From the NCBI GenBank assembly GCA_022711665.1, contig JAKLEN010000003.1:372001-436000 (forward strand): a stretch of 64,000 nucleotides of DNA, in the 5' to 3' direction. The notes beneath the pieces are model-generated. The model worked only from the letters and a program-made list of their open reading frames with translations, was not told where the DNA came from and did no database searches. Position 1 is the first letter of the stretch. Each line of letters begins with the position of its first letter. Origin of the DNA: Acidobacteriota bacterium (GTDB taxonomy: Bacteria > Acidobacteriota > Aminicenantia > Aminicenantales > Saccharicenantaceae). Positions 1 through 64,000 of the stretch are shown in pieces. The position numbers and the translations under genes were made by a program.

Positions 1-597
1 CGGAGGCAGGACGGCTTCTGGTCGTCGTCCGGCCGGCTGGCCGTCCGCGGCACCGCGGCCCTGGTCCTGCCGGCCGAGAACGAGATCTGCTATCTCTGCG
101 TCCACGCCCAGCAGCACTCGTACGACCGGCTGATCTGGCTGGCCGACATCGCCAGGCTGGCCGGCCGGCCCGGGCTCGACTGGGATTGGGTCTGCCGCAT
201 CAGTCGCGAGGAGCGCATCCGCGGGCCCGTCTTCTACGGCCTGAGCCTGGCCGAGACGCTCTGGCCGGGGTCCGTCCCGGCGTCGCCGCGAGCCGCCCTC
301 CGCCCCGGGCCGGTCGAGTCGGCCGGGCTTCGGCTGCTCTGGCCCGAGGCCGCGACGGCCGCCCGGCGGGAGGCGCCGGCCTGGCCGTATTACATGCCCT
401 CGATCTTCTCGCTCTGGGAGCGCCGCGATCCGGTCCTGGCGGCGCGGACCCTGAGGGAGATCTTTTTCCCGCCCCGGGCCTGGCTGGCCTCGGCGACCGG
501 CGTCGCCGCGTCCTCGCCCCGGCTCTACGGGCGCTACCTCGAACGGGTCTTCCGGCCGGCCGTCACCGCGGCCCGGCGGCTGATGGGCGTGAAGTGA
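1..597 (+). CDS. Nucleotidyltransferase family protein, C-terminal part
   Basis: The reading frame enters from the left edge and stops at 595-597, giving the last 198 residues; the start is outside the window. The stretch CVHAQQHSYDRLIWLADI near residue 34 resembles the helix of the PF14907-type (NTP_transf_5) nucleotidyltransferases, where a histidine-containing segment is followed by a 'rL.wl.Di' helix. The N-terminal catalytic part is missing, so activity cannot be judged. The stop is one base from the ATG of an ABC transporter ATPase, so the three genes probably form one operon. Proteins of this family often sit in polysaccharide or modified-peptide clusters, so a cluster may continue to the left. 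Family assignment is by recall of the motif and is moderately sure. Confidence 0.55.
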   Translation, partial: RRQDGFWSSSGRLAVRGTAALVLPAENEICYLCVHAQQHSYDRLIWLADIARLAGRPGLDWDWVCRISREERIRGPVFYGLSLAETLWPGSVPASPRAALRPGPVESAGLRLLWPEAATAARREAPAWPYYMPSIFSLWERRDPVLAARTLREIFFPPRAWLASATGVAASSPRLYGRYLERVFRPAVTAARRLMGVK

Positions 598-598
598 G

Positions 599-1399
599 AT
601 GAGCCAAGCGCCGGCCGTTCTCGTCCAGGGCCTGGTCAAGAGGTATCCTGTCTTCCGCGGCTTCCGGGAGCTTATCCGCCATCCCTTCGACCGGCGCACA
701 GTGACCGCGCTCGACGGGCTGGACCTCGAGATCGGCCCCGGCCGGGTCTTCTGCCTGCTCGGACCGAACGGGGCGGGCAAGACCACGCTGATCAAGATCC
801 TGGCCGGGCTCGTCCTGCCGGACGGCGGCCGGGCCCTGGCCGGCGGCCGCGACGTCGCCCGCGAGCCCGGGCCGGCCCGGTCGGCCGTCGGCTGCGCCAT
901 CGGCGACGAGCGGAGCTTCTACTGGCGCCTGACCGGCCGCCAGAACCTGGAGTTCTTCGGCGCCCTCTACGGCCTGCGCGGGCCGGCCGGCCGCCGGCGG
1001 ATCGACGAGCTGCTGCGCCTGGCCGGTCTCGACGAGGCCGCCGATCTCCGCTTCAGCGGCTACTCGACCGGCATGCGCCAGATGCTCTCCCTGGCCCGGG
1101 CGCTGCTGGCCGACGCGGCCATCCTGCTCGTCGACGAGCCGACGCGCTCGCTCGATCCCCAGGCCGCGGACCGGACGCGGGAGTTCCTCCGCGACGAGCT
1201 GGCCGGCCGCCGGGGCAAGACCGTCCTCTGGGCCACCCACGATCTCGGCGAGGCCGCGGACTGCGCCGACGACATCGCCGTCATCAGCCGCGGCCGCATC
1301 CGCCTGGGCGGCCCGGCCGCGTCCCTGGCCGCGGGCGGGCGCGAGGCCCTGCGCCGGGCCTACGAAAAGGCGGTCGGCGAGGCGGAGGGCCGGCCGTGA
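599..1399 (+). CDS. ABC transporter ATP-binding protein (ABC-2 exporter)
   Basis: A 266-residue cytoplasmic ATPase that powers the permease encoded next. Walker A is GPNGAGKTT (about residues 55-63), the signature is YSTGMRQ, Walker B is ILLVDEPTRSLD and the switch histidine is in WATHD. The insertion FRGFRELIRHPFDRR before the first strand is typical of ATPases paired with ABC-2 membrane proteins for export of polysaccharides, lipids or peptides. The ATG at 599 follows the previous stop directly, and the 3' end overlaps the permease by GTGA. All catalytic motifs are intact. The substrate cannot be read from sequence; the neighbouring nucleotidyltransferase suggests a glycan or modified peptide. 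Confidence 0.93.
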   Translation: MSQAPAVLVQGLVKRYPVFRGFRELIRHPFDRRTVTALDGLDLEIGPGRVFCLLGPNGAGKTTLIKILAGLVLPDGGRALAGGRDVAREPGPARSAVGCAIGDERSFYWRLTGRQNLEFFGALYGLRGPAGRRRIDELLRLAGLDEAADLRFSGYSTGMRQMLSLARALLADAAILLVDEPTRSLDPQAADRTREFLRDELAGRRGKTVLWATHDLGEAADCADDIAVISRGRIRLGGPAASLAAGGREALRRAYEKAVGEAEGRP

Positions 1400-2199
1400 G
1401 CGGCGTCCTGGGCGCCTTCCTCCGGCGCGACTTCCGGGAGGCCGTGACCTACAAGTTCTCCTTCGTCTCGTCTCTGGCCGGCATGCTCCTCTCGCTGGCG
1501 ACGTTCTACTTCGTGGCCAAGCTGGTGCCGCCGGGCTCGCCTTCGCTCGGGCCGTTCGGCGGCGACTATTTCTCCTTCGCCGTCGTCGGCGTCGCCTTCT
1601 CCGGGCTCCTGGGCATGTTCCAGGAGGGACTGAGCGCGGTCGTCCGGAGCGCCCAGCTGTCGGGGACGCTCGAGGCGCTGCTCGTGACTCCGGTGCCGAT
1701 CCCGGTCATCCTCTTCGGCTCGTCGCTCTATTCGCTCCTCTTCCAGATCTTCCGGACCGCGCTCCACCTGGCCGTCGCCGCGGCCTTCTTCGGCCTGGCC
1801 TTCGGCCGGGTTGACGTCGCCGGCGTCGCCGCGGTCGGCCTGCTCACCGTCGTCTGCTTCCTCAGCGTCGGGGTCCTCTCGGCCAGCTTCATCCTCGTCT
1901 ACAAGACCGGCAATCCCTTCAGCTGGATCCTGGGCACGGTCTCGGGCCTGCTCGGCGGCGTCGTCTTCCCCGTCTCCCTCCTGCCGCCGTGGATCCGCTG
2001 GGCGTCGTCCCTGCTGCCCGTCACCTACGCCCTCGACGGCATGCGCAAATCGCTCCTGGCCTCGGCGCCGTTCTCCGCCGTCCTGCCCGACATCGCCGCC
2101 CTGGCCGTTTTCGACGTCCTGCTCGTCCCCCTCAGCCTGGCCGCCTTCCGCCTGGCCGTCCGCAAGGCCAAGAAGGACGGCACCCTGTCGCACTACTGA
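1396..2199 (+). CDS. ABC-2 type transporter permease
   Basis: A 267-residue inner-membrane protein with about six hydrophobic segments, starting with a GTG that overlaps the ATPase stop (GTGA, 1396-1399). It has the ABC-2 layout: a short cytoplasmic N-terminus (FLRRDFREAVTYKFSF), membrane helices, and a conserved LLPPWIRWASSLLPVTYALDGMRK segment split between helices near the end, which corresponds to the usual 'P.....p..yal.glr' region of ABC-2 exporters. The protein ends with a basic tail. It would form the transport pathway as a dimer with the ATPase. It ends an operon; 78 bases without a recognisable terminator follow. Confidence 0.9.
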   Translation: MSGVLGAFLRRDFREAVTYKFSFVSSLAGMLLSLATFYFVAKLVPPGSPSLGPFGGDYFSFAVVGVAFSGLLGMFQEGLSAVVRSAQLSGTLEALLVTPVPIPVILFGSSLYSLLFQIFRTALHLAVAAAFFGLAFGRVDVAGVAAVGLLTVVCFLSVGVLSASFILVYKTGNPFSWILGTVSGLLGGVVFPVSLLPPWIRWASSLLPVTYALDGMRKSLLASAPFSAVLPDIAALAVFDVLLVPLSLAAFRLAVRKAKKDGTLSHY

Positions 2200-2277
2200 C
2201 CGGCCGGAGGCTTCTCCGCCGGCCCGGCCTGTTCCTTCCTCCACTTCAATCTGCTAACATAAGGGCGGAAGCGCGTC

Positions 2278-2877
2278 ATGAAGACGAATAAGACAACGCC
2301 GCGGATCGCCGCGCTCGCCGTCTGCGTGCTGATGGCCGGGGCCCTCTTGGCCGAGGTGACGCCCGAGGTGCGGGCCAAGGCCGCCCCCGTCTTCGCCGCC
2401 CTGGACAGGATCCAGGCTGAGGCCCGGCCGGTCCCGGGCCGGAAGGAGCCGGCCGCGCCCGGCTCGCGCCGGCTGACCTTCAGCGAGGCCGAGTTCAACG
2501 CCTACGCCGCCTGCCGGCTGGAGGTCGAGGGCGGCCCGTACGTCAAGGGCGCCGAGCTCAAGCTCCTGGCCGGCGACAAGGTCGAGGGCCGCATCCGCAT
2601 CGACCTCGGCCGGTCCCAGGCCGGCGGCGTCATGCCGCAGAAGCAGGACCTGCTCTTCGCCGCCCGCTTCGAGACCCGGGACGGCAGGATCCGCATCCTC
2701 ATGGACAAGCTCTTCCTGGGCGCCCAGGAGCTCTCGCCCTCCTTCATCGACCTGGTCATCGGCGCCGTGGCCCGCCTGCAGGGCGTCGAGCCGACCTCCC
2801 TCGGCGACTGGTACGAGCTGCCGCGAGGCGTGCTGCGCCTGGAGACGCGGCCGGGCCAGGTCGTGGTCATCTACTGA
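2278..2877 (+). CDS. Exported protein of unknown function
   Basis: A 199-residue protein with a clear signal peptide: a lysine-rich start, a hydrophobic core (IAALAVCVLMAGALL) and a likely cleavage after LLA near residue 25. The mature part has alternating hydrophobic residues suggesting beta-strands (LTFSEAEFNAYAACRLE, RIRIDLGR, GVLRLETRPGQVVVIY). The plan recalls periplasmic lipid-binding beta-sheet proteins, but I cannot name a family. It lies one base before rsmD (TGA 2875-2877, ATG 2879), so the two are co-transcribed, although no functional link is apparent. The Shine-Dalgarno is weak (GGGCGGAAG). Confidence 0.75.
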   Translation: MKTNKTTPRIAALAVCVLMAGALLAEVTPEVRAKAAPVFAALDRIQAEARPVPGRKEPAAPGSRRLTFSEAEFNAYAACRLEVEGGPYVKGAELKLLAGDKVEGRIRIDLGRSQAGGVMPQKQDLLFAARFETRDGRIRILMDKLFLGAQELSPSFIDLVIGAVARLQGVEPTSLGDWYELPRGVLRLETRPGQVVVIY

Positions 2878-2878
2878 C

Positions 2879-3532
2879 ATGATCAGGATCATCAGCGGGC
2901 TCTACAAGGGACGCCGCCTCAAGCTCGTGCCCAGCGCCTCGGTCCGGCCGATGCAGGACAAGGTCAAGGGGGCCCTCTTCAATATCGTCGGCGACAGGCT
3001 CCGCGGCGCGGTCTGCCTCGACGGCTTCGCCGGCACGGGCTCGATCGGCCTGGAGGCCCTGAGCCGCGGCGCCGCCCGGTGCGTCTTCGTCGACGAGTTC
3101 TACCCGGCGGTCAAGGTCATCCGCGACAACGTCGCCCACTGCGGCGCCGAGGAGAAGTCGGTCGTCATGCACCGGGAGTTCAACCGGGCCGTCATCGACC
3201 TGGCGGGCGAGGGCGTGCGTTTCGACGTCGTCTTCCTCGACCCGCCCTACCGGCTGCTCGAGGAGCGCAATCCTCTCAAGGTCCTCCGCAAGCGCGGCCT
3301 GCTCCAGCCCGGCGGCCTGATCGTCCTCCGCCATTTCTTCAAGATCGAGCCCAAGCTCGGCGACTTCAAGCTCGAGCGCCGGGTGGACATGGGCGACGAC
3401 ATCATGGAGCTGTTCACGTCCCTGCCGCCGTCGCCGCCCGGGAAGGGCGCTCCGGCCGCAGCCGGGGCGCCGGCGAAAAAGGCCGGCCCCCCCTTGCCCC
3501 CCAGGCGGCGTTCCCCTAAAATGGGAGCATGA
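2879..3532 (+). CDS. rsmD: 16S rRNA (guanine(966)-N(2))-methyltransferase RsmD
   Basis: A Rossmann-fold SAM-dependent methyltransferase acting on G966 of 16S rRNA in the assembling 30S subunit. The N-terminus IRIISGLYKGRRLK and RPMQDKVKGALFNI are hallmark RsmD segments; the SAM loop is DGFAGTGSIGLEALSRGA and the catalytic DPPY is at residues 121-124. The length is 217 residues against about 185-200 usually. The excess is a low-complexity proline/alanine tail after ELFTSLPP, encoded by a C-rich stretch at 3440-3500, which probably has no enzymatic role. The stop overlaps the next start (ATGA, 3529-3532). Confidence 0.93.
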   Translation: MIRIISGLYKGRRLKLVPSASVRPMQDKVKGALFNIVGDRLRGAVCLDGFAGTGSIGLEALSRGAARCVFVDEFYPAVKVIRDNVAHCGAEEKSVVMHREFNRAVIDLAGEGVRFDVVFLDPPYRLLEERNPLKVLRKRGLLQPGGLIVLRHFFKIEPKLGDFKLERRVDMGDDIMELFTSLPPSPPGKGAPAAAGAPAKKAGPPLPPRRRSPKMGA

Positions 3533-4401
3533 AGAAGAGCGGGGGAGCGGCGGATCCGTTCTGGGACGATTCGCCGATCGTCGACGAAGCCGACATCTTC
3601 ACGGAGCTCCACGTCACGCAGGGCAGTTCCCTCTTCCTCGGCCGCTACTCCATCAACGAGGTCCTGGCCGTCCTGAACAAGAAGGGCTTCCTCAAGGAGG
3701 CCCGCAAACGCTTCCTCTGGCCCCTGGCCTACGAGTTCGACTCCGACGACTACCCCACCCAGCGGCTGCAGATCTACCTGCGCGAGCCGGCCCCGGACAA
3801 CCTCATCGTCGACATCAAGGTCAAGGAGTGCGATTTCGTCGGCAAGGACACCGTGGGCGGCCTGCCGGAGCTGGCGCCGCAGAAGGCCCTGGCCTTCGAA
3901 TGGCTGACCATCCAGAACCCCCTGGTCAAGCCGGGGGAGCCGTTCTCGCCCATGCCCGGCCAGACCCGGCCCGGCCTGAGCCTGCGGGCCAAGATCATGG
4001 ACCTCTTCGTCTACCTCGGCCGGCTGACCCGCAAGGACTGCCTGCTGGCCTTCCCGGCCTACTTCCACAACGGCGTGCTCTTCTCGCGCTACTTCCACTT
4101 CTGGGATCCGCGCAAGGAGGCCGAGGTCCTGGCCATCCGCCGGGCCTTCCGTCACATGCCCTTCCGCCAGCTGGCCTGGGTCGTCCACCTGAACTGCCTG
4201 CGGCGGGCCGACGGGACGGTCTACGAATGGCAGGCCGCCGAGCAGCTCTTCCCCTTCACCCGGCCGCTCAAGGACTATTTCGACTCCCGGCGCTATAAAG
4301 AGGCCGTCAAAGCGGACCTGAAGGGCCTGTCCTTCAGCGTCGACAAGGCCGAGTTCGAGCGCAAATCCGCCGATATCCCCGCGTTTTGCGGCGGCTCCTA
4401 G
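3529..4401 (+). CDS. Conserved hypothetical cytoplasmic protein
   Basis: A 290-residue soluble protein with no signal peptide or membrane segment, translationally coupled to rsmD by an ATGA overlap. It contains several strongly patterned stretches: FTELHVTQGSSLFLGRYS near residue 24, LWPLAYEFDSDDYPTQR around 64, and a C-terminal half rich in aromatic residues (YFHNGVLFSRYFHFWDPRKE). I do not recognise a family. Base composition and codon use match the neighbours, which argues for a real gene. The context (rsmD before, rpmE-prfA-prmC after) only suggests a housekeeping position. Confidence 0.75.
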   Translation: MKKSGGAADPFWDDSPIVDEADIFTELHVTQGSSLFLGRYSINEVLAVLNKKGFLKEARKRFLWPLAYEFDSDDYPTQRLQIYLREPAPDNLIVDIKVKECDFVGKDTVGGLPELAPQKALAFEWLTIQNPLVKPGEPFSPMPGQTRPGLSLRAKIMDLFVYLGRLTRKDCLLAFPAYFHNGVLFSRYFHFWDPRKEAEVLAIRRAFRHMPFRQLAWVVHLNCLRRADGTVYEWQAAEQLFPFTRPLKDYFDSRRYKEAVKADLKGLSFSVDKAEFERKSADIPAFCGGS

Positions 4402-4414
4402 ATTCTGCTATAAT
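4386..4414 (+). promoter_or_regulatory. Sigma-70 promoter of rpmE-prfA-prmC
   Basis: TTGCGG (4386-4391), a 17-base spacer and a perfect TATAAT (4409-4414). It lies at the very end of the preceding gene, and transcription would start near 4421, just before the AAGGAG Shine-Dalgarno of rpmE. Confidence 0.8.
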
Positions 4415-4437
4415 ACCGCGCTCAAGGAGATCGTCCT

Positions 4438-4695
4438 ATGAAGAAAGACGTCCATCCCGAGTACCAGGAATGCCTCGTGACTTGCGCCTGCGGCAACACG
4501 TTCAAGACCCGCTCGACCAAGAAGGAGATCCGGGTCGAGATCTGCTCCCAGTGCCACCCCTTCTTCACGGGCAAGCAGAAGTTCATCGACAGCGCCGGCC
4601 GGATCGAGAAGTTCAAGAAGAAATTCGGCGACGCCAAGGACATCAGGAACCGGAACATCAAGAATCTCGCCAAGACCAAGAAATCTTCGCGATGA
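4438..4695 (+). CDS. rpmE: 50S ribosomal protein L31, zinc-binding type
   Basis: An 85-residue large-subunit ribosomal protein. It begins MKKDVHPEY and carries the zinc ligands of the C+ type: CAC (residues 16-18) and CSQC (residues 36-39), followed by the family signature [10 protein letters not shown]. The family is usually 66-80 residues; the extra residues form a basic tail ([15 protein letters not shown]). AAGGAG precedes the ATG at good spacing. The order rpmE-prfA-prmC is a common bacterial translation cluster. The stop codon is embedded in ATGA, which opens a five-codon minigene leading to prfA. Confidence 0.96.
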
Positions 4696-4709
4696 TCCCT
4701 GACCGATGA
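4692..4709 (+). other. Five-codon bridging minigene between rpmE and prfA
   Basis: ATG at 4692 overlaps the rpmE stop (ATGA). The frame reads Met-Ile-Pro-Asp-Arg and stops at TGA 4707-4709, which in turn overlaps the prfA ATG at 4706 (ATGA). The segment arises from a tandem repeat of ATGATCCCTGA (4692-4702 and 4706-4716). Whether it is translated is unknown; the geometry would allow a terminating ribosome to pass from rpmE to prfA by two successive restarts. Confidence 0.4.
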
Positions 4710-5809
4710 TCCCTGAACTCCAGGCGATCGAGGACAAGTACCGCCGTCTGACCGCCGAGCTTTCCGACCCGGCGATCGCCGCGAATCCGCAGAAGATCCG
4801 CGAGCTGGCCAAGGAACGGGCCGAGCTCGAGCCCGTCTACCGCAAATACCAGGAGTGGAAGCGGGTCCGCAAGGACCGCGACGAGACCCGGTCCCTCCTG
4901 GCCGACGCGGCCGCCGACCCCGAGCTCCGGCGCCTGGCCGAGGGCGAGGTCGAGACCCTCGGGGCCCGGGAGGACGCCCTGGCCGCCGAGCTGCGGACCC
5001 TGCTCCTGCCCAAGGACCCCAACGACCAGAAGAACGTCCTGCTCGAGATCCGGGCCGGCGCCGGCGGCGACGAGGCCTCGCTCTTCGCCCAGGACCTCTT
5101 CCGCATGTACTCCCGCTTCGCCGAAAGGAAGGGCTGGAAGCTGGAGGTCGTCGATACCAGCCTCTCGCCGGTCGGCGGCATCAAGGAGGCCATCGCCGAG
5201 ATCCGCGGGGCCGGCGCCTACGCGCTGCTCAAGTACGAAAGCGGCGTCCACCGCGTCCAGCGCGTGCCCAGGACCGAGGCCGCCGGCCGCATCCACACCT
5301 CGACGGCCACCGTGGCCGTGCTGCCGGAAGCCGAGGAGATCGATCTCAAGATCGACCCCAAGGACCTCAAGATCGAGGCCTTCGGCTCGTCCGGGCCGGG
5401 CGGCCAGAACGTCAACCGCAACTACACCGCCATCCGCGTCACCCATAAGCCTTCCGGGCTGGTCGTCTCCTGCCAGGACGAGAAGTCCCAGCACCGCAAC
5501 AAGGAGAAGGCCCTGCGGGTCCTGCGCTCGCGGCTCCTGGACATCGCCGAACGGGAACGGCAGGCCAAGATCGCCGACCACCGCCGCTCCCAGGTCGGGA
5601 CGGGCGAGCGGAGCGAGAAGATCAGGACCTACAACTTCCCCCAGTCCCGGATCACCGACCACCGGCTGAACGAGAACTTCCACAACATCGAGGTCGTCCT
5701 GGACGGGGCGCTGGACGAGGTCCTGGACCATCTCATCCGCCAGGCCCAGGCCCAGGCGCTCGGCGAGACCGCTTCCGAAGGCGGCCAGGCCAAGGACGTT
5801 GGACGCTAA
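4706..5809 (+). CDS. prfA: Peptide chain release factor 1
   Basis: A 367-residue class I release factor that reads UAA and UAG in the ribosomal A site and triggers peptide release. The catalytic GGQ is at 232-234 inside GSSGPGGQNVN, whose glutamine is methylated by PrmC, encoded next. The codon-reading tripeptide aligns at 188-190 and reads Pro-Arg-Thr, keeping the PxT form of RF1 rather than the SPF of RF2; the middle position is variable in RF1. Length is normal. The start was chosen at the second of two tandem ATGATCCCTGA copies because it gives the full N-terminus MIPELQAIEDKYRRL. The 3' end overlaps prmC by 11 bases. Confidence 0.97.
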   Translation: MIPELQAIEDKYRRLTAELSDPAIAANPQKIRELAKERAELEPVYRKYQEWKRVRKDRDETRSLLADAAADPELRRLAEGEVETLGAREDALAAELRTLLLPKDPNDQKNVLLEIRAGAGGDEASLFAQDLFRMYSRFAERKGWKLEVVDTSLSPVGGIKEAIAEIRGAGAYALLKYESGVHRVQRVPRTEAAGRIHTSTATVAVLPEAEEIDLKIDPKDLKIEAFGSSGPGGQNVNRNYTAIRVTHKPSGLVVSCQDEKSQHRNKEKALRVLRSRLLDIAERERQAKIADHRRSQVGTGERSEKIRTYNFPQSRITDHRLNENFHNIEVVLDGALDEVLDHLIRQAQAQALGETASEGGQAKDVGR

Positions 5810-6650
5810 CACGACGACCCTCAGCGAGCTCTTCCGCGCCGGCGCCGCCCTTCTCGGCGGCCGGCCCCAGGCCCTCCTCGAAGCCAAGGTCCTCCTGCTG
5901 CGCGCCGCCCGGCTGACGGAAGAGCGCTACCTGGCCGCGCCGGACAAGCCCTGCCCGCCGCAGGCCGAGGCGTTCTTCCGGCGCCTGGTCGAGCGCCGGC
6001 TGGCGGGCGCGCCGCTGGCGCACCTGACCGGGACCAGGGAGTTCTGGTCCCTGCCGTTCGAGGTGGGCCCGGCCGTCCTCGTGCCCCGGCCGGAGACCGA
6101 GGGCCTGGTCGAGAAGGTCCTGGAGCTGTCGAGCCGCGAGGACGAGGACATCGTCGACGTCGGGACCGGCAGCGGCTGCATCGCCGTGGCCCTGGCCCAG
6201 GAGCTGCCGCGGGCCCGGATCCGGGCCGTGGACGTTTCGGAGCGGGCCCTGCGGGTGGCCCGGCGGAACGCGGCCCGCCACAAGGCCCGGCGCATCGAGT
6301 TCCTGCGAAGCGACCTGCTCTCGGCCTTCCGCGCGACCGGCCTCAAGTTCGACTTCATCGTCTCCAATCCGCCCTACATCGCCCGGGCCGAATGGGACGG
6401 CCTGCCGGAGGATGTGCGGCGGTACGAGCCGCGGCGGGCCCTGCTGGCCGGCGAATCGGGGCTGGAGCTGATCGAGCGGCTGGTCCGGCGGTCGGCCGCG
6501 TTCCTGAAGCCCGGCGGCTATCTCATCCTCGAGATCGGCGAGGGCCAGAGGGACCGGGTGCTGGCGCTCTTCGGCCGGCGCTGGACCGAGATCGAGACGG
6601 CCTGGGACCTGGCCGGCAAGCCCCGGGTCATCACCGCCCGCCGGGCCTGA
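5799..6650 (+). CDS. prmC: Release factor glutamine methyltransferase PrmC
   Basis: A 283-residue SAM-dependent methyltransferase that methylates the GGQ glutamine of release factors. It has an N-terminal helical domain (LSELFRAGAALL), the PrmC segment LTGTREFWSLPFEVGPAVLVPRPET, the SAM loop IVDVGTGSGCIAVALA and the catalytic NPPY at 190-193. The start is TTG at 5799, inside the end of prfA; it gives the normal N-terminal length, and no ATG is better placed. The overlap with its substrate's gene fits the conserved prfA-prmC pair. No terminator was recognised after the stop. Confidence 0.95.
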   Translation: MDANTTTLSELFRAGAALLGGRPQALLEAKVLLLRAARLTEERYLAAPDKPCPPQAEAFFRRLVERRLAGAPLAHLTGTREFWSLPFEVGPAVLVPRPETEGLVEKVLELSSREDEDIVDVGTGSGCIAVALAQELPRARIRAVDVSERALRVARRNAARHKARRIEFLRSDLLSAFRATGLKFDFIVSNPPYIARAEWDGLPEDVRRYEPRRALLAGESGLELIERLVRRSAAFLKPGGYLILEIGEGQRDRVLALFGRRWTEIETAWDLAGKPRVITARRA

Positions 6651-7018
6651 CGCGACCGGGGGATCCCCAACAACCGCTCCCCGGTTCTTTTGAAATATCT
6701 CATATCAGTCCGGGACCGGGGCGAATCTCCATTTTTTTGGATGGGGCATTCATTCCGTTGGATTCAGTGCGACATATGCCTCTCCGTAACCAACTCAATA
6801 TAAAGAAGATGCGGCCCGGGCGGCGGTGGCACAAAATATGCAAAAAGAATGGGCTGTTAGCGATGAGGGTGCATGTTCCAGGTCCGGCGTCTTCCTTTCA
6901 AGGCCGGACCACTGCCGAAGGAACTTGCCTCAGAAGGAGGTGATGGATCCGGGAGAAAGAATATTTTTGGGGGTAAAGGGGCTCCGCTTTAAATCTGTCT
7001 TGAAGAAAGGGGGAAAGG
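6651..7018 (+). other. Long leader region before the first TonB-dependent receptor
   Basis: These 368 bases hold no convincing gene and are more AT-rich than the flanking coding regions. A hairpin is formed by GGTCCGG and CCGGACC near 6881-6911. AAGGAGGTGAT (6934-6944) is an 11-base perfect complement of the usual 16S rRNA 3' end. It is followed at once by ATG 6943, which opens a 27-codon frame ending at 7026, overlapping the receptor start at 7019. The second Shine-Dalgarno, GAAAGGGGGAAAGG, belongs to the receptor. I see no recognisable riboswitch. Confidence 0.45.
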
Positions 7019-10000
7019 ATGAGTAAAAGGATCACATTGCTGGTCCTGGCCCTGCTCCTGATCGCCGGCTACGGCATCTCGCAGCAGGTCAACGCCAAGC
7101 TCTTCGGCGTCGTTTCCGATTCCGAAGGCAACGTTCTGCCCGGCGTCAGCGTCGTGGCCACGTCTCCCAAGCTGGTCGGACAGGCCACCGCCGTGAGCGA
7201 CGGGACGGGCACGTTCCGCCTCCTGGGCCTCGTGCCCGGCACCTACAAGGTCGTCTTCTCGCTCCAGGGCTTCCAGACCCTCGTCCGCGAGGGCATCATC
7301 GTCAGCCTGGAGCAGACGATCACGCTCCACGAGACCCTGCAGGTCGGGACGCTGTCGGAACAGGTCACGGTCGTCGGCCAGTCGCCCCTGATCGACGTCA
7401 AGAGCACGGTCAAGGGGATGACGATGACCAAAGAGGTCTTCGACAACCTGCCCAAGGGCCGTGACTTCGATTCGCTGATCACGGCCATCCCCGGCGTTTC
7501 GAACGAGGGGATCATCGGCGGCACGTCGGTCGACGGCGCGTCGGGCCTGGAGAACGTCTATTACATCGACGGCACCGACGTCACCGACATCGTCTACGGC
7601 GACCGCGCCCAGGGCGCGGCCTTCGAGTTCGTCGACGAGGTCCAGGTCAAAGCCTCCGGCTACCAGGCCGAATTCGGCGGCTCGCTGGGCGGCGTCGTAA
7701 GCGTCATCACCCGCTCCGGCGGCAACGAGTTCCACGGCGAGGTCGTCGGCTACTACAGCGGGTCTCCGCTCCGCGACAAGTACCGCGACACGCTGGAGCT
7801 CAACCTGGCCGACGACTCGGTCGCGACCTATTACCCGTACGAGGTCCTGACCGGGCGGAACCGCGACAACCGGTTCGAGGTCGGCGCCAGCCTGGGCGGC
7901 TATATCATCAAGGATAAGCTCTGGTTCTTCGGGTCGTTCCTGCCCGTGTTCTACGGGAACACCCGGACGGTCAACTACACCAGCGACGGCGTCACGGTCG
8001 ATGCCACGAGGGACTGGTTCCGCAGGCAGACGAACATCAACTTCAACGTCAAGCTGACCTCCCAGCCCTTCAAGAACGTGCGCCTGTCCGCCTCGTTCGT
8101 CAACAACTGGTACGAGTACAAGGGCGACCTCTCGAACGCCTACGGCGATCCCAACCCGACCGTTTCCTACGACAACTACGGCTTCACCTATCCCAACTAC
8201 TCGGGCAGCGCCACGGCCGACATCACCCTGACCAACAACCTCTTCGTCTCGCTCCGCGGCGGGTATTTCATGACCAACCAGAACAACCAGCTGGTTGCGC
8301 CCACCACGCCCTGCTTCCAGTTCCTGACCGAGGCGCCCGGCGGCTACTTCCGGACGACCAACATCGGCCTGGTCGGGCTGGACGGAACCCCGGTCCCGGT
8401 GGAATACCAGAGGCCGACCGGGTACTACAACTACGCCCGGGCCAACTCGCCGGTCGTTAACAAGCAGCTCAACGAGAAGTACAGCGTCAACGCCGACCTG
8501 ACCTATTACCTCCAGGCGGGCGGCGACCACGCCTTCAAGATCGGCGCGCAATGGGTCCGCCAGGGCCAGAACTATGACGCCACGGCGAACTACCCCGTGC
8601 TCTTCTTCGGCTGGAACCGCGACTTCGTCGCCTATGGCACGAACTACAGCACACTCCTCCGTGAAAGCACCGGCAACCCCTACTTGGGCAACTACGGCTA
8701 CTACGGCGTCCGCGGCAACGACGTGACCGGCCCCTACGGCGATTTCTACGACGCCTACAGCAACCGCTGGGCCCTCTACATCCAGGATTCCTGGACGATC
8801 AAGGACCGGTTCACGATCAACCTGGGCCTGCGCACCGAGTCCGAGTACATCCCCTCCTACGCCACGGGCAACCCGGAGTTCGAGAACGTCAAGGCGGTCA
8901 AGTTCGGCTTCGGCGACAAGCTGGCGCCGCGCTTCGGCTTCGTCTACGACGTTTTCGGCGACTCGACCCTCAAGGTCTTCGGATCGCTGGGCTGGTTCTA
9001 CGACGTCATGAAGCTGCAGATGGCCGCCGGCTCCTACGGCGGGTTCAAGTGGAAAAGCACCTATTACACGCTCGACACGTATGAGTGGGACACGATCGGC
9101 GTCGACGGCTACTTCCCCGGCGAACCTCTCCTGCCGGCCCCGTACACCTTCGATTTCCGGCCGGTCTCGTTCGACTCGACCGATCCCAATATGAAGCCGA
9201 TGAGCATGCGGGAGATCAGCCTCGGCGTCGAGAAGAAGCTGATGACGGACCTGTCGGTGTCGCTCCGGCTCGTCAACAAGCACCTGCTCTGGGCCATCGA
9301 GGACATCGGCGTCCTGCTGCCCGAGGGCGAGTTCTACTACACGACCAATCCGGGCGGGACCTTCATCAACGAGAAGTACGCCGCGGCCAGGGCGGCCGGC
9401 CTGATCCCGGAAAACGCCCCGGACTGCCCCAAGGCCAAGAGGAACTATTACGGCGTCAACCTCGCGGTTGACAAGAGGTTCTCCAACTCCTGGATGGCCG
9501 GCTTCTCCTACACCTGGAGCCGGCTGGTCGGCAACTACAACGGCCTGGCCTCGGGCGACGAATACGGCCGCACCGACCCGAACACCGAGCGGTATTTCGA
9601 CCTCTGGTACCTGGCTTTCGACCGGAACCTCAAGCCCGTCGACGGCGTCCTGCCCGGCGACCGGACGCATTACTTCAAGGCCTACGGTTCCTACACGCTC
9701 CCGTTCGGCCTGACCGCGGGGCTCATCGTCAACGCCTATTCGGGCCTGGCGACCTCCACGGAATGGGCCCTGGACGTCCAGGGCTACCTGCCCAACGGAC
9801 GGAACGACCTGGGACGCTCGCCGTTCACGCTCTTCGCCAACGCTTACCTGGCCTACCAGTTCAAGGTCGGGAAGAACAGCTTCGAGATCAACCTGAACGT
9901 CGACAACGTGACCAACACGAAGACGGCCCAGCGGATCTACGCCATCTACAACCAGGGCACGGTCACGGTCCCCGAGGAGGTCATTGCTTCCGGCTCCGGC

Positions 10001-10105
10001 TGGGACATCAACGATTACGACCCCGTTCTCGATCCCCGCTTCCGGCAGAAGATGAGCTTCTACGGGCCGATCAGCGCCCGCATCGGGCTCCGGTTCTCGT
10101 TCTAG
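7019..10105 (+). CDS. TonB-dependent receptor with carboxypeptidase-regulatory N-terminus (Oar-like)
   Basis: A 1028-residue outer-membrane beta-barrel for TonB-powered uptake of an unknown substrate. Signal peptide residues 1-21 (LLVLALLLIAGYG), then a carboxypeptidase-regulatory-like beta-sandwich at about 24-105 (GVVSDSEGNVLPGVSVVATS, GTFRLLGLVPGTYKVVF), a plug domain at about 120-240 (VDGASGLENVYYIDGTDVTD, VQVKASGYQAEFGGSLGGVV) and a barrel rich in aromatic and Asn residues ending in phenylalanine (RIGLRFSF), the outer-membrane assembly signal. This plan matches Oar/SusC-like receptors. No SusD partner is adjacent. The GGGGGAAAGG Shine-Dalgarno fixes the start. A strong hairpin terminator follows. 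Confidence 0.93.
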   Translation: MSKRITLLVLALLLIAGYGISQQVNAKLFGVVSDSEGNVLPGVSVVATSPKLVGQATAVSDGTGTFRLLGLVPGTYKVVFSLQGFQTLVREGIIVSLEQTITLHETLQVGTLSEQVTVVGQSPLIDVKSTVKGMTMTKEVFDNLPKGRDFDSLITAIPGVSNEGIIGGTSVDGASGLENVYYIDGTDVTDIVYGDRAQGAAFEFVDEVQVKASGYQAEFGGSLGGVVSVITRSGGNEFHGEVVGYYSGSPLRDKYRDTLELNLADDSVATYYPYEVLTGRNRDNRFEVGASLGGYIIKDKLWFFGSFLPVFYGNTRTVNYTSDGVTVDATRDWFRRQTNINFNVKLTSQPFKNVRLSASFVNNWYEYKGDLSNAYGDPNPTVSYDNYGFTYPNYSGSATADITLTNNLFVSLRGGYFMTNQNNQLVAPTTPCFQFLTEAPGGYFRTTNIGLVGLDGTPVPVEYQRPTGYYNYARANSPVVNKQLNEKYSVNADLTYYLQAGGDHAFKIGAQWVRQGQNYDATANYPVLFFGWNRDFVAYGTNYSTLLRESTGNPYLGNYGYYGVRGNDVTGPYGDFYDAYSNRWALYIQDSWTIKDRFTINLGLRTESEYIPSYATGNPEFENVKAVKFGFGDKLAPRFGFVYDVFGDSTLKVFGSLGWFYDVMKLQMAAGSYGGFKWKSTYYTLDTYEWDTIGVDGYFPGEPLLPAPYTFDFRPVSFDSTDPNMKPMSMREISLGVEKKLMTDLSVSLRLVNKHLLWAIEDIGVLLPEGEFYYTTNPGGTFINEKYAAARAAGLIPENAPDCPKAKRNYYGVNLAVDKRFSNSWMAGFSYTWSRLVGNYNGLASGDEYGRTDPNTERYFDLWYLAFDRNLKPVDGVLPGDRTHYFKAYGSYTLPFGLTAGLIVNAYSGLATSTEWALDVQGYLPNGRNDLGRSPFTLFANAYLAYQFKVGKNSFEINLNVDNVTNTKTAQRIYAIYNQGTVTVPEEVIASGSGWDINDYDPVLDPRFRQKMSFYGPISARIGLRFSF

Positions 10106-10127
10106 AGCGCACTACTGATGATGCGCC

Positions 10128-10166
10128 AAGGCCCGCCCCCGCGTCCGCGGGGGCGGGCCTTCCTTT
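10128..10166 (+). terminator. Intrinsic terminator after the first receptor
   Basis: A perfect 15-base stem (10128-10142 with 10147-10161; AAGGCCCGCCCCCGC) around a GTCC loop, followed by CCTTTTAT. It lies between two convergent genes. The T-run favours the + strand, but the stem could also stop the opposing gene's transcript. Confidence 0.9.
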
Positions 10167-10179
10167 TATCTTATTCCTA

Positions 10180-10998
10180 TTATTTCCCGGCCAGCCGCTG
10201 CTCCAGGTCCTTCTTGAAGGCCGGGTTGACCTTGACGCCGTTCTTCTCGGCCAGGGAGAGAAAGTCGAGGGCCTGTTGATAGTGGCCGGCGGCGAAGTAG
10301 ATGCTGGCCAGGTTGTTGTAGGCGGCCCCGTGCCCGGCATCGAGACGGACGGTTTCCTGGTACTCGCGGGCCGCGTCGGGAAACTTCTTCATTTTGAAGA
10401 GGATGTTTCCGTGGATATAATGATAGACAGCGGGGAGGTCGAGCGTTTGCGGCACCGGGTTCTCGAGCTGCCGGTCGATCTGGGCGATGAGGTTCTTGTC
10501 CTGCTGCATCCGGCCCTCGGCTGCCGCCGTGGCCGCCACGCTGAATTCCGACCGCGGCTGGCCCTTGAGCACGGCGACCTCCTCTTCGGCGGCCCGGACG
10601 CTCTCCTCGAGCTTGGACTTCTGGTCCCGGAGATCGTTCAGCATCTCCTGGTGGGTGAAGCTGTAGAGCTGGCCGACCTCGGTGAACGAGCGCTCGGCGC
10701 CCTCGATCGAGGCAAGGGCCGGGCCGAGATCGCCCCGCCGGAGCTCGATCTGGGCCCGCAGGTACTGGGCGTCGGGATTCTTGGGGAACATCTCCAGGCA
10801 GTTCCGGATCTTGGCCTCGGCCTGGTCGAATTTCCCCTTGGCGAACAGGGCCTTGGCCTGCTCGAGCTTGGCGTTGGAGGCCTTGTACTTCTGGACCAGG
10901 GCCCGCTCATCCTGCTTGAACCCGATCTGGGCCGCTCCGGCTCCCGCGCCGGCGAACGATGCGGACAGGAACACGACGACAACGGTTCTCAAAAGCAT
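10180..10998 (-). CDS. Exported TPR-repeat protein
   Basis: A 272-residue protein with a signal peptide (MLLRTVVVVFLSASFAGAGAGAA) and tetratricopeptide repeats: one pair near residues 45-115 (AKALFAKGKFDQAEAKIRNC, AQIELRRGDLGPALASIEGA), a coiled coil around 125-175, and a second pair near 190-265 (HGNILFKMKKFPDAAREYQE, AYNNLASIYFAAGHYQQALD). TPRs mediate protein-protein contacts, here probably in the periplasm. The ATG at 10998 is preferred to the GTG six bases upstream because AGGAGG then sits seven bases before it. It is divergent from the GWxTD gene and convergent with the receptor. Partner unknown. Confidence 0.85.
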   Translation of the reverse strand: MLLRTVVVVFLSASFAGAGAGAAQIGFKQDERALVQKYKASNAKLEQAKALFAKGKFDQAEAKIRNCLEMFPKNPDAQYLRAQIELRRGDLGPALASIEGAERSFTEVGQLYSFTHQEMLNDLRDQKSKLEESVRAAEEEVAVLKGQPRSEFSVAATAAAEGRMQQDKNLIAQIDRQLENPVPQTLDLPAVYHYIHGNILFKMKKFPDAAREYQETVRLDAGHGAAYNNLASIYFAAGHYQQALDFLSLAEKNGVKVNPAFKKDLEQRLAGK

Positions 10999-11102
10999 GA
11001 CCACCCCTCCTCAAGAGACCTGGTTGGCCTGACGGCCGCCCCTATGATAATACCTAACCGGGCTCGGGTCAAAGGGGGAGGGCGCGGACACGAGGAGGAG
11101 GC

Positions 11103-13160
11103 ATGAAACGGATCCTGGCCATCGCCCTGCTGATCCTGAGCGGCTTCGGCCCCGCCTCCGGCGGCCAGACGGCGAGGAAGGCCGGAGGCCTGCCGGAGCG
11201 CTACCGGACCTGGCTCGAAGAAGAGGTCGTCTACATCATCACGCCGAAGGAGAAGGAGGTCTTCCTCCAGCTCGCGACCGACCGGGAGCGGGAGCGCTTC
11301 ATCGAGGCCTTCTGGAAGCAGCGCGACCCGGACCCGAACACGCCGGAGAACGAGTTCCAGAAGGAGCACTACCAGCGCATCGCCTTCGCCGACCAGAACT
11401 TCGGCCGGGACACGCCCGGCCCCGGCTGGCGGACGCCTATGGGCCAGATCTACATCACGCTCGGCCAGCCGAACCAGATCGAACGGCACGAGAACACGAC
11501 CGAGCTGCGGCCGACGATCCTCTGGTTCTACGACGGCATGGCCAAGCTCGGCCTGCCGAACACCTTCTATGTCGTCTTCTTCAAGAGGGACGGCGTGGGC
11601 GAATGGGTCCTCTACAGCCCCGTCAGCCACGGCCCCAGGGAGCTGATGGTCGACTCCTACGCCGACCCGACGGACGTCTATGCCGCCTACAAGCAGCTCA
11701 TGGCCATCGAGCCGTCGGTGGCCGGCGTGTCCCTGTCCCTGATCCCGTCCGAGAGCGGGCGGATCACGCAGCCCTCGATCGCCTCCGAGATCCTCCTCCA
11801 GGCCCAGATCCCCTCGGTCCCCCGGGAAAAGGTCAAGGACATCTACGCCGAGAAGTTCCTCAAGTACAAGGACTCCGTCGGCGTGGAGTACACGGCCAAC
11901 TACGTCGACAACGATTTCGCCGTCCATGTCTTCCGCGACCCGTCGGGGATCGCCTTCGTCCACTATCTCATCGAGCCGTCCAAGCTCTCCCTCGAACGGC
12001 GCGGCGACCGCTATTCGACGACCCTGCAGATCAACCTTCTCGTCTCCGACGAGCGGGGCCGGGCCGTCCATCAGGGCGAGCGGCTGCTGCCGATGGAGTT
12101 CAGCGGCGAGCAGATGGAGAGCCTGAAGACGAAGCTCTTCAGCTTCCAGGACCTCTTCCCCCTGATCGAGGGCTCCTACAGCCTGAGCGTCCTGGTCAAG
12201 AACGTGGCCTCCAAGGACTTCACCTCGGCCGAAGCTAAGATCACGGTCACGCCTCCGGGCGGGCCCGAGATCGGCCCCCTGGTCCTGGCCAACCGGAGGG
12301 TCGAGAACTCCTCCTACCGGGGCCAGAGCAAGCCCTATCTCTTCGGCGCCCGCCAGCTCGTCCTCTCGCCCCGGGCGGACTTCGGGCGGTCGGACACGCT
12401 TTATCTCTTCTGCCAGGCCCTCGGCCTCGGACCGGCGCTCCGGGCCTCGGGCACCCTGCGGATCGCCGTCTCCGACGACAGGAAGGTCGTCTTCGAGACG
12501 CGCCGCGCCCTGGCCGAGACGGCCGGCCTTCCCGACGTCTTCGAGACCGTGCCCCTCGCCCCCCTGGTCCCGGCCCTGTACACGGCCCGCGTCGAGGTCC
12601 TCGACCAGGCGGGCGCGGTCGTCGCGTCGCGGGAAGCGGGGTTCTACGTCTCGCACGCCGAAACGCTGCCGCGCCCCTTCGTCGTGTCCTACCCGCTGCC
12701 GCCGCCGGGCGATCCGGTCTACGACAACATGCTCGGCAATCAGTACCTGGCCAGCGGCGCCCTGCCCGAAGCGGGACGGTGGCTGGCCAAGGCCTTCAAG
12801 GCCGCGCCCGGATCGTCCAAGCTGGCCCTGGACTACTGCAAATGGCTGCTGACGACGAAGGACTACGCCGGCCTGCGGGCCATCGCCGAGCCGCTGTTCA
12901 AGAACAAGGCCAGGCACGAGTTCTCCGGGCTCCTCGGCCAGGCGGCCGAGGCCCAGGGTGATCCCGGCGCGGCCGTGATCTTCTACCAGGACTACCTGGC
13001 GGTCTACGGCGCGAGCATCAACGTCATGAACTCGCTCGGCGATTGCTGCCTCAAGCTGGGCCGGACCGAGGACGCGCTGGCGATCTGGAAAAGATCGCTG
13101 GAGATGAGCCCCGGCCAGGACCGGATCAGGAAGCTGGTCGAGTCCCTGGAGAAAAAATAG
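11103..13160 (+). CDS. GWxTD domain-containing exported protein with C-terminal TPRs
   Basis: A 685-residue protein with a signal peptide (MKRILAIALLILSGFGPASG). Its N-terminal third carries the GWxTD-domain signature: FIEAFWKQRDPDPNTPENEF, then GWRTPMGQIYITLGQP near residue 107 (the fourth position is Thr and the fifth Pro rather than Asp). The middle part is beta-rich, and the last 150 residues hold TPR-like helices (NQYLASGALPEAGRWLAKAF, CLKLGRTEDALAIWKRSLE). The biochemical role of GWxTD proteins is not established to my knowledge; they are typical of Acidobacteria-like and Aminicenantes genomes. GGAGG precedes the ATG. The 3' end overlaps the convergent sulfatase gene by 35 bases. Confidence 0.85.
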   Translation: MKRILAIALLILSGFGPASGGQTARKAGGLPERYRTWLEEEVVYIITPKEKEVFLQLATDRERERFIEAFWKQRDPDPNTPENEFQKEHYQRIAFADQNFGRDTPGPGWRTPMGQIYITLGQPNQIERHENTTELRPTILWFYDGMAKLGLPNTFYVVFFKRDGVGEWVLYSPVSHGPRELMVDSYADPTDVYAAYKQLMAIEPSVAGVSLSLIPSESGRITQPSIASEILLQAQIPSVPREKVKDIYAEKFLKYKDSVGVEYTANYVDNDFAVHVFRDPSGIAFVHYLIEPSKLSLERRGDRYSTTLQINLLVSDERGRAVHQGERLLPMEFSGEQMESLKTKLFSFQDLFPLIEGSYSLSVLVKNVASKDFTSAEAKITVTPPGGPEIGPLVLANRRVENSSYRGQSKPYLFGARQLVLSPRADFGRSDTLYLFCQALGLGPALRASGTLRIAVSDDRKVVFETRRALAETAGLPDVFETVPLAPLVPALYTARVEVLDQAGAVVASREAGFYVSHAETLPRPFVVSYPLPPPGDPVYDNMLGNQYLASGALPEAGRWLAKAFKAAPGSSKLALDYCKWLLTTKDYAGLRAIAEPLFKNKARHEFSGLLGQAAEAQGDPGAAVIFYQDYLAVYGASINVMNSLGDCCLKLGRTEDALAIWKRSLEMSPGQDRIRKLVESLEKK

Positions 13161-15318
13161 CCGGCCGGAGCTCCTTCCTGAGCTTTTCGATGACGCCCCG
13201 GACCTCGTCGATGTCCCCGGCCTCGTCGCGGGGCGAGGCGCAGCGGATATAACGCTCGAAAAGGCCGAGGGCCTCCGCCTTGCGGCCCATCCGAAGATAG
13301 GCCCGCCCGAGGTTGTAGAGGGCGTTCGCCAGCCCGGGGTCGAGCTCGAGGGCTTTCTCCCAGGACTTCACGGCCTCATCTATCCGCCCCTGGCGGTACA
13401 GGACCGCGGCCAGGCCGTTGCGGGCCGAGGCCAGGTCGCCGTCCAGCGCGATGGCCGAGCCGTACTGGGCCGCCGCCTCGTCGTATCTCTTCAGGGCCAG
13501 GAGGGCGTTCGCCAAATTGTTCGCGGCCATGGCGTCGTGCGGGTCGAGGGCCAGCGATCGCCGGAAGGCCGCGGCCGCCTCCTCGATCCGCCCGCTCTTG
13601 TAGAGGCTGACCCCGAGATCGTTGGCGGCCTCGGCGTCGTCGGGATCGAGGGCCAGGGCCCTCTCCAGGACGCGGATGGACTCCTCGAGCCGGCCGGCTT
13701 CCTGCAGGCAGAGGCCGAGATGGGCCAGGATCTGGCCGTTGACCAGTCCGCGGCCGACGGCGTCCTGCAGCAGGCGGATGGCCTCGTCCCCCTTGTTCAT
13801 CTTCGTCAGGTTGTAGGCGGCATGATCGTAGACGACGATGTCCCCGGGCTCGCGGCGCAGCAGGTCCTTGTAGATCGCCTCGGCCTCCTCGAGCCGGCCG
13901 GCCGCCGAGGCGTTCGCGGCCTCGTTGAAGAGGTTGTCGAGGCCGATCATCGTCTTGGGATCCGGCCGGGGTCCGCCGGCCGCGGCGGCGCCGCCGACGA
14001 CGTAGCCGAGGGCCCGGAGCTTCTCGCGGGCCTCGCGGCCGGGGCCGGGCCCCGGCGCCTGCCCGGCGGGCCCCTCGGCCTGGCGCCGGACCTCCGTTTC
14101 CAGATCGCGGCGGAGCCGGCCGGCCGCCTCCGGGCGCTCGTCCAGGAGATTCCTGGTCTCGCCGGGATCGGCGGCGATGTCGTAAAGCTCGGGCGCCGGG
14201 GCATCGACGTATTTCCACGAGGGCGTGCGCAGGCCGCGGAGCGGGGCCCAGTTGCGGCCGAGAAGAGGGCTCATCGACTCGACGTAGATCGCGCGCTCCG
14301 CTTCCGTCCGCCCGGCGTCCGGACGGGTCAGCAGCGGAACGAGCGACCGTCCGGCCAGGCCCTTCGGGGCCGGCCAGCCCAGGAGCTCGAGAACGGTCGG
14401 CAGGACGTCGACTAGTCCGGCCTGGGCCCCGACGGCCCGGCCGGCCGGCCGGATGCCCGGCCCGGCGAAGATCAACGGAACGCGGAGCGTCGCGTCGTAG
14501 ACGAAAATGCCGTGGGTCTTCTCCTGGTGATCTCCCAGCCCCTCGCCGTGATCGGCGGTCACCACGATCAGCGTGTCGGCCGTCCGCCCGGCCTCGTCGA
14601 GCGCCGCCAGGAGCCGGCCCAGGCAGGCGTCGGCGTAGGCGATCTCGCCGTCGTACTCCCGGCCGGCGAAGTCCCGGTCGTAGGGTGGCGGCGGGTCGTA
14701 GGGCGCGTGCGGGTCGAAGTAGTGGGCCCAGAGGAAGAAGGGCTCCCGGCCGCGGCTGCGGATCCATCGGCCGGCCCTTTCGCTGACGTCGCCGCCGCGA
14801 CGCTCGACGAAAGCCAGGTCGCGGGCCTTGTTGCGGCTCCCGTAGAGGTCGTCGTAGAGGTCGAAACCCCGGGCCAGCCCGAACCGCGAATCCAGGGGAA
14901 AGGCGCCCACGACGGCGGCCGTGGCATAACCCCGGGCCCGGGCCGTCTCGGCCAGGGTCGCCGGTCCAGGCCCGAGCCGCAGGCCGTTGTCGCGAACGCC
15001 GTGGGACGCGGGCAGGAGGCCGGTGAAGAGCGTGCAGTGGGAGGGCAGCGTCAGCGGGACGTGGCTGAAGGCCCGCTCGAACCGGACCCCCCGCCGGGCC
15101 AGCCCGTCCAGCGCCGGCGTCCGGGCCCCCCTGTCCCCGTAGACCCCGACATGGTCGGCCCGCAGGGTGTCGATCGTGACGACGAGCAGGCTGAGTTTCG
15201 CCGGCGGGGCGGCGGCCGCCGTCCCGGACGGGGAGAGGACGGCAGCGAGAAGATAAAAAAGGAGGATCGGGCCGAACGGGCGGCACCTCCCCCCGCGGCG
15301 CTCCGCGAATTCGCCCAC
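13126..15318 (-). CDS. Alkaline-phosphatase-superfamily (sulfatase-like) protein with C-terminal TPRs
   Basis: About 730 residues: a signal peptide (GPILLFYLLAAVLSPSG), a sulfatase-like domain and, over the last 240 residues, a run of TPR repeats (AIYKDLLRREPGD, LALDPDDAEAANDLGVSLYK). Metal-site segments are TIDTLRADHVG, VTADHGEGLGDHQEKTHG and WAHYFDPHAPYDPPPPY. Where true sulfatases have C/S-x-P-S-R, this protein has TLPSHCTLFTG, so the nucleophile position is Thr (about residue 90). That is unlike formylglycine sulfatases and closer to Thr-dependent relatives such as phosphoethanolamine transferases. The frame stays open to 15435, but that extension lies in a repeat. GTG at 15318 is preferred because it sits six bases after a promoter. 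The substrate is unknown. Confidence 0.8.
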   Translation of the reverse strand: MGEFAERRGGRCRPFGPILLFYLLAAVLSPSGTAAAAPPAKLSLLVVTIDTLRADHVGVYGDRGARTPALDGLARRGVRFERAFSHVPLTLPSHCTLFTGLLPASHGVRDNGLRLGPGPATLAETARARGYATAAVVGAFPLDSRFGLARGFDLYDDLYGSRNKARDLAFVERRGGDVSERAGRWIRSRGREPFFLWAHYFDPHAPYDPPPPYDRDFAGREYDGEIAYADACLGRLLAALDEAGRTADTLIVVTADHGEGLGDHQEKTHGIFVYDATLRVPLIFAGPGIRPAGRAVGAQAGLVDVLPTVLELLGWPAPKGLAGRSLVPLLTRPDAGRTEAERAIYVESMSPLLGRNWAPLRGLRTPSWKYVDAPAPELYDIAADPGETRNLLDERPEAAGRLRRDLETEVRRQAEGPAGQAPGPGPGREAREKLRALGYVVGGAAAAGGPRPDPKTMIGLDNLFNEAANASAAGRLEEAEAIYKDLLRREPGDIVVYDHAAYNLTKMNKGDEAIRLLQDAVGRGLVNGQILAHLGLCLQEAGRLEESIRVLERALALDPDDAEAANDLGVSLYKSGRIEEAAAAFRRSLALDPHDAMAANNLANALLALKRYDEAAAQYGSAIALDGDLASARNGLAAVLYRQGRIDEAVKSWEKALELDPGLANALYNLGRAYLRMGRKAEALGLFERYIRCASPRDEAGDIDEVRGVIEKLRKELRPAIFSPGTRPAS

Positions 15319-15324
15319 GGCATA

Positions 15325-15353
15325 ACTATAGCAAAAAAAGGTTCTTCTCCCAA
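15325..15353 (-). promoter_or_regulatory. Sigma-70 promoter of the sulfatase-like gene, -35 inside a repeat
   Basis: Read on the minus strand: TTGGGA (15353-15348), 17-base spacer, TATAGT (15330-15325), then only six bases to the GTG at 15318. The -35 hexamer is inside the terminal sequence of the palindromic repeat and the -10 is outside it. No Shine-Dalgarno fits between, which suggests a leaderless transcript. Confidence 0.6.
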
Positions 15354-15602
15354 TTCCGGGATTCCCTCTCGCGGCGGCGATGGGCCGGCGCGGAGCGGAC
15401 TCTGGGGAGCGGAGGTCAGGATCACGGCCGAGCACTCGAGGCCGGGATACTGAGAAATATCTTCGGAAAGCGCTTTCTTCCGATATCTCCCAGAAGCATG
15501 GCTCCGAGTCGCTCCGCCATGCTTCTGATGGTCGCTTCGACGACTCCGCTCCGCGCCGGCCTAGCCGAAGAGAGGGATTCTCCCGGAATTGGGAGAAGAA
15601 CC
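15340..15602. repeat. Nested-palindrome interspersed repeat, copy A
   Basis: A 263-base non-coding element bounded by GGTTCTTCTCCC and its complement GGGAGAAGAACC. The outer ~58 bases are imperfect inverted repeats of each other and include the shared block CCGGCGCGGAGCGGA. Inside are further hairpins, for example AGAAGCATGGC (15492-15502) with GCCATGCTTCT (15526-15536), and a GGCCGAGCACTCGAGGCC palindrome near 15427. A second copy lies at 18672-18940 in the opposite orientation. No reading frame is conserved between the copies. It could be a MITE-like element or a large REP/BIME-type repeat; no transposase is present. Confidence 0.85.
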
Positions 15603-15607
15603 AAAGA

Positions 15608-15631
15608 AAAGGGGACTCCCGCGAGTCCCCC
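15608..15631 (-). terminator. Terminator of the second TonB-dependent receptor
   Basis: GGGGACTC (15611-15618) pairs with GAGTCCCC (15623-15630); on the minus strand the stem is followed by TTTTCTTT, placing an intrinsic terminator 34 bases after the receptor stop. Confidence 0.8.
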
Positions 15632-15664
15632 TTCGAACGATCGAAAGTACGCGTTAGCCGGCGC

Positions 15665-18517
15665 TCAGAACCTCCACTTCAGGCCCAGCCGCAGGATCCG
15701 CGGGGCGAGAATGGTGTAGACGCTGTGGAGCCCGCTGGTGACCTCCTGTTCCCAGTCCAGGGCCGTGTGGGCATTGAGCGCGTTGAAGACGTCGGCCATG
15801 GCCTCGAAGGTGCCGATCTTCCCGGCGTCGAAGACCTTGCTGAGCCGCAGGTCCAGGATGGTCATGCTGGGGTACCTATGGGTGCCGAACTTCTCGAACT
15901 CGACGTTGACCTCGCCCTGGTTCACCCCGTCGAAGAGGAGATAGCGCTGGCTCGGCATGCCGGAGCGGTAATTGAAGAAGCCGCCCACGGTGATGCCGAA
16001 GGGCAACTCGTAGCTCCCGACGACCTTGACGATCCAGGGGCAATCGTTCCAGGCGACGACGTCGTCCTGGAAGACGCGGTTGTTGGGATCGTTGACGGCC
16101 GAGAGCGGCATCTTGACGTTGCTCCGCCCATAGCTGACCGAGGCCTGGCCCAGCCAGTGGTGGGAGAATTTCTTCCGCAGGCTGAACTCCACGCCGCGAT
16201 AGGACTCCTTGTATCCGTTCCGGGTCGTCACGTAGTAGTCGATGGCGGCGAGCTTGTCCTCGTTGAGGCTGTAGGCGTTGACCGTGATGCCGTCGTCGGC
16301 CGTGCCGAGCTCGCCGTCGGGGCCGGGATCGGTGACCGGGACGGCCGTGTAATCCGCGGTCGGGTCGACGGCCCGGTTGTAAGGGAAGAAGAGGCGCTTG
16401 GTCTCGCGGTAGAGGAAGTTGAGGCTGGCGCCGATGTCGTTGGTCACCCGCCGCTCGAGTCCGATGACGGCTTCGTTGATGTAAGGGGCCTTGAGGTTGG
16501 GGTCGATGGTGTACTTGGTGGCGATGTCGGTGTAGATGATATCGCCGAGCTCGTCGGCCTGGGCTTCCTGGTCGTCGTTGAAGTCACCGAGCCAGTCGTA
16601 ATCGACTTCCCAGTAGCTGGTGGCGATGACCCGGTAGGCGGGATCGTAGCTGACCTGGTAGGAGTACCGGGAGAGGTTGAACTTGAGGACCGTGGAGCCG
16701 TCGTTGAACAGGTCGTAGGTCAGGCCGAGACGGGGATAGAGGACGTTCCAGGCGACGACGTTCCTCATCTCCGGGGACGAGGTCGGCACGGCCTCGCCCG
16801 TCCGCTCGGTGTAGTAGTCGGTCCAGGCGTTGCCGGGGGCGCTGGTGGCGTCGTTGTGCATATGGGTGCTGTCGAAGCGCAGGCCGAGGTTGATGGTCAA
16901 ATGCTTCTTGAGCGTGAAGATGTCCTGGAGGTAGACCGAATAGATGTCGTTGGTCTCGGCCCACTGGATCTGGCGCCAGGTCCAGACCTCCCGCGTCCCG
17001 GTCCGGTCCATGTTGCTGAAATAAAGCGTGTGGTTCCCCGGGAACTGCCGGTCGGTCTTGAAGGGCGTGTGCTGGTAGTCGAAGCCGACCTTGATCTCGT
17101 GGTCGCCGCCGAGGAAGTCGTCCTTGAAATAGTCCGCCGAGCCGGTGATGGAGAGCCGGTCGCTGTAGTACTTGGAATACTGGTAGTAGGCGTCCTGGTA
17201 CATCCGCGGGTAGGGCGTGGAATAGCGGATCAGGACGGACGGCGCGCTCAGATCCACGGACGACTGGGGGCCTTCCTGCCACCAGGTGTTGTAGTAGCCG
17301 AGCTTGAAGTTCAGGAGAAGGTTGGGGCTCAGCGTCCAGGTGTCCTCGCCGTGCAGGTACCAGGCCGGGCCCTTCTGGTTCCAGGTCACTTCCTCGGGAC
17401 GGCGCGTGCCGGCGCCCCGGTTGGGCTGGATCTTGTTGTCGAAATTGACCCAGACCATGACCCGGTTGTTCTTGGAGGTCTGCCCCGTCAGCTTGCCCGT
17501 CCAGTGGATGAGGTCCGTGTACTCGGTGCCCGGCTGGCCGTTGACCTCGTAGCCGATGATGTAGCGGTTGATCTCGGTCCGGCGGAAGGCCGTGTAGAAC
17601 CAGAGCCGGTCCTTGACGATGGGTCCGCCGATGTCCCCGCCGTAGTCGTCGTAATACTTCGTCGGGTTCCCGGCCCCGGCGTCGGCGTAGTCGGGCGTAT
17701 CCGGGACGTTGTCGGCCTGGATCCACTTCCAGTTGGGCTCGGCGTAGCCGCTGAGCCCGCCGCTGAACGTGTTGCCGCCGGACTTGGTGACCATGTTGAG
17801 GACGACGCCGCTCGACTGGGTGTCGACGGCGTGGGCGCCCGTCTCGACGGAGATCTCGGCGAACGAATCGAAGTCGAAGTACATGACCGAGGCCCCGTTC
17901 ATGGCCGCGTCGGTCACCGTGATGCCGTCCAAGTTGTACTGGGTCTGGCTCCGGAGGGTGCCGTGGGAGTAGCCGCTGCTCTGCGAGCCGCTGGCGTTGC
18001 CGCCGACGTTCTGGGCGTTCATGACCATGCCCGGCGTCATCTCCATGAGGCTCCACGGATCGCGGGCGCTGGGCAGCTTCTGCAGCATGTCGGCCGTGAA
18101 GTTCGTGGAGATCGTGGCCGACTTGATGTCGACCACCGGCTTCTCGCCGACGACGGTCACGGTCTCCTGGACGGCCGCCTCGTCCAACGCGGCATTCACC
18201 GTGGTCGTGGCGCGCAGGGCCACTATGACATCGGTCTTGACGAGCGTCTTGAACCCGGGCAGCTCGAAGGTCACCCGGTAGGCCCCGATGGGCAGCAGGA
18301 CGAACCTGTAGGTGCCGTTCGTCGAGGTGACGGCGGTCGCGGTCTCCCGGATCATGGCCGGGCTGGTGATGGTCACGCTTACGCCCGGCAGCAGATTGCC
18401 TTGTTGGTCCTGCACCCGGCCGGCGATGATGCCCGTCTGGGTGGAATCCTGGGCCGCGGCGAGCCCGGCTGTGAGAAGGACGAGCAGGATGACAAAACCC
18501 GTTTTGCCTTTTCTCAA
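15665..18517 (-). CDS. TonB-dependent receptor with carboxypeptidase-regulatory N-terminus (second)
   Basis: A 950-residue outer-membrane receptor of the same plan as the one at 7019. Signal peptide MRKGKTGFVILLVLLTAGLA (TTG start), carboxypeptidase-regulatory domain at about 28-110 (GRVQDQQGNLLPGVSVTITS, GTYRFVLLPIGAYRVTFELP), plug at about 125-240 (LDGITVTDAAMNGAS, SGVVLNMVTKSGGNTFSGG) and a barrel ending LGLKWRF. The start was moved from further upstream to TTG 18517 because AAAGGAGG lies five bases before it and the signal peptide begins there. It has its own promoter and terminator, and the unit is flanked by inverted copies of a palindromic repeat. The substrate is unknown; no SusD is nearby. 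Confidence 0.92.
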   Translation of the reverse strand: MRKGKTGFVILLVLLTAGLAAAQDSTQTGIIAGRVQDQQGNLLPGVSVTITSPAMIRETATAVTSTNGTYRFVLLPIGAYRVTFELPGFKTLVKTDVIVALRATTTVNAALDEAAVQETVTVVGEKPVVDIKSATISTNFTADMLQKLPSARDPWSLMEMTPGMVMNAQNVGGNASGSQSSGYSHGTLRSQTQYNLDGITVTDAAMNGASVMYFDFDSFAEISVETGAHAVDTQSSGVVLNMVTKSGGNTFSGGLSGYAEPNWKWIQADNVPDTPDYADAGAGNPTKYYDDYGGDIGGPIVKDRLWFYTAFRRTEINRYIIGYEVNGQPGTEYTDLIHWTGKLTGQTSKNNRVMVWVNFDNKIQPNRGAGTRRPEEVTWNQKGPAWYLHGEDTWTLSPNLLLNFKLGYYNTWWQEGPQSSVDLSAPSVLIRYSTPYPRMYQDAYYQYSKYYSDRLSITGSADYFKDDFLGGDHEIKVGFDYQHTPFKTDRQFPGNHTLYFSNMDRTGTREVWTWRQIQWAETNDIYSVYLQDIFTLKKHLTINLGLRFDSTHMHNDATSAPGNAWTDYYTERTGEAVPTSSPEMRNVVAWNVLYPRLGLTYDLFNDGSTVLKFNLSRYSYQVSYDPAYRVIATSYWEVDYDWLGDFNDDQEAQADELGDIIYTDIATKYTIDPNLKAPYINEAVIGLERRVTNDIGASLNFLYRETKRLFFPYNRAVDPTADYTAVPVTDPGPDGELGTADDGITVNAYSLNEDKLAAIDYYVTTRNGYKESYRGVEFSLRKKFSHHWLGQASVSYGRSNVKMPLSAVNDPNNRVFQDDVVAWNDCPWIVKVVGSYELPFGITVGGFFNYRSGMPSQRYLLFDGVNQGEVNVEFEKFGTHRYPSMTILDLRLSKVFDAGKIGTFEAMADVFNALNAHTALDWEQEVTSGLHSVYTILAPRILRLGLKWRF

Positions 18518-18671
18518 GATGACCTCCTTTCTCCGATGCGAAAACGAAGGGAAGGAGCCCGGCAACGGTTTTCTAGTGTCCAATCATCTCCATTCCCCTT
18601 CCCGGCATGATAGAGCCGCTCCAATGCCGATGTCAAGCCGCAACAACGCGGGAGATGAAGCCCTTTTTCTT
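18518..18671. other. Promoter-leader region of the second receptor
   Basis: Between repeat copy B and the receptor gene. It contains the TTGACA/TATCAT promoter and, from the predicted transcription start near 18600 to the TTG start, a leader of about 80 bases with no obvious structure apart from the strong AAAGGAGG. Confidence 0.6.
18607..18636 (-). promoter_or_regulatory. Sigma-70 promoter of the second receptor
   Basis: Minus strand TTGACA (18636-18631), 18-base spacer, TATCAT (18612-18607). A consensus -35 makes this one of the strongest promoters in the window. Confidence 0.8.
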
Positions 18672-18940
18672 GGTTCTTCTCCTATATCCGGGAGGAGCCC
18701 TATCTCCGGCTTGGCTCAGTGCCGGCGCGGAGCGGAGTCGTCGAAGCGACCATCGGAAGCATGGCGGAGCGGCTCGGAGCCATGCTTCTGAGAGATATCG
18801 GGAGAAAGAGCTTTTTATGATATTTCTCAGAATCCCGGCCTCGAGCGCTCGGCCATGATTCTGACCTCCGCTCCCTTAAGTCCGCTCCGCGCCGGCACAT
18901 CGCCGCCGCGAGAGGGAATCCCGGAGATGGGAGAAGAACC
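18672..18940. repeat. Nested-palindrome interspersed repeat, copy B (inverted relative to copy A)
   Basis: A 269-base element that aligns along its whole length with the reverse complement of 15340-15602, at roughly 85-90% identity by eye. It has the same ends (GGTTCTTCTCC and GGGAGAAGAACC), the same CCGGCGCGGAGCGGA blocks at both sides and the same internal hairpins (GAAGCATGGC with GCCATGCTTC). Differences are scattered substitutions and small indels, several of them in loops. Together with copy A it brackets the receptor gene as inverted repeats about 3.1 kb apart. Confidence 0.85.
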
Positions 18941-18961
18941 TTTTTCTTCCCTGCCGAACGA

Positions 18962-19004
18962 CCATCGCCGCCGCGGGAGGGGATCCCGGAAATGGGAGAA
19001 GAAC
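18962..19004. repeat. Partial third copy of the repeat end
   Basis: These 43 bases (CCATCGCCGCCGCG to GGGAGAAGAAC) repeat the right end of copy B (18898-18939) in direct orientation with a few substitutions. It looks like a remnant end or a duplicated terminus next to the M16 terminator. Confidence 0.7.
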
Positions 19005-19036
19005 AAAAAAGGGGGGGCGGGTCGCCCCGCCCCCCC
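19005..19036 (-). terminator. Terminator of the M16 protease gene
   Basis: An 11-base G/C stem (19011-19021 with 19026-19036) with a TCGC loop; on the minus strand it is followed by TTTTTT, 44 bases after the M16 stop codon. Confidence 0.88.
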
Positions 19037-19079
19037 GTTCAGATCTCACGAAATAGGGGAATGAGTATCGCGTCCCCGG

Positions 19080-21833
19080 TTATTTGACGGGATTGCCGTC
19101 GGCGTCGATGACGGTGATCTGCGGGAAGCCGAGCTCGCGGATCTTGGGCTCGATCTTGGCCCGGTCGCCGACGACGACCCAGATCAGGCTTCCGGGATGG
19201 AGGGTCTTGGCCGCCGCCTTGCTCAGGTCGGCGATCGTCAGCTTCTGGACGAGGCCCGGGTACTTCTGGTAGTAATCGTCGGGCAGCCCGTAGGCCACGG
19301 TCTCCTCGATCGATCCCAGCACCGCGCCCATGGTCTCCCACTGTCCCGGCAGGCCCAGGACGATATTATTCTTGGCGTTGGCGTACTCGTCGTTGGTGAT
19401 GGGCTTGGGGCCCAGGATCCCCTCGAGCTCGCCCTTGATCTCGACCATGGTCTCCTTGGTCTTGTCCGACTGGACGGGCGCCAGGACAAGGAACGGCCGC
19501 TGGCCGCGGGCGCCGACGATCGCGCTCTGGGCGCCGTAACTCCAATGCTTGTCCTCGCGGATGTTCATGTTGATGCGCGAGACGAAGTCTCCGCCGAGGA
19601 TCATGTTCATCGTCGTGATGGCGACGTTGTCCGGGTCGGCCGACGAGGGCGCCGGGAAGCCGCAGACGACGAGCGACTGGGGCGCGTCCGGCTTGTCCAT
19701 GATATAGACCGAGGGCTTGGCGGCCAGGGGGACGGCCGCGATCTTCTTGGCCGGGGCCCGGCCGCCGGTCCAGCCCTGGAAGAGCTTCTCGAGCTTGGGC
19801 TTGATCTCGGCCAGGGTCGTGTCGCCGACGACGATCATGGTGGCCCCGGAGGGCTTGAACCAGGTTTGGTGGAACTTGACCAGGTCGGCCCGGGTGATCT
19901 TGGCGACGGCCTCGGCGTTGCCGGAGCCGGTGAAGGGGATGGCGTAGGGATGGCCCTCGCCGTAGATGAGCTTGGGAAAGACCCGCAGGGCCATGCCGTA
20001 GGGGGAGGCCTTTTCCTGGGCGATGCGGGCCAGCTGCAGCTTCTGGAGCCGCGCGAAATCCGCCTCCGGGAAAGCCGGGTGGAGGATGACGTCGGCGTAG
20101 ATGTCCAGGGCCGGATCGAGCTTGTCCTTGAGGGCGGTCAGGGAGACGGACGAGATATCGAGGCTGGAGCCCGTCCCGATGCTGGCGCCCAGCAGGGCCA
20201 GCTCGTCGCTGATCTGGAGGGCGGTGCGCTTGGCCGTGCCCTCGTCGAGCATGTTCATGGCCAGGGCCGCCGTGCCGGCCAGGACGCCCTGGTCGGCGGC
20301 GAACCCGGCGTCCAGCGCCAGGGCGAATTGGACGACGGGGATGGAATGGCGCTCGGCCAGCATGATCTTCAGGCCGTTGGAGAGAGTGGCCCTCTGGACG
20401 GCGGGGAAGCTGGCCTGGGGCGCGGCCCCGACGGCGGGCATCGTCTTCCGGTCGACGTCGCTCTTGCCGGCGGACAGGGCCGGGTAGGGATGGACCTCGA
20501 GGACGTAGGAGCCGCCGCCGAGCCAGCGGTTGGCGCTCTCCTTGAGCGTGTCCACCGTGGCGTCCTCGACGTGCTTCAGGACCTTCTTGTAGGCGTCGGG
20601 CGAGCCGCCGTAGACCTGGCTCGTGGCCAGGATGTCGGACTTGCCGCCGAAGCCGCCGATGCGCTCGATCCCCTGGATGAAGCGGGCCCGGTACTGGACC
20701 TTGACCCGCTCCAGCTCGGCCGCGGTCGGGCCTTCCTTGAGGAACCTGGCCAGCTCCTCGTTGATGGCCTTCTCGACCTTGGCCAGGTCGACGCCGGGCT
20801 TGGCGTCGGCCTGGATGGCGAACTGGCCGCCGATCTCGCGGGCGTTGACGTAGGCCGCGACGGAGCTGGCGATCTGGTCGTCGTAGACCAGGCGCTTGTA
20901 GAACCGGGAGGTCTTGCCGTCGGCCAGGATGGAGCTGACGAGGTCGAGCTTGTCGGCGCACTCGGTGCCCCAGCCGGGGACGTTCCAGTACTTGTAGAAC
21001 CGGGCCTGGGCGACGCGGTCCTGGACGGACTCGCGGTGCGTTCCGGACATCGGGGCGACCCAGGACGTGGGCCGGGCGATGGGCGGCGAAGGCGGGATGT
21101 CGCCGAAGTATCTCTTGACCTTCTCGAACACCGTCTTGGCGTCGATGTCGCCGGCGATGACGATGACGGCGTTGTTCGGGCCGTAGTAGGTCGCGAACCA
21201 CTGCTGGAAGTCCTCGAGCTTGCCGCTGCTGAGGTCCTCGATCGAGCCGCCGACGGACCAGGAGTAGGGATGCCCGGGCGGGTATGTCCCCTTGGTGATG
21301 AGGTCCTCGGTGATGCCGAAGGGCTCGTTGTAGCTCTGGCGGAGCTCGTTCTGGACGACGCCCCGCTGCTCGTCGAGCTTGGCCTGGGTGATGGCGCCCT
21401 TGAGGTGGCCCATGCGGTCGGATTCCATCCACAGGACCAGGTCGAGGGCCGGGACCGGGACGTTCTCGAAGTAGTTGGTCCGGTCCTCGTTGGTGGTGCC
21501 GTTGAGGTCGGTCGCGCCGACCTTCTGCATGGGCTTGAAGTAGTCGTCGTTGTAGTTCTCGCTGCCGTTGAACATCAAGTGCTCGAAAAGGTGGGCGAAG
21601 CCGGTCTTGCCGGGCTTCTCGTTCTTCGAGCCGACGTGATACCAGACGTTGAAGGCGGCGATCGGCGCCTTGTGGTCCTCGTGGACGATCAGGGTCAATC
21701 CGTTGTCGAGGACGAACTCCTGGTAAGGGATGTCGATCTTGGCCGTCTGGGCGGCCAGGAACGGCGCGGCCAGGACGACGAGGCCGGCGGCCAGGGCCGC
21801 GACGGCGGCCCGGCGGGACGGGGATTTGCGCAT
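19080..21833 (-). CDS. M16 family zinc protease, two-domain, exported
   Basis: A 917-residue pitrilysin-type metalloprotease with a signal peptide (AAVAALAAGLVVLAAPFLAAQ). The inverted zinc motif HLFEH is at residues 81-85, within KTGFAHLFEHLMFNGSENY, in the N-terminal active M16 domain. The second half is the usual inactive M16 domain (LSNGLKIMLAERHSIPVVQF begins it near residue 480). The family degrades peptides in a closed chamber; here the location is periplasmic. AAAAAGGAG precedes the ATG, and a TATAAT lies at 21869-21864. The upstream neighbour on the same strand is 104 bases away, so it is probably transcribed alone. Terminated by a strong hairpin. Confidence 0.93.
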   Translation of the reverse strand: MRKSPSRRAAVAALAAGLVVLAAPFLAAQTAKIDIPYQEFVLDNGLTLIVHEDHKAPIAAFNVWYHVGSKNEKPGKTGFAHLFEHLMFNGSENYNDDYFKPMQKVGATDLNGTTNEDRTNYFENVPVPALDLVLWMESDRMGHLKGAITQAKLDEQRGVVQNELRQSYNEPFGITEDLITKGTYPPGHPYSWSVGGSIEDLSSGKLEDFQQWFATYYGPNNAVIVIAGDIDAKTVFEKVKRYFGDIPPSPPIARPTSWVAPMSGTHRESVQDRVAQARFYKYWNVPGWGTECADKLDLVSSILADGKTSRFYKRLVYDDQIASSVAAYVNAREIGGQFAIQADAKPGVDLAKVEKAINEELARFLKEGPTAAELERVKVQYRARFIQGIERIGGFGGKSDILATSQVYGGSPDAYKKVLKHVEDATVDTLKESANRWLGGGSYVLEVHPYPALSAGKSDVDRKTMPAVGAAPQASFPAVQRATLSNGLKIMLAERHSIPVVQFALALDAGFAADQGVLAGTAALAMNMLDEGTAKRTALQISDELALLGASIGTGSSLDISSVSLTALKDKLDPALDIYADVILHPAFPEADFARLQKLQLARIAQEKASPYGMALRVFPKLIYGEGHPYAIPFTGSGNAEAVAKITRADLVKFHQTWFKPSGATMIVVGDTTLAEIKPKLEKLFQGWTGGRAPAKKIAAVPLAAKPSVYIMDKPDAPQSLVVCGFPAPSSADPDNVAITTMNMILGGDFVSRINMNIREDKHWSYGAQSAIVGARGQRPFLVLAPVQSDKTKETMVEIKGELEGILGPKPITNDEYANAKNNIVLGLPGQWETMGAVLGSIEETVAYGLPDDYYQKYPGLVQKLTIADLSKAAAKTLHPGSLIWVVVGDRAKIEPKIRELGFPQITVIDADGNPVK

Positions 21834-21937
21834 GCGGGGCTCCTTTTTGTGAGGATGAATAGAATTATACGCCGAGATGAATAGTACGGGAAAGGGGCCG
21901 GCGAGGTTTCAACAACGACAATAGGGCTTCATGTCCC

Positions 21938-22507
21938 TCATTTTACGAGGGACCGGCCGAGGGCGTAGGCTTCTTTCATCAGGGCCTTGTTCCTCTTCGC
22001 CGCCCCGGCCGCCAGGCCGCCGGCGAAGACGATGCCCGCGATCGGGGCTTTCAGGTAGGCGAAGGCGTCCTGGAACGAGCGCATGGCGTTGATCGCTCCG
22101 GAATCCCGGGCGCCGGCGTCCCCCGAGGCCAGGACGAGGCCGATGCGCTTGCCTTTGAGGTCGCGGTACTTCCGGGCCCCGAAGGCGTAGAGCCTGTCCA
22201 TGAAGAGCTTGGCCTGGCCGCTCATCGTGAACCAGTAAACGGGCGTGGCGATGAGCAGGGCATCGGCGGCCTTGATGTCGTCATGCAGGGCCTTCAGATC
22301 GTCGGCCTGGACGCAGCCCTTGGCCCCCGACCGGAGGCAGCCGTCGCAGGCCAGGCAGGGCGAGAGCCTCATCTTGGCCAGGCGGACCGTCCGGACCTCG
22401 GCCCCGGCCTCTTCGGCGCCGCGCCCGGCCTCGGCGGCCAGCGCGCTGCTGTTGCTCCGGGCCCTGGGGCTGGCCATCACGATCAGGACTTTCTTCGTTT
22501 TCGTCAT
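21938..22507 (-). CDS. NADPH-dependent FMN reductase / flavodoxin-fold protein
   Basis: A 189-residue cytoplasmic flavoprotein. The N-terminal phosphate-binding loop of the FMN site is VLIVMASPRARSNSSALAAE, and the middle PVYWFTMSGQAKLFMDRLYAF is the classic segment of FMN reductases and iron-sulfur flavoproteins. Cysteines in PCLACDGCLRSGAKGC (about residues 50-65) form the C-x2-C-x2-C-type arrangement of iron-sulfur flavoproteins and could hold a cluster. It probably transfers electrons from NAD(P)H or ferredoxin to an unknown acceptor. It starts six bases after the HD-GYP gene, so they share a transcript. Confidence 0.85.
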   Translation of the reverse strand: MTKTKKVLIVMASPRARSNSSALAAEAGRGAEEAGAEVRTVRLAKMRLSPCLACDGCLRSGAKGCVQADDLKALHDDIKAADALLIATPVYWFTMSGQAKLFMDRLYAFGARKYRDLKGKRIGLVLASGDAGARDSGAINAMRSFQDAFAYLKAPIAGIVFAGGLAAGAAKRNKALMKEAYALGRSLVK

Positions 22508-22513
22508 GGCGGG

Positions 22514-23338
22514 TCACCTCGCGGAGGAGCGGAAACGGGCATCCTCGAACGGCGGCATGAGCCGGGTCGTCTCGAAGCGGATCTTTTCCCAGACGGCCAG
22601 GTCCATGCCGCAAAACACGTCGACGATCTCCGGGTCGAACTGCCGGCCGGCGTTCTTCTGGAGCTCGCGCCGGGCGGCCCGGAAGTCCCTCGGCCCGCGG
22701 TAGGGGCGGTGGGAGGTGACGGCGTCGAGCGTGTCGGCCACGGCGAAAAGCCGCGCCTCGAGCGGGATGGCCGCGCCCTTGAGGCCCTTCGGATAGCCCG
22801 AGCCGTCGTAGTGTTCGTGGTGGCAGAGGATGATGTCGCCGACCTCGCGGACGAGCTTGACGTCCCGGACCAGCCCGTAGCCCAGGGCGGGATGGCGCTT
22901 GATGACGTCCCACTCCTTCGGGGCCAGCGGGCCGGGCTTCTTGAGGATGGCGTCGGGGATGGCCATCTTGCCGGCGTCATGGAGCAGGGCCCCCTTGCGG
23001 ATGCTGTCGAGCGAGCGAGGGTCCGTGATGCCGGCGGCCTCGGCCAGCACGTGGCTGTAGCGAGCCACGGTCTTGGAATGGCCGTAAGTTTCGACGTCCC
23101 TCAGGTCCAGGGCGGCCATGAAGTTCTCGAGGGTGGTGTCGTAGGCTTCCTCGATCTCCCGGGTCTCGCGCAGGCGCCGGGAAAGCTCTTTTTTAAGGCG
23201 GCGCATCTCGGCGGCGTCAGAAGCCTCCGGCAGGGATCTCCGGGCGTCCACATCGATGCCGCGTTCGGACAAAAATGCGCAAATTTCCGCCCGTTTTTTG
23301 TCATCTTTGACGACCAGCAGAACCCCGTCTTCCTTCAT
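22514..23338 (-). CDS. HD-GYP domain cyclic-di-GMP phosphodiesterase-like protein
   Basis: A 274-residue protein with a short N-terminal segment (about 1-55), a helical linker and an HD-GYP domain. The HD motif is LLHDAGKMAIPDAIL and the GYP motif is HHEHYDGSGYPKG, both complete, with conserved H in YGHSKTVARYSHVLA and KRHPALGY. HD-GYP enzymes hydrolyse cyclic-di-GMP to pGpG or GMP. The N-terminus is too short for a full receiver domain and looks like a degenerate one. The start follows a consensus promoter by only eight bases, so the message is nearly or fully leaderless. Its divergent neighbour is a coiled-coil gene, and a GGDEF-PilZ gene lies beyond. Confidence 0.93.
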   Translation of the reverse strand: MKEDGVLLVVKDDKKRAEICAFLSERGIDVDARRSLPEASDAAEMRRLKKELSRRLRETREIEEAYDTTLENFMAALDLRDVETYGHSKTVARYSHVLAEAAGITDPRSLDSIRKGALLHDAGKMAIPDAILKKPGPLAPKEWDVIKRHPALGYGLVRDVKLVREVGDIILCHHEHYDGSGYPKGLKGAAIPLEARLFAVADTLDAVTSHRPYRGPRDFRAARRELQKNAGRQFDPEIVDVFCGMDLAVWEKIRFETTRLMPPFEDARFRSSAR

Positions 23339-23346
23339 TCTGGATT

Positions 23347-23375
23347 TTTATACGCCATTTCGATTTTGCGTTCAA
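23347..23375 (-). promoter_or_regulatory. Sigma-70 promoter of the HD-GYP gene
   Basis: Minus strand TTGAAC (23375-23370), 17-base spacer, TATAAA (23352-23347), then eight bases to the ATG at 23338. There is no room for a Shine-Dalgarno downstream of the expected start of transcription. Confidence 0.75.
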
Positions 23376-23391
23376 GTTCGGCCAAATTTCC

Positions 23392-23421
23392 TTGACAATT
23401 CCTCGAGCGAATCATCATAAT
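23392..23421 (+). promoter_or_regulatory. Sigma-70 promoter of the coiled-coil gene
   Basis: TTGACA (23392-23397), 18-base spacer, CATAAT (23416-23421). It is divergent from the HD-GYP promoter with 16 bases between the two -35 hexamers, so one bound regulator could affect both. Confidence 0.75.
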
Positions 23422-23448
23422 AGCCGCGCTAAGGTTGGAGGAGCGGCC

Positions 23449-24780
23449 ATGGAACACGACCCGAATATCTTCAGGGATTCGTCTCAAGTCATCCAGGAAG
23501 TCGAAGACCAGCTCGAGCGCATCCTCCAGAAGAAGTTCCGCGACGTCGATTCCGATCTCGTCGAGCGCATCAACCGCGAGAAGGAGGCCGCCCGCCTGCG
23601 CAAGGAGGAGATCGAACGGGAGTTCGAGAAGGAGAAATCGGCCCTCGACGATTACCGGGGCATGGTCCGCGGCTTCGAGGAACAGCGGGCCGGCCTGCTG
23701 AACGAAGCCCGCGACCGTTTCCAGAAGGTCCTGAAGTTCCAGGCCGAGATCGACGCCCTGGCCCGGTCCACGGTCGAGGAGATCAAGCGGGTCAACGAGA
23801 TCCAGGACAAGCTCGAGACCATACGCCAGCAGACCTCCGAGCGGGCCGCTTTCCTCAAGAACGACCTGCGCGAGCGCTTCGGCATCGTGGCCGAGGTCAT
23901 GGATGACGAGCCGGTCAAGCCGGCCGGCTTCGACCTCGACGACGAGCTGGAGAAGCTGCGCCGGATCAAGGATCTCCTGGCCATGGAGTCGGCGGCCGCC
24001 AACCTCGGCCGGCTGGGCGGACAGTCCTTCGCTGACGAGGACCTGGCCCGGATGGACGCCGATGCGCGCCGGGCCGCCCCCGAGATCCCGGGCCTGCAGG
24101 ACCTCATCTCCGGCCCGGCCCCGGCCGAGAAGCCGGCGGCGCCGGCCCCGGCCGTAGAGGCCGCTCCCTCCGCCGAGCCCGAACCCGAACCGGCTCCCGC
24201 ATCCGCTCCCGAGCCCGTCCCGGCCGCAGAGGCCGCGCCGGCGCCCGAGCCCGAACCCTCGCCGCGCCTCCCGGAGGGCCTGACCGAAGAGGGGCTCGAG
24301 GCCGCGATCGAGAGCTATCGCCGCGCCGAGCCGGCCGACGGCCTGGGCGAGATCGACTATTTCCAGAAGGATGGCGCGGCCATCGCCGATCCCGAGAAGT
24401 TGCTGGCCGCCGTCGACCGGACGATCGAGGAAGGCCAGCGCCTGTCCCTCCGGCTCGGCCAGACCGAGTCGCCCAAGGACCAGTTCTTCATCAAGCAGGA
24501 GCTCATCAACTGGCAGGAGGGACTGCGGGCCCTGTTCCTGCGCGTCGTCAAGATGTGCGAGAAGAACGCCTGGGTGTTGCCCCGCTTCACCGAGAGCGTC
24601 GTCAATCCCCAGGTCCTGCGCCGGCTGCTGGAGCGGCTGAGCATGGAGAACTGGAGCAATCTCGAGGAGTTCTCCGCCTTCGTCGGCTCGGTGGCCGAGA
24701 TCCGCAAGGCCTTCCAGGCCCTGACGACGCCGCGGCTGCCTTACCTGCTGGCCCTTCGGAACGAGATCGAAGAGGGCTAA
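23449..24780 (+). CDS. Coiled-coil protein with Pro/Ala/Glu-rich linker, unknown function
   Basis: A 443-residue cytoplasmic protein. Residues about 10-150 form a long charged coiled coil (VIQEVEDQLERILQKKF, LRKEEIEREFEKEKSALDDY). A Pro/Ala/Glu linker covers about 225-275 (AEPEPEPAPASAPEPVPAAE), and the C-terminal 160 residues are a helical domain of no family I recognise. The ATG at 23449 was chosen because GGAGGAG lies a few bases upstream and the promoter sits just before it. Placed between an HD-GYP and a GGDEF-PilZ gene, it may be a scaffold or effector in that circuit; this is inference. The stop codon overlaps the convergent GGDEF stop (CTAA). Confidence 0.82.
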   Translation: MEHDPNIFRDSSQVIQEVEDQLERILQKKFRDVDSDLVERINREKEAARLRKEEIEREFEKEKSALDDYRGMVRGFEEQRAGLLNEARDRFQKVLKFQAEIDALARSTVEEIKRVNEIQDKLETIRQQTSERAAFLKNDLRERFGIVAEVMDDEPVKPAGFDLDDELEKLRRIKDLLAMESAAANLGRLGGQSFADEDLARMDADARRAAPEIPGLQDLISGPAPAEKPAAPAPAVEAAPSAEPEPEPAPASAPEPVPAAEAAPAPEPEPSPRLPEGLTEEGLEAAIESYRRAEPADGLGEIDYFQKDGAAIADPEKLLAAVDRTIEEGQRLSLRLGQTESPKDQFFIKQELINWQEGLRALFLRVVKMCEKNAWVLPRFTESVVNPQVLRRLLERLSMENWSNLEEFSAFVGSVAEIRKAFQALTTPRLPYLLALRNEIEEG

Positions 24781-26786
24781 AGCCCGTCCCGCCTGCGGAA
24801 GAGGGCGAGGTAGGTCTCGAGTTCCCTGATCGCCCGTGACGTCAGGTCCCGGAACTTCAATCCCGAGTAATAGAGGGGCGCCTCGCCCCGGCCCTTTTCC
24901 GAGTAGACGACGTCGCTGCGGACGGCCGTGGCCCGGTCCTCGATGACCAGGACCGTGTCGACGGCCGGCCCGGGGGCGATCGGCTCGTCGGTGACGATGC
25001 GCGCCCCTTCGACGCTGATGTTGACGGTCTTGGCGACCTTGAAGCCGCTGTCCTCGCGGACGAGCAGCGGCGTCGAGGCGCTGGAACGCTCGTGCTTCCG
25101 CTTCTCACGGAACGGCGGGGCGTTCCGGCCGGAGGCCGCGCCCTCGCCCAGGTCCTCCCAGACGAAACTGCAGACGCGGTTCTTGTCGACCGGCGCCTCG
25201 CCGGTCTCGCGGCCCTTGAGATCGGGCCGCTCCTTGCCCTTGGCCTCGGCCAAGGCCAGGTCGGCCTCGCCGGCCAGGCGCTTGAGCTCCTTCTTGGTCA
25301 GCGTCGCTGGCTCGCCGTCCCCCTCCTTCGGGAAGACGGTGACGCCGAAGGACATGGTCAGGTTGCCGCGCGGCTGGAACTCCTGCAGCTCGAAATAGTG
25401 GTCCTCGACGTTCTTGCGGATGCGCTCCGTCAGCAAGGCCGCCTCCTCGACGCCCTTGACGCCCATGAGGAAGAACAGGAACTCCTCGCCGCCGTAGCGG
25501 CAGATGAGGTCCTCCTCGCGGATGGACAGCTTGAGGATGTGGCCGAGCTCGCGCAGCAGCCGGTTGCCGGCTTCCTGCCCGTTGCGGTCGTTGTAGACCT
25601 TGAACCAGTCGACGTCGCCCATGACCAGGGCCACGGCGCCTTCCTCGCGGCGGCGCTTGCTCAGGGCGTTGACCTTCTGGAGGACCTTCTCGAAGAACGG
25701 CTCGGGCCGGAGCAGGCCGGTCAGGGGATCGTACTGGATGAGGTTGAGTTTGGCCATGGCGATGGCCATGTGGTCGGACAGGCCGCGCAGGACCTGCTGA
25801 TCCTCGGGGCTGAAGCCGCCGGGCGCGATCTGGCCGCCGGCAATCTTGTTGGTGACCTCGAGGACGCCGATGACCCGGGAGCCCTGGACGATCGGCACGC
25901 CGAGCAGGCTCCTGGGCGGGACCTTGAGCAGCGACGTGTAGCGCTTGCTCAGGCGGCGGTCGTAGGCCAGGCTGGCGATGTTGATGTCGTGGCCGAAGCG
26001 GGCCACCGAGGCGGCGAAATCCTGGGACTCGAGGGGGGCGATGTACCGGGAGAAATCGGAGTGGATCAGGAAGGTGTTGTCCCAGACGAGCGGCTTGAGG
26101 TAGCGGCCGATCATCTCGTTCTCTTCCAGGACGTAGACCGAGACGCTGGCGGCCTGGACGATGTCGCGGATCTCGGGAACGACGTCGAGGAGGCTGCTGA
26201 CGTCGTCGGCGCCGTAGATGCGGCGCAGCACGGACTCGAAGCGCCGGCGCTCTTTCTGCGAGCCGACGTAGCGGGCCTCGATGGCCAGGCGCTTCTCGAC
26301 TTCGTTCAGGAAGCCGGCGTTGAGCAGGGCCTTGATCTCGTTGATCTCGCCGAGCACGTCCTTGACCTTGACCTCCTGGAGGCCGAGGGAGCGGCGCAGA
26401 TCGGCCGCTTCCGACTTGAGCCGGGCGACCTCGAGGACCCGGCCGAGGGCCCGCAGGAAGGGGAGGTCCCGCGGCTCCGCGGGGGAGGTGCGGCAGACGT
26501 CGATGTCGACGGCCGAGGGCCAGGACCCGGCCGCCGGCCAGAGGTCCTCTTCGGCCGCCCCGGTGACGAGGACGCCCGCCGGCGGACGGACCGCGGCCTG
26601 CAGGGCCGGCCCGGCCGCCAGGGAGGCGTCGACGACGACGGCCGCGACGCCGCCCCCGGCCAGCTCGGCCGGGGCCGCTTCGGGATCGGTCAGGACGGCG
26701 ACGGAGCCGCATTTCCGGGCCAGGCGGGCCAGGCGGTCGGCTTCCTCCGATAAAGGATGAAGAACGACGATACGCTTGATGAACAT
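24777..26786 (-). CDS. Diguanylate cyclase with GAF, GGDEF and C-terminal PilZ domains
   Basis: A 669-residue cytoplasmic signalling enzyme making cyclic-di-GMP from GTP. Order: degenerate receiver-like segment (1-110), linker helix (about 115-175), GAF domain (about 190-345, ending near LLGVPIVQGSRVIGVLEVTN), GGDEF domain with GGEEF at 432-436 and an intact RxxD inhibitory site five residues before it (REED), and a PilZ domain near residues 570-665 with RKHER and NISVEG (Asn in place of the usual Asp). It therefore appears able both to make and to bind the messenger. Its divergent neighbour is hutU. It ends in a four-base convergent overlap with the coiled-coil gene. Confidence 0.93.
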   Translation of the reverse strand: MFIKRIVVLHPLSEEADRLARLARKCGSVAVLTDPEAAPAELAGGGVAAVVVDASLAAGPALQAAVRPPAGVLVTGAAEEDLWPAAGSWPSAVDIDVCRTSPAEPRDLPFLRALGRVLEVARLKSEAADLRRSLGLQEVKVKDVLGEINEIKALLNAGFLNEVEKRLAIEARYVGSQKERRRFESVLRRIYGADDVSSLLDVVPEIRDIVQAASVSVYVLEENEMIGRYLKPLVWDNTFLIHSDFSRYIAPLESQDFAASVARFGHDINIASLAYDRRLSKRYTSLLKVPPRSLLGVPIVQGSRVIGVLEVTNKIAGGQIAPGGFSPEDQQVLRGLSDHMAIAMAKLNLIQYDPLTGLLRPEPFFEKVLQKVNALSKRRREEGAVALVMGDVDWFKVYNDRNGQEAGNRLLRELGHILKLSIREEDLICRYGGEEFLFFLMGVKGVEEAALLTERIRKNVEDHYFELQEFQPRGNLTMSFGVTVFPKEGDGEPATLTKKELKRLAGEADLALAEAKGKERPDLKGRETGEAPVDKNRVCSFVWEDLGEGAASGRNAPPFREKRKHERSSASTPLLVREDSGFKVAKTVNISVEGARIVTDEPIAPGPAVDTVLVIEDRATAVRSDVVYSEKGRGEAPLYYSGLKFRDLTSRAIRELETYLALFRRRDGL

Positions 26787-26843
26787 AGCCCTCGGCGCGT
26801 CTTTCCCGCGAAAGAACGAAACGGCTTCCTTTTCCGGTCCATT

Positions 26844-26871
26844 TTTATACCAGGAGGTCCCTCCGGGTCAA
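26844..26871 (-). promoter_or_regulatory. Sigma-70 promoter of the GGDEF-PilZ gene
   Basis: Minus strand TTGACC (26871-26866), 16-base spacer, TATAAA (26849-26844). It is back to back with the hutU promoter, the two -35 hexamers being 15 bases apart. The leader to the ATG is about 50 bases. Confidence 0.7.
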
Positions 26872-26886
26872 CCGATTTTTTCGATT

Positions 26887-26916
26887 TTGGCGAAGCTCCT
26901 GCGGCTATGGTATAGT
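26887..26916 (+). promoter_or_regulatory. Sigma-70 promoter of hutU
   Basis: TTGGCG (26887-26892), 18-base spacer, TATAGT (26911-26916); the GAGGAG Shine-Dalgarno and ATG of hutU follow within 33 bases. Confidence 0.75.
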
Positions 26917-26948
26917 CTTTACAGAAAACGTCTTAGAGGAGACAAAGA

Positions 26949-28619
26949 ATGGCCAAGCCGGCGAACGAGCCGATCCCGAACATCCGGGCCCCGCGCGGTT
27001 CGCGCCTGACGACCAAGGGCTGGTCGCAGGAAGGCGCGCTGCGGATGCTGATGAACAATCTCGACCCCGAAGTGGCCGAGAAGCCGGCCGAGCTCATCGT
27101 CTACGGCGGCACGGGGAAGGCCGCCCGCAGCTGGGAAGCCTATCGGGCCATCGTGGCCAGCCTGAAGAAGCTCGAGAACGACGAGACGCTCGTCGTCCAG
27201 TCGGGCAAGCCCGTGGCCGTGTTCCGGACCCACGCCGAGGCGCCCCGGGTCCTCATCTCCAACGCCATGATCGTCCCCAAGTGGGCCAACTGGGACGAAT
27301 TCCGGCGCCTCGAGGCGCTGGGCCTGACCATGTACGGCCAGATGACGGCCGGCAGCTGGATCTACATCGGCACCCAGGGCATCCTCCAGGGCACCTACGA
27401 GACCCTGGCGGCGGCGGCCCGGAAGCACTTCGGCGGCTCGCTCAAGGGCCGGCTGACCCTGACCGCCGGGCTCGGCGGCATGGGCGGGGCCCAGCCGCTG
27501 GCCGTGACCATGAACGACGGCGTGGCCATCGTCGTCGAGGTCGACCGGGAGCGCATCGAGCGGCGCCTGCGGACGCGCTACGTCGATACGATGACCGACA
27601 GCCTGGACGAGGCCCTGAAGCTGGCCGGCGAGGCCGGGCGCAAGGGCCTGCCGTTGTCGATCGCCCTGCTCGGCAACGCCGCTGACGTCCTGCCCGAGCT
27701 CGTCCGCCGCGGCGTCACGCCGGACGTGCTGACCGACCAGACCTCGGCCCACGACGAGCTCAACGGCTACGTCCCCAACGGGATGCCGTACGAGGCGGCG
27801 CTGGCCCTGCGGAAGAAGGATCCGGCCGACTACATCCGGCGCTCGTACGAGGCCATGGCCGCCCATGTCCGGGCCATGCTCGAGCTCCGGAAGCGCGGCG
27901 CCCGGGCCTTCGACTACGGCAACAACATCCGCGGCCAGGCCCAGAAGGCCGGCGTGGCCGAGGCCTTCGACATACCCGGCTTCGTGCCCGAATACATCCG
28001 GCCCCTCTTCTGCCTGGGCAAGGGCCCGTTCCGCTGGGCGGCGCTGTCGGGCAAGCCGCAGGACATCTACGCCACCGACGAGGCCGTGCTCCGGGAGTTC
28101 CCCGAGGACGAGGCCCTGGCGCGATGGATCCGCAAGGCCCGGGCCCAGGTCAAGTTCCAGGGCCTGCCGTCGCGCATCTGCTGGCTCGGCTACGGCGAGC
28201 GGGCCCGCTTCGGCGCGGTCATCAACCGGCTGGTGCGGACGGGCAGGATCAGCGCGCCCATCGTCATCGGCCGGGACCACCTGGACACCGGATCGGTGGC
28301 CTCGCCCAACCGCGAGACCGAGGGCATGCGCGACGGCTCGGACGCCATCGCCGACTGGCCCATCCTCAACGCCCTGCTCAACGCGGTCAACGGCGCCTCG
28401 TGGGTGTCCGTGCACCACGGCGGCGGGGTCGGCATCGGGCTGTCCATCCACGCCGGCATGGTCACGGTGGCCGACGGCACGGCGGCCATGGGGCGGCGCC
28501 TGGAGCGCGTCCTGACGGCCGACCCGGGGCTGGGGGTGGCGCGGCACGCCGATGCGGGCTATCCCGAGGCCATCGCCTGCGCCAAGAAGAACGGCATCAA
28601 GATCCCGATGATGAAGTGA
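26949..28619 (+). CDS. hutU: Urocanate hydratase
   Basis: A 556-residue cytoplasmic NAD+-dependent enzyme converting urocanate to imidazolone propionate, the second step of histidine degradation. Diagnostic stretches are [41 protein letters not shown]-like [29 protein letters not shown] for the NAD site, and the active-site region [11 protein letters not shown] followed by [14 protein letters not shown] near the end. Length is normal. hutH, hutI and other hut genes are not in the window, so the pathway must be completed elsewhere. GAGGAG precedes the ATG, and it is transcribed from its own promoter. Confidence 0.97.
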
Positions 28620-28734
28620 CCGGGCCGGGAGGGGTGGTCCCCGAAAGGTGACGGTCCCGTCCGCGATTCTCCGGCGGGCGTAAACGGGCGTTGTCAGCGC
28701 CCCGGAACCCCCTTATCCATCACTTTCCTTTTAA

Positions 28735-28763
28735 AGAGGTTGGACCTCTACGGGATCGTCCCG
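28735..28763. promoter_or_regulatory. Two tandem palindromes upstream of the sigma-54 promoter
   Basis: AGAGGT-TGG-ACCTCT (28735-28749) and CGGGA-TCG-TCCCG (28751-28763) are both perfect inverted repeats with three-base centres. They abut each other and end three bases before the -24 element, a place more suited to a repressor or local regulator than to a distant enhancer-binding protein. They could also be hairpins with no operator role. Confidence 0.5.
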
Positions 28764-28766
28764 GCC

Positions 28767-28782
28767 TGGCATGCGCCTTGCT
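28767..28782 (+). promoter_or_regulatory. Sigma-54 (RpoN) promoter of the peptide-exporter operon
   Basis: TGGCAT-GCGCC-TTGCT matches the consensus TGGCAC-N5-TTGCW, with GG at 28768-28769 and GC at 28780-28781, exactly 12 bases apart. Transcription would start near 28793, leaving an 18-base leader that holds the AAAGGAG Shine-Dalgarno of the peptide gene. No matching -10/-35 pair was found here. Confidence 0.7.
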
Positions 28783-28810
28783 TTATAAGGGGGCGAAAGG
28801 AGAAAGCCCC

Positions 28811-29026
28811 ATGAAGAAGCTGGCGCTCTTGGTCCTGGCAGGCCTGATCCTGTTCACGGCCGTCGTGCCCTTCGCTTCGGCCGCGGTGAACAAGCAGGGC
28901 ACCTGCAATTCCAACCACGTCTCGTGCCGGGAGTACGTCTTCTCGATCGACGAACCCTGGTACAAGATGGCGGTGATGCTTACCGGATGCGACGTCGCCT
29001 TCGGCAAGTGCATGCTCGGCATCTGA
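28811..29026 (+). CDS. Small exported four-cysteine peptide (twin CX6C)
   Basis: A 71-residue product: a signal peptide (KKLALLVLAGLILFTAVVPF, cleavage likely after FASA at residue 24) and a mature peptide of about 47 residues. The four cysteines (32, 39, 60, 67) form a symmetrical CX6C-X20-CX6C pattern, suggesting two disulfides after export. The mature part also holds aromatic and acidic residues (REYVFSIDEPWYKM). ATG 28811 is chosen over an upstream in-frame ATG (28691) because AAAGGAG lies eight bases before it, the sigma-54 promoter lies between them, and the signal peptide starts there. I know no family for it. Followed by a propeller, a thioredoxin-like protein and an ABC exporter. Confidence 0.75.
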   Translation: MKKLALLVLAGLILFTAVVPFASAAVNKQGTCNSNHVSCREYVFSIDEPWYKMAVMLTGCDVAFGKCMLGI

Positions 29027-29094
29027 CGCGGAGGGACCGGGGCGGGCCTCCGATGCCGGGGACCCGCCCCGCGGCTTACCGTCGAGGGGGTGGG

Positions 29095-30105
29095 ATGATC
29101 ACGAAAGGCCGTGGCTTTGCCGCGGCGGCGGTCCCGCTCGTCGCCGCGATCGTCGTATTCGCGGGAGGCGCGGCCTTGGCCGCGGCCGGGCCGGACGTGG
29201 CTAGGTGGAAGGCCGCCGAGATCGAACGGCCGGACAATCCCGAGGAGGCCGCCGTCCTGGGACGGCCGCTGGCCCTGGCCTACGGCGACGGCGGCCGGCT
29301 CTATGTCGCCGACGCCCTCGACTGCGCCGTCAAGGTCTTCTCCAGGCAGGGCCGGTACCTGCGCTCGGTCGGGCGCAAGGGCAACGGCCCCGGCGAGCTC
29401 GTCCTGCCGTCGGGCGTGGCCGTTTCGGAGGGCGCTATAGTCGTCGCCGACAAGCTCGGCTTCCGCATCCAGATCTACGACGACGGCGGGCGGGCGCGCG
29501 GCGGCTTCAAGGTCCCGTTCCCGCCGGACCGGGTCTACGCCCTGGGGGGCGGCCGGATCCTGGTCACCGCCAATCCGACCGGGAAGCAGCCGGGCGAGCG
29601 GCTGCTCCATGCCTATGATGCTGCCGGCCGGGAGATCTGGAACGGGATGGAGGCGACGCGAACGGCCGACCCGATTTCCGACGCCTTCCGCAACATGATC
29701 CTGGTCTGCCCGGGCGAGCTGGCCGACGTCTACGTCGTCCGCCGGAGCGGCGACCGGACCATCCGCCGCTTTTCCGGCGCGGGGAGGCCGCTTGGCGCGA
29801 TCGAGGTCGATGAGCGGCACGCCTTCAAGCGCCTGGCCGTGCCGTCCGGGCGCGGCCTGGTCGGGCTCGAGGGCTTCTGCTGGGCGGCCGCCCGCGACGC
29901 CGGTCTCTTTTACCTCTCGGCGCCCGACGCCGTGGCCGGCCGGGACCTCGGGCCGGGCCGGACGGTCTCCGTCGTCGACGGCGGGGGCCGCCTCCGGGCC
30001 GTGATCGAGCTGGCCTGCCCTGTCCACCGCTTTCTCGTCGCCGGCGGCCGCCTGTTCGCCATCGACGACGAAGGCGATCTCCGCCTGTTCGAGGTCGGCC
30101 GGTGA
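29095..30105 (+). CDS. Exported six-bladed (NHL-like) beta-propeller protein
   Basis: A 336-residue protein with a signal peptide (FAAAAVPLVAAIVVFAGGAALA). Blade motifs repeat through the mature part: LALAYGDGGRLYVADALDCAV, VGRKGNGPGELVLPSGVAVS, IVVADKLGFRIQIYDD, with the 'G.GPGEl..P.gva' signature of NHL-type six-bladed propellers. It is probably periplasmic and binds a partner or ligand. ATG 29095 is chosen because GAGGGGG precedes it and the signal peptide begins there. It starts 68 bases after the peptide gene, and its end overlaps the thioredoxin-like gene (GTGA). Six-bladed propellers beside small exported peptides and thioredoxin-like proteins are also known from Bacteroidota (NVEALA peptides); kinship is only an analogy. 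Confidence 0.85.
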   Translation: MITKGRGFAAAAVPLVAAIVVFAGGAALAAAGPDVARWKAAEIERPDNPEEAAVLGRPLALAYGDGGRLYVADALDCAVKVFSRQGRYLRSVGRKGNGPGELVLPSGVAVSEGAIVVADKLGFRIQIYDDGGRARGGFKVPFPPDRVYALGGGRILVTANPTGKQPGERLLHAYDAAGREIWNGMEATRTADPISDAFRNMILVCPGELADVYVVRRSGDRTIRRFSGAGRPLGAIEVDERHAFKRLAVPSGRGLVGLEGFCWAAARDAGLFYLSAPDAVAGRDLGPGRTVSVVDGGGRLRAVIELACPVHRFLVAGGRLFAIDDEGDLRLFEVGR

Positions 30106-30572
30106 GCCCGGTCCTGCCTTTCCTGGCGGCGGCGCTGGCCGCGGCCGGGCTCCAGCAGGGCCCCGCGGCCCGGCCTTCCCCGGCCCTCATCTGCTCGACG
30201 CTCGAGGAAGCGGCCCCGCCGGGCACCGGCGCGGTGCTCCTGGTCTTTTTCTCGATCGAGTGCCCGGTCTGCTATGAGGAGCTTTTCGAGTCGCGCTACC
30301 TCATCGAACGCGGCGGCTGGCCCGTGACCGTCGTCGGGGTGGCCCTGGCCCTGCGGGACGACCTGCGGACCTTCCTCGACAAGCACGCCTGGACCGCGCC
30401 GGTCGTCCTGGACCGGCGCAAGACCCTCTTCCGGAAATATAAAGTGGATGCCGTTCCCTTCAGGACGCTCCTGCTGGGCGCGGAGGCGGTCTACCGGGAC
30501 GATCCCTATCTCGGACCGGACGCCCGCCGGGAGGAGATCGTCCGATGCCTGACCCGGCACTTCTCGCGCTGA
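30102..30572 (+). CDS. Exported thioredoxin-like protein with CPVC motif
   Basis: A 156-residue protein with a GTG start overlapping the propeller stop. It has a short signal peptide (VLPFLAAALAAAGLQ), then a thioredoxin fold: strand VLLVFFSIE, redox motif CPVC at 54-57, strand VTVVGVAL, and a cis-proline in AVPF (Pro119) before the last strands. This is the TlpA/redoxin pattern, so it probably handles thiol-disulfide exchange outside the cytoplasm. The four-cysteine peptide of the same operon is the obvious candidate substrate, by inference. A further cysteine is at 31 and another near the C-terminus (IVRCLTR). Confidence 0.85.
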   Translation: MSPVLPFLAAALAAAGLQQGPAARPSPALICSTLEEAAPPGTGAVLLVFFSIECPVCYEELFESRYLIERGGWPVTVVGVALALRDDLRTFLDKHAWTAPVVLDRRKTLFRKYKVDAVPFRTLLLGAEAVYRDDPYLGPDARREEIVRCLTRHFSR

Positions 30573-31279
30573 CCTGGCGGGTCTCCCGCCGGGGCCTCCT
30601 GGCCTCGCCGTTCGTCGTCGCGGCCGGCCTGGCCTTTCCGGCCTTCGTCGTCTGGACCGGTTTCCGCGAGTCCTATGAGACGGCGGCCAAGCTCTTCTTT
30701 TTCGCCCTGCCCCACCTCTTCCTCATCGGCAGCCAGGACGCGGTTCGGAGCGAGGTCGAAAGCGGGGCCCTGGAGAGCGTCCTTTTTATCGGGGGGCGGT
30801 TCCGCGGCTATCTCGGCCTCAAGAGCCTCTTCGGCGCGGGTCTCATCGCGGCCTATGCCGCCCTGCTCTTCGGCCTTCTCGCGGCCTGGGGCGCGGCCGC
30901 GGGCGGTCTCGAGCCCGCCTTCGTTGCCCGGTTCGGCCTGGCGCTCCTGGCCGGGCTCTATTACGTCGCCGTCGCCGGGGTGTTGAGCCATGTCCTGCGG
31001 GGAGCGGCCGGGGTGCTGGCCCTGCTCCTGGCCCAGGCTGCGGCCGTCATCGTCCTGATCCTGACGACGACGGCCCGGGCGGGCCTTCTCGACTACGCGG
31101 CCGCCGGGCGATTCCCGGCGATCGGCGCCGCGCTCCGGTTCGGGGCCCTCGTCGCCGTCCTGCCCAACATCGTCGTCGCCGGCCGGCTGCCCGCTTTCGC
31201 CGCCGAGATCCTGGCCATCTTCGTCCTAGCCGTGCTCCTCCGCGGCCGGCTCGTCCGGGCGCTGGAGATCCGGAAATAG
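30545..31279 (+). CDS. ABC-2 type membrane protein of the peptide operon
   Basis: A 244-residue inner-membrane protein with about six hydrophobic segments (FVVAAGLAFPAFVVWTG, LIAAYAALLFGLLAAWGAAA, ALLLAQAAAVIVLILTT, ILAIFVLAVLLRGRL). The acidic stretch SEVESGALESVLF after the second helix is typical of ABC-2 permeases of this size. It overlaps the thioredoxin-like gene by 28 bases; the start is supported by GGAGGAG eight bases upstream. The next gene is an ABC ATPase, so the pair forms an exporter. Its dedicated cargo could be the small peptide, though the peptide already has a Sec signal, so another substrate is possible. Confidence 0.85.
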   Translation: MPDPALLALTWRVSRRGLLASPFVVAAGLAFPAFVVWTGFRESYETAAKLFFFALPHLFLIGSQDAVRSEVESGALESVLFIGGRFRGYLGLKSLFGAGLIAAYAALLFGLLAAWGAAAGGLEPAFVARFGLALLAGLYYVAVAGVLSHVLRGAAGVLALLLAQAAAVIVLILTTTARAGLLDYAAAGRFPAIGAALRFGALVAVLPNIVVAGRLPAFAAEILAIFVLAVLLRGRLVRALEIRK

Positions 31280-31287
31280 GAGGGACC

Positions 31288-31995
31288 ATGATCGAAGCGC
31301 ACAAGCTGGCCAAACGGTACGGCCGCGTCGAGGCCCTGCAGGACGTCAGCTTCAAGATCCGTAAGGGCACGATCACGGCCATGCTCGGCGAAAACGGCGC
31401 CGGCAAGACGACCACCCTCAAGATCGCGCTGGGCTTCCTGCGCCCCGACGCGGGGTCGGTGGCGATCGCCCCGGGTCGGGTCGGCTACGTGCCGGACCGG
31501 CCGGCCTTCCCGGCCGGCCTCGACGGCTGGACCATCCTCGGCCTGTGCCGGAACCGGGAACGTGCCGGCGGCGAGGGCAACGGCCGGTCCTTCGCGGCCG
31601 CGGTGCTGGGCGCGTCGCGAAGCCTGCTCTTCGATCCGGGGCTGCTGCGGCGGGCCCCCGGCGCCTATTCGGCCGGCAACGCCAAGAAGTTCGCCTTCCT
31701 CCAGAACCTCGTTCTCGCGCCGGACCTGCTCGTCGCCGACGAGCCCTATGCCGCGCTCGACCCGCCGGCCGTCAAGTGCGTCCGCGACATCTTCTGCGGC
31801 CTGCGCGACGCCGGCAAGACCGTCCTCATCAGCTCCCATATGCTGGCCGAGATGGAGCGGATCGCCGACGGCTTCGTCGTCCTGCGCCGCGGCCGGACGA
31901 TCGTCCACGCCGGGCTCCGGGAATGGCGGCTGCTGCGGGCCTCCCGGACCGGCCCGGACCTCGAATCGGTGTTCCTGCTCCTGTCCGGCCCTTGA
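31288..31995 (+). CDS. ABC transporter ATPase of the peptide operon
   Basis: A 235-residue ATPase with Walker A GENGAGKTTT (about residues 35-44), Walker B LLVADEPYAALD and switch histidine in SSHMLAEME. The signature motif is unusual: YSAGNAKKFAFLQNL in place of the common LSGGQ/YSxGM form, with Asn where Gln or Met is normal. AGGAGG sits four bases before the ATG, eight bases after the permease stop. As the last gene of the five-gene operon it completes the exporter. Its 3' end is 20 bases from the convergent glgC stop, with no obvious terminator between. Confidence 0.9.
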   Translation: MIEAHKLAKRYGRVEALQDVSFKIRKGTITAMLGENGAGKTTTLKIALGFLRPDAGSVAIAPGRVGYVPDRPAFPAGLDGWTILGLCRNRERAGGEGNGRSFAAAVLGASRSLLFDPGLLRRAPGAYSAGNAKKFAFLQNLVLAPDLLVADEPYAALDPPAVKCVRDIFCGLRDAGKTVLISSHMLAEMERIADGFVVLRRGRTIVHAGLREWRLLRASRTGPDLESVFLLLSGP

Positions 31996-32014
31996 GGCCG
32001 TCGCGGCCGGCCGT

Positions 32015-33289
32015 TCAGATGACCGTGCCGTCGGGGATGACGGCGTCCTTGGGGACGACGATGATGCCGTCGACGATGGAATAGTTGTCGGCTTCCGCCG
32101 CGGCGACGTTCGCGGCGTTGACCAGCCGGACCCCTTGGCCGATCCGGGCGTTCTTGTCGATGATGGCGTTGCGGATCTCGCCGCCGCGGCCGAGGCCGAT
32201 CGCGGGCAGGCCCTGCCCGCGATTGCGGTCCAGATCCTGGCGCGACTCGTAGAAGTCGGCCCCCATGACCACCGTCCTCTCCAGCCGGACGCCTTGGCCG
32301 ATGCGCGAGCGGATGCCGATGATCGAATCCCGGATGAAGGAACGGTCGACGATGCTGCCCTCGCAGAGGATGGCGTTGCCGACGTCCGCGCCCAGGATCT
32401 TGGAGCCTGGAAGGAACCGGGGGTGGGTGAAGATGGGCCGCCCCTCGTCGTAGAAGTTGAAGCGCGGCAGGGGACGGGTCAGGTCCATGTGGGCCTCGAA
32501 AAAGCTGCGGATGGTCCCGATGTCCTCCCAGTAACCGTCGAAGAAATAGCCGCAGACCTGGCGTTCACCGATGGCCCGGGGGATGACCTCCCGGCCGAAG
32601 TCCCTGGAGTCGTCCTGGTCCAGGATCTCGCGCAGGACGTTCTGGCTGAAGAGATAGATGCCCATGGAGGCCAGGTGGGTCCGGCCGCGGGCCGGCGTGC
32701 CGAAGCGCTCGAAGACCGCCTCGTCGACGCGCAGGCGCTCGATGTCGGCCGGGTCCCCGGGCTTCTCGCGGAACTCGGTGATGCGGCCGCCGCCGTCGAC
32801 CTTCATGACCCCGAGCTCGGGGGCCTGGCCGGCCCCGATGGGCGTCACGCCGATGCTGATCTCGGCGCCCGAGGCGATGTGGAAGTCGACGAACTTCCGG
32901 TAATCCATGCGGTAGAGATGATCGCCCGAGAGGACCAGGACGAGCGCTCCGGGGTCCTTGATATAGCCGAGGTTCTGGCGGACGGCGTCGGCCGTGCCCT
33001 GGTACCAGTTCCGGTTGTCGAACGTCTGCTGGGCCGAGAGCAGGGTGACGCGGTCGCGGTGGAAGCTGTCGAAGCGGTAGGTCGTGAAGATGTGGCGGTG
33101 GAGCGACTCGCTGGCGAACTGGGTCAGGACGAAGATGTTGTGGACGTCGGAATGGATGCAGTTGGACAGGGCGATGTCGATCAGGCGGAAGCGTCCGGCC
33201 ACGGGCACGGCCGGCTTGCTCCGGACCTTGGTCAGGGGGTAGAGGCGGCTGCCCTGGCCCCCGGCCAGGATGAGGCTGACGACGTTCAT
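32015..33289 (-). CDS. glgC: Glucose-1-phosphate adenylyltransferase
   Basis: A 424-residue enzyme making ADP-glucose, the donor for glycogen synthesis. The N-terminus VSLILAGGQGSRLYPLTKVRSKPAVPVAG is the pyrophosphorylase signature; SGDHLYRMDY and the EFREKP-type FREKPGDP follow, and the C-terminal third is a left-handed beta-helix that carries allosteric sites. Length is normal. A TATACT box lies near 33329-33324, and GGAGG precedes the ATG. pfkA is 85 bases upstream on the same strand. glgB is 14 kb away in the window; a glycogen synthase gene is not present. Confidence 0.96.
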   Translation of the reverse strand: MNVVSLILAGGQGSRLYPLTKVRSKPAVPVAGRFRLIDIALSNCIHSDVHNIFVLTQFASESLHRHIFTTYRFDSFHRDRVTLLSAQQTFDNRNWYQGTADAVRQNLGYIKDPGALVLVLSGDHLYRMDYRKFVDFHIASGAEISIGVTPIGAGQAPELGVMKVDGGGRITEFREKPGDPADIERLRVDEAVFERFGTPARGRTHLASMGIYLFSQNVLREILDQDDSRDFGREVIPRAIGERQVCGYFFDGYWEDIGTIRSFFEAHMDLTRPLPRFNFYDEGRPIFTHPRFLPGSKILGADVGNAILCEGSIVDRSFIRDSIIGIRSRIGQGVRLERTVVMGADFYESRQDLDRNRGQGLPAIGLGRGGEIRNAIIDKNARIGQGVRLVNAANVAAAEADNYSIVDGIIVVPKDAVIPDGTVI

Positions 33290-33374
33290 GAAGCTCCTCC
33301 CGGGCCGCGTTGCGAGCTTCCCCAGTATAGCAAAACCCGCTTGCCGGTGGACAGGGGATCCCGGCGCCGCCGGG

Positions 33375-34328
33375 TCAGGACAGGACCTTGAGGAGGTGGT
33401 AATCCGCCTCGATGTCGGTTATCTTGACCTCGCCCGCGGCGCCGAAGGGCAGGAACTCGAGGCGGTCGTCGAGGATGTGGACGAGCCCGCCGGCGCAGCC
33501 CTCGACAAGGGCCTCGACGGCGGCGTGGCCCAGCCGGGCGGCCATGATGCGGTCGGCGGCCGTGGGCCGGCCCCCGCGCTGGATGTGGCCCAGCACGGCG
33601 ATGCGGGTCTCCAGGCCCGTCCCGGCGCTGACCGCTTCGGCCACGTCGGCGGCCGTGGCCCGGCCCTCGGCCACGACGATGATCCAGCTGGCCTTGCCCC
33701 GGGCCCGGCCCTCGCGGATCTCGGCGCAGAGGGCGTCGATGGGCACGTCCTTTTCGGGGAGGAGCACCTCTTCGCAGCCGCCCGACAGGGCGACCTGCAT
33801 GGCCAGCCAGCCGCAGTTGCGGCCCATGACCTCGACGACGAAGATGCGCTCGAGCGACGTGGCCGTGTCGCGGATCTTGTCCAGAGCGTCCAGGGCGACG
33901 TTGAGAGCGGTGTCGGTGCCGATGGCCAGGCGCACGCCCGGCACGTCGTTGTCGATGGTCGCCGGGATGCCGACGACGGGGAAGCCGTGGACCTGCGACA
34001 GGACCCGGGCGCCGGCCAGGGAGCCGTTGCCGCCGATGACGATGAGCCCGTCGATCCGCCGCTCCCGCAGGCGGGCCAGGCCCAGGCGCTGGCTTTCCTC
34101 CCGGCAGAAGTCCTCGGCCCGGGCGGTCTTGAGGATGGTCCCGCCGAGGCCGATGATGTTGGAGACCGAGCGGCGGTCGAGCGGCACGAAATCGCCGCTC
34201 ATCAGGCCGGCGTAGCCGCGCATGACGCCCTCGACCTCCAGGCCGGCGGCCACGGCCGTGCGCACCACGGCCCGGATAGCGGCGTTGACGCCGCCGCAGT
34301 CCCTGGTCAGAAGGGCGATCCTCTTCAT
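33375..34328 (-). CDS. pfkA: 6-phosphofructokinase, PfkA family, with altered nucleotide site
   Basis: A 317-residue phosphofructokinase of normal length. Catalytic TIDND (124-128), MGRNCGWLA and GHIQRGGRPTAADR are present. Two donor-site features deviate. The N-terminal loop, usually TSGGDAPGMN, reads TRDCGGVN (8-15), two residues shorter; and the GGDGS motif reads GGNGS (99-103), so the usual Mg-binding Asp is Asn. The position that separates ATP from pyrophosphate users is Gly, as in ATP enzymes. Whether ATP is still the donor is open. A TATAAT (34348-34343) lies 14 bases before the ATG. The neighbour glgC draws on the same hexose-phosphate pool. Confidence 0.88.
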   Translation of the reverse strand: MKRIALLTRDCGGVNAAIRAVVRTAVAAGLEVEGVMRGYAGLMSGDFVPLDRRSVSNIIGLGGTILKTARAEDFCREESQRLGLARLRERRIDGLIVIGGNGSLAGARVLSQVHGFPVVGIPATIDNDVPGVRLAIGTDTALNVALDALDKIRDTATSLERIFVVEVMGRNCGWLAMQVALSGGCEEVLLPEKDVPIDALCAEIREGRARGKASWIIVVAEGRATAADVAEAVSAGTGLETRIAVLGHIQRGGRPTAADRIMAARLGHAAVEALVEGCAGGLVHILDDRLEFLPFGAAGEVKITDIEADYHLLKVLS

Positions 34329-34412
34329 GGTCGTGGGCCGTGATTATATCAAAAAACCGGCCCTCCCGCCGCCCCGTATGATAGAATATCGGTATTAAGG
34401 AGAGTGACCGCA

Positions 34413-35021
34413 ATGGCCATGAAGAAACCTTTTGCCTTCGGCTGCCTCATCGTCGTCCTCCTGATCGTCCTGGGGGGCGTCTTCTACGTCACCGGCATCT
34501 ACAACTCGCTCGTCGGCCTCGACCAGAAGGTCCAGTCCCAGTGGGCCCAGGTCGAGAACACCTACCAGCGCCGGGCCGATCTCATCCCCAACCTGGTCGA
34601 GACGGTCAAGGGCGCGGCCGCCTTCGAGAAGGACACCTATACGGCCGTGACCGAGGCCCGGGCCAAGGTCGGCCAGACGCAGGTCAACGCCGGCCAGCTG
34701 ACCCCGGACGCCTTCGCCAAGTTCCAGGCCGCCCAGGACGGGCTGTCCTCGGCCCTGTCGCGGCTGCTCGTCGTCGTCGAGAAGTACCCCGACCTCAAGG
34801 CCACCGAGAACTTCAAGGAGCTCCAGGCCCAGCTCGAGGGCACGGAGAACCGGATCACCGTCGAACGCCAGCGCTTCAACGAGGCCGCCCAGGCCTTCAA
34901 CACCAGGCGCAACCGCTTCCCGGCGGTCCTGGTGGCCAACCTGTTCGGCGCCAAGTTCGCCGAGAAGCCCTACTTCAAGGCCCAGGCGGGCGCCGAGACA
35001 GCGCCCAAGGTCAAGTTCTAA
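34413..35021 (+). CDS. LemA family protein
   Basis: A 202-residue protein with one N-terminal membrane helix (CLIVVLLIVLGGVFYVTGIY) and a periplasmic helical domain. The LemA signature is clear: YNSLVGLDQKVQSQWAQVEN, YQRRADLIPNLVETVKG and a C-terminal FNTRRNRFPAVLVANLFG. The function of LemA proteins is poorly known. The start could be GTG 34404, ATG 34413 or ATG 34419; 34413 suits the AAGGAG best. It leads a three-gene group with two TPM-domain proteins, a recurrent LemA-TPM arrangement in bacteria. Confidence 0.93.
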   Translation: MAMKKPFAFGCLIVVLLIVLGGVFYVTGIYNSLVGLDQKVQSQWAQVENTYQRRADLIPNLVETVKGAAAFEKDTYTAVTEARAKVGQTQVNAGQLTPDAFAKFQAAQDGLSSALSRLLVVVEKYPDLKATENFKELQAQLEGTENRITVERQRFNEAAQAFNTRRNRFPAVLVANLFGAKFAEKPYFKAQAGAETAPKVKF

Positions 35022-35054
35022 GCGGCCCGGCTCGCCGAGACTGACGATCCGATC

Positions 35055-35834
35055 GTGAGAACCCGACGCCTTCGCCGGCCGTTCGCCGTCCTGGCCCTGG
35101 CGCTCGCCCTGGCCGGGACGCCGGCGGTCACATCCGCCGCGGCGGCCGGCGGCCAAACCCGGGCCGGCATCCCGCCGGCCCCCGGCCGCTGGGCCACGGA
35201 CCAGGCCGGGTTCCTGTCGCCGCAGACCGTCGAGGCCCTGGACTCGCGCCTGGAGGATTACGAGCGCCGGACCGGCCACCAGCTGCTCGTCTGGATCGGC
35301 CGCACGATCGGGGACAACGAGGTCCTCGAGGACTGGGCGGTCCGGACGTTCGAGGCCTGGCAGGTCGGACGCAAAGGCCTCGATGACGGGCTGGTCCTGT
35401 TCATCCTGGCCGAGGACCGCAAGGTCCGCATCGAGGTCGGCTACGGGCTCGAGGACAAGGTGCCCGACGCCTATGCCTACCGGGTCATCGCCAACATCCT
35501 GGCCCCCGGCATCCGGGCCGGCCGGCCGGACGAGGCCGTCGAAGCGGCCGTCACGGCGCTCATCGGCTATATCGGCGGCGACGCCAACGCCGCCGGCGGG
35601 GAGCCGCGCGCCCGCGCGGGCTCGAAGGCCAAGAGCATCTTCGGCCTTATCATCTTCGTCATCCTGGCCTTCCTCTTCATCACCAACCCGTCGTTGGCCA
35701 TCTGGCTGCTCATGAGCTTCCTCGGCGGCGGCGGGGGAGGCCGCGGCGGCGGTGGCGGCGGCTGGGGGGGCGGAGGCGGCTTCAGCGGCGGCGGCGGCCG
35801 CTCGGGCGGCGGCGGCGCCTCCGGCGGCTGGTAG
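35055..35834 (+). CDS. TPM domain protein with Gly-rich tail
   Basis: A 259-residue protein with a signal peptide (FAVLALALALAGTPAVTS), a TPM domain at about 45-175 (ATDQAGFLSPQTVEALDSRL, LVLFILAEDRKVRIEVGYGL), one transmembrane helix (IFGLIIFVILAFLFITNPSL) and a C-terminal tail of almost pure glycine with serine and arginine. This architecture is that of YgcG-like membrane-anchored TPM proteins; the tail is a family habit. The GTG start has only a weak Shine-Dalgarno. It sits between lemA and a second TPM gene, and the products probably act together at the inner membrane. Confidence 0.9.
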   Translation: MRTRRLRRPFAVLALALALAGTPAVTSAAAAGGQTRAGIPPAPGRWATDQAGFLSPQTVEALDSRLEDYERRTGHQLLVWIGRTIGDNEVLEDWAVRTFEAWQVGRKGLDDGLVLFILAEDRKVRIEVGYGLEDKVPDAYAYRVIANILAPGIRAGRPDEAVEAAVTALIGYIGGDANAAGGEPRARAGSKAKSIFGLIIFVILAFLFITNPSLAIWLLMSFLGGGGGGRGGGGGGWGGGGGFSGGGGRSGGGGASGGW

Positions 35835-35862
35835 GCGGGGAGAGAGCGGGGGAGAACCGACC

Positions 35863-36315
35863 ATGACCGTGAACAGCCGGCGCAAGCTCATGAAAACGAT
35901 CGACGCCGAACGGGTCAAGGCGGCCATCGCCGCGGCCGAGCTCCGGACCTCGGGCGAGATCCGGGTTTCCGTGGCCCGGTTCTTCTGGGGCTCCGTCCGC
36001 CGCGCGGCCGAGCGGGCCTTCGCCCGTCTGGGCATGGCCGCCACCAAGGACCGCAACGGCATCATGTTCTTCATCGTCCCGGCCCGCAAGAAGTTCGTCG
36101 TCCTCGGCGACGAGGGCATCCACGCCAGGGTCGGCCAGGAGTTCTGGGACAGCCTGGCCCGGCTGATGTCGGAGCGCTTCCGGAAGGGCGAGTTCACCGA
36201 GGGCCTGGTCGAGGCCATCGGCGAGGCCGGCCGCCAGCTGGCCGCCCATTTCCCCTATGACGCCGCCGTCGACGTCAACGAGCTCGCCGACGACGTCGAT
36301 TTCGGCGGCCGCTGA
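35863..36315 (+). CDS. TPM domain protein, soluble
   Basis: A 150-residue protein without a signal peptide, comprising a single TPM-like domain: ERVKAAIAAAELRTSGEIRV, then NGIMFFIVPARKKFVVLGDE and an amphipathic helix near the end (GLVEAIGEAGRQLAAHF). The ATG at 35863 was chosen because GGGGGAG precedes it. It is the third gene of the lemA group. Its conserved features resemble the second TPM protein usually found in LemA clusters. The molecular function is unknown. Confidence 0.88.
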   Translation: MTVNSRRKLMKTIDAERVKAAIAAAELRTSGEIRVSVARFFWGSVRRAAERAFARLGMAATKDRNGIMFFIVPARKKFVVLGDEGIHARVGQEFWDSLARLMSERFRKGEFTEGLVEAIGEAGRQLAAHFPYDAAVDVNELADDVDFGGR

Positions 36316-36383
36316 CCGTCGCCGTTTCCGTTCCCGCCCCGAATTGTGGTATAAGCGGGTCGTGTGATCCCCGGGGAGGGAAA

Positions 36384-38516
36384 ATGAAAAAAGCCATGCT
36401 GATGATCATGCTGTCCGTTTGTGTCCTGGGTGTCCTGGCCTTCGCTGCCTGCCGGAAGGAAGAGGCCCGGCTGGCCTATCCGTCCACGAAGACGGTCGAT
36501 CAGATCGACGACTACTTCGGCACCAAGGTGGCCGATCCCTATCGCTGGCTCGAGGACGACAACGCCGAGGAGGTCAAGGCCTGGGTCCAGGCCCAGAACG
36601 CGGTGACCTTCGGCTACCTCGAGAAGATCCCGTTCCGGCCCAAGATCAAGGCCCGGCTGACCGAGATCTTCAACTACCCGCGCTACTCGTCGCCGTTCCG
36701 GGTCGGCGAGTACTACTTCTTCACCAAGAACGACGGGCTGCAGAACCAGTCGGTCTATTACTTCCAGAAAGGCCTGGACGGGGCGCCGGAGGTCTTCCTC
36801 GACCCCAACGCCCTTTCGCCCGACGGCACGGTCCGCGTCGGCATCCTGGGGGCGTCGCTGGACGACAAGCACCTGGCCATCAGCCGAGGCGAGGCCGGCT
36901 CCGACTGGTCCGAGATCCGGGTCATGGATATCGCCACCCGGCAGGAGCTGCCGGACCGGATCCTCTGGAACAAGTTCTCCGGGGCGGCCTGGCACGGCGA
37001 CGGGTTCTACTACAGCGGGTACGACAAGCCGGCGCCCGGCCAGGAGCTGAAGGCCAAGAACGAGTTCCAGAAGGTCTTCTACCACAAGCTCGGCGATCCC
37101 CAGGAGAAGGACGTCCTGGTCTGGGAGGACAAGGCCCACCCGCTGCGCTATGTCAACGCCGGGACGACCGAGGACGAGAAGTGGCTCTTCCTCATCCTGT
37201 CGGAGGGCACCAGCGGCTCCGAGGTCTGGGTCCGCGACCTGGCCCGGAAGGACGCGCCGCTGACGCTGCTGGTCAAGGGTTTCGAATTCGACAGCTTTCC
37301 CGTCGAGACCGTGGACGGCCGGGTCCTCGTCTACACCAACGAGGACGCGCCGAACTTCCGGGTCGTGTCCGTCGACCCGGCCAGCCCGGCCAAGGAGAAC
37401 TGGCTGACGGTCATCCCCGAGAAGCCCGAGGTCCTGAGCGGGGCGGGGACGGCCGGCGGCTACCTCTTCTGCAACTACCTCAAGGACGCCAACACCAAGA
37501 TCTTCCAGCACAAGCTCGACGGCGCGCTCGTCCGCGAGATCGAGCTGCCGGCGCTGGGCACGGCCGGCGGCTTCGGCGGCAAGCGCGACGAGAAGGTCCT
37601 CTTCTATGGCTTCACCTCGTTCACCTATCCGCCGACGATCTACAAGTTCGACCCGGCCAGCGGCGCCTCGGAGGTCTTCCGCAGGAGCGAGGTCAAGTTC
37701 GATCCCTCGGCCTACGAGACCAAGCAGGTTTTCTATGCCGGCAAGGACGGGACGAAGGTCCCGATGTTCCTCGTTTACAAGAAGGGCCTGAAGCTCGACG
37801 GCCGGAACCCGGCCTTCCTCTATGCCTACGGCGGCTTCAACATCAGCCTGACGCCGAGCTTCAGCGTCTCCAACATCATCCTGCTGGAGAACGGCGGGAT
37901 CTACGCCATGGCCAACCTGCGCGGCGGCGGCGAATACGGCGAGGCCTGGCACAAGGCCGGCATGCTCGACAAGAAGCAGAACGTCTTCGACGATTTCATC
38001 GCGGCGGCCGAGTACCTGGTCCGGGAGAAGTACACCAGCCGGGACCGGCTGGCCATCGCCGGCGGCTCGAACGGCGGGCTGCTCGTCGGGGCGGTCATGG
38101 CCCAGCGGCCGGAGCTCTTCGGCGTCGCCTTCCCGGCGGTCGGGGTCATGGACATGCTCCGCTTCCACAAGTTCACGGTCGGCTGGGGCTGGTCCGTCGA
38201 GTACGGCTCGAGCGACAGCGAGAAGCAGTTCCCGTACCTCTACGCCTACTCGCCGCTGCACAACCTCAAGCCGGGCGTCTGCTACCCGGCCACGATGGTG
38301 ACGACGGCCGACCACGACGACCGGGTCGTGCCGGCGCACTCGTTCAAGTTCGCGGCGACGCTGCAGGCCGACCAGGCCTGCGCCAAGCCGGTCGTGATCC
38401 GCATCGAGACGCGGTCGGGCCACGGCTCGAGCAACCTGAGCAAGGCCATCGAGGACCTGACCGACCAGTGGTCCTTCATGTTCTACAACATGGGGATCAC
38501 GCCGGGCTATAAGTAG
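36384..38516 (+). CDS. Prolyl oligopeptidase family serine peptidase (S9A), lipoprotein
   Basis: A 710-residue peptidase with a lipoprotein signal (MLSVCVLGVLAFAAC, Cys near 23), so probably membrane-anchored in the periplasm. A seven-bladed propeller domain spans about 75-450, and the alpha/beta-hydrolase domain carries the triad Ser562 (GGSNGG), Asp645 (ADHDDRV) and His680 (SGHGSS). The N-terminal VADPYRWLEDDNAEEVKAWV is the S9A signature. It cleaves short peptides after proline in known members. TATAAG near 36349 and GGGGAGGG before the ATG support the start. It converges with the M20 operon. Confidence 0.95.
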   Translation: MKKAMLMIMLSVCVLGVLAFAACRKEEARLAYPSTKTVDQIDDYFGTKVADPYRWLEDDNAEEVKAWVQAQNAVTFGYLEKIPFRPKIKARLTEIFNYPRYSSPFRVGEYYFFTKNDGLQNQSVYYFQKGLDGAPEVFLDPNALSPDGTVRVGILGASLDDKHLAISRGEAGSDWSEIRVMDIATRQELPDRILWNKFSGAAWHGDGFYYSGYDKPAPGQELKAKNEFQKVFYHKLGDPQEKDVLVWEDKAHPLRYVNAGTTEDEKWLFLILSEGTSGSEVWVRDLARKDAPLTLLVKGFEFDSFPVETVDGRVLVYTNEDAPNFRVVSVDPASPAKENWLTVIPEKPEVLSGAGTAGGYLFCNYLKDANTKIFQHKLDGALVREIELPALGTAGGFGGKRDEKVLFYGFTSFTYPPTIYKFDPASGASEVFRRSEVKFDPSAYETKQVFYAGKDGTKVPMFLVYKKGLKLDGRNPAFLYAYGGFNISLTPSFSVSNIILLENGGIYAMANLRGGGEYGEAWHKAGMLDKKQNVFDDFIAAAEYLVREKYTSRDRLAIAGGSNGGLLVGAVMAQRPELFGVAFPAVGVMDMLRFHKFTVGWGWSVEYGSSDSEKQFPYLYAYSPLHNLKPGVCYPATMVTTADHDDRVVPAHSFKFAATLQADQACAKPVVIRIETRSGHGSSNLSKAIEDLTDQWSFMFYNMGITPGYK

Positions 38517-38532
38517 GGAGGGGTCAAACCCG

Positions 38533-38589
38533 CGAGACGGGGGACACGATCCCATTTCAGGAGAAATGGGTCATGTCCCCGCCGTCTCG
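38533..38589. repeat. Imperfect palindrome between convergent genes (terminator or REP-like)
   Basis: The left arm CGAGACGG/GGGACACGATCCCATTTC and the right arm GAAATGGGTCATGTCCCC/GCCGTCTCG are complementary over about 26 bases with a few mismatches, around an AGGA loop. It fills the whole gap between the S9 and M20 stop codons, so it can serve as a bidirectional terminator. The GGGACA...TGTCCC form also resembles REP elements mobilised by RAYT transposases; only one copy was seen here. Confidence 0.6.
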
Positions 38590-40128
38590 TTATTTCTCCG
38601 CCTGGGCTTTTTCCAGCAGGCCGCGGTAGCGGTCCATCAACTCCTTGTTGAGGTCGTTGGGCGGGATGGCGTCGGCCGGCAGGAACGGCTTGTAGGGATG
38701 CGCCTTGGCGTAGTCCTCGAACTCCTGCCGCAGCTTGGCCAGCTCCTCCGGCCCGGTCAGCAGGTCGATGACCGAGGCGGCGATGGCCTTGGCCCCGGCG
38801 TTCAGGCCCTTCCAGGCCGTCGAGCCGTGCCAGCCGGCGACGTTGGACCAGTGATGGCCGATGGCCCCCGGCACCCCGCCGGGGAAGGTGATGGTGGCCG
38901 TGGGCGCGATGAGCGTGACGTCGCCGACGTCGGACGAGCCGCCGCCGACGAACTCGCGGCCGGTCACCGGCGCCTCCAGCTTGTCCACTTTGAGCGGCAG
39001 GCCCGTTTCCTTGGCCCCGATCTCCTTCTGCAGGGCCTTGGCGAAGGCCTGCTCCTCGTCGCTCCAGGCCGGCATGCCGACAAGCTCGATGTTCCTCTGG
39101 AAGAGCTCGGCCGCGGCCTTGTTGGCGTGGCGCTGGTGGATGGCGCTGACGACCCGCATCGAGTCGATCTCGGCGCCGCTGGCCAGGGCCCCGGCCTTGG
39201 CGCAGTCGACGACCCGCTTGTACATGTCCTCGAGCCTCTCGTCGGTGTTGCGGACGTAGTACCAGACGCTGGCCCGGTCGGGGACGACGTTCGGCGCCTG
39301 GCCGCCGTCGAGGATGACGTAGTGCAGTCGCTCGGTCAGCGGCAGGTGCTCGCGCAGGTAGTTAGCGGCGACGTTCATGATCTCGACGGCGTCCAGGGCG
39401 CTGCGCCCGACCCAGGGGGCGCCGGCGGCGTGGGCCGTCTTGCCCTTGAAGGTGAAGATGGTCGAGAACAGGGCGTTGCCGTCGATGCCGTACCCGGTGC
39501 CGAAGCCGCTCGAGCTGTGGTTGTCGATGACGGCGTCGACGCCCTCGAACAGCCCGGCCCGGATCATGTACGGCCGGCTGGCCACGATCTCCTCGGCCGG
39601 CGAGCCGAAGACCTTGATCGTGCCCTTGAGCCCTCGGGCTGCCATGACCTCCTTCACGGCGATGGCCGCCGCGGCCGCCGCCGCGCCCATGGCGTTGTGG
39701 CCGCAGCCGTGGCCGGGCGCGCCCTCGACGACCGGGCTCTTCTTCGGGACGAGGGCCTGCTGCGAGAGCCCCGGCAGGGCGTCGAACTCGCCGAGGAGGC
39801 CGATGACGGGCCGGCCCGAGCCGTACGAGGCCACGAAGCAGGTCGGCATCCCGGCCAGGCCGCGCTCGACCGTGAAGCCGGCCGCCTCGAGCGTGTCGGC
39901 CAGGAGCTTGGCCGAGTCGAACTCCTGCAGGCCGAGCTCGGCGTACCGCCAGATGGCGTCCGAGATGCGGCCGAACTTCTCGACCGCCTCGGGCCGGGCC
40001 AGCCAGTCGAGGACGGCCTGCTTCTCCTTGGCGATCCTGGGCTTGGCGGGCGCGCCGCTGGCCGGGCCGGCGGCCAGGCCGAGGATGAGGAGCGCCGCCA
40101 GGAATGACGCAGTATGCCGGTTTCTCAT
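38590..40128 (-). CDS. M20 family metallo-hydrolase, AbgB-like, exported
   Basis: A 512-residue zinc hydrolase with a signal peptide (ASFLAALLILGLAAGPASG). Metal-site segments are GLLGEFDALPGLS, GAPGHGCGHNAMG and GSPAEEIVASRPYM, matching the M20D group that includes p-aminobenzoyl-glutamate hydrolase subunit B. The substrate is probably an amidated or acylated amino acid or short peptide. It is the last gene of a four-gene operon with three amidohydrolase-like genes, nine bases after the preceding stop. Length is that of AbgB (about 480) plus the signal peptide. Confidence 0.92.
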   Translation of the reverse strand: MRNRHTASFLAALLILGLAAGPASGAPAKPRIAKEKQAVLDWLARPEAVEKFGRISDAIWRYAELGLQEFDSAKLLADTLEAAGFTVERGLAGMPTCFVASYGSGRPVIGLLGEFDALPGLSQQALVPKKSPVVEGAPGHGCGHNAMGAAAAAAAIAVKEVMAARGLKGTIKVFGSPAEEIVASRPYMIRAGLFEGVDAVIDNHSSSGFGTGYGIDGNALFSTIFTFKGKTAHAAGAPWVGRSALDAVEIMNVAANYLREHLPLTERLHYVILDGGQAPNVVPDRASVWYYVRNTDERLEDMYKRVVDCAKAGALASGAEIDSMRVVSAIHQRHANKAAAELFQRNIELVGMPAWSDEEQAFAKALQKEIGAKETGLPLKVDKLEAPVTGREFVGGGSSDVGDVTLIAPTATITFPGGVPGAIGHHWSNVAGWHGSTAWKGLNAGAKAIAASVIDLLTGPEELAKLRQEFEDYAKAHPYKPFLPADAIPPNDLNKELMDRYRGLLEKAQAEK

Positions 40129-40137
40129 GGCTGCCCC

Positions 40138-41460
40138 CTATCTCCTGAACTTGTCCAGGAGCTCCGTGTAGCGGTTGGAATGATCGACCTCCCGGCCGTC
40201 GATGTAGACCTTCCGGATGTTGGTCCGCATCTCCAGGATGTCGTCGTCGGCCAGGACGATGTTGGCCGCTTTGCCTTTCTCCAGGCTGCCCATCGTCGCC
40301 GCGATGCCCAGGATCTCGGCAGGGTTGATGGTCACGGCCCTCAAGGCCTCGGCCCGGTCCAGACCGAAGGCGGCCGCCTTGGCGGCGTGGTAGGGCAGGT
40401 CCTTGGCCAGGCTGGCGCTCGACGACGAAAAGGCGATCTTGACCCCGGCCGCGGCCAGGATCCCGGGATTGCGGTACAGGGCGTCGTAGCCGTCCTCCCA
40501 GACGGGCGGCAGGTCGTAGAGCGAGCCCAGGATAACGGGGATCCCAGCCTTGGCGATCTCGCCGGCGGCCTTGAAGCCCTGTTCGGCGCCGTAGAAGACG
40601 GCCTTGATGTTCTCGTCGCGAACGAAGGCGATGGCCGCCCGGATGTCCCGTTCGCCGTGGACGGCGATCATGGCCGGCATCCTGCCCTTGAGCAGCGGCA
40701 GGATGGCCTCGAAGGTCTCGTTGAACTCGGGCAGGGCCAGCAGCCCGTTCCCGGCGGCGGCGTCCCGGCGCTTCTCGTAGGCCCGGGCCTCCCCGAAGAT
40801 CCGCCGCAGCTCCTTCAGGAGCGCGGGGCCGTCGGCCGGAGGCGGGCCGCTCCGCCGCCCGGCGAACGCGCCCCTGGCGGCGCGCAGCCCCGGCAGCTCG
40901 ATCTGCATGGCCGCGGCCGGCTCGACGACCATCTGGCGATGGGTCCAGCCGTCCAGCCGCAGCAGGCAGCTCACGCCGGCGATGAGCCCGCCCGACGGGG
41001 CCGCGACGGCGGCCGTGATGCCGTTGGACCGGGCGATGGGGATGTGCATCGAGTCGTAGCGGACGGCCTCGATCGCCCGGACCTGCGGGTTGATCCGGCC
41101 GGTCTCCTGGTTGTCCACCGTGGCCGCGACGCCGCTGATCTCGACCAGGCCGAGGGACGAACAGCCGTCGATCATCCCGGGGTAGGCCCGCAGGCCCGCC
41201 GCGTCGACGACCTCGGCCCCGGCGGGCACGGCGGCTTCGGCCCCGACCGCCTCGATGCGCCCGTTGCGGACAACGATCGTGCCTTTCGAGATCTCCGGCC
41301 CGACGACAGGCACGATCCGGGCGTTGACGATGGCCAGGACCTTGTCGGGCGCGGCCTGGGCCGGGGCCGGCCCCGGCTCCCGGGCCGCGAGGAGCGGACC
41401 GGCCGCGACGGCGATGACGAAGACGGCGATGGCGGCGGCGATGACGGTCCGGCGGATCAT
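40138..41460 (-). CDS. Amidohydrolase-like exported protein lacking metal ligands (third of trio)
   Basis: A 440-residue protein with a signal peptide (IAAAIAVFVIAVAAGPLLA) and the overall imidazolonepropionase-like amidohydrolase layout: an N-terminal beta-sandwich (IVNARIVPVVG), a barrel and a C-terminal sandwich (GSLEKGKAANIVLADDD). The catalytic HxH after the first strand is replaced by DGCSSLG (98-104). The later histidine position reads YGAEQ and the aspartate position FSSSSA, so it probably cannot bind the normal metals. It is linked to the upstream gene by an ATGA overlap and has a clear GGAGG. Likely a structural partner of the active middle paralogue. Confidence 0.85.
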   Translation of the reverse strand: MIRRTVIAAAIAVFVIAVAAGPLLAAREPGPAPAQAAPDKVLAIVNARIVPVVGPEISKGTIVVRNGRIEAVGAEAAVPAGAEVVDAAGLRAYPGMIDGCSSLGLVEISGVAATVDNQETGRINPQVRAIEAVRYDSMHIPIARSNGITAAVAAPSGGLIAGVSCLLRLDGWTHRQMVVEPAAAMQIELPGLRAARGAFAGRRSGPPPADGPALLKELRRIFGEARAYEKRRDAAAGNGLLALPEFNETFEAILPLLKGRMPAMIAVHGERDIRAAIAFVRDENIKAVFYGAEQGFKAAGEIAKAGIPVILGSLYDLPPVWEDGYDALYRNPGILAAAGVKIAFSSSSASLAKDLPYHAAKAAAFGLDRAEALRAVTINPAEILGIAATMGSLEKGKAANIVLADDDILEMRTNIRKVYIDGREVDHSNRYTELLDKFRR

Positions 41461-42806
41461 TGGAGGCCTCCCACTTCACGGGCTGCTGCGGCCGCCGGGG
41501 CCGCCGCTTCCCGCTCCCGGGCCAGGGCTTCCCGGTCGAAATAGACCCGGCCCTCGATGATGGTCATGTCGCAGCGGGCGTAGGCGCTCAGGGGGTGCCC
41601 GGAAAAGATCGCGACATCGCACTGCTTGCCGACCTCGAGGCTGCCGACGATCCGGTCGACGCCCAGCTGGATGGCCGGGTTGATGGTCACCAGCCTCAAG
41701 GCCTCGTCCTCGGACAGGCCGCCGTACTTCATGGTCTTGGCGGCGTCGTTGAAGAGCCGGCGGATGCGCTCGCCGCTGTCGGAGTTGATCGAGACCAGGA
41801 CGCCCTTCCTGGCGCAGTAGCCGGCCATCTCGGCGATGCCTTCGGCGGCCTCCATCTTGTAGGCCCAGTTGTCGGCGAAGCCGGAGATGCCGATCCCGGC
41901 GGCCGCGATCTCGCCGGCGATCTTGTAGCCCTCCCAGCAGTGCTCGAAGCACTGGATCTTGAACCCGAATTCCCTGGCCAGCCCCATGAACTCGAGCGTC
42001 TCGGTGGCCTGGTAGCTGTGGCAGCGGGCCACCCGCTCGCCGCGGAGCATCTCGGCCAGGACCTCCAGGCGCAGGTCCTTTTTCGGCGGGACGAGCGTCC
42101 GCGGCGGGTTCTTGGCCGCCGCCGCCTTTTTATACCGGTCCCACCGGGCCATGTAGTTCCGGGCCTTCTCCAGCTCGCGCCGGATGACGGCGTTGGCGCC
42201 CATGCGGGTGGCCGGATAGCGCCGCTCCCGGCCCGCCGCGACGGTCCGGTTGGCCTGCTTGACGTTCTCGCCCAGGGCGAACTTGAGCGTCGGCAGCGCC
42301 TCGGCGACCACGAGCTCCTCGGACGGACGGCCCCATTTCATCTTGAGGACGACGTTCGGCCCGCCGATGGGGTTGGCGCTGCCGTGCATCGTGTGGACCA
42401 TGGTGACGCCGCCGCTCAGGGCCGTCAGGATGGAGGCGTCGTCGGCGTTGACGACCGCGCCGACGTCGGCTTCGGGGGTGATGGCCTCGGACCCTTCGTT
42501 CGTGCCGGCCACGGCGATGTGGGTGTGCGAGTCGATCAGGCCGGGGACGACGAACCGGCCGGCCGCGTCGACGGCGCGGACGCCGGGCGGGGCGGCCAGG
42601 TCCGGGCCGATCGCCTTGATGACGCCGCCGAGGACGAGGATGTCGCCCCTGGCGATCACGCCCTTGGTCACGGTCAGGATGGTGCCGTTCCGGATCAGGA
42701 TGTCGCCGCCGTCGGCCGCGGCCGGCCGGGGCCCGAAGGCGACGACGAAACCGGCCAGGGCCAGTATTGCGGCGGCGCGGGGGAGGGGGAGGGCGAGGTT
42801 CTTCAC
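41457..42806 (-). CDS. Amidohydrolase, metal ligands intact (middle of trio), exported
   Basis: A 449-residue amidohydrolase-superfamily enzyme with a signal peptide (AAAILALAGFVVAFGPRPAAA). The ligands are all present: HTH (94-96) in PGLIDSHTHIAVAG, histidines in CHSYQAT and FEHCWEGY, and the aspartate in INSDSGE. Closest in style to imidazolonepropionase-like enzymes; the substrate is unknown. The GTG start at 42806 overlaps the preceding stop (GTGA) and has GGAGG seven bases upstream; the frame is open far upstream, but that part only shadows the previous gene. Its end overlaps the third paralogue (ATGA), giving strict coupling of the trio. Confidence 0.92.
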   Translation of the reverse strand: MKNLALPLPRAAAILALAGFVVAFGPRPAAADGGDILIRNGTILTVTKGVIARGDILVLGGVIKAIGPDLAAPPGVRAVDAAGRFVVPGLIDSHTHIAVAGTNEGSEAITPEADVGAVVNADDASILTALSGGVTMVHTMHGSANPIGGPNVVLKMKWGRPSEELVVAEALPTLKFALGENVKQANRTVAAGRERRYPATRMGANAVIRRELEKARNYMARWDRYKKAAAAKNPPRTLVPPKKDLRLEVLAEMLRGERVARCHSYQATETLEFMGLAREFGFKIQCFEHCWEGYKIAGEIAAAGIGISGFADNWAYKMEAAEGIAEMAGYCARKGVLVSINSDSGERIRRLFNDAAKTMKYGGLSEDEALRLVTINPAIQLGVDRIVGSLEVGKQCDVAIFSGHPLSAYARCDMTIIEGRVYFDREALAREREAAAPAAAAAREVGGLQ

Positions 42807-44152
42807 TTGGAGGCCTCCTCGGTTTCGTAATCGAACCGGACCCCGTCCACGAAGACCCGGACGACGCGCACCTTCTCGTCGAAGAGGCCGCCCCGGACCA
42901 GGACGACGTTGGCGATCTTGCCCGGCTCGAGCGTGCCCAGGGCCTGGTCGAGGCCGAGGAAGCGGGCCGGCTGGATGGTCAGGGCCCGTAGGGCGGCTTC
43001 TTCCGCGAGGCCCGCCCCGATCGCGGCGCGGACGGCCTTGAGGACGGCCGTCCCGTCGGCGTTCGCGCCCGAGACGAGGGCGAAGGGGAGGCCGGCCTTG
43101 GCCAGCTCGGCGGCGTTGGCGGGATAGATCGCGGACTCGGCTTTTTTCCGCAGCTCCTCGCCCTGCGTCGTGTACCGGCTCGCCGCCGGCGGCCGGAAAT
43201 CGAGCCCGACGAGGAGCGGCACGGGCGCTTTCCCGAGGACGTCGGCGGCGCGCCAGGCCTCGTTGGCCCCGGCCAGCAGGGCATTGAGCTTGAACTCGGC
43301 GATGATCTTCAGGGCCCGCTTGATGTCCTCGACGTTGTTGCACTGGAAGACGACGGGCCGGCGGTCGCGGACGAAGGGGACCAGGGCCTCGAGCCTGGGG
43401 TCGTAGGCCGGCCTTTTCAGCCCGGCGGCGCCCTTGGCGTACTGGGCCTGCCGGGCGGCGTAGTACTCGGCGTCGATGAAGCTCTGGCGGATGTGGGCGA
43501 TCGTACCCATGAGGCTCGACGGGTAGGCGCCCCGCTCGGTCGTGAAGTTGACGTGCAGGGCCGCCCCGTTGCGGATGACCATCGGCAGCAGCGCCTCGCC
43601 GTTGAGGTCGAGGATGACGCTCTGGCCCTCGAAGATGCCCCGCTCCGGGGCGACGAGGGCGGTCGTGAAGCCGGCCCGATGGAAGCTCTCGACGGCGGCC
43701 CTGGACGGCTTGAGCTGGTCGAGGACGAAGAGCCCCGGTCCCGGCGGGAACGTGTCCTCCCGGGTCCCCTGGGCGGCCGCCGGCGGCGGGCCCTCGAAGG
43801 GGATCTCCGGGCCCGCGCTCCGGGCCGGGCGCTCCAGGAACAGGCTCGAGAAGGCCGTGATCAGGCCCGGATAGGCCTGGAGCCCTTCGGCCTCGATGAT
43901 CTCGGCGTCATCCGGGATGCGGACCTTCCCGGCGGGGCCGAGCGATTCGATCAGGCCGTCGCGGATGACGATCACGCCCTTCTCGATCGCCGGGCCGGCG
44001 ACCGGAACGATGCGGCAGCCGCGGATGGCGTAGGTCGGGCCGACGTCGGCCGCGGGCGCGGGCGCGGCGGCGTCGAGGGCCAGCGCGGCCAGAACGACGA
44101 TGACGGCGGGGGAGACACGCGGCTTGGGCCGGGCGACGATACTGATCCTCAT
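42803..44152 (-). CDS. Amidohydrolase-like exported protein lacking metal ligands (first of trio)
   Basis: A 449-residue paralogue of the next two genes, with a signal peptide (VSPAVIVVLAALALDAAAP). The HxH site is replaced by LITAFSSLF (about 97-105), the histidine positions by FQCNN and AGANEA, and the aspartate segment reads VSGANADG, so all catalytic ligands seem lost. The fold signals remain (YAIRGCRIVPVAGPAIEKGV at the start, LGTLEPGKIANVVLVRGG at the end). ATG 44152 is preferred over GTG 44161 because GGAGG would overlap the latter. It is the first gene of the operon, divergent from gltX. Confidence 0.85.
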   Translation of the reverse strand: MRISIVARPKPRVSPAVIVVLAALALDAAAPAPAADVGPTYAIRGCRIVPVAGPAIEKGVIVIRDGLIESLGPAGKVRIPDDAEIIEAEGLQAYPGLITAFSSLFLERPARSAGPEIPFEGPPPAAAQGTREDTFPPGPGLFVLDQLKPSRAAVESFHRAGFTTALVAPERGIFEGQSVILDLNGEALLPMVIRNGAALHVNFTTERGAYPSSLMGTIAHIRQSFIDAEYYAARQAQYAKGAAGLKRPAYDPRLEALVPFVRDRRPVVFQCNNVEDIKRALKIIAEFKLNALLAGANEAWRAADVLGKAPVPLLVGLDFRPPAASRYTTQGEELRKKAESAIYPANAAELAKAGLPFALVSGANADGTAVLKAVRAAIGAGLAEEAALRALTIQPARFLGLDQALGTLEPGKIANVVLVRGGLFDEKVRVVRVFVDGVRFDYETEEASK

Positions 44153-44243
44153 GGGAGCCACCTCCGAAGGAAGGGGTATACATCAATCCCGTCGAGGCGG
44201 TCAACAATCCGCGGACGGAAATGGCCCCGGGGCCGGCGGCGGC

Positions 44244-44272
44244 TTGCCGGTCCACCCCCTATGTGCTATAAA
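44244..44272 (+). promoter_or_regulatory. Sigma-70 promoter of gltX, leaderless
   Basis: TTGCCG (44244-44249), 17-base spacer, TATAAA (44267-44272), then six bases (ATACGC) before the ATG at 44279. Transcription should start at or within a base or two of the ATG; no Shine-Dalgarno can exist downstream. Confidence 0.8.
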
Positions 44273-44278
44273 ATACGC

Positions 44279-45565
44279 ATGGTTAGAGTGCGCTTTGCCC
44301 CCAGCCCGACGGGTTTTCTGCATATCGGCAGCGCCCGGACGGCCATCTTCAACTGGCTCTACGCCCGCCATGCCGGCGGCAAGTTCCTGTTGCGCATCGA
44401 GGATACCGACCTCAAGCGCTCCGAGTCGCGCTTCCTCGACGAGATCCTCGAGGACCTGCGCTGGCTCGGCCTGGACTGGGACGAGGAGCCCCTCTTCCAG
44501 AGCCGGCGCTTCGACGTCTACCGGGCCAAGGCCGAGGAGCTGGTCGCCGCCGGCCGGGCCTACAAGGACGGCGCGGCCGTCCTCTTCAAGGTCGAGCCCG
44601 GCCGGACCATCGCCTACGACGACCTCGTCCACGGCCGCATCTCGGTCGAGTCCGAGACCATCAAGGACCAGGTCATCATCAAGTCCGATGGTTCGCCGAC
44701 CTACAACTTCTGCTGCGTCATCGACGACGCCCACCTGGGCATCACCCACATCCTCCGCGGCGACGACCACATCAGCAACACGCCCAAGCAGATCATCTTC
44801 TACGAGGCCTTCGGCCTGACCCCGCCCCGCTTCGGCCACATGCCGCTCATCCTGGGCACCGACGGGGCCAAGCTCTCCAAGCGCCACGGCGGCGTCTCGG
44901 TCGAGGAGTACAAGCGCGAGGGCTTCCTGCCCGAGGCCCTGGCCAACTACCTCATCTGCCTGGGCTGGACGCCCCCGGAGGGCCGCGAGATCATGCCCCC
45001 GGCCGAGGCCGTCAAGCTCTTCGAGATCGAGGAGATGAACGACGTCCAGGCCAAGTTCGACATCCAGAAGCTGCGCTGGCTCAACGCCGAGTACATAATG
45101 AAGTCCGCCAACGAGCGCCTCGTCCCGCTGGTCAAGCCCTACCTCGAGGCCGCCGGCCTGCCGGCCGCCGGCGTCAAGGACGCCTACCTGGGCAGGGTCC
45201 TCGACCTCTACAAGGTCCGCCTGAAGACCCTGAGCGAGTTCCCGGCCCAGACCGACTGCTTCTTCCGCGAGGACTTCGCCGTCGACGAGGAGGGACGCAA
45301 GCACCTGGACTCGCCCGAGAGCCGGGTGTACCTCGCCGCCCTGGCCGACCGCCTGGCCGGCCTGACCGATTTCTCGCATGCCGCCATCGAGGACGTTTTC
45401 CGCCGCTTCGCCGAGGAGCGCGGCCTGGCCAAGGTCGGCCCGATCGTCCACCCGGCCCGCATGGCCGTCAGCGGCAAGACCAAGGGCGCCGGCCTGTTCG
45501 AGATGATGGAAGTCCTCGGCCGCGAGCGCGTCGTCGCCCGCATGAGGAGAGCCGCTAATGCCTGA
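44279..45565 (+). CDS. gltX: Glutamate--tRNA ligase
   Basis: A 428-residue class I aminoacyl-tRNA synthetase. HIGH motif: [17 protein letters not shown] at residues 6-22; KMSKS-type motif KLSKRHG; the C-terminal helical domain binds the anticodon. It is shorter than the usual 460-500 residues, mainly in the C-terminal domain. The ATG at 44279 gives the exact conserved N-terminus [12 protein letters not shown]; the frame is open 786 bases upstream, but that part is antisense to the amidohydrolase gene. The start is six bases from the promoter's -10 box. The 3' end overlaps glnS by eight bases. Confidence 0.96.
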
Positions 45566-47276
45566 CGAGACCCCCAAGCCCGCCCCGGCCGCCAAGCCCA
45601 GGACCAACTTCGTCCGCGATATCGTCGACGAGCACCTGCGGAACGGCCGCTTCGCCGCCGTCCACACGCGCTTCCCGCCGGAGCCCAACGGCTACCTCCA
45701 CATCGGCCACGCCAAGTCCATCCACCTGAACTTCGGCCTGGCCCGCGACTACAAGGGCCTCTGCAACCTGCGCATGGACGACACCAACCCCGAGACCGAG
45801 GACATGGAGTACGTCGAATCCATCAAGGAGGACGTCCGCTGGCTCGGCTTCGATTGGCAGGACCGCGAGTACTACGCCTCCGACTACTACGAGCGGCTCT
45901 ACCAGTGGGCCGTCGAGCTCATCCGCAAGGGCGTCGCCTATGTCTGCGACCTGACCGTGGACCAGGTCCGCGAGTACCGCGGCACGGTCACCCGGGCCGG
46001 CGTCCCGTCGCCCTACCGCGACCGCGGCGTCGCCGAGAACCTGGACCTCTTCGCCCGCATGCGCGCCGGCGAGTTCCCCGACGGCTCCCGCACCCTGCGG
46101 GCCAAGATCGACATGGCCTCGCCCAACATGCTCCTGCGCGATCCGCTCATGTACCGCATCCGCCGCGAGCACCACTACCGCACCGGCGACGGCTGGTGCA
46201 TCTACCCGACCTACGACTGGGCCCACGGCCAGAGCGACTCCATCGAGGGCATCACCCATTCCATCTGCACCCTGGAGTTCGAGGTCCATCGGCCCCTCTA
46301 CGACTGGTTCCTTGACCAGCTCGGCGTTCACCATCCCCAGCAGATCGAGTTCGCCCGGCTGAACCTGAGCCACACCGTCCTGTCCAAGCGCCGCCTGCTC
46401 GAGCTCGTCGAGTCGCGCCTGGTCAGCGGCTGGGACGACCCGCGCATGCCGACCATCTCCGGCTTCCGCCGCCGCGGCGTCACGCCCGAGGCCATCGCCG
46501 CGTTCTGCGAGACGATCGGCGTGGCCAAGGACAACAGCATCGTCGACCTGCCGCTCCTGGAGATGTGCGCCCGCGAGCACCTGAACCGGACCGTCCCCCG
46601 GGCCATGGCCGTCCTGCGGCCGCTCAAGGTCGTCCTGACGAACTACCCCGAGGACCGGGTCGAGGAATTCGAGGCCGTCAACAACCCCGAGGACCCGGCC
46701 GCCGGCACGCGCCGCGTCCCCTTCTCGCGCGAGCTCTGGATCGAGCGCGACGACTTCATGGAGAACCCGCCCTCGAAGTTCTTCCGCCTCTCGCCGGGCA
46801 AGGAGGTCCGCCTCCGCTACGCCTACTTCATCCGCTGCCAGGAGGCCATCAAGGACGCCGCCGGCAACGTCGTCGAGCTCCGCTGCACCTACGACCCGGC
46901 CACCCGCGGCGGCGACAATCCCCCGGACGGCCGCAAGGTCAAGGCCACGCTCCACTGGGTCTCGGCCCGCCACGCCGTCGACGCCGAGGTCCGGCTCTAC
47001 GATACGCTGTTCACCGTCCGCGACCCGGCCTCGGTCCCCGAGGGCGTGGACTGGAAGGCCACGCTCAACCCCAAGTCCCTCGAGGTCGTCCGGGGCGCCA
47101 AGCTCGAGCCCGGCCTGGCCGAGGCCCGGCCCGAGAGCCGCTGGCAGTTCGAGCGCCTGGGCTATTTCTGCGCCGACCGGCGCGACTCCAGGCCCGGGGC
47201 CCCGGTCTTCAACCGGACGGTGACCCTGCGCGACGAGTGGGCCCGGCTGGTCAAGGCCGGCCGGGAAGCCGCCTGA
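45558..47276 (+). CDS. glnS: Glutamine--tRNA ligase
   Basis: A 572-residue class I synthetase charging tRNA-Gln directly. It has the N-terminal [20 protein letters not shown] (HIGH motif), [19 protein letters not shown], the KMSKS-type VLSKRRL and the C-terminal two-barrel anticodon domain ([19 protein letters not shown]). Length is normal. It begins inside the end of gltX, giving an operon of two related synthetases. Presence of GlnRS suggests that the organism need not depend on the indirect GatCAB route for Gln-tRNA. Confidence 0.97.
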
Positions 47277-47335
47277 GCCGGCCGCGGCCGCGGGAGCGCG
47301 CTCGGACCGGCGACAGGCGAGGGAGCTCTGAGGCG

Positions 47336-49251
<1,916 letters not shown>

Positions 49252-49255
<4 letters not shown>

Positions 49256-51717
49256 ACCGCTTCGTCTGCATCCACGGCCACTTCTACCAGCCGCCCCGCG
49301 AGAACGCCTGGCTCGAGGAGATCGAGGTCCAGGACTCGGCCGCGCCCTACCACGACTGGAACGAGCGCGTCTCGGCCGAGTGCTACGCCCCCAACACGGC
49401 CTCGCGCATCCTCGACGACAAGGACCGCATCGTCGACATCGTCAACAACTTCGCCTCGATCAGCTTCGACGCCGGCCCGACGCTCCTCTCCTGGTTGGAA
49501 AGGGCCCAGCCCGGGGTCTACCGGGCCATCCTCGAGGCCGACGAGAGGTCCCGGGCCCGCTTCCGCGGCCACGGCACGGCCCTGGCCCAGGCCTATAACC
49601 ACATGATCATGCCCCTGGCCACCGGCCGGGACAAGCGGACCCAGGTCCTGTGGGGCATCCGCGACTTCGAGCGGCGCTTCGGCCGCCGGCCCGAGGGGAT
49701 GTGGCTGCCCGAGACGGCCGTGGACCTCGAATCGCTCGACATCATGGCCGGCGAAGGCCTCCGGTTCACGATCCTGGCGCCGCGCCAGGCCGCGGCCGTC
49801 CGGCCGCTCGCGCCCGGCGGCGGCGGGCCGGCCGGCGACTGGCTCGACGTCCGCGGCGACCGCGTCGACCCGAAGAAGCCCTACCTCTGCCGCCTGCCCT
49901 CGGGCCGGACGATCGCCCTCTTCTTCTACGACGGCTCGATCGCCCACGACGTGGCCTTCGCCAACCTGCTCCGCAACGGCGGGGACTTCGCCCGCCGCCT
50001 GGCCGGCGGCTTCTCGGCCGGATCCCCGGCCCGCCCCGAGCTCATCCACGCGGCCACCGACGGCGAGACCTACGGCCACCACCACCGCTTCGGCGACATG
50101 GCCCTGGCCTTCGCCCTGCGCAGCATCGAGCGGAACCGCCTGGCCGAGGTCACGGTCTATGCCGACTTCCTGGAGCGCTTCCCGCCGGCCGACGAGGTCC
50201 GGATCGTCGAGAACACCTCCTGGAGCTGCGCCCACGGCGTCGAGCGCTGGCGCTCCGACTGCGGCTGCAGCACCGGCGGCCACCCCGGCTGGAACCAGAA
50301 ATGGCGGGCGCCGCTGCGCCGGGCCATGGACTGGCTCGGCGGCAAGGCCGCCGCGGCCTTCGTTCCGGGCCTCGGCGCCTACGCCGCCGACCCCTGGGCC
50401 GTCCGCGACGACTATATCTCGGTCGTCCTCGACCGCTCGCCCGAGTCGGTCGAGGCCTTCCTGGCCCGCCACGTCCCGCGGCCGCTCGGGCCCGAGGACA
50501 AGGTCCGGGTCCTCAAGCTCCTGGAGATGGAGCGCCAGGCCATGCTCATCTTCACCAGCGACGCCTGGTTCTTCGACGACGTCTCCAACGTCGAGACCGT
50601 CCAGGGGCTCCAGTACGCTGCCCGGACGATGCAGCTCCTGCGCGACGTCTCCGGCGAGGACCTGGAGCCGGACTTCCTGGCCGTCCTGTCCGAGGCCCGG
50701 AGCAACGTGCCCCGGCACAAGAACGGCGCCGTCGTCTACGACAAGCTTGTCCGGCCGGCCGTCGTCGACTTCTTCCGGCTGGTCGCCCACTACGCCATGT
50801 CCACGCTCTTCGAGAGCGATCCCCGGGCGATCGACCTCGGCCTCTACCGCGCCGTCCCGGAGGACGGCCAGAGGACCGAGGCAGGCGAGCGGACGCTGTC
50901 CCTGGGGCTCGTCCACCTGCGCTCCCATGTCACCTGGGAGGAGCGGACGATCGAGTATGCCGTCCTCCATCTCGGCGACCAGAATATCACCGCGGGGGTC
51001 CGCGACCACGCCGGCGACGCCGCCTACCGGGCCATGGGCCGGACGATCGGCCTGGCCTTCGCCCGGAGCGACATGGCCGCCGTCGTCCGCCTGATCGACC
51101 GGGAGTTCGGCTCCCGCACCTACACCCTCTGGCACCTTTTCGCCGAGCAGAAGCGCCGCATCATGGCCCGGATCCTGGAGGCCAAGCTCCGCGACCTGGA
51201 GGCCGATTTCCGGCACATCTTCGAGGGCAACTACGCCGTCATGAAGGCCGTGCGGGAGATGGCCGCGCCGCTGCCGGAGGCGCTGCGCACGCCGGCCCTG
51301 TTCGTCCTCAACACCGATCTCCGCCGCCTGATGGAGGGGCCGGGCCTGGACCTCGGGGAGCTGCGTCGGCTGCAGAAGGAATACGCGGCCTGGGATTTCA
51401 AGCCCGACGGCGAGACCCTGGCCTACTCCGCCGGCCGGAAAGCCGGGGCCCTGATGTCGGCCTGGGCCCGGACGCCCGAGGACGCCGCGGGGCTGAGGGA
51501 CATCGCCGACTTCCTGGCGCTCCTCAAGAGGATGGCCGTGGCCTTCGACCCGTGGCAGTGCCAGAACGTCTTTTTCTCGACGGGAAGGTCGGTCTACGCC
51601 CCGATGTTCGAGAGGGCGGGCCGCGGCGACCAGGCGGCCGCGGCCTGGCTCAAGAGCTTCGATTCCGTCGCGGAGCTAATCCGGGTCGACCCGTCGGTCT
51701 TCCGGCCGGCGGCCTGA
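49252..51717 (+). CDS. Glycoside hydrolase family 57 protein with DUF3536
   Basis: An 821-residue protein. The N-terminal GH57 region starts [19 protein letters not shown], the hallmark of this subgroup, with HGVERW and [15 protein letters not shown] further on. The second half matches the DUF3536 region ([27 protein letters not shown]). GH57 enzymes act on alpha-glucans as amylases, amylopullulanases or branching enzymes. Coupled to glgB by an ATGA overlap, it probably trims or remodels the same glycogen; no signal peptide, so cytoplasmic. The gene ends 28 bases before the convergent lipoprotein gene. Confidence 0.92.
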
Positions 51718-51744
51718 ACGCGTCTGCCGCCGGGCGTCCCCGCC

Positions 51745-52749
51745 TTATTGGATCTCGAGGGATTCCGCGGTCTGAGGCCGGGAGGAATCGGCCAGCCTGA
51801 CCCGGGCCCAGATCTTGAAGCTCTTGGCGACGTCCGGGTCCATGTCGGGGCGCATTCCGCCGCCGGGTCCGCCCATGCCCCCGCCCGGGCCTCCCATGCC
51901 GCCGGGCATCCCGCCCATGCCCCCGGGCATGCCTCCGGGCATGCCTCCGCCTCCGCCCGGCGCGCCGCCGGGAGGGCCGTCGCGCCGGCCGTCCCGCGAG
52001 GCGGCGGCGGAGACGAACCCGATCCCGAGCGTGCCGCCCGGCTCGACGCCGACGGCGTAGGGATGGCCGTCGTCGGCGCGGAGGGGGATGCCGATCTCGA
52101 CGGTGAACGAGCCGGCCGAGATGCCGGTCTTGACTTCCAGGCCCGCGGCGGCCGCCTCCTCGGCGGACAGTTTCTGGAGCGTCCTGCCGTTCGGCCCGAG
52201 GATCTCGACGGTGCCGCCGGGCGGTCCGGCCGGCCGGTCCTGGCCCGGTCCGGCGTTTTCGCCTTCGGGCTCGCGGCCGGGCCGGCGTTCCGGTCTACGG
52301 CCGCCCTGTTCGGGCTCACCGCCGGGCTCGCCCTCGGGCCGCTCGCCTCCGGGCCGCCCGCCCGCCGGCGGGCCTCCGGCCTGGGTCAGGCGGATGCCGA
52401 GCGTTTTCCGGCTGCCGCCCTGGGGATCGATCCAGACGGTCAGGTCGCCGATCGGCGCGCCGGATGCCCGCCCCTCGATGTCCTCGCGGGTCAGGCAGAC
52501 GTAGAGGGCATCGCGGTTGTTGACGAAACCGACGAAAAGGCGGTTCTTCTCGACGTAGGACAGGGCGCCGTTCCAGTCGTCCGTTTCACCGTCGACGGTG
52601 ATCGAATGCGGCGGCCCCAGGCTAGAGACGACGTAAACGCGGCCGCCGCACCCCGACAAGGCGAGGACGGCGGCCAGGAGGGGGAGGGAAAAGGTCAGGC
52701 CGGGTTGCCCCGGCCTGACAACAGGAGAAAGAAAGGAAAGGGGCCGCAT
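51745..52749 (-). CDS. Putative lipoprotein with Gly/Pro/Met-rich segments, ECF operon
   Basis: A 334-residue protein with a lipoprotein signal (LLAAVLALSGC, Cys34). The mature N-terminus (SITVDGETDDWNGALSYVEK, NRDALYVCLTRED) looks like a carbohydrate-binding or DOMON-like beta-sandwich. It is interrupted by a Gly/Pro/Glu/Arg-rich insertion (about 125-180) and followed near 265-305 by repeats of GGMPGG and GGPGGGMGG. The low-complexity stretches are encoded by imperfect DNA repeats and may vary in length. It is the fourth gene of the operon headed by an ECF sigma factor, 12 bases after the preceding gene, and is probably a target or sensor of that circuit. Family unknown. Confidence 0.8.
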   Translation of the reverse strand: MRPLSFLSPVVRPGQPGLTFSLPLLAAVLALSGCGGRVYVVSSLGPPHSITVDGETDDWNGALSYVEKNRLFVGFVNNRDALYVCLTREDIEGRASGAPIGDLTVWIDPQGGSRKTLGIRLTQAGGPPAGGRPGGERPEGEPGGEPEQGGRRPERRPGREPEGENAGPGQDRPAGPPGGTVEILGPNGRTLQKLSAEEAAAAGLEVKTGISAGSFTVEIGIPLRADDGHPYAVGVEPGGTLGIGFVSAAASRDGRRDGPPGGAPGGGGGMPGGMPGGMGGMPGGMGGPGGGMGGPGGGMRPDMDPDVAKSFKIWARVRLADSSRPQTAESLEIQ

Positions 52750-52761
52750 CTAGGGATCACC

Positions 52762-53385
52762 TCAATAGACACCGGGAAAGGGTTCGACATTCCCGGGGCC
52801 GTGTTTTTTCTCGTCAGGCTTGACCGGCGGGGGAGGAGGCGTCTGGCCGGGTCCGCCGGCAGGTCCGCCGGGTCCGCCCGGTCCCATCCGGCCTGGTTCT
52901 CCAGGTCCGCCGGGACCCATCTCGCCAGGATTGCCGGGCCCGCCGGGGCCCATCGCGCCGGGGCCGCCCGGTCCGCCGGGTCCCCTGCGGTCCGGCCCGA
53001 GCCCGCCGGGTCCCATCCCGGGCGGCGGAGGCGGGAACTGGCGCATGTTTTCCTTGAGCTTGGCCAGCACGTCGGCCGGCACGACCGCAGCGATATCCTT
53101 CCACAGCGCTTCGAAATCGGCGTCGATCTCCTGGCGGGTGCGGTCGTGGATGGCGGCCAGATTCTTGCCGTGGGCCCGGAAGATCTTGTCGAGCTCCGCC
53201 CGCTTCTCGCCCGAGACCCTGTCCAGGACGGGGTTGCGCCAAGGCACGAGAAGCCCCTGGTCGCGCTGGCGGATGATGTGGCGGATGCTGCCACGGACAA
53301 CGGCCCGATCGCACAGGGCGCCCGCGGCGACTCCGGCGATGAAGATGCCGGCGAAAACGAGGACGGCTTTGGATTTGGTATTCAT
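52762..53385 (-). CDS. Membrane-anchored Spy/CpxP-like protein with collagen-like tail
   Basis: A 207-residue protein: one N-terminal helix (AVLVFAGIFIAGVAAGAL), an extracytoplasmic helical domain (about 45-116, ELDKIFRAHGKNLAAIHDRT, ALWKDIAAVVPADVLAKLKE) resembling periplasmic adaptor/heavy-metal-sensor proteins of the Spy/CpxP type, then a collagen-like G-x-y region (123-180, e.g. GPGGPGNPGEMGPGG) and a PPPPP linker. It sits nine bases after the anti-sigma-like gene. Such proteins often sense envelope stress and act on the anti-sigma factor; this role is inferred from order. The tail composition matches the adjacent lipoprotein. Confidence 0.8.
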   Translation of the reverse strand: MNTKSKAVLVFAGIFIAGVAAGALCDRAVVRGSIRHIIRQRDQGLLVPWRNPVLDRVSGEKRAELDKIFRAHGKNLAAIHDRTRQEIDADFEALWKDIAAVVPADVLAKLKENMRQFPPPPPGMGPGGLGPDRRGPGGPGGPGAMGPGGPGNPGEMGPGGPGEPGRMGPGGPGGPAGGPGQTPPPPPVKPDEKKHGPGNVEPFPGVY

Positions 53386-53394
53386 GATCGCTAC

Positions 53395-53814
53395 CTAAAA
53401 GAGCGGCAGCTCCAGGATCCGGTCGAGGGACAGGTTCGAGACGTAATAGACCGCGTCCCGGGGGATGAGCTCTCCGCTGATCAGGACATACGAGGCCACG
53501 GCGACAACGAGGATGAGCCCGGCCAGGGCGGCGCGCCGAGCCAACCCCGCGACGACCGGCAGGAAGCCTGGCTCGGCTCCCGCGCCGAATAGCCCTTCCG
53601 ACCGGGCCCGGGCCAGGGTCCGCTCCGCGAACTCGGGCCGGAACGAGGCGGTCCTGGCGCCGGCCAGATCGCGGCGCAGGGCCAGCAGGTTCTCGCGGGT
53701 CCGCTCGAGCTCAGGCCAGGCGGCCAGGGCCCGGTCCAGCCGCTCACGGTCCCTGGGACCGAGCGGCGCGTCGAGCGACCGGTCAAGCAGCTTGAGGATC
53801 TTTTTCTTCATCAT
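53395..53814 (-). CDS. Putative anti-sigma factor, single-pass membrane protein
   Basis: A 139-residue protein with a cytoplasmic N-terminal part (about 1-88, LDRSLDAPLGPRDRERLDRA) and one transmembrane helix (AALAGLILVVAVASYVLI), then a short extracytoplasmic tail. Size, topology and position 27 bases after an ECF sigma gene fit an anti-sigma factor. The zinc-binding HxxxCxxC motif of ZAS-type anti-sigmas is absent, so the assignment rests on context. Confidence 0.7.
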   Translation of the reverse strand: MMKKKILKLLDRSLDAPLGPRDRERLDRALAAWPELERTRENLLALRRDLAGARTASFRPEFAERTLARARSEGLFGAGAEPGFLPVVAGLARRAALAGLILVVAVASYVLISGELIPRDAVYYVSNLSLDRILELPLF

Positions 53815-53841
53815 TCCCCTTCTCCAACGTCGAATACACCC

Positions 53842-54495
53842 CTATTCCGGGCCCTTGCCCTCGAGGACGGCCTTGAGCCTGTCCTGGCCCCTGGCCAGGC
53901 GGGACAGGACGGTGCCCTGAGGCAGGCCCAGGATCTTGGCCGTTTCCCGGGTCGAGAAACCCTCGATGAGCCGCAGGACGATGACTGCCTTGTACTTCGG
54001 CTCGAGCCTATCCAGCCCCTGGCGGACGGCGACCCGGGCGTCTTCCGCGCCGGGCCGGTCGGGCGCGGGCAGGACCTCGGCTTCGCCTTCGGCCGGCTCG
54101 ACCGTCTGGAAGCGGTCGAACCGGCGCCGCCGCCGCAGCTCGTTCAGGGACAGGTTGATGGCGATGCGGGTCAGGTAGGTCCTGATCGTCGACTCGCCCC
54201 GGAAGCGCGGCAGCGACCGGAAGAACTGGATGAACGTCTCCTGGCCGATGTCGTCGACGTCGGGTCCGTGCCCCAGGATGCCCGTCACCGTCGCCGCCAC
54301 CGGACCCTCGTACCTCTCGATAAGCTCGCGGCAGGCGGCCTCGTCCCCGTTCTTGAGCCGGGCGACCAGGCCGCTTTCGGCCGCGGCGTCTTGGATCAGG
54401 GCCGGCCGGGGGATGGCGATGTCCATTGTCCTTCGACTTTCTGAGTCGGCCTCGTGTCGGATCGGCCTCTCTCCCCGGCCAGCCCCGACACTCAT
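53842..54495 (-). CDS. RNA polymerase ECF-type sigma factor
   Basis: A 217-residue sigma factor with region 2 (CRELIERYEGPVAATVTGIL, DVDDIGQETFIQFFRSLPRF, TYLTRIAINLSLNELRRRRR) and region 4 (LRLIEGFSTRETAKILGLPQ, TVLSRLARGQDRLK), without region 3: the ECF layout. It directs polymerase to its own regulon, very likely including the three genes downstream. ATG 54495 has GGAGAGG eight bases upstream; ATG 54426, giving 194 residues, is a possible alternative. The operon reads sigma, anti-sigma, sensor-like protein, lipoprotein. Confidence 0.93.
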   Translation of the reverse strand: MSVGAGRGERPIRHEADSESRRTMDIAIPRPALIQDAAAESGLVARLKNGDEAACRELIERYEGPVAATVTGILGHGPDVDDIGQETFIQFFRSLPRFRGESTIRTYLTRIAINLSLNELRRRRRFDRFQTVEPAEGEAEVLPAPDRPGAEDARVAVRQGLDRLEPKYKAVIVLRLIEGFSTRETAKILGLPQGTVLSRLARGQDRLKAVLEGKGPE

Positions 54496-54592
54496 TAGAT
54501 GCGCCTCTCCAGCCCGTTATTCCCGATCGGCGGCATTATTTCATATTTCCTCATGGAATGGTAAACCGGGGCAGGGGCCGGGCCGTTGCGCC

Positions 54593-54621
54593 TTGCCTTT
54601 TCGGCCGGATTCGGCTATAAC
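54593..54621 (+). promoter_or_regulatory. Sigma-70 promoter of tRNA-Arg
   Basis: TTGCCT (54593-54598), 17-base spacer, TATAAC (54616-54621); the mature tRNA begins 24 bases later. Confidence 0.75.
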
Positions 54622-54644
54622 TGAGAGGCTTTTTCCCGGCCTGC

Positions 54645-54721
54645 GTGCCTGTAGCTCAGCTGGATAGAGCGTTGGACTCCGGATCCAAAGGTCGGAGGTT
54701 CGAATCCTCTCAGGCACGCCA
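54645..54721 (+). tRNA. tRNA-Arg (anticodon CCG)
   Basis: Cloverleaf: acceptor GTGCCTG with CAGGCAC, D-stem GCTC/GAGC, anticodon stem TTGGA/TCCAA with loop CTCCGGA (anticodon CCG, reading CGG), five-base variable loop, T-arm GGAGG-TTCGAAT-CCTCT, and an encoded CCA end (54719-54721). Its 3' end recurs twice downstream (57303-57350 and 58216-58240), marking it as an integration target. Confidence 0.95.
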
Positions 54722-54776
54722 TCTCTGATTCACACTAAAACCATAAGATAGAAGTTTCTGTCGGGCCTCAGCTTCA
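54697..54776 (+). repeat. Direct repeat at tRNA 3' end (left copy)
   Basis: Eighty bases from GGTTCGAATCC in the T-arm to CAGCTTCA, of which the first 25 are tRNA. They match 58216-58295 at about 72 of 80 positions, in the same orientation, 3.5 kb away. Confidence 0.85.
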
Positions 54777-55093
54777 CCCGTTTTTCGGTCCGTGTCACAG
54801 CCGTGTAACAGACTCCCCCCGTTTTGAGGGCTTTCGGGGGTTTTTTGGCGAGAAGCTCCACCGCCGCCCGCCTTCTCTCCTCGGTCGCCCATGCTTACAC
54901 TTGATATAGTAAAGGCTTTTAGGGCAAGAACCCTGAAACTACTAATCGAAGTTCAGAAAGCAATAATAACACTAGTGTTCGCGATCTGAATTCGATATAA
55001 CTCAAGTGAATCCATTGGGCAGGCCCAAGCAATGAACCCAAGGCTTGCTTATCTAAAATCGCCGTATTCCTCTCAGCATAAGAAGAGATTAAT
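54722..55093. other. Intergenic start of the tRNA-Arg island
   Basis: No supported gene. Contains the flanking part of the direct repeat, a phased pair CGTGTCACA-GCC-GTGTAACA (54791-54810) like those in the inverted repeat at 57.2 kb, the tRNA terminator, and then a stretch clearly richer in A and T than the chromosome to the left, leading to the first island gene. Confidence 0.6.
54815..54846 (+). terminator. Terminator downstream of tRNA-Arg
   Basis: CCCCCCG (54815-54821) pairs with CGGGGG (54835-54840) and is followed by TTTTTT (54841-54846). Confidence 0.75.
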
Positions 55094-55573
55094 ATGAATG
55101 TAAAACGAATTATCGCTTTCTTGACCTTCCTGTCGATATCAGCAGGCATCGCATGGATCCTTGCCTTAGGAACTTCAGGAACTTCAGCGCCTGTGATGGC
55201 TTTCTATTCATGGGGGTTTTTCTTAGCGCGGTCGGCGGGTATATCGATGCCTCTGGCCCTTTTGATTCTCCCCATATATTTTCTCGTCATCCTTGGGGTA
55301 TCCACGCTTATGGCTTCCATTCATTGGAGCCGCGGCCTCGTAGTGCCGATTGTTATGCATTGCCTTGGAACAGTTGTTGATGCATTGACCTTCGGCCCGC
55401 TGGTGGTCGATGAAACAGCCAGCCAGTTCCTGAGTTTTTGCTTAATCTCATTAGGAATCTTTATCGCCTATCTTATATTCGACTGGCGCTTAGCTTGGAC
55501 CATATTCAACGACGGATCTCGGCATTCGACTCCTGCAAGCCTTCCTGGCGAGAAAGAACGAGATTGTCGTTAG
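55094..55573 (+). CDS. Island-borne membrane protein of unknown function
   Basis: A 159-residue protein with four or so membrane helices (IIAFLTFLSISAGIAWILAL, LALLILPIYFLVILGVSTLM, FLSFCLISLGIFIAYLIF). The segment RGLVVPIVMHCLGTVVDAL recalls the last conserved motif of CPBP (CAAX-protease-like) membrane proteins, but the upstream catalytic Glu-Glu motif is not seen, so it may be a fragment or another family. Codon use and base composition are more AT-rich than the chromosome to either side. The Shine-Dalgarno is weak. Confidence 0.5.
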   Translation: MNVKRIIAFLTFLSISAGIAWILALGTSGTSAPVMAFYSWGFFLARSAGISMPLALLILPIYFLVILGVSTLMASIHWSRGLVVPIVMHCLGTVVDALTFGPLVVDETASQFLSFCLISLGIFIAYLIFDWRLAWTIFNDGSRHSTPASLPGEKERDCR

Positions 55574-55822
55574 CATACGCGCCTTTGGCACTCAAATCGC
55601 TTTGGCTCGCGCTCAAGCATGGTAATGCCCGTAACTACTGAACCACCACCCATTTCGCTCGTAGGCCGCCCGATTAATTCTTTAAGGGTTCCAGATCAGA
55701 TTCGTTGTCGACTGGAATTGGTCAAGCATCCAGGCCAAGCAGCTCAGAGGCAGCATGATTCTCGGAAACTGAACGCTCGAACGAAGCTATTTGTTTTCGC
55801 CGATTAACGTCAGGAGGTGTTT
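55574..55822. other. Intergenic stretch in the island
   Basis: No supported gene or recognisable attC, promoter or repeat. It ends with the strong CAGGAGGTG Shine-Dalgarno of the next gene. Confidence 0.5.
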
Positions 55823-56425
55823 ATGAGCGAACTAAAAAGAACGACGTTATTCGCGATTCTTCTTGTGCTGCCGTTCTGTGCATCCCATGGCCGAGCTGAT
55901 GAAAATAACGATCCTCCTATTGATGTATCGCTAATCGATCTCAGAGAGAGCGGAAATCAATATGATAACCGCTTGGTCCGAGTACATGGGGAGTATTTTT
56001 GCAATTTCGAAGAGAGCCTCATCGTGCTGCGCGATCCGAAAACAGATAACATCGTAGTCAGCATCTGGGTGGATCTGCACGATGATGTGGAAAATGTCAA
56101 AGAAAACAGGGATATTAACGCGCTCGATTTTATGAGACTGGCCATGTCCGGCAAACTAAAAGACTCTCTCAACGAAATTCATTGGATAGTCCCTTTGCCC
56201 ATAAAGCCCTTGCCCGATAGCCAGCTTAGTGAAATGCTCGAGTATCGAAAGGCAAAGAGTCCTGGGAGAGCTAAGATCACGGTTATTGGAGGGTTCGATT
56301 ACGCCAACAAGGGGCGCCTAATATTGCTCGGAAAAGGCGAGCCGATATTTATGGGGGGATACGGCCATCAAGCCTCATGGCAAAGTAGAATAGTCGCAGA
56401 ATCGATAGTTATTCAAAAAGATTGA
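55823..56425 (+). CDS. Exported protein, OB-fold-like, unknown function
   Basis: A 200-residue protein with a signal peptide (RTTLFAILLVLPFCASHGRA). The mature part begins with a pattern common to small OB-fold exported proteins, 'slidLre...yDnrlVrVhGey' (SLIDLRESGNQYDNRLVRVH), followed by beta-strands and a TVIGGFDYANKGRLILLG segment near the end. ATG 55823 is chosen because AGGAGG lies six bases upstream. The composition is AT-rich, as for its neighbours in the island, which suggests acquisition by transfer. No catalytic motif was seen. Confidence 0.7.
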   Translation: MSELKRTTLFAILLVLPFCASHGRADENNDPPIDVSLIDLRESGNQYDNRLVRVHGEYFCNFEESLIVLRDPKTDNIVVSIWVDLHDDVENVKENRDINALDFMRLAMSGKLKDSLNEIHWIVPLPIKPLPDSQLSEMLEYRKAKSPGRAKITVIGGFDYANKGRLILLGKGEPIFMGGYGHQASWQSRIVAESIVIQKD

Positions 56426-56612
56426 TAATATCCTGATTTATGAGCAAGATTGGCATTGCCAGCTAGGGGGCTACAACAGAAGTAATCTTGAGAATGACGC
56501 TAAAGCGGCTTTTATCACCTTTGTTGAGTATACTAAGCCGAATATTTCATTTTAGGAATCTCCAGGACGGACTGTTCGGGAAACTAGAGTTGGTCTATAA
56601 AAGGAAACCGAA
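56426..56612. other. Intergenic stretch in the island
   Basis: A 187-base AT-rich gap; the only feature I can point to is a TATAAA box near 56596 just before the next gene. Confidence 0.45.
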
Positions 56613-57116
56613 ATGAAGAACTCGGCAAGAACCTTTTTAGCTGGTTTGCTATTAACGTTATGCCTAAGCAATCTCCCCGAATGTGCTTCGGACGAGCGTC
56701 AAAACAAACAAGTTCTTATCTGCGAAAATGCTGTCGCCTTCTTAACGCTCTCCGAAGAAGATGTCAATCTATTTCTCTTCAAACATAAGGAGAGGGAGCA
56801 AGAGGCGATCGAGGTCCTATCCGATTTTTACTCTTATGCTGAAAAGATGGAGCAGATGCTTAAGAAAGCTGGGATATCAGTCAAGTACAGCGAACCCAAG
56901 AATACCTATTTCTGTTATCCTGACGGGGCACTTGAGCCTGTCATCTTCAAGGAAGGAACGTTCTACGGAATGGCCATGTTTGCAAAAGGGAAGAAACCTA
57001 AGGTCATGACTAACTTTGGAGCACACATAGAACCGATGATAGAGATTCTATCCGAATATTTCAAAATCCAGTTTAAGGAAAAAGGAGAAAATGAACGATT
57101 CGGTAATCGGGAATAA
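56613..57116 (+). CDS. Exported protein of unknown function, island
   Basis: A 167-residue protein with a signal peptide (TFLAGLLLTLCLSNLPECA; the Cys could be a lipidation site, but the lipobox is poor). The mature part is charged and mostly alpha/beta: LTLSEEDVNLFLFKHKEREQ, SYAEKMEQMLKKAGISVKYS, then FKEGTFYGMAMFAKG. I recognise no family. AAAGGAA precedes the ATG. AT-rich codon use sets it apart from the chromosome. It ends 63 bases before the 67-bp inverted repeat. Confidence 0.65.
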   Translation: MKNSARTFLAGLLLTLCLSNLPECASDERQNKQVLICENAVAFLTLSEEDVNLFLFKHKEREQEAIEVLSDFYSYAEKMEQMLKKAGISVKYSEPKNTYFCYPDGALEPVIFKEGTFYGMAMFAKGKKPKVMTNFGAHIEPMIEILSEYFKIQFKEKGENERFGNRE

Positions 57117-57178
57117 GGCTATTTATTTTCTGGCCTGTCTAGTTAGTGTGCGTAGTAATAGGCAGACCACCCCACCAT

Positions 57179-57245
57179 GTCACAACCGTGTCACAAAAAG
57201 TGTGTAAACCCGCCTAATCCTGACTAATGGTGCTCAAAGGAAAAC
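57179..57245 (+). repeat. Inverted repeat around the tRNA fragment, left arm
   Basis: Starts GTCACAACCGTGTCACAAAA and pairs with 57371-57438 at about 80% identity. It contains two GTCACA units 11 bases apart, the period of one helical turn, as in recombinase arm sites. Confidence 0.8.
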
Positions 57246-57302
57246 AGGTCATTCTCCCCTGGGAATCGGGTTTGCCCCATATGTCCAGGAGGGTAGAGAA
57301 GG

Positions 57303-57350
57303 GGACTCCGGATCCAAAGGCGGGAGGTTCGAAGCTTCTCAGGCACGCCA
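57303..57350 (+). pseudogene. tRNA-Arg 3'-half copy (attachment-site remnant)
   Basis: Forty-eight bases from GGACTCCGGATCC to GCCA match tRNA-Arg 54674-54721 with four differences: two in the variable loop and two that break the T-stem. The 5' half is missing, so no tRNA can form. It is centred between the arms of the inverted repeat and fits an attachment site left by integration into the tRNA gene. Confidence 0.85.
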
Positions 57351-57370
57351 AGTTCTCCCCTGATTTCGTC

Positions 57371-57438
57371 GTTTTCCGTTTAAACACCATTAAGCCAGAT
57401 TAGGCGGGCTTAAGCACTTTTTGTGACGTATTTGTGAC
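57371..57438 (-). repeat. Inverted repeat around the tRNA fragment, right arm
   Basis: The reverse complement begins GTCACAAATACGTCACAAAA and aligns with the left arm with 11 mismatches in 54, then on to GGAAAAC with one gap. It has the same 11-base-phased GTCACA pair. Confidence 0.8.
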
Positions 57439-57487
57439 GCGGCGGAATGGTCTATACTTTGTTTGGTTCGTGACTTGGGTCGAAACG

Positions 57488-57598
57488 GTGCGTTTGGCGC
57501 GCTACCCCCTGACGGTCTCGGCGCGTCACGTCTTCGTTCTCGAATCCCTCGAAGACGGCCGGCTCGAAGTGGTCAAGTACGAGATCGTCGACCCGTAG
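57488..57598 (+). pseudogene. Decapitated C-terminal gene fragment
   Basis: A GC-rich frame ending in TAG at 57596-57598 encodes VSARHVFVLESLEDGRLEVV followed by KYEIVDP. It reads like a genuine protein C-terminus but has no start, Shine-Dalgarno or upstream body; the frame enters from the inverted-repeat side. It probably is the tail of a gene cut off by insertion of the island. Parent family not recognised. Confidence 0.45.
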
Positions 57599-57600
57599 TC

Positions 57601-58215
57601 TCACCAGGAGTCGACGTGCAGCCGGGGTTCGAGGGGCTCGATGTCCGCGGCGCCCGGCCGGACGCGGGGGTAGCCGAAGGGAATGACGGCGGCCACCTCG
57701 AAGCCCGCCGGGACCTTCAGCGCGCTCTTTAGGCCGGCGGCATCGTAAGGCGTATAGGTGCAGCCAAAGAGCCCTTCGGCGGCCAGGGCCAGCATGACGT
57801 TCTCGATGCACATCCAGACGGAGGCGAGTGGGTTCAACTCGAAGAACGTCCGGCATTCCGATAGCGCCTTCATCCTATAGCACACGACGAGGACCTCGGG
57901 GGCCTCGAGCATCATGGTCAGCTGGAGCGGCAGGGACTGCCGGTAGACCCTCTTGAGCTCCTCCTCGTCGAATCTCTCGAGGAAGCGCTCGATCTCGGCC
58001 TTGTCCTTCATGTCCCGGGCCCTCAGGCCCTCGACCACGGCCCGGCGCCTCTTCTCCGGATCGCGGAGGAGGACGAAATGCCAGGACTTGAGATGGGCGT
58101 TGGAGGGCGCCCGGAGCCCCGCCTCGAGCGCCCGGCGAACGGCCTCCTCGGGAACGGGATCGGCTTTGAACTCGCGGACGGTTCGCCGGCCGGCTACGAC
58201 TTCGATGAATTCCAT
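57601..58215 (-). CDS. Nitroreductase family protein
   Basis: A 204-residue FMN-dependent oxidoreductase. The N-terminus FIEVVAGRRTVREFKADPVP and the segment LEAGLRAPSNAHLKSWHFVLL form the family's FMN-binding signature; the C-terminal AVIPFGYPRVRP is also typical. Its codon use is GC-rich like the chromosome and unlike the rest of the island. The ATG at 58215 directly abuts the right copy of the tRNA 3' end; its Shine-Dalgarno, GAGAGG nine bases upstream, is the antisense of the tRNA T-arm. Physiological acceptor unknown. Confidence 0.88.
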   Translation of the reverse strand: MEFIEVVAGRRTVREFKADPVPEEAVRRALEAGLRAPSNAHLKSWHFVLLRDPEKRRRAVVEGLRARDMKDKAEIERFLERFDEEELKRVYRQSLPLQLTMMLEAPEVLVVCYRMKALSECRTFFELNPLASVWMCIENVMLALAAEGLFGCTYTPYDAAGLKSALKVPAGFEVAAVIPFGYPRVRPGAADIEPLEPRLHVDSW

Positions 58216-58295
58216 GGTTTGAATCCTCTCAGGCACGCCATCTCTAAATCATACTAAAACCATAAGATACAAGTTTCTGCCGGGCTTCAGCCTCA
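58216..58295 (+). repeat. Direct repeat of tRNA 3' end plus flank (right copy)
   Basis: Repeats 54697-54776 with about eight differences: the last 25 bases of tRNA-Arg including CCA, then 55 bases of its original downstream flank. It ends at the stop codon of the luxR-type gene. This is the right boundary expected of an island inserted at the tRNA. Confidence 0.85.
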
Positions 58296-59249
58296 GCTGT
58301 TGTCCCCGCCGCCGTAGATGCCGATCCTGTGGATCAGCTGGTGGCGGCTCTTGACGTCCATCTTGCGGTAGAGCGAATAGACGTGGCTTTTAACGGTGTG
58401 GATGGAGATATGAAGAACCGTTTCAATCTCTTTATAGCTCTTGCCGTCGATCATGAGCTCCAGGATCTCCATCTCGCGGGCGGAGAGGCCCCTGGACCGG
58501 CCAATCGCGGCGAGGTCGAAGCGCTTGCCCAGGACCTTGCCGAGACCGCCCGCCCAGGGCAGGAACCAGGCCTTGAGCCAGATGATGGGCGCGAGGTTCG
58601 TGTAGAGGCCGAGGAGCCTGGTGATCGTCAGGGCCAGGAACGGAGCCCCGGCCGGGCTCCAGAGGCTCAGGGCCAGATGAACGGGATAGCGGGCCAGGAA
58701 AAGCCAGGCGAAAGCGGCGTCGACCTTCCGCCGTCCAGGAACGGCGTTCTTCCGGCTCCGGACGAGCAGCCAGCCGAGGCAGGCGATGTCGAGAAGGCCC
58801 GGGGGCCAGACGAGGGCCAGCCAGAAGGTGTTATCAGGCCTCGATGGCGCCAGGGCCGGGACCTTAAGGGCCAGGAAGTACCAAGCTAGCACTGCGGCGG
58901 CGAAGACCCCCGCCACGGGGACGAGCCAAGGCGGCAAGCCCCTGTCCCGGCGCCGGAAGATGAACGTGTAGAGCGAGATGTGGACACCCAGAACGAGGCC
59001 GGTTGCGACCGGCCAGTCGATGAACCTGTACCAGAAGGTAAGCCCCGCCAGCTGGTCCGGGGTGAGATTGCTCTGTCCGTAGGCCCCGAGAAAGGTGACC
59101 ACGGCCAGGGCGTTGTAAAAGACGAGGAACAGCCACAGGCCGCCCAGCCGGTATTCGGCGTAGCGGCGGGCCCATTGGCGGAACTCGACGACGGCCCAAA
59201 CCCCGACGACGAGGACGAGGCCCATACTCAGGACGTTAAAATGCTTCAA
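58293..59249 (-). CDS. LuxR-type transcriptional regulator with membrane sensor domain
   Basis: About 318 residues: seven hydrophobic segments (MGLVLVVGVWAVVEF, LWLFLVFYNALAVVTFLGAY, LVPVAGVFAAAVLAWYFLAL) followed by a LuxR DNA-binding domain at the C-terminus (SAREMEILELMIDGKSYKEI, ISIHTVKSHVYSLYRKMDVK). A membrane-bound one-component regulator; the signal is unknown. The start is uncertain: TTG 59249, used here because GAGGGGAAG lies upstream, or ATG 59225. It is read from a strong promoter at 59.3 kb. The stop codon lies in the right direct repeat of the island. Confidence 0.88.
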   Translation of the reverse strand: MKHFNVLSMGLVLVVGVWAVVEFRQWARRYAEYRLGGLWLFLVFYNALAVVTFLGAYGQSNLTPDQLAGLTFWYRFIDWPVATGLVLGVHISLYTFIFRRRDRGLPPWLVPVAGVFAAAVLAWYFLALKVPALAPSRPDNTFWLALVWPPGLLDIACLGWLLVRSRKNAVPGRRKVDAAFAWLFLARYPVHLALSLWSPAGAPFLALTITRLLGLYTNLAPIIWLKAWFLPWAGGLGKVLGKRFDLAAIGRSRGLSAREMEILELMIDGKSYKEIETVLHISIHTVKSHVYSLYRKMDVKSRHQLIHRIGIYGGGDNS

Positions 59250-59276
59250 GGCCGGTCTTCCCCTCGACGGGAAGGG

Positions 59277-59306
59277 ATTATAGGGGAACGGGCGCGCCCA
59301 TGGCAA
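59277..59306 (-). promoter_or_regulatory. Sigma-70 promoter of the luxR-type gene
   Basis: Minus strand TTGCCA (59306-59301), 18-base spacer, TATAAT (59282-59277), with transcription starting near 59270. Confidence 0.8.
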
Positions 59307-59332
59307 GAAGGCCTCGGGCCCTCTTTTTCAGG

Positions 59333-59503
59333 CTTCCGGGCGGGGGAAACGGGCTGGTCTGCTCCAAGCATGACGCCTATGCCGAAGGCCGGGAGTTCGT
59401 GGGCGTCGGCGTCAAGCCGCAGATCGCGGTCTCTCCCACGGTCGCCGACTACCGGTCCGGCAGGGACACAGTTCTCGAGAGGGCCGTGAAGGAGATCGGG
59501 AAG
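59333..59503 (+). pseudogene. S41 family peptidase, C-terminal remnant
   Basis: The frame reads LPGGGNGLVCSKHDAYAEGR, then EFVGVGVKPQIAVSPTVADY and RSGRDTVLERAVKEIGK, which is the typical end of S41 (tricorn/IRBP-like) peptidases. There is no catalytic Ser/Lys domain, no start and no proper stop: the frame runs on out of register into the M28 gene. It is a leftover of a deleted gene, its 5' side replaced by the luxR promoter region. Confidence 0.75.
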
Positions 59504-59583
59504 AGCAGATCCAAGAAGCAACCTCCGCCGCCGCGGCGAGTATTTATACTTGACGACCCAACGTCGACAAGGAAATATTGCCC

Positions 59584-61344
59584 ATGCGCCCAGCCCGTTT
59601 CGTCCTCATCGCCATCCTGTGCGGCTTCTTGGCCTCGGCCCTTCCCGCAGGGCCTCAAGAGAGAACTTCTCCCACCGCTGGCACGGGGACCCTGACCAAG
59701 GTCGAGAGGATCGATCCCGCGCCCGAGCCCCAACAGTCCGGGCTCGCCTCGATCACCAGCCGGGATTCGCGGATCCTCGTGACCTACCTGGGTTGCGATC
59801 TTCTGGAAGGACGCGAGGCCGGGTCCCGCGGCTACCGCCTGGCGTCCGATTTCGCCGCCTCGCTCCTCGCCCTCTGGGGGATCGAGCCAGCCGGCGACGA
59901 GGAAGCCGGGGAGGGACGCGGGTATTTCCAGGACGTCGTCATGAAGGAGTACACGGACCTCGGGTGCGCGGTCGAATGGTGGGCCGGATCTCCCGACGGC
60001 GGGACCGTCCGTGACTTCAAGGAGCACGCGGACCTGGAGAATTATTATCTGAACCGCATCCCCGAGACGGTCTCGGGTCCGGTCGTCTTCGCCGGATATG
60101 GCTTGCGTGAGGCGACGATCGGCTACGACGACTTCTCCGGCGTCGAGGTCAAGGACAAGATCGTCATGATCCTCGACGAGGTCCCGGGAGCGGGCGACCC
60201 CGCATCCCCGTTCTCCGGGGCTGAGCTGCGGGAGAAATATCGGGCCTCCGCCTCCTGGCCGGGCCGGCTCGCCAAGGCGAACGCGGTCGCGAAGCTGGGA
60301 CCGAAGGCCGTCCTGGTCGTGAGGAATGCGCTCGACGGCCGCGACATCTATCCCGAAATGGGGCGGGTCGAGGACGACGAGCGGCCCATCATCGACGAAC
60401 CGACCAGGCTGGTCGTCCTGCCCGGCACGAAGCGCGGCGGCGGCGCGATCTGCATCACGCGAGAGATGGCCGATGCGATCCTGGCGGCGGCCGGCCAGAG
60501 CGTCGAAAGCCTGAAAGCCAGGATCGCTTCCCGATGGCGGCCGGTCTCGTTCGAGATCGGCGGCGGGACGCTCACCATCCGGACGACGGCCGGGGACGAG
60601 CGGCTGCTCCGCTGCCGTAATGTCATCGGAGCGATCACGGGAAGCGACCCGTCGCTCAAGGAGGAAGCCGTTGTGGTCGGCGCGCACCTGGACCATCTGG
60701 GGAAGCGCGGTCCCCATGTCTTCAACGGCGCCGACGACAACGCCAGCGGCGCCGCCGGGGTCCTGGAAATCGCCCGGGCCGTCGCGGCTCAGGCGCGCAA
60801 ACCGAAGAGGACGACCGTATTTTGCCTCTGGACGGGGGAGGAGGAGAGCCTGCTGGGCTCGACGCATTACGTCAGGCATCCCATTTTCCCGCTGTCCCGG
60901 ACCGCCGCTTATCTCAACCTCGACATGATCGGGCGGACGAGCGACCGGGGCAGCTGGGATAGCCGGCTGGCCAGGCTGAAGATCCATCCCGAGGTCCGGA
61001 CGGCTCTCGACCCTGGCAACTTCGGGGCGGTTGCCCATGCGGCGGGCCGGGGCCTCGGCGATATTCTTAGGGCCGCCGACCGGGCCGTCGGCCTCGACCT
61101 CTGGCAGGTCGAGGAAGCGGCGCCCAAGAGCACGGGGACCGTGAGCGACTATCTCCCCTTCGCCCAAGCCGGCGTGCCTTACGTCGCCTGGGACGGTCCC
61201 CGGCACGCGGACTATCATCAGACCGGAGACGCGGCCGGCAAGCTCGATTTCGAGGGGATGGCGAAGATCGTCCGCCTGGCCTACCTCACGCTCGCCGCCC
61301 TGGCCGATCGCCAGGCGTCGCCCGCCCCTACACCCGCAAAGTAA
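59584..61344 (+). CDS. M28 family metallopeptidase, exported, with PA-domain insertion
   Basis: A 586-residue zinc peptidase with a signal peptide (FVLIAILCGFLASALPAG). A PA-like segment lies at about 155-290, and the M28 core holds the ligands: His368 and Asp370 in GAHLDHLG, Asp in GADDNASG, Glu pair in GEEESLLGS, Asp in LNLDMIGR and a C-terminal His in RHADYHQTGD. Members are aminopeptidases or carboxypeptidases; specificity is not readable. ATG 59584 is preferred to TTG 59578. The next gene follows after 18 bases and is likely co-transcribed. Confidence 0.93.
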   Translation: MRPARFVLIAILCGFLASALPAGPQERTSPTAGTGTLTKVERIDPAPEPQQSGLASITSRDSRILVTYLGCDLLEGREAGSRGYRLASDFAASLLALWGIEPAGDEEAGEGRGYFQDVVMKEYTDLGCAVEWWAGSPDGGTVRDFKEHADLENYYLNRIPETVSGPVVFAGYGLREATIGYDDFSGVEVKDKIVMILDEVPGAGDPASPFSGAELREKYRASASWPGRLAKANAVAKLGPKAVLVVRNALDGRDIYPEMGRVEDDERPIIDEPTRLVVLPGTKRGGGAICITREMADAILAAAGQSVESLKARIASRWRPVSFEIGGGTLTIRTTAGDERLLRCRNVIGAITGSDPSLKEEAVVVGAHLDHLGKRGPHVFNGADDNASGAAGVLEIARAVAAQARKPKRTTVFCLWTGEEESLLGSTHYVRHPIFPLSRTAAYLNLDMIGRTSDRGSWDSRLARLKIHPEVRTALDPGNFGAVAHAAGRGLGDILRAADRAVGLDLWQVEEAAPKSTGTVSDYLPFAQAGVPYVAWDGPRHADYHQTGDAAGKLDFEGMAKIVRLAYLTLAALADRQASPAPTPAK

Positions 61345-61362
61345 ACTTATAGGAGATGCCTC

Positions 61363-62685
61363 ATGAAAAAAATGTTGATCGCGCTCGCGGTTGCTGCCCT
61401 CGCCGCCTCGGCCCCGGCCCAGACGGGAAAGACAAACGTTCTGGTGATCGGAACGATCCACGAAAACCATGAAAACAGCTCGACCTACACCTACCAGGAT
61501 CTGGTCAACATCCTGGCGACGTATGCGCCCGACGCCATCTGCGTCGAGATACGGCCTGAGGATTTCCGCAGGAAAACCTATCTCAGGGAAATGATGCTGG
61601 CCACGATCTACGGCTCCGAACGCGGTCTCAAGGTCTATCCCATCGATTGGTGGGGGGCCAGGGATGATCGAGCCGAGCGGGATGCCTATATGAAGACGTC
61701 TGAGTACAAGGAGAAGCTCAAGAAAGAAGATGCGCTCGTCGCCGCGAACAAGGTGATGCGGGAATTCGATGAGAAGTACGGCTCCTTGGACAAGCTTTGG
61801 GGCGAGAACAAGCTGGGATATGAATTCTTCAATGGCGAGGAATACAACCGCTACGTCGAGGAGATGTACGGGGTTTCCATGGCCGTCTACGGCGACGGGC
61901 CGATGAACCTGTCCTACCGGACACGCAACGACAAGATGATGGAATTGATCAGGAAGGCCCTGGACGAGAATCCCGGCCGCAGGGTCGTCGTCCTCACCGG
62001 CGCCGAGCACAAACACTACTTCGACCGGGCCCTGAAGCCGATGCCGGGGGTGGTCCTGGTAAAGCTCGCGGATATCCTGCCGCTGAAGCCGGCCCCTCTA
62101 GGCGAATACGTCGCCGGCTTTCTGAAAACCAACCTGGCCCGGGGTTATTTCGATGATTCGACGCCTGCCGGCCTGGACCAGATCTATTCGGGAGCCCTCG
62201 TGTCCCTTCTCCACGGCATGGGCATGGACGGGTCTCCCGAGCTCATTCCTCTGGCGAACTTGGACAAGGCCAGGCCGATCTTGGCCGAATGGGAGAGCCG
62301 CAATCCCGGTTCGGCCTATCTTCAGTTCGATCTCGCCTGGGTGGAGTTCCTGGCGTCGGATTATCGGAAAGCCATCGATCGGCTGGAGGCCATCCGCGGC
62401 CGGATCGATCAAATCCCTGAAGATTCGCAAGGTTTTGTAAAGACCACGATCGACCGCAATATCGGGCTTTGCCATGATCTTCTCGGCGAACGCGATTTGG
62501 CGATCATGTGCTATAAGAGAGGCGAAGCGGTCTGCCGTGAACTCCGCTATACAGAACGCTATATCAAATATATCTTTCGCGATTTCAAGGACAAGCCCTA
62601 CCGGAGGGAAGTGTCAAAGGGCCCGCTCTCGGCGGGATCTCCGCACGAGCCTCTTGGGGCGGGCATGCCTCGGGAATCGGTATGA
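61363..62685 (+). CDS. TIKI/TraB-like exported protein with helical C-terminus
   Basis: A 440-residue protein with a signal peptide (MLIALAVAALAASAPAQT). The start of the mature protein, VLVIGTIHENHENSSTYTYQ, with a later ICVEIRPEDF and LTGAEHKHYF, follows the pattern of the TIKI superfamily (TraB, GumN, ChaN, EreA-like), in which two GxxH-type motifs and acidic residues form a metal site. The last 150 residues look like TPR-type helices (LAWVEFLASDYRKAIDRLEA). Proteolytic or hydrolytic activity is possible but unproven. It lies 18 bases after the M28 gene with its own GGAGA. Confidence 0.75.
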   Translation: MKKMLIALAVAALAASAPAQTGKTNVLVIGTIHENHENSSTYTYQDLVNILATYAPDAICVEIRPEDFRRKTYLREMMLATIYGSERGLKVYPIDWWGARDDRAERDAYMKTSEYKEKLKKEDALVAANKVMREFDEKYGSLDKLWGENKLGYEFFNGEEYNRYVEEMYGVSMAVYGDGPMNLSYRTRNDKMMELIRKALDENPGRRVVVLTGAEHKHYFDRALKPMPGVVLVKLADILPLKPAPLGEYVAGFLKTNLARGYFDDSTPAGLDQIYSGALVSLLHGMGMDGSPELIPLANLDKARPILAEWESRNPGSAYLQFDLAWVEFLASDYRKAIDRLEAIRGRIDQIPEDSQGFVKTTIDRNIGLCHDLLGERDLAIMCYKRGEAVCRELRYTERYIKYIFRDFKDKPYRREVSKGPLSAGSPHEPLGAGMPRESV

Positions 62686-62781
62686 ATTCACTGGTTCATA
62701 CTGTTTCCCGATTGCCGACGCCCGCTCCGTGTCTTAAGTTAAGGATCAGGCTCATCGCGGCTGCGTTATAAGGAGAACACC

Positions 62782-63327
62782 GTGATCCACAAGCAAAGTC
62801 GGCGGAGCTTTCTCGGGCAATGCGCGAAGTGCGGCGGCGCCTGCTGGGCCCTCCTGGCCCTGGGCCGGATCTCGCGAGCGCGGGAGAGCGTGTCCGCCCA
62901 AGCGGGGCGGCAGGAGAAGCCCATCGACCTGGCAGCGCTGGCCTATTGCGGGATCCCGCAGGCCTACTGCGAGACCAGGTGCGAGCTCTTCAAGGCCACC
63001 CGCGAGAACGACGTCAAGCTGAAGAGAGCCGTCTACGACAAGTGGGGGATGAAAAAGAAGTTCGGGGTCGACTTTGATGCCGACAAGATCTTCTGCCACG
63101 GCTGCAAGCCGGGGGACAAGCCCCTGAAGGTCGGGATGGCCGAGTGCGAGGTCAGGACGTGCCCCATCTCCCATGGCCTCGAATCGTGCGTTCAATGCGG
63201 CGGCCTGGCCTCCTGCGACAAGGCCTTCTGGCAAGAATGGCCGGTTGCCTACGCGCAGATCAAGCAGTTGCAGGTCCGGTATAAGGGCCAGCCGGGCGCC
63301 AAGATCGTCGACATCAAAGCGAAGTAG
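62782..63327 (+). CDS. DUF3795 family protein with twin-arginine signal
   Basis: A 181-residue protein. The N-terminus QSRRSFLGQCAKCGGACWAL carries a twin-arginine motif (S-R-R-S-F-L), implying export of a folded, cofactor-bearing protein. The mature part is cysteine-rich in the DUF3795 pattern: YCGIPQAYCETRCELF, FCHGCKPGD, RTCPISHGLESCVQCGG. The clustered cysteines suggest a zinc or iron-sulfur site. AAGGAG precedes the GTG/ATG region; ATG 62785 would be an alternative to the GTG at 62782. It lies between the TIKI-like gene and a dehydrogenase gene, with no clear functional link. Confidence 0.8.
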   Translation: MIHKQSRRSFLGQCAKCGGACWALLALGRISRARESVSAQAGRQEKPIDLAALAYCGIPQAYCETRCELFKATRENDVKLKRAVYDKWGMKKKFGVDFDADKIFCHGCKPGDKPLKVGMAECEVRTCPISHGLESCVQCGGLASCDKAFWQEWPVAYAQIKQLQVRYKGQPGAKIVDIKAK

Positions 63328-63337
63328 TGCCACGAAC

Positions 63338-64000
63338 ATGAAAGCCATCGTCTATTCCGAATTCGGCGCCCCCGATGTCCTCCGGCTCGAGGAGATCCCG
63401 CAGCCCGAGCCCAAGCGCGGCGAGATACTGGTCCGGGTCCGGGCCTCGAGCGTCAACTTCGGGGACCTCATGGCCCGGAGCTTCAGGTCGGTCACGCCCC
63501 GCGGCTTCAACATGCCGTTCGTCTTCTGGCTCATCGCCAAGATGGCCATGGGCTGGAGGAAGCCCAGGATCCGCGTCCTGGGGAACGAGTTCGCCGGGGA
63601 CGTCGTCGCGGTCGGCCGGGATGTCGAGCGCTTCAAGCCCGGCGACCAGGTGTTCGGCGGCACCGGCGATCGCTTCGGCGCCTATGCCGAGTTCATTTGC
63701 CTGAGCGAGAAGGCTCCAGTGGCCCACAAACCCGCCAACCTGTCCTACGAAGAGGCCGCCGTCATCCCCTATGGGGCGCGGATGGCCTTGTGCCTCCTGC
63801 GCAGGGCACAGCTCCAGCCGGGGCGGCGGATCCTGATCAATGGGGCCAGCGGCGGGATCGGCTCGGCCGCGGTCCAGATCGCCAAGCATCTGGGGGCCGA
63901 GGTGACCGCGGTGTGCGGCGGAGCCCGGCTGGACTACGTCCGGGCCTTGGGCGCGGACCGGGCCATCGATTACGCCATTGAGGACTTCACGCGAAACGGC
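63338..64000 (+). CDS. Zinc-type/quinone oxidoreductase-like MDR family protein, N-terminal part
   Basis: The first 221 residues of a medium-chain dehydrogenase/reductase, cut by the right edge. N-terminal catalytic domain AIVYSEFGAPDVLRLEEIPQ with VRVRASSVNFGDLMAR, then the nucleotide-binding start ILINGASGGIGSAAVQIAKH and ADRAIDYAIEDF. The absence of the zinc-binding cysteine/histidine set in the first domain points to the quinone-oxidoreductase-like branch, using NADPH. It begins 10 bases after the DUF3795 gene. The substrate is unknown. Confidence 0.9.
   Translation, partial: MKAIVYSEFGAPDVLRLEEIPQPEPKRGEILVRVRASSVNFGDLMARSFRSVTPRGFNMPFVFWLIAKMAMGWRKPRIRVLGNEFAGDVVAVGRDVERFKPGDQVFGGTGDRFGAYAEFICLSEKAPVAHKPANLSYEEAAVIPYGARMALCLLRRAQLQPGRRILINGASGGIGSAAVQIAKHLGAEVTAVCGGARLDYVRALGADRAIDYAIEDFTRNG

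What the first reader, a model, noticed from the sequence alone, without database searches (positions are those of the whole stretch)
28735..31995. Sigma-54 operon for a twin-CX6C exported peptide with its own redox protein, propeller and ABC exporter
Seen: five genes on one strand with short gaps or overlaps encode a 71-residue exported peptide with cysteines at 32, 39, 60 and 67 (CX6C-X20-CX6C), a signal-peptide six-bladed propeller, a signal-peptide thioredoxin-like protein with CPVC and cis-Pro, an ABC-2 permease and an ABC ATPase. Known: CPVC thioredoxin-fold proteins exchange disulfides outside the cytoplasm, and small peptides beside propellers and thioredoxins occur in Bacteroidota (NVEALA type). 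Inference: the redox protein forms the two disulfides, the propeller is a binding partner, and the transporter handles the peptide, a modifying metabolite or self-protection. I know of no described system with this set. This is my main candidate for a new system.
Basis: partly seen in the sequence, partly recalled or inferred. Interest (0 to 1): 0.85.

Follow-up and report, generated by a model that had tools for sequence, protein, structure and literature searches.

The report
Conserved operon exporting a disulfide-hairpin peptide
A small exported peptide predicted to fold as two helices stapled by two disulfide bonds is encoded, with its own thioredoxin-like protein, a beta-propeller and usually an ABC transporter, in an operon under a special (sigma-54) promoter that recurs across uncultured Aminicenantes bacteria; its function is unknown and I found no described system like it.

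Summary
The window (Candidatus Aminicenantes, Acidobacteriota) carries five co-directional genes at 28811-31995 behind a near-perfect sigma-54 promoter (28767-28782): a 71-aa Sec-type peptide, a PF17170/NHL propeller, a TlpA/ResA-like redox protein, an ABC-2-fold permease and an ATPase. Peptide and TlpA-like gene co-occur (35 genomes with both, 1 and 1 with one only, 23 with neither), and the peptide lies beside propeller and TlpA in all 19 relatives first fetched. CX6C-spaced cysteine pairs hold in 42 of 45 distinct mature peptides; three paralogues lost the two outer cysteines together. AlphaFold gives a confident helical hairpin whose cysteines face in nested pairs. The sigma-54 element lies about 42 bp before the ATG in most relatives. 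Diverged cassettes (often two peptides + propeller + CxxC protein) sit at the same hutU site in other families of the order; nothing convincing was found outside it. The ABC pair is absent in several lineages, so "exporter" is doubtful. Best reading: a vertically inherited unit for oxidative folding of a secreted hairpin peptide, propeller and TlpA acting like a split NHLRC2/SOQ1 module. What the peptide does is not shown.

The parts
28683..28692 (+). candidate upstream activator site AAC-N4-GTT (AACGGGCGTT), 84 bp upstream of the sigma-54 element; tentative
   Evidence: block conserved in the genus alignment; AAC-N4-GTT also in L059, L062, L067 and before one other sigma-54 site of the genome (L107); found in 0.8% of random 160-bp stretches of the window; absent in other relatives
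28767..28782 (+). sigma-54 -24/-12 promoter TGGCATGCGCCTTGCT, 44 bp before the peptide ATG
   Evidence: same element about -41 to -44 from the ATG in all 13 same-genus genomes checked and most other relatives; near-invariant in the alignment
28795..28802 (+). ribosome binding site GAAAGGAG of the peptide gene
   Evidence: sequence; invariant or nearly so in 13 genomes
28811..29026 (+). exported peptide, 71 aa, CX6C-X20-CX6C; predicted two-helix hairpin
   Evidence: AlphaFold2 of the mature part: mean pLDDT 87.9, helices 2-21 and 26-45
29095..30105 (+). exported NHL-type 6-bladed beta-propeller (PF17170)
30102..30572 (+). exported TlpA/ResA-like thioredoxin-fold protein, CPVC, cis-Pro; both CxxC cysteines and Pro119 invariant in 20 homologues
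30545..31279 (+). ABC-2-fold membrane permease, 244 aa
   Evidence: ABC2_membrane models hit in a few homologues; closest fold NosY of NosDFY, then PmtCD; model of moderate confidence
31288..31995 (+). ABC ATPase, 235 aa, intact Walker A/B and H-loop; signature YSAGN in place of LSGGQ

Best explanation
A vertically inherited sigma-54 operon that makes and oxidatively folds a secreted helical-hairpin peptide. RNA polymerase with sigma-54 starts at 28767-28782 when an activator is on. The peptide, propeller and TlpA-like protein are each exported by Sec through their own signal peptides (sequence and established knowledge). In the periplasm the mature peptide of about 47 aa folds into two antiparallel helices and is stapled by two nested disulfides, C1-C4 and C2-C3 (predicted). 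The TlpA-like protein handles these thiols while the propeller cup holds the peptide beside the CxxC site, as a two-gene counterpart of the fused Trx + NHL propeller of NHLRC2/SOQ1 (inferred). VKOR in the inner membrane could recharge the redox protein (a VKOR gene is present; its role is inferred). The NosY/PmtD-like ABC pair is an optional inner-membrane add-on that removes or releases the peptide or drives the propeller, more likely protection or release than primary export (inferred). The end product is most likely a secreted peptide acting on other cells or on neighbours (inferred; the weakest step).
For: Peptide and TlpA-like gene co-occur: 35 genomes with both, 1 and 1 with one, 23 with neither, Fisher p 2e-14, phylogeny not corrected. 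Peptide adjacent to propeller and TlpA in all 19 relatives first fetched and in the larger regions. CX6C pairs in 42 of 45 distinct mature peptides, with X20 between them in 41. AlphaFold hairpin, pLDDT about 94 in the core, with Cys 8+43 = 15+36, so the cysteines face in nested pairs. Three paralogues lost both outer cysteines and kept both inner ones, as nested pairing predicts. CxxC and cis-Pro invariant in 20 TlpA homologues. The propeller profile also hits the Trx-NHL proteins NHLRC2 and SOQ1, whose propeller cup and Trx site form a cleft proposed to bind a protein ligand (PMC6107167). Sigma-54 element at about -42 in most loci. In two close species pairs the peptide has the highest dN/dS of the operon, 0.61-0.71 against 0.14-0.33. 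Tandem or heteropaired peptides recur. One diverged locus (L155) keeps all five genes in the same order.
Against: No activity, binding or secretion beyond the signal peptide was shown. The dN/dS rests on 71 codons and two close pairs. Order-wide vertical inheritance at one chromosomal site is not typical of bacteriocins, which are usually patchy. The ABC genes are missing in L060-L062, L067 and L070-L072. In three stand-alone paralogues the outer cysteines are gone, so the full four-Cys set is not always needed. [quoted passage not shown]
Confidence: 0.5

Rival explanations
1. Antagonistic (bacteriocin-like) peptide with the ABC pair as self-protection: the peptide, or a pair of peptides, inserts into membranes of related cells; the ABC pair (LanFEG/PmtCD-like) clears it from the producer's inner membrane.
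For: Fast-evolving peptide with fixed cysteines; tandem pairs, and heteropairs with hydrophobic Gly-rich segments, in other families; ATPase near lantibiotic-protection, DrrA and GldA models, permease fold second to PmtCD; peptide + thiol oxidoreductase + ABC parallels pediocin pedABCD; alpha-hairpinin antimicrobial peptides among the non-significant fold matches.
Against: Vertical, syntenic inheritance at the hutU site across families; no separate immunity gene; the ABC pair is absent in several lineages that keep the peptide; one peptide copy per genome in the window's genus.
Confidence: 0.3
2. Envelope assembly module: the peptide is a structural or chaperone component of the cell surface; the propeller and a NosY-like ABC pair form a mechanotransmission machine acting on periplasmic proteins, as NosFY acts on NosD.
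For: Closest fold of the permease is NosY (prob 1.00, TM 0.62, 24% identity, but E about 0.002); the operon encodes exported proteins next to the ABC pair; the 11 strict sigma-54 sites of this genome all precede genes that read as exported or envelope proteins, matching the published link of sigma-54 to the bacterial exterior (PMC3162934); deep vertical conservation.
Against: ABC genes dispensable in several lineages; the permease profile does not find NosY by sequence and the model has pLDDT 71; the peptide evolves faster than the rest.
Confidence: 0.25
3. Metal or haem chaperone: the four cysteines bind a metal and the TlpA-like protein keeps them reduced, as TlpA does for ScoI and CoxB.
For: Exported four-Cys protein with a TlpA-family protein; NosDFYL, the closest ABC fold, assembles a copper enzyme (own knowledge).
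Against: CX6C spacing on two facing helices fits disulfide staples; no conserved His or Met beside the cysteines; outer cysteines can be lost as a pair; no metalloenzyme gene in the cassette.
Confidence: 0.1

Closest known systems
NHLRC2 / SUPPRESSOR OF QUENCHING 1 (Trx-like domain fused to NHL propeller)
   Same: Thioredoxin-fold CxxC domain paired with an NHL six-bladed propeller; the propeller profile hits both in the PDB; their cleft is proposed to bind a protein partner (PMC6107167)
   Different: Two separate exported genes here; CPVC-type rather than CCINC active site; a dedicated peptide gene, sigma-54 promoter and ABC pair in the same operon
Pediocin PA-1 operon pedABCD (class IIa bacteriocin with thiol oxidoreductase PedC)
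   Same: Small four-Cys secreted peptide with a dedicated thiol-disulfide protein and an ABC transporter in one operon (PMC4919988, PMC5465099; abstracts only)
   Different: Sec signal peptide, not a double-glycine leader with a peptidase-type ABC; helical hairpin; propeller; no immunity gene; sigma-54; vertical order-wide inheritance
Alpha-hairpinins of plants (for example Nigellin-1.1, Jug r 2)
   Same: Helix-loop-helix stapled by two disulfides; some rank among the Foldseek matches
   Different: CX3C spacing (own knowledge) versus CX6C here; no significant fold or sequence match; different kingdom
NosDFY copper-enzyme assembly ABC system
   Same: ABC-2 permease plus ATPase encoded with an exported beta-repeat protein; permease fold best matches NosY
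   Different: NosD is a beta-helix, not a propeller; no NosZ or NosL in the cassette; the ABC pair is optional
Bacteroidota small peptides beside PF17170-type propellers (NVEALA type; from memory)
   Same: Small exported Cys peptide next to a propeller of the same Pfam family (PF17170 in 20 of 20 homologues)
   Different: Peptide matches no Pfam or NCBIfam model; conserved four-Cys hairpin; TlpA and ABC genes; not compared directly

Membership tests
Sigma-54-dependent operon | -24/-12 element with correct GG-N10-GC spacing close to the start | tested here: met
Sigma-54-dependent operon | rpoN present in the genome | tested here: met
   PF04552 E 2.1e-57
Sigma-54-dependent operon | upstream site for an enhancer-binding protein | tested here: inconclusive
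   AAC-N4-GTT candidate in only part of the relatives; activator not identified
NVEALA-type Bacteroidota peptide | match to a curated peptide family model | tested here: not met
   no Pfam or NCBIfam family at E<=1 for P0001
NVEALA-type Bacteroidota peptide | gene next to a PF17170-type propeller | tested here: met
   (that NVEALA genes have this neighbour is recalled, not tested)
Class II bacteriocin operon (pediocin-like) | double-glycine leader and ABC transporter with N-terminal peptidase domain | tested here: not met
   Sec-type signal in the sequence; the ATPase (235 aa) is a lone nucleotide-binding domain
Class II bacteriocin operon (pediocin-like) | antimicrobial activity | not testable with these tools
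   needs purified peptide
Alpha-hairpinin | CX3C-Xn-CX3C | tested here: not met
   CX6C-X20-CX6C
Alpha-hairpinin | two antiparallel helices | tested here: met
   AlphaFold model with two helices and a short turn; disulfides themselves not observed
NHLRC2/SOQ1 | Trx and NHL propeller fused in one chain with CCINC | tested here: not met
   separate genes, CPVC
NosDFY | NosY-family permease by sequence | tested here: not met
   profile finds no NosY chain among the PDB sequences; only the fold resembles it
TlpA/ResA-like thiol-disulfide proteins | exported thioredoxin fold with CxxC and cis-Pro | tested here: met

The most novel reading that the evidence does not exclude
A new class of diderm peptide system: Sec-exported hairpin peptides stapled by two nested disulfides, matured by a propeller + thioredoxin pair that works as a dedicated peptide-folding device, under sigma-54 control, inherited at one chromosomal site throughout Aminicenantales and diversified into pairs of unlike peptides.
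Probability: 0.35. Interest if true: 0.85.

Novelty: new variant of a known kind. Interest (0 to 1): 0.72.

Why it matters
It is a clean, order-wide functional unit in a widespread uncultured group, with a peptide family that matches nothing in Pfam or NCBIfam. If the propeller and TlpA act together on the peptide, it gives a small and experimentally simple model for the Trx-NHL partnership whose molecular role in animals (NHLRC2) and plants (SOQ1) is still unclear. It may also be a source of very stable small helical peptides. The promoter gives a ready handle on when these bacteria use it.

Tried and rejected
The peptide profile against PDB sequences gave only chance matches, mostly antibody constructs. 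Foldseek of the peptide gave no significant match, as expected for a bare two-helix hairpin. The two weak phylum hits outside the order (E about 0.005) are N-terminal parts of long unrelated ORFs. Possible HdeA, Toxin_4 and Dr_adhesin matches in a few homologues are weak and inconsistent and were rejected. The other six PF17170 propellers of this genome have no such peptide beside them, so the peptide goes with this propeller subfamily and not with the fold in general. Paper searches for NVEALA and for Aminicenantes with sigma-54 found nothing.

Full report
What is there. The window lies in a 3.25 Mb, 95% complete genome whose named relatives are Candidatus Aminicenantes / Saccharicenans MAGs, apart from some records labelled Acidobacteria or Acidobacteriota and two labelled Clostridiales. 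The five ORFs of the finding are real and co-directional, with overlaps typical of translational coupling. The peptide is 71 aa with a Sec-type signal and cysteines 32/39/60/67. The propeller passes the Pfam cut-offs for PF17170 and NHL, the TlpA-like protein for AhpC-TSA, and the ATPase for ABC_tran. The permease has no Pfam hit itself, but three matches to ABC2_membrane models occur among its 15 aligned homologues.

Conservation of the unit. Searching 60 genomes (the window's own and 59 relatives) with the TlpA-like protein found strong homologues (E<1e-15) in 36, and the peptide profile found peptides in 35 of these and in one of the other 24. The single TlpA-positive exception (G027) has its hit near a contig start. 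In every one of the 19 relatives first fetched the peptide sits directly upstream of propeller and TlpA. Twenty larger regions show that peptide + propeller + TlpA is the core. The ABC pair follows in L059, L063, L064 and L073-L078 but not in L060-L062, L067 or L070-L072. Tandem peptides occur in L060, L061 and L063, and stand-alone paralogues in L062 and L065-L068. In 297 genomes of the phylum no convincing member was found outside the order. A genome-contig scan with the TlpA-like alignment returned 27 loci, none of them clearly outside this group.

The peptide. Forty-five distinct mature sequences were collected. CX6C-X20-CX6C is constant in all but four: one has X21, and three paralogues lack C1 and C4 while keeping C2 and C3. 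AlphaFold2 on 44 aligned mature sequences gives two helices (2-21 and 26-45), mean pLDDT 87.9, about 94 over the middle 30 residues. The cysteines lie at 8, 15, 36 and 43, symmetric about the turn, so the expected pairing is C1-C4 and C2-C3, which the paired loss of the outer cysteines supports. Disulfides themselves were not observed. Foldseek has no significant match; plant alpha-hairpinins are among the listed ones.

Promoter. TGGCATGCGCCTTGCT at 28767-28782 matches all 12 fixed consensus positions used and recurs at about -41 to -44 from the ATG in all 13 same-genus genomes checked, in most relatives of other genera and families, before stand-alone paralogues (L067 at 11 of 12 positions, L065 and L066 at 10 of 12) and in diverged cassettes (L153, L155, L156, L163; L155 at -52). 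It is weak or absent in some (L070, L152, L158, L162). The genome has 11 strict matches against 2 control matches, and the downstream genes read as exported or envelope proteins (reading by eye), in line with the published view that sigma-54 controls the bacterial exterior (PMC3162934). rpoN is present.

Wider family. A broader profile and 16 more regions revealed diverged cassettes in other families of the order: two unlike four-Cys peptides + propeller + a small exported protein with CPLC, CFNC or similar in L069, L150, L161 and L163 (L069); variants in L152, L156, L158 and L162; and all five genes in the same order in L155. Several sit at or near the hutU-like gene, as in the window (L069, L150, L153, L154, L156, L161), so the site looks ancestral and the unit mostly vertically inherited.

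Partners. The TlpA-like CxxC and cis-Pro are invariant in 20 homologues; the nearest solved relatives are ResA-type proteins, YkuV and StoA. The propeller profile hits NHL proteins, including NHLRC2 and SOQ1, in which a Trx domain and an NHL propeller form a cleft proposed to bind a protein partner (PMC6107167). A VKOR gene exists in the genome, and in L065/L066 stand-alone peptides lie near a gene that reads as a VKOR-type protein (by eye). The permease model (pLDDT 71) is closest to NosY of NosDFY, then PmtCD. The ATPase has intact Walker motifs and a YSAGN/YSLGN signature.

Evolutionary rate. In two close species pairs the peptide dN/dS is 0.61-0.71 against 0.14-0.33 for the other four genes. 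Over all same-genus pairs the ratio pN/pS is 0.54 for the peptide and 0.32-0.49 for the rest. This is consistent with a faster-evolving secreted product, but the gene is short and the sample small.

Reading. Shown: the unit, its cysteines, its promoter, its distribution. Predicted: the hairpin and nested pairing. Inferred: oxidative folding by TlpA with the propeller as holder, and the role of the ABC pair. Not known: the biological purpose. A secreted peptide acting on other cells is somewhat favoured by its rate and by the tandem and paired copies; an envelope-assembly role is favoured by the vertical inheritance and the NosY-like fold. These two readings overlap with the best explanation, which concerns how the peptide is made rather than what it is for, so the confidences given are not exclusive. 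The absence of the ABC pair from several intact cassettes argues against it being the essential exporter.

Noticed in passing
genome G000; loci L106-L116: Eleven strict sigma-54 promoter matches in the genome all precede genes that read as exported or envelope proteins (pseudopilin-like, TonB/carboxypeptidase-regulatory-like, peptide-binding, chemotaxis receptor-like): a sigma-54 regulon of the cell exterior.
   Followed up: partly
window 28683-28692; L107: Palindrome AAC-N4-GTT 84 bp upstream of the sigma-54 element, also before one other sigma-54 site (L107) and in some relatives: possible activator site.
   Followed up: partly
L065:8604-8849 and L066:7108-7362: Stand-alone four-Cys peptides of this family lie close to a gene that reads as a VKOR-type (disulfide-generating) membrane protein, in both genomes of one genus.
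   Followed up: no
L069, L150, L153, L161, L163: Heteropairs of four-Cys hairpin peptides, one with a 21-22 residue and one with a shorter (about 15-18 residue) inter-motif loop, rich in Gly and hydrophobic residues; in L163 the second peptide seems to have lost its third cysteine (loops counted by eye).
   Followed up: partly
L093 and L099 (JARYMI01 contigs): Public MAG labelled 'Clostridiales bacterium' carries two cassettes of this order-specific family; probably a mislabelled or contaminated record.
   Followed up: no
L008:1-790; L012:1501-1953: In G005 the ATPase match is split over several segments (frameshift or assembly error), and in G004 the TlpA match contains a stop codon; possible decay or sequencing errors.
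   Followed up: no
window 26949-28619: Urocanate hydratase-like gene (hutU; named from its sequence) directly upstream; the hutU-cassette neighbourhood is kept in other families of the order, in some with a similar regulator-like gene next to it.
   Followed up: partly
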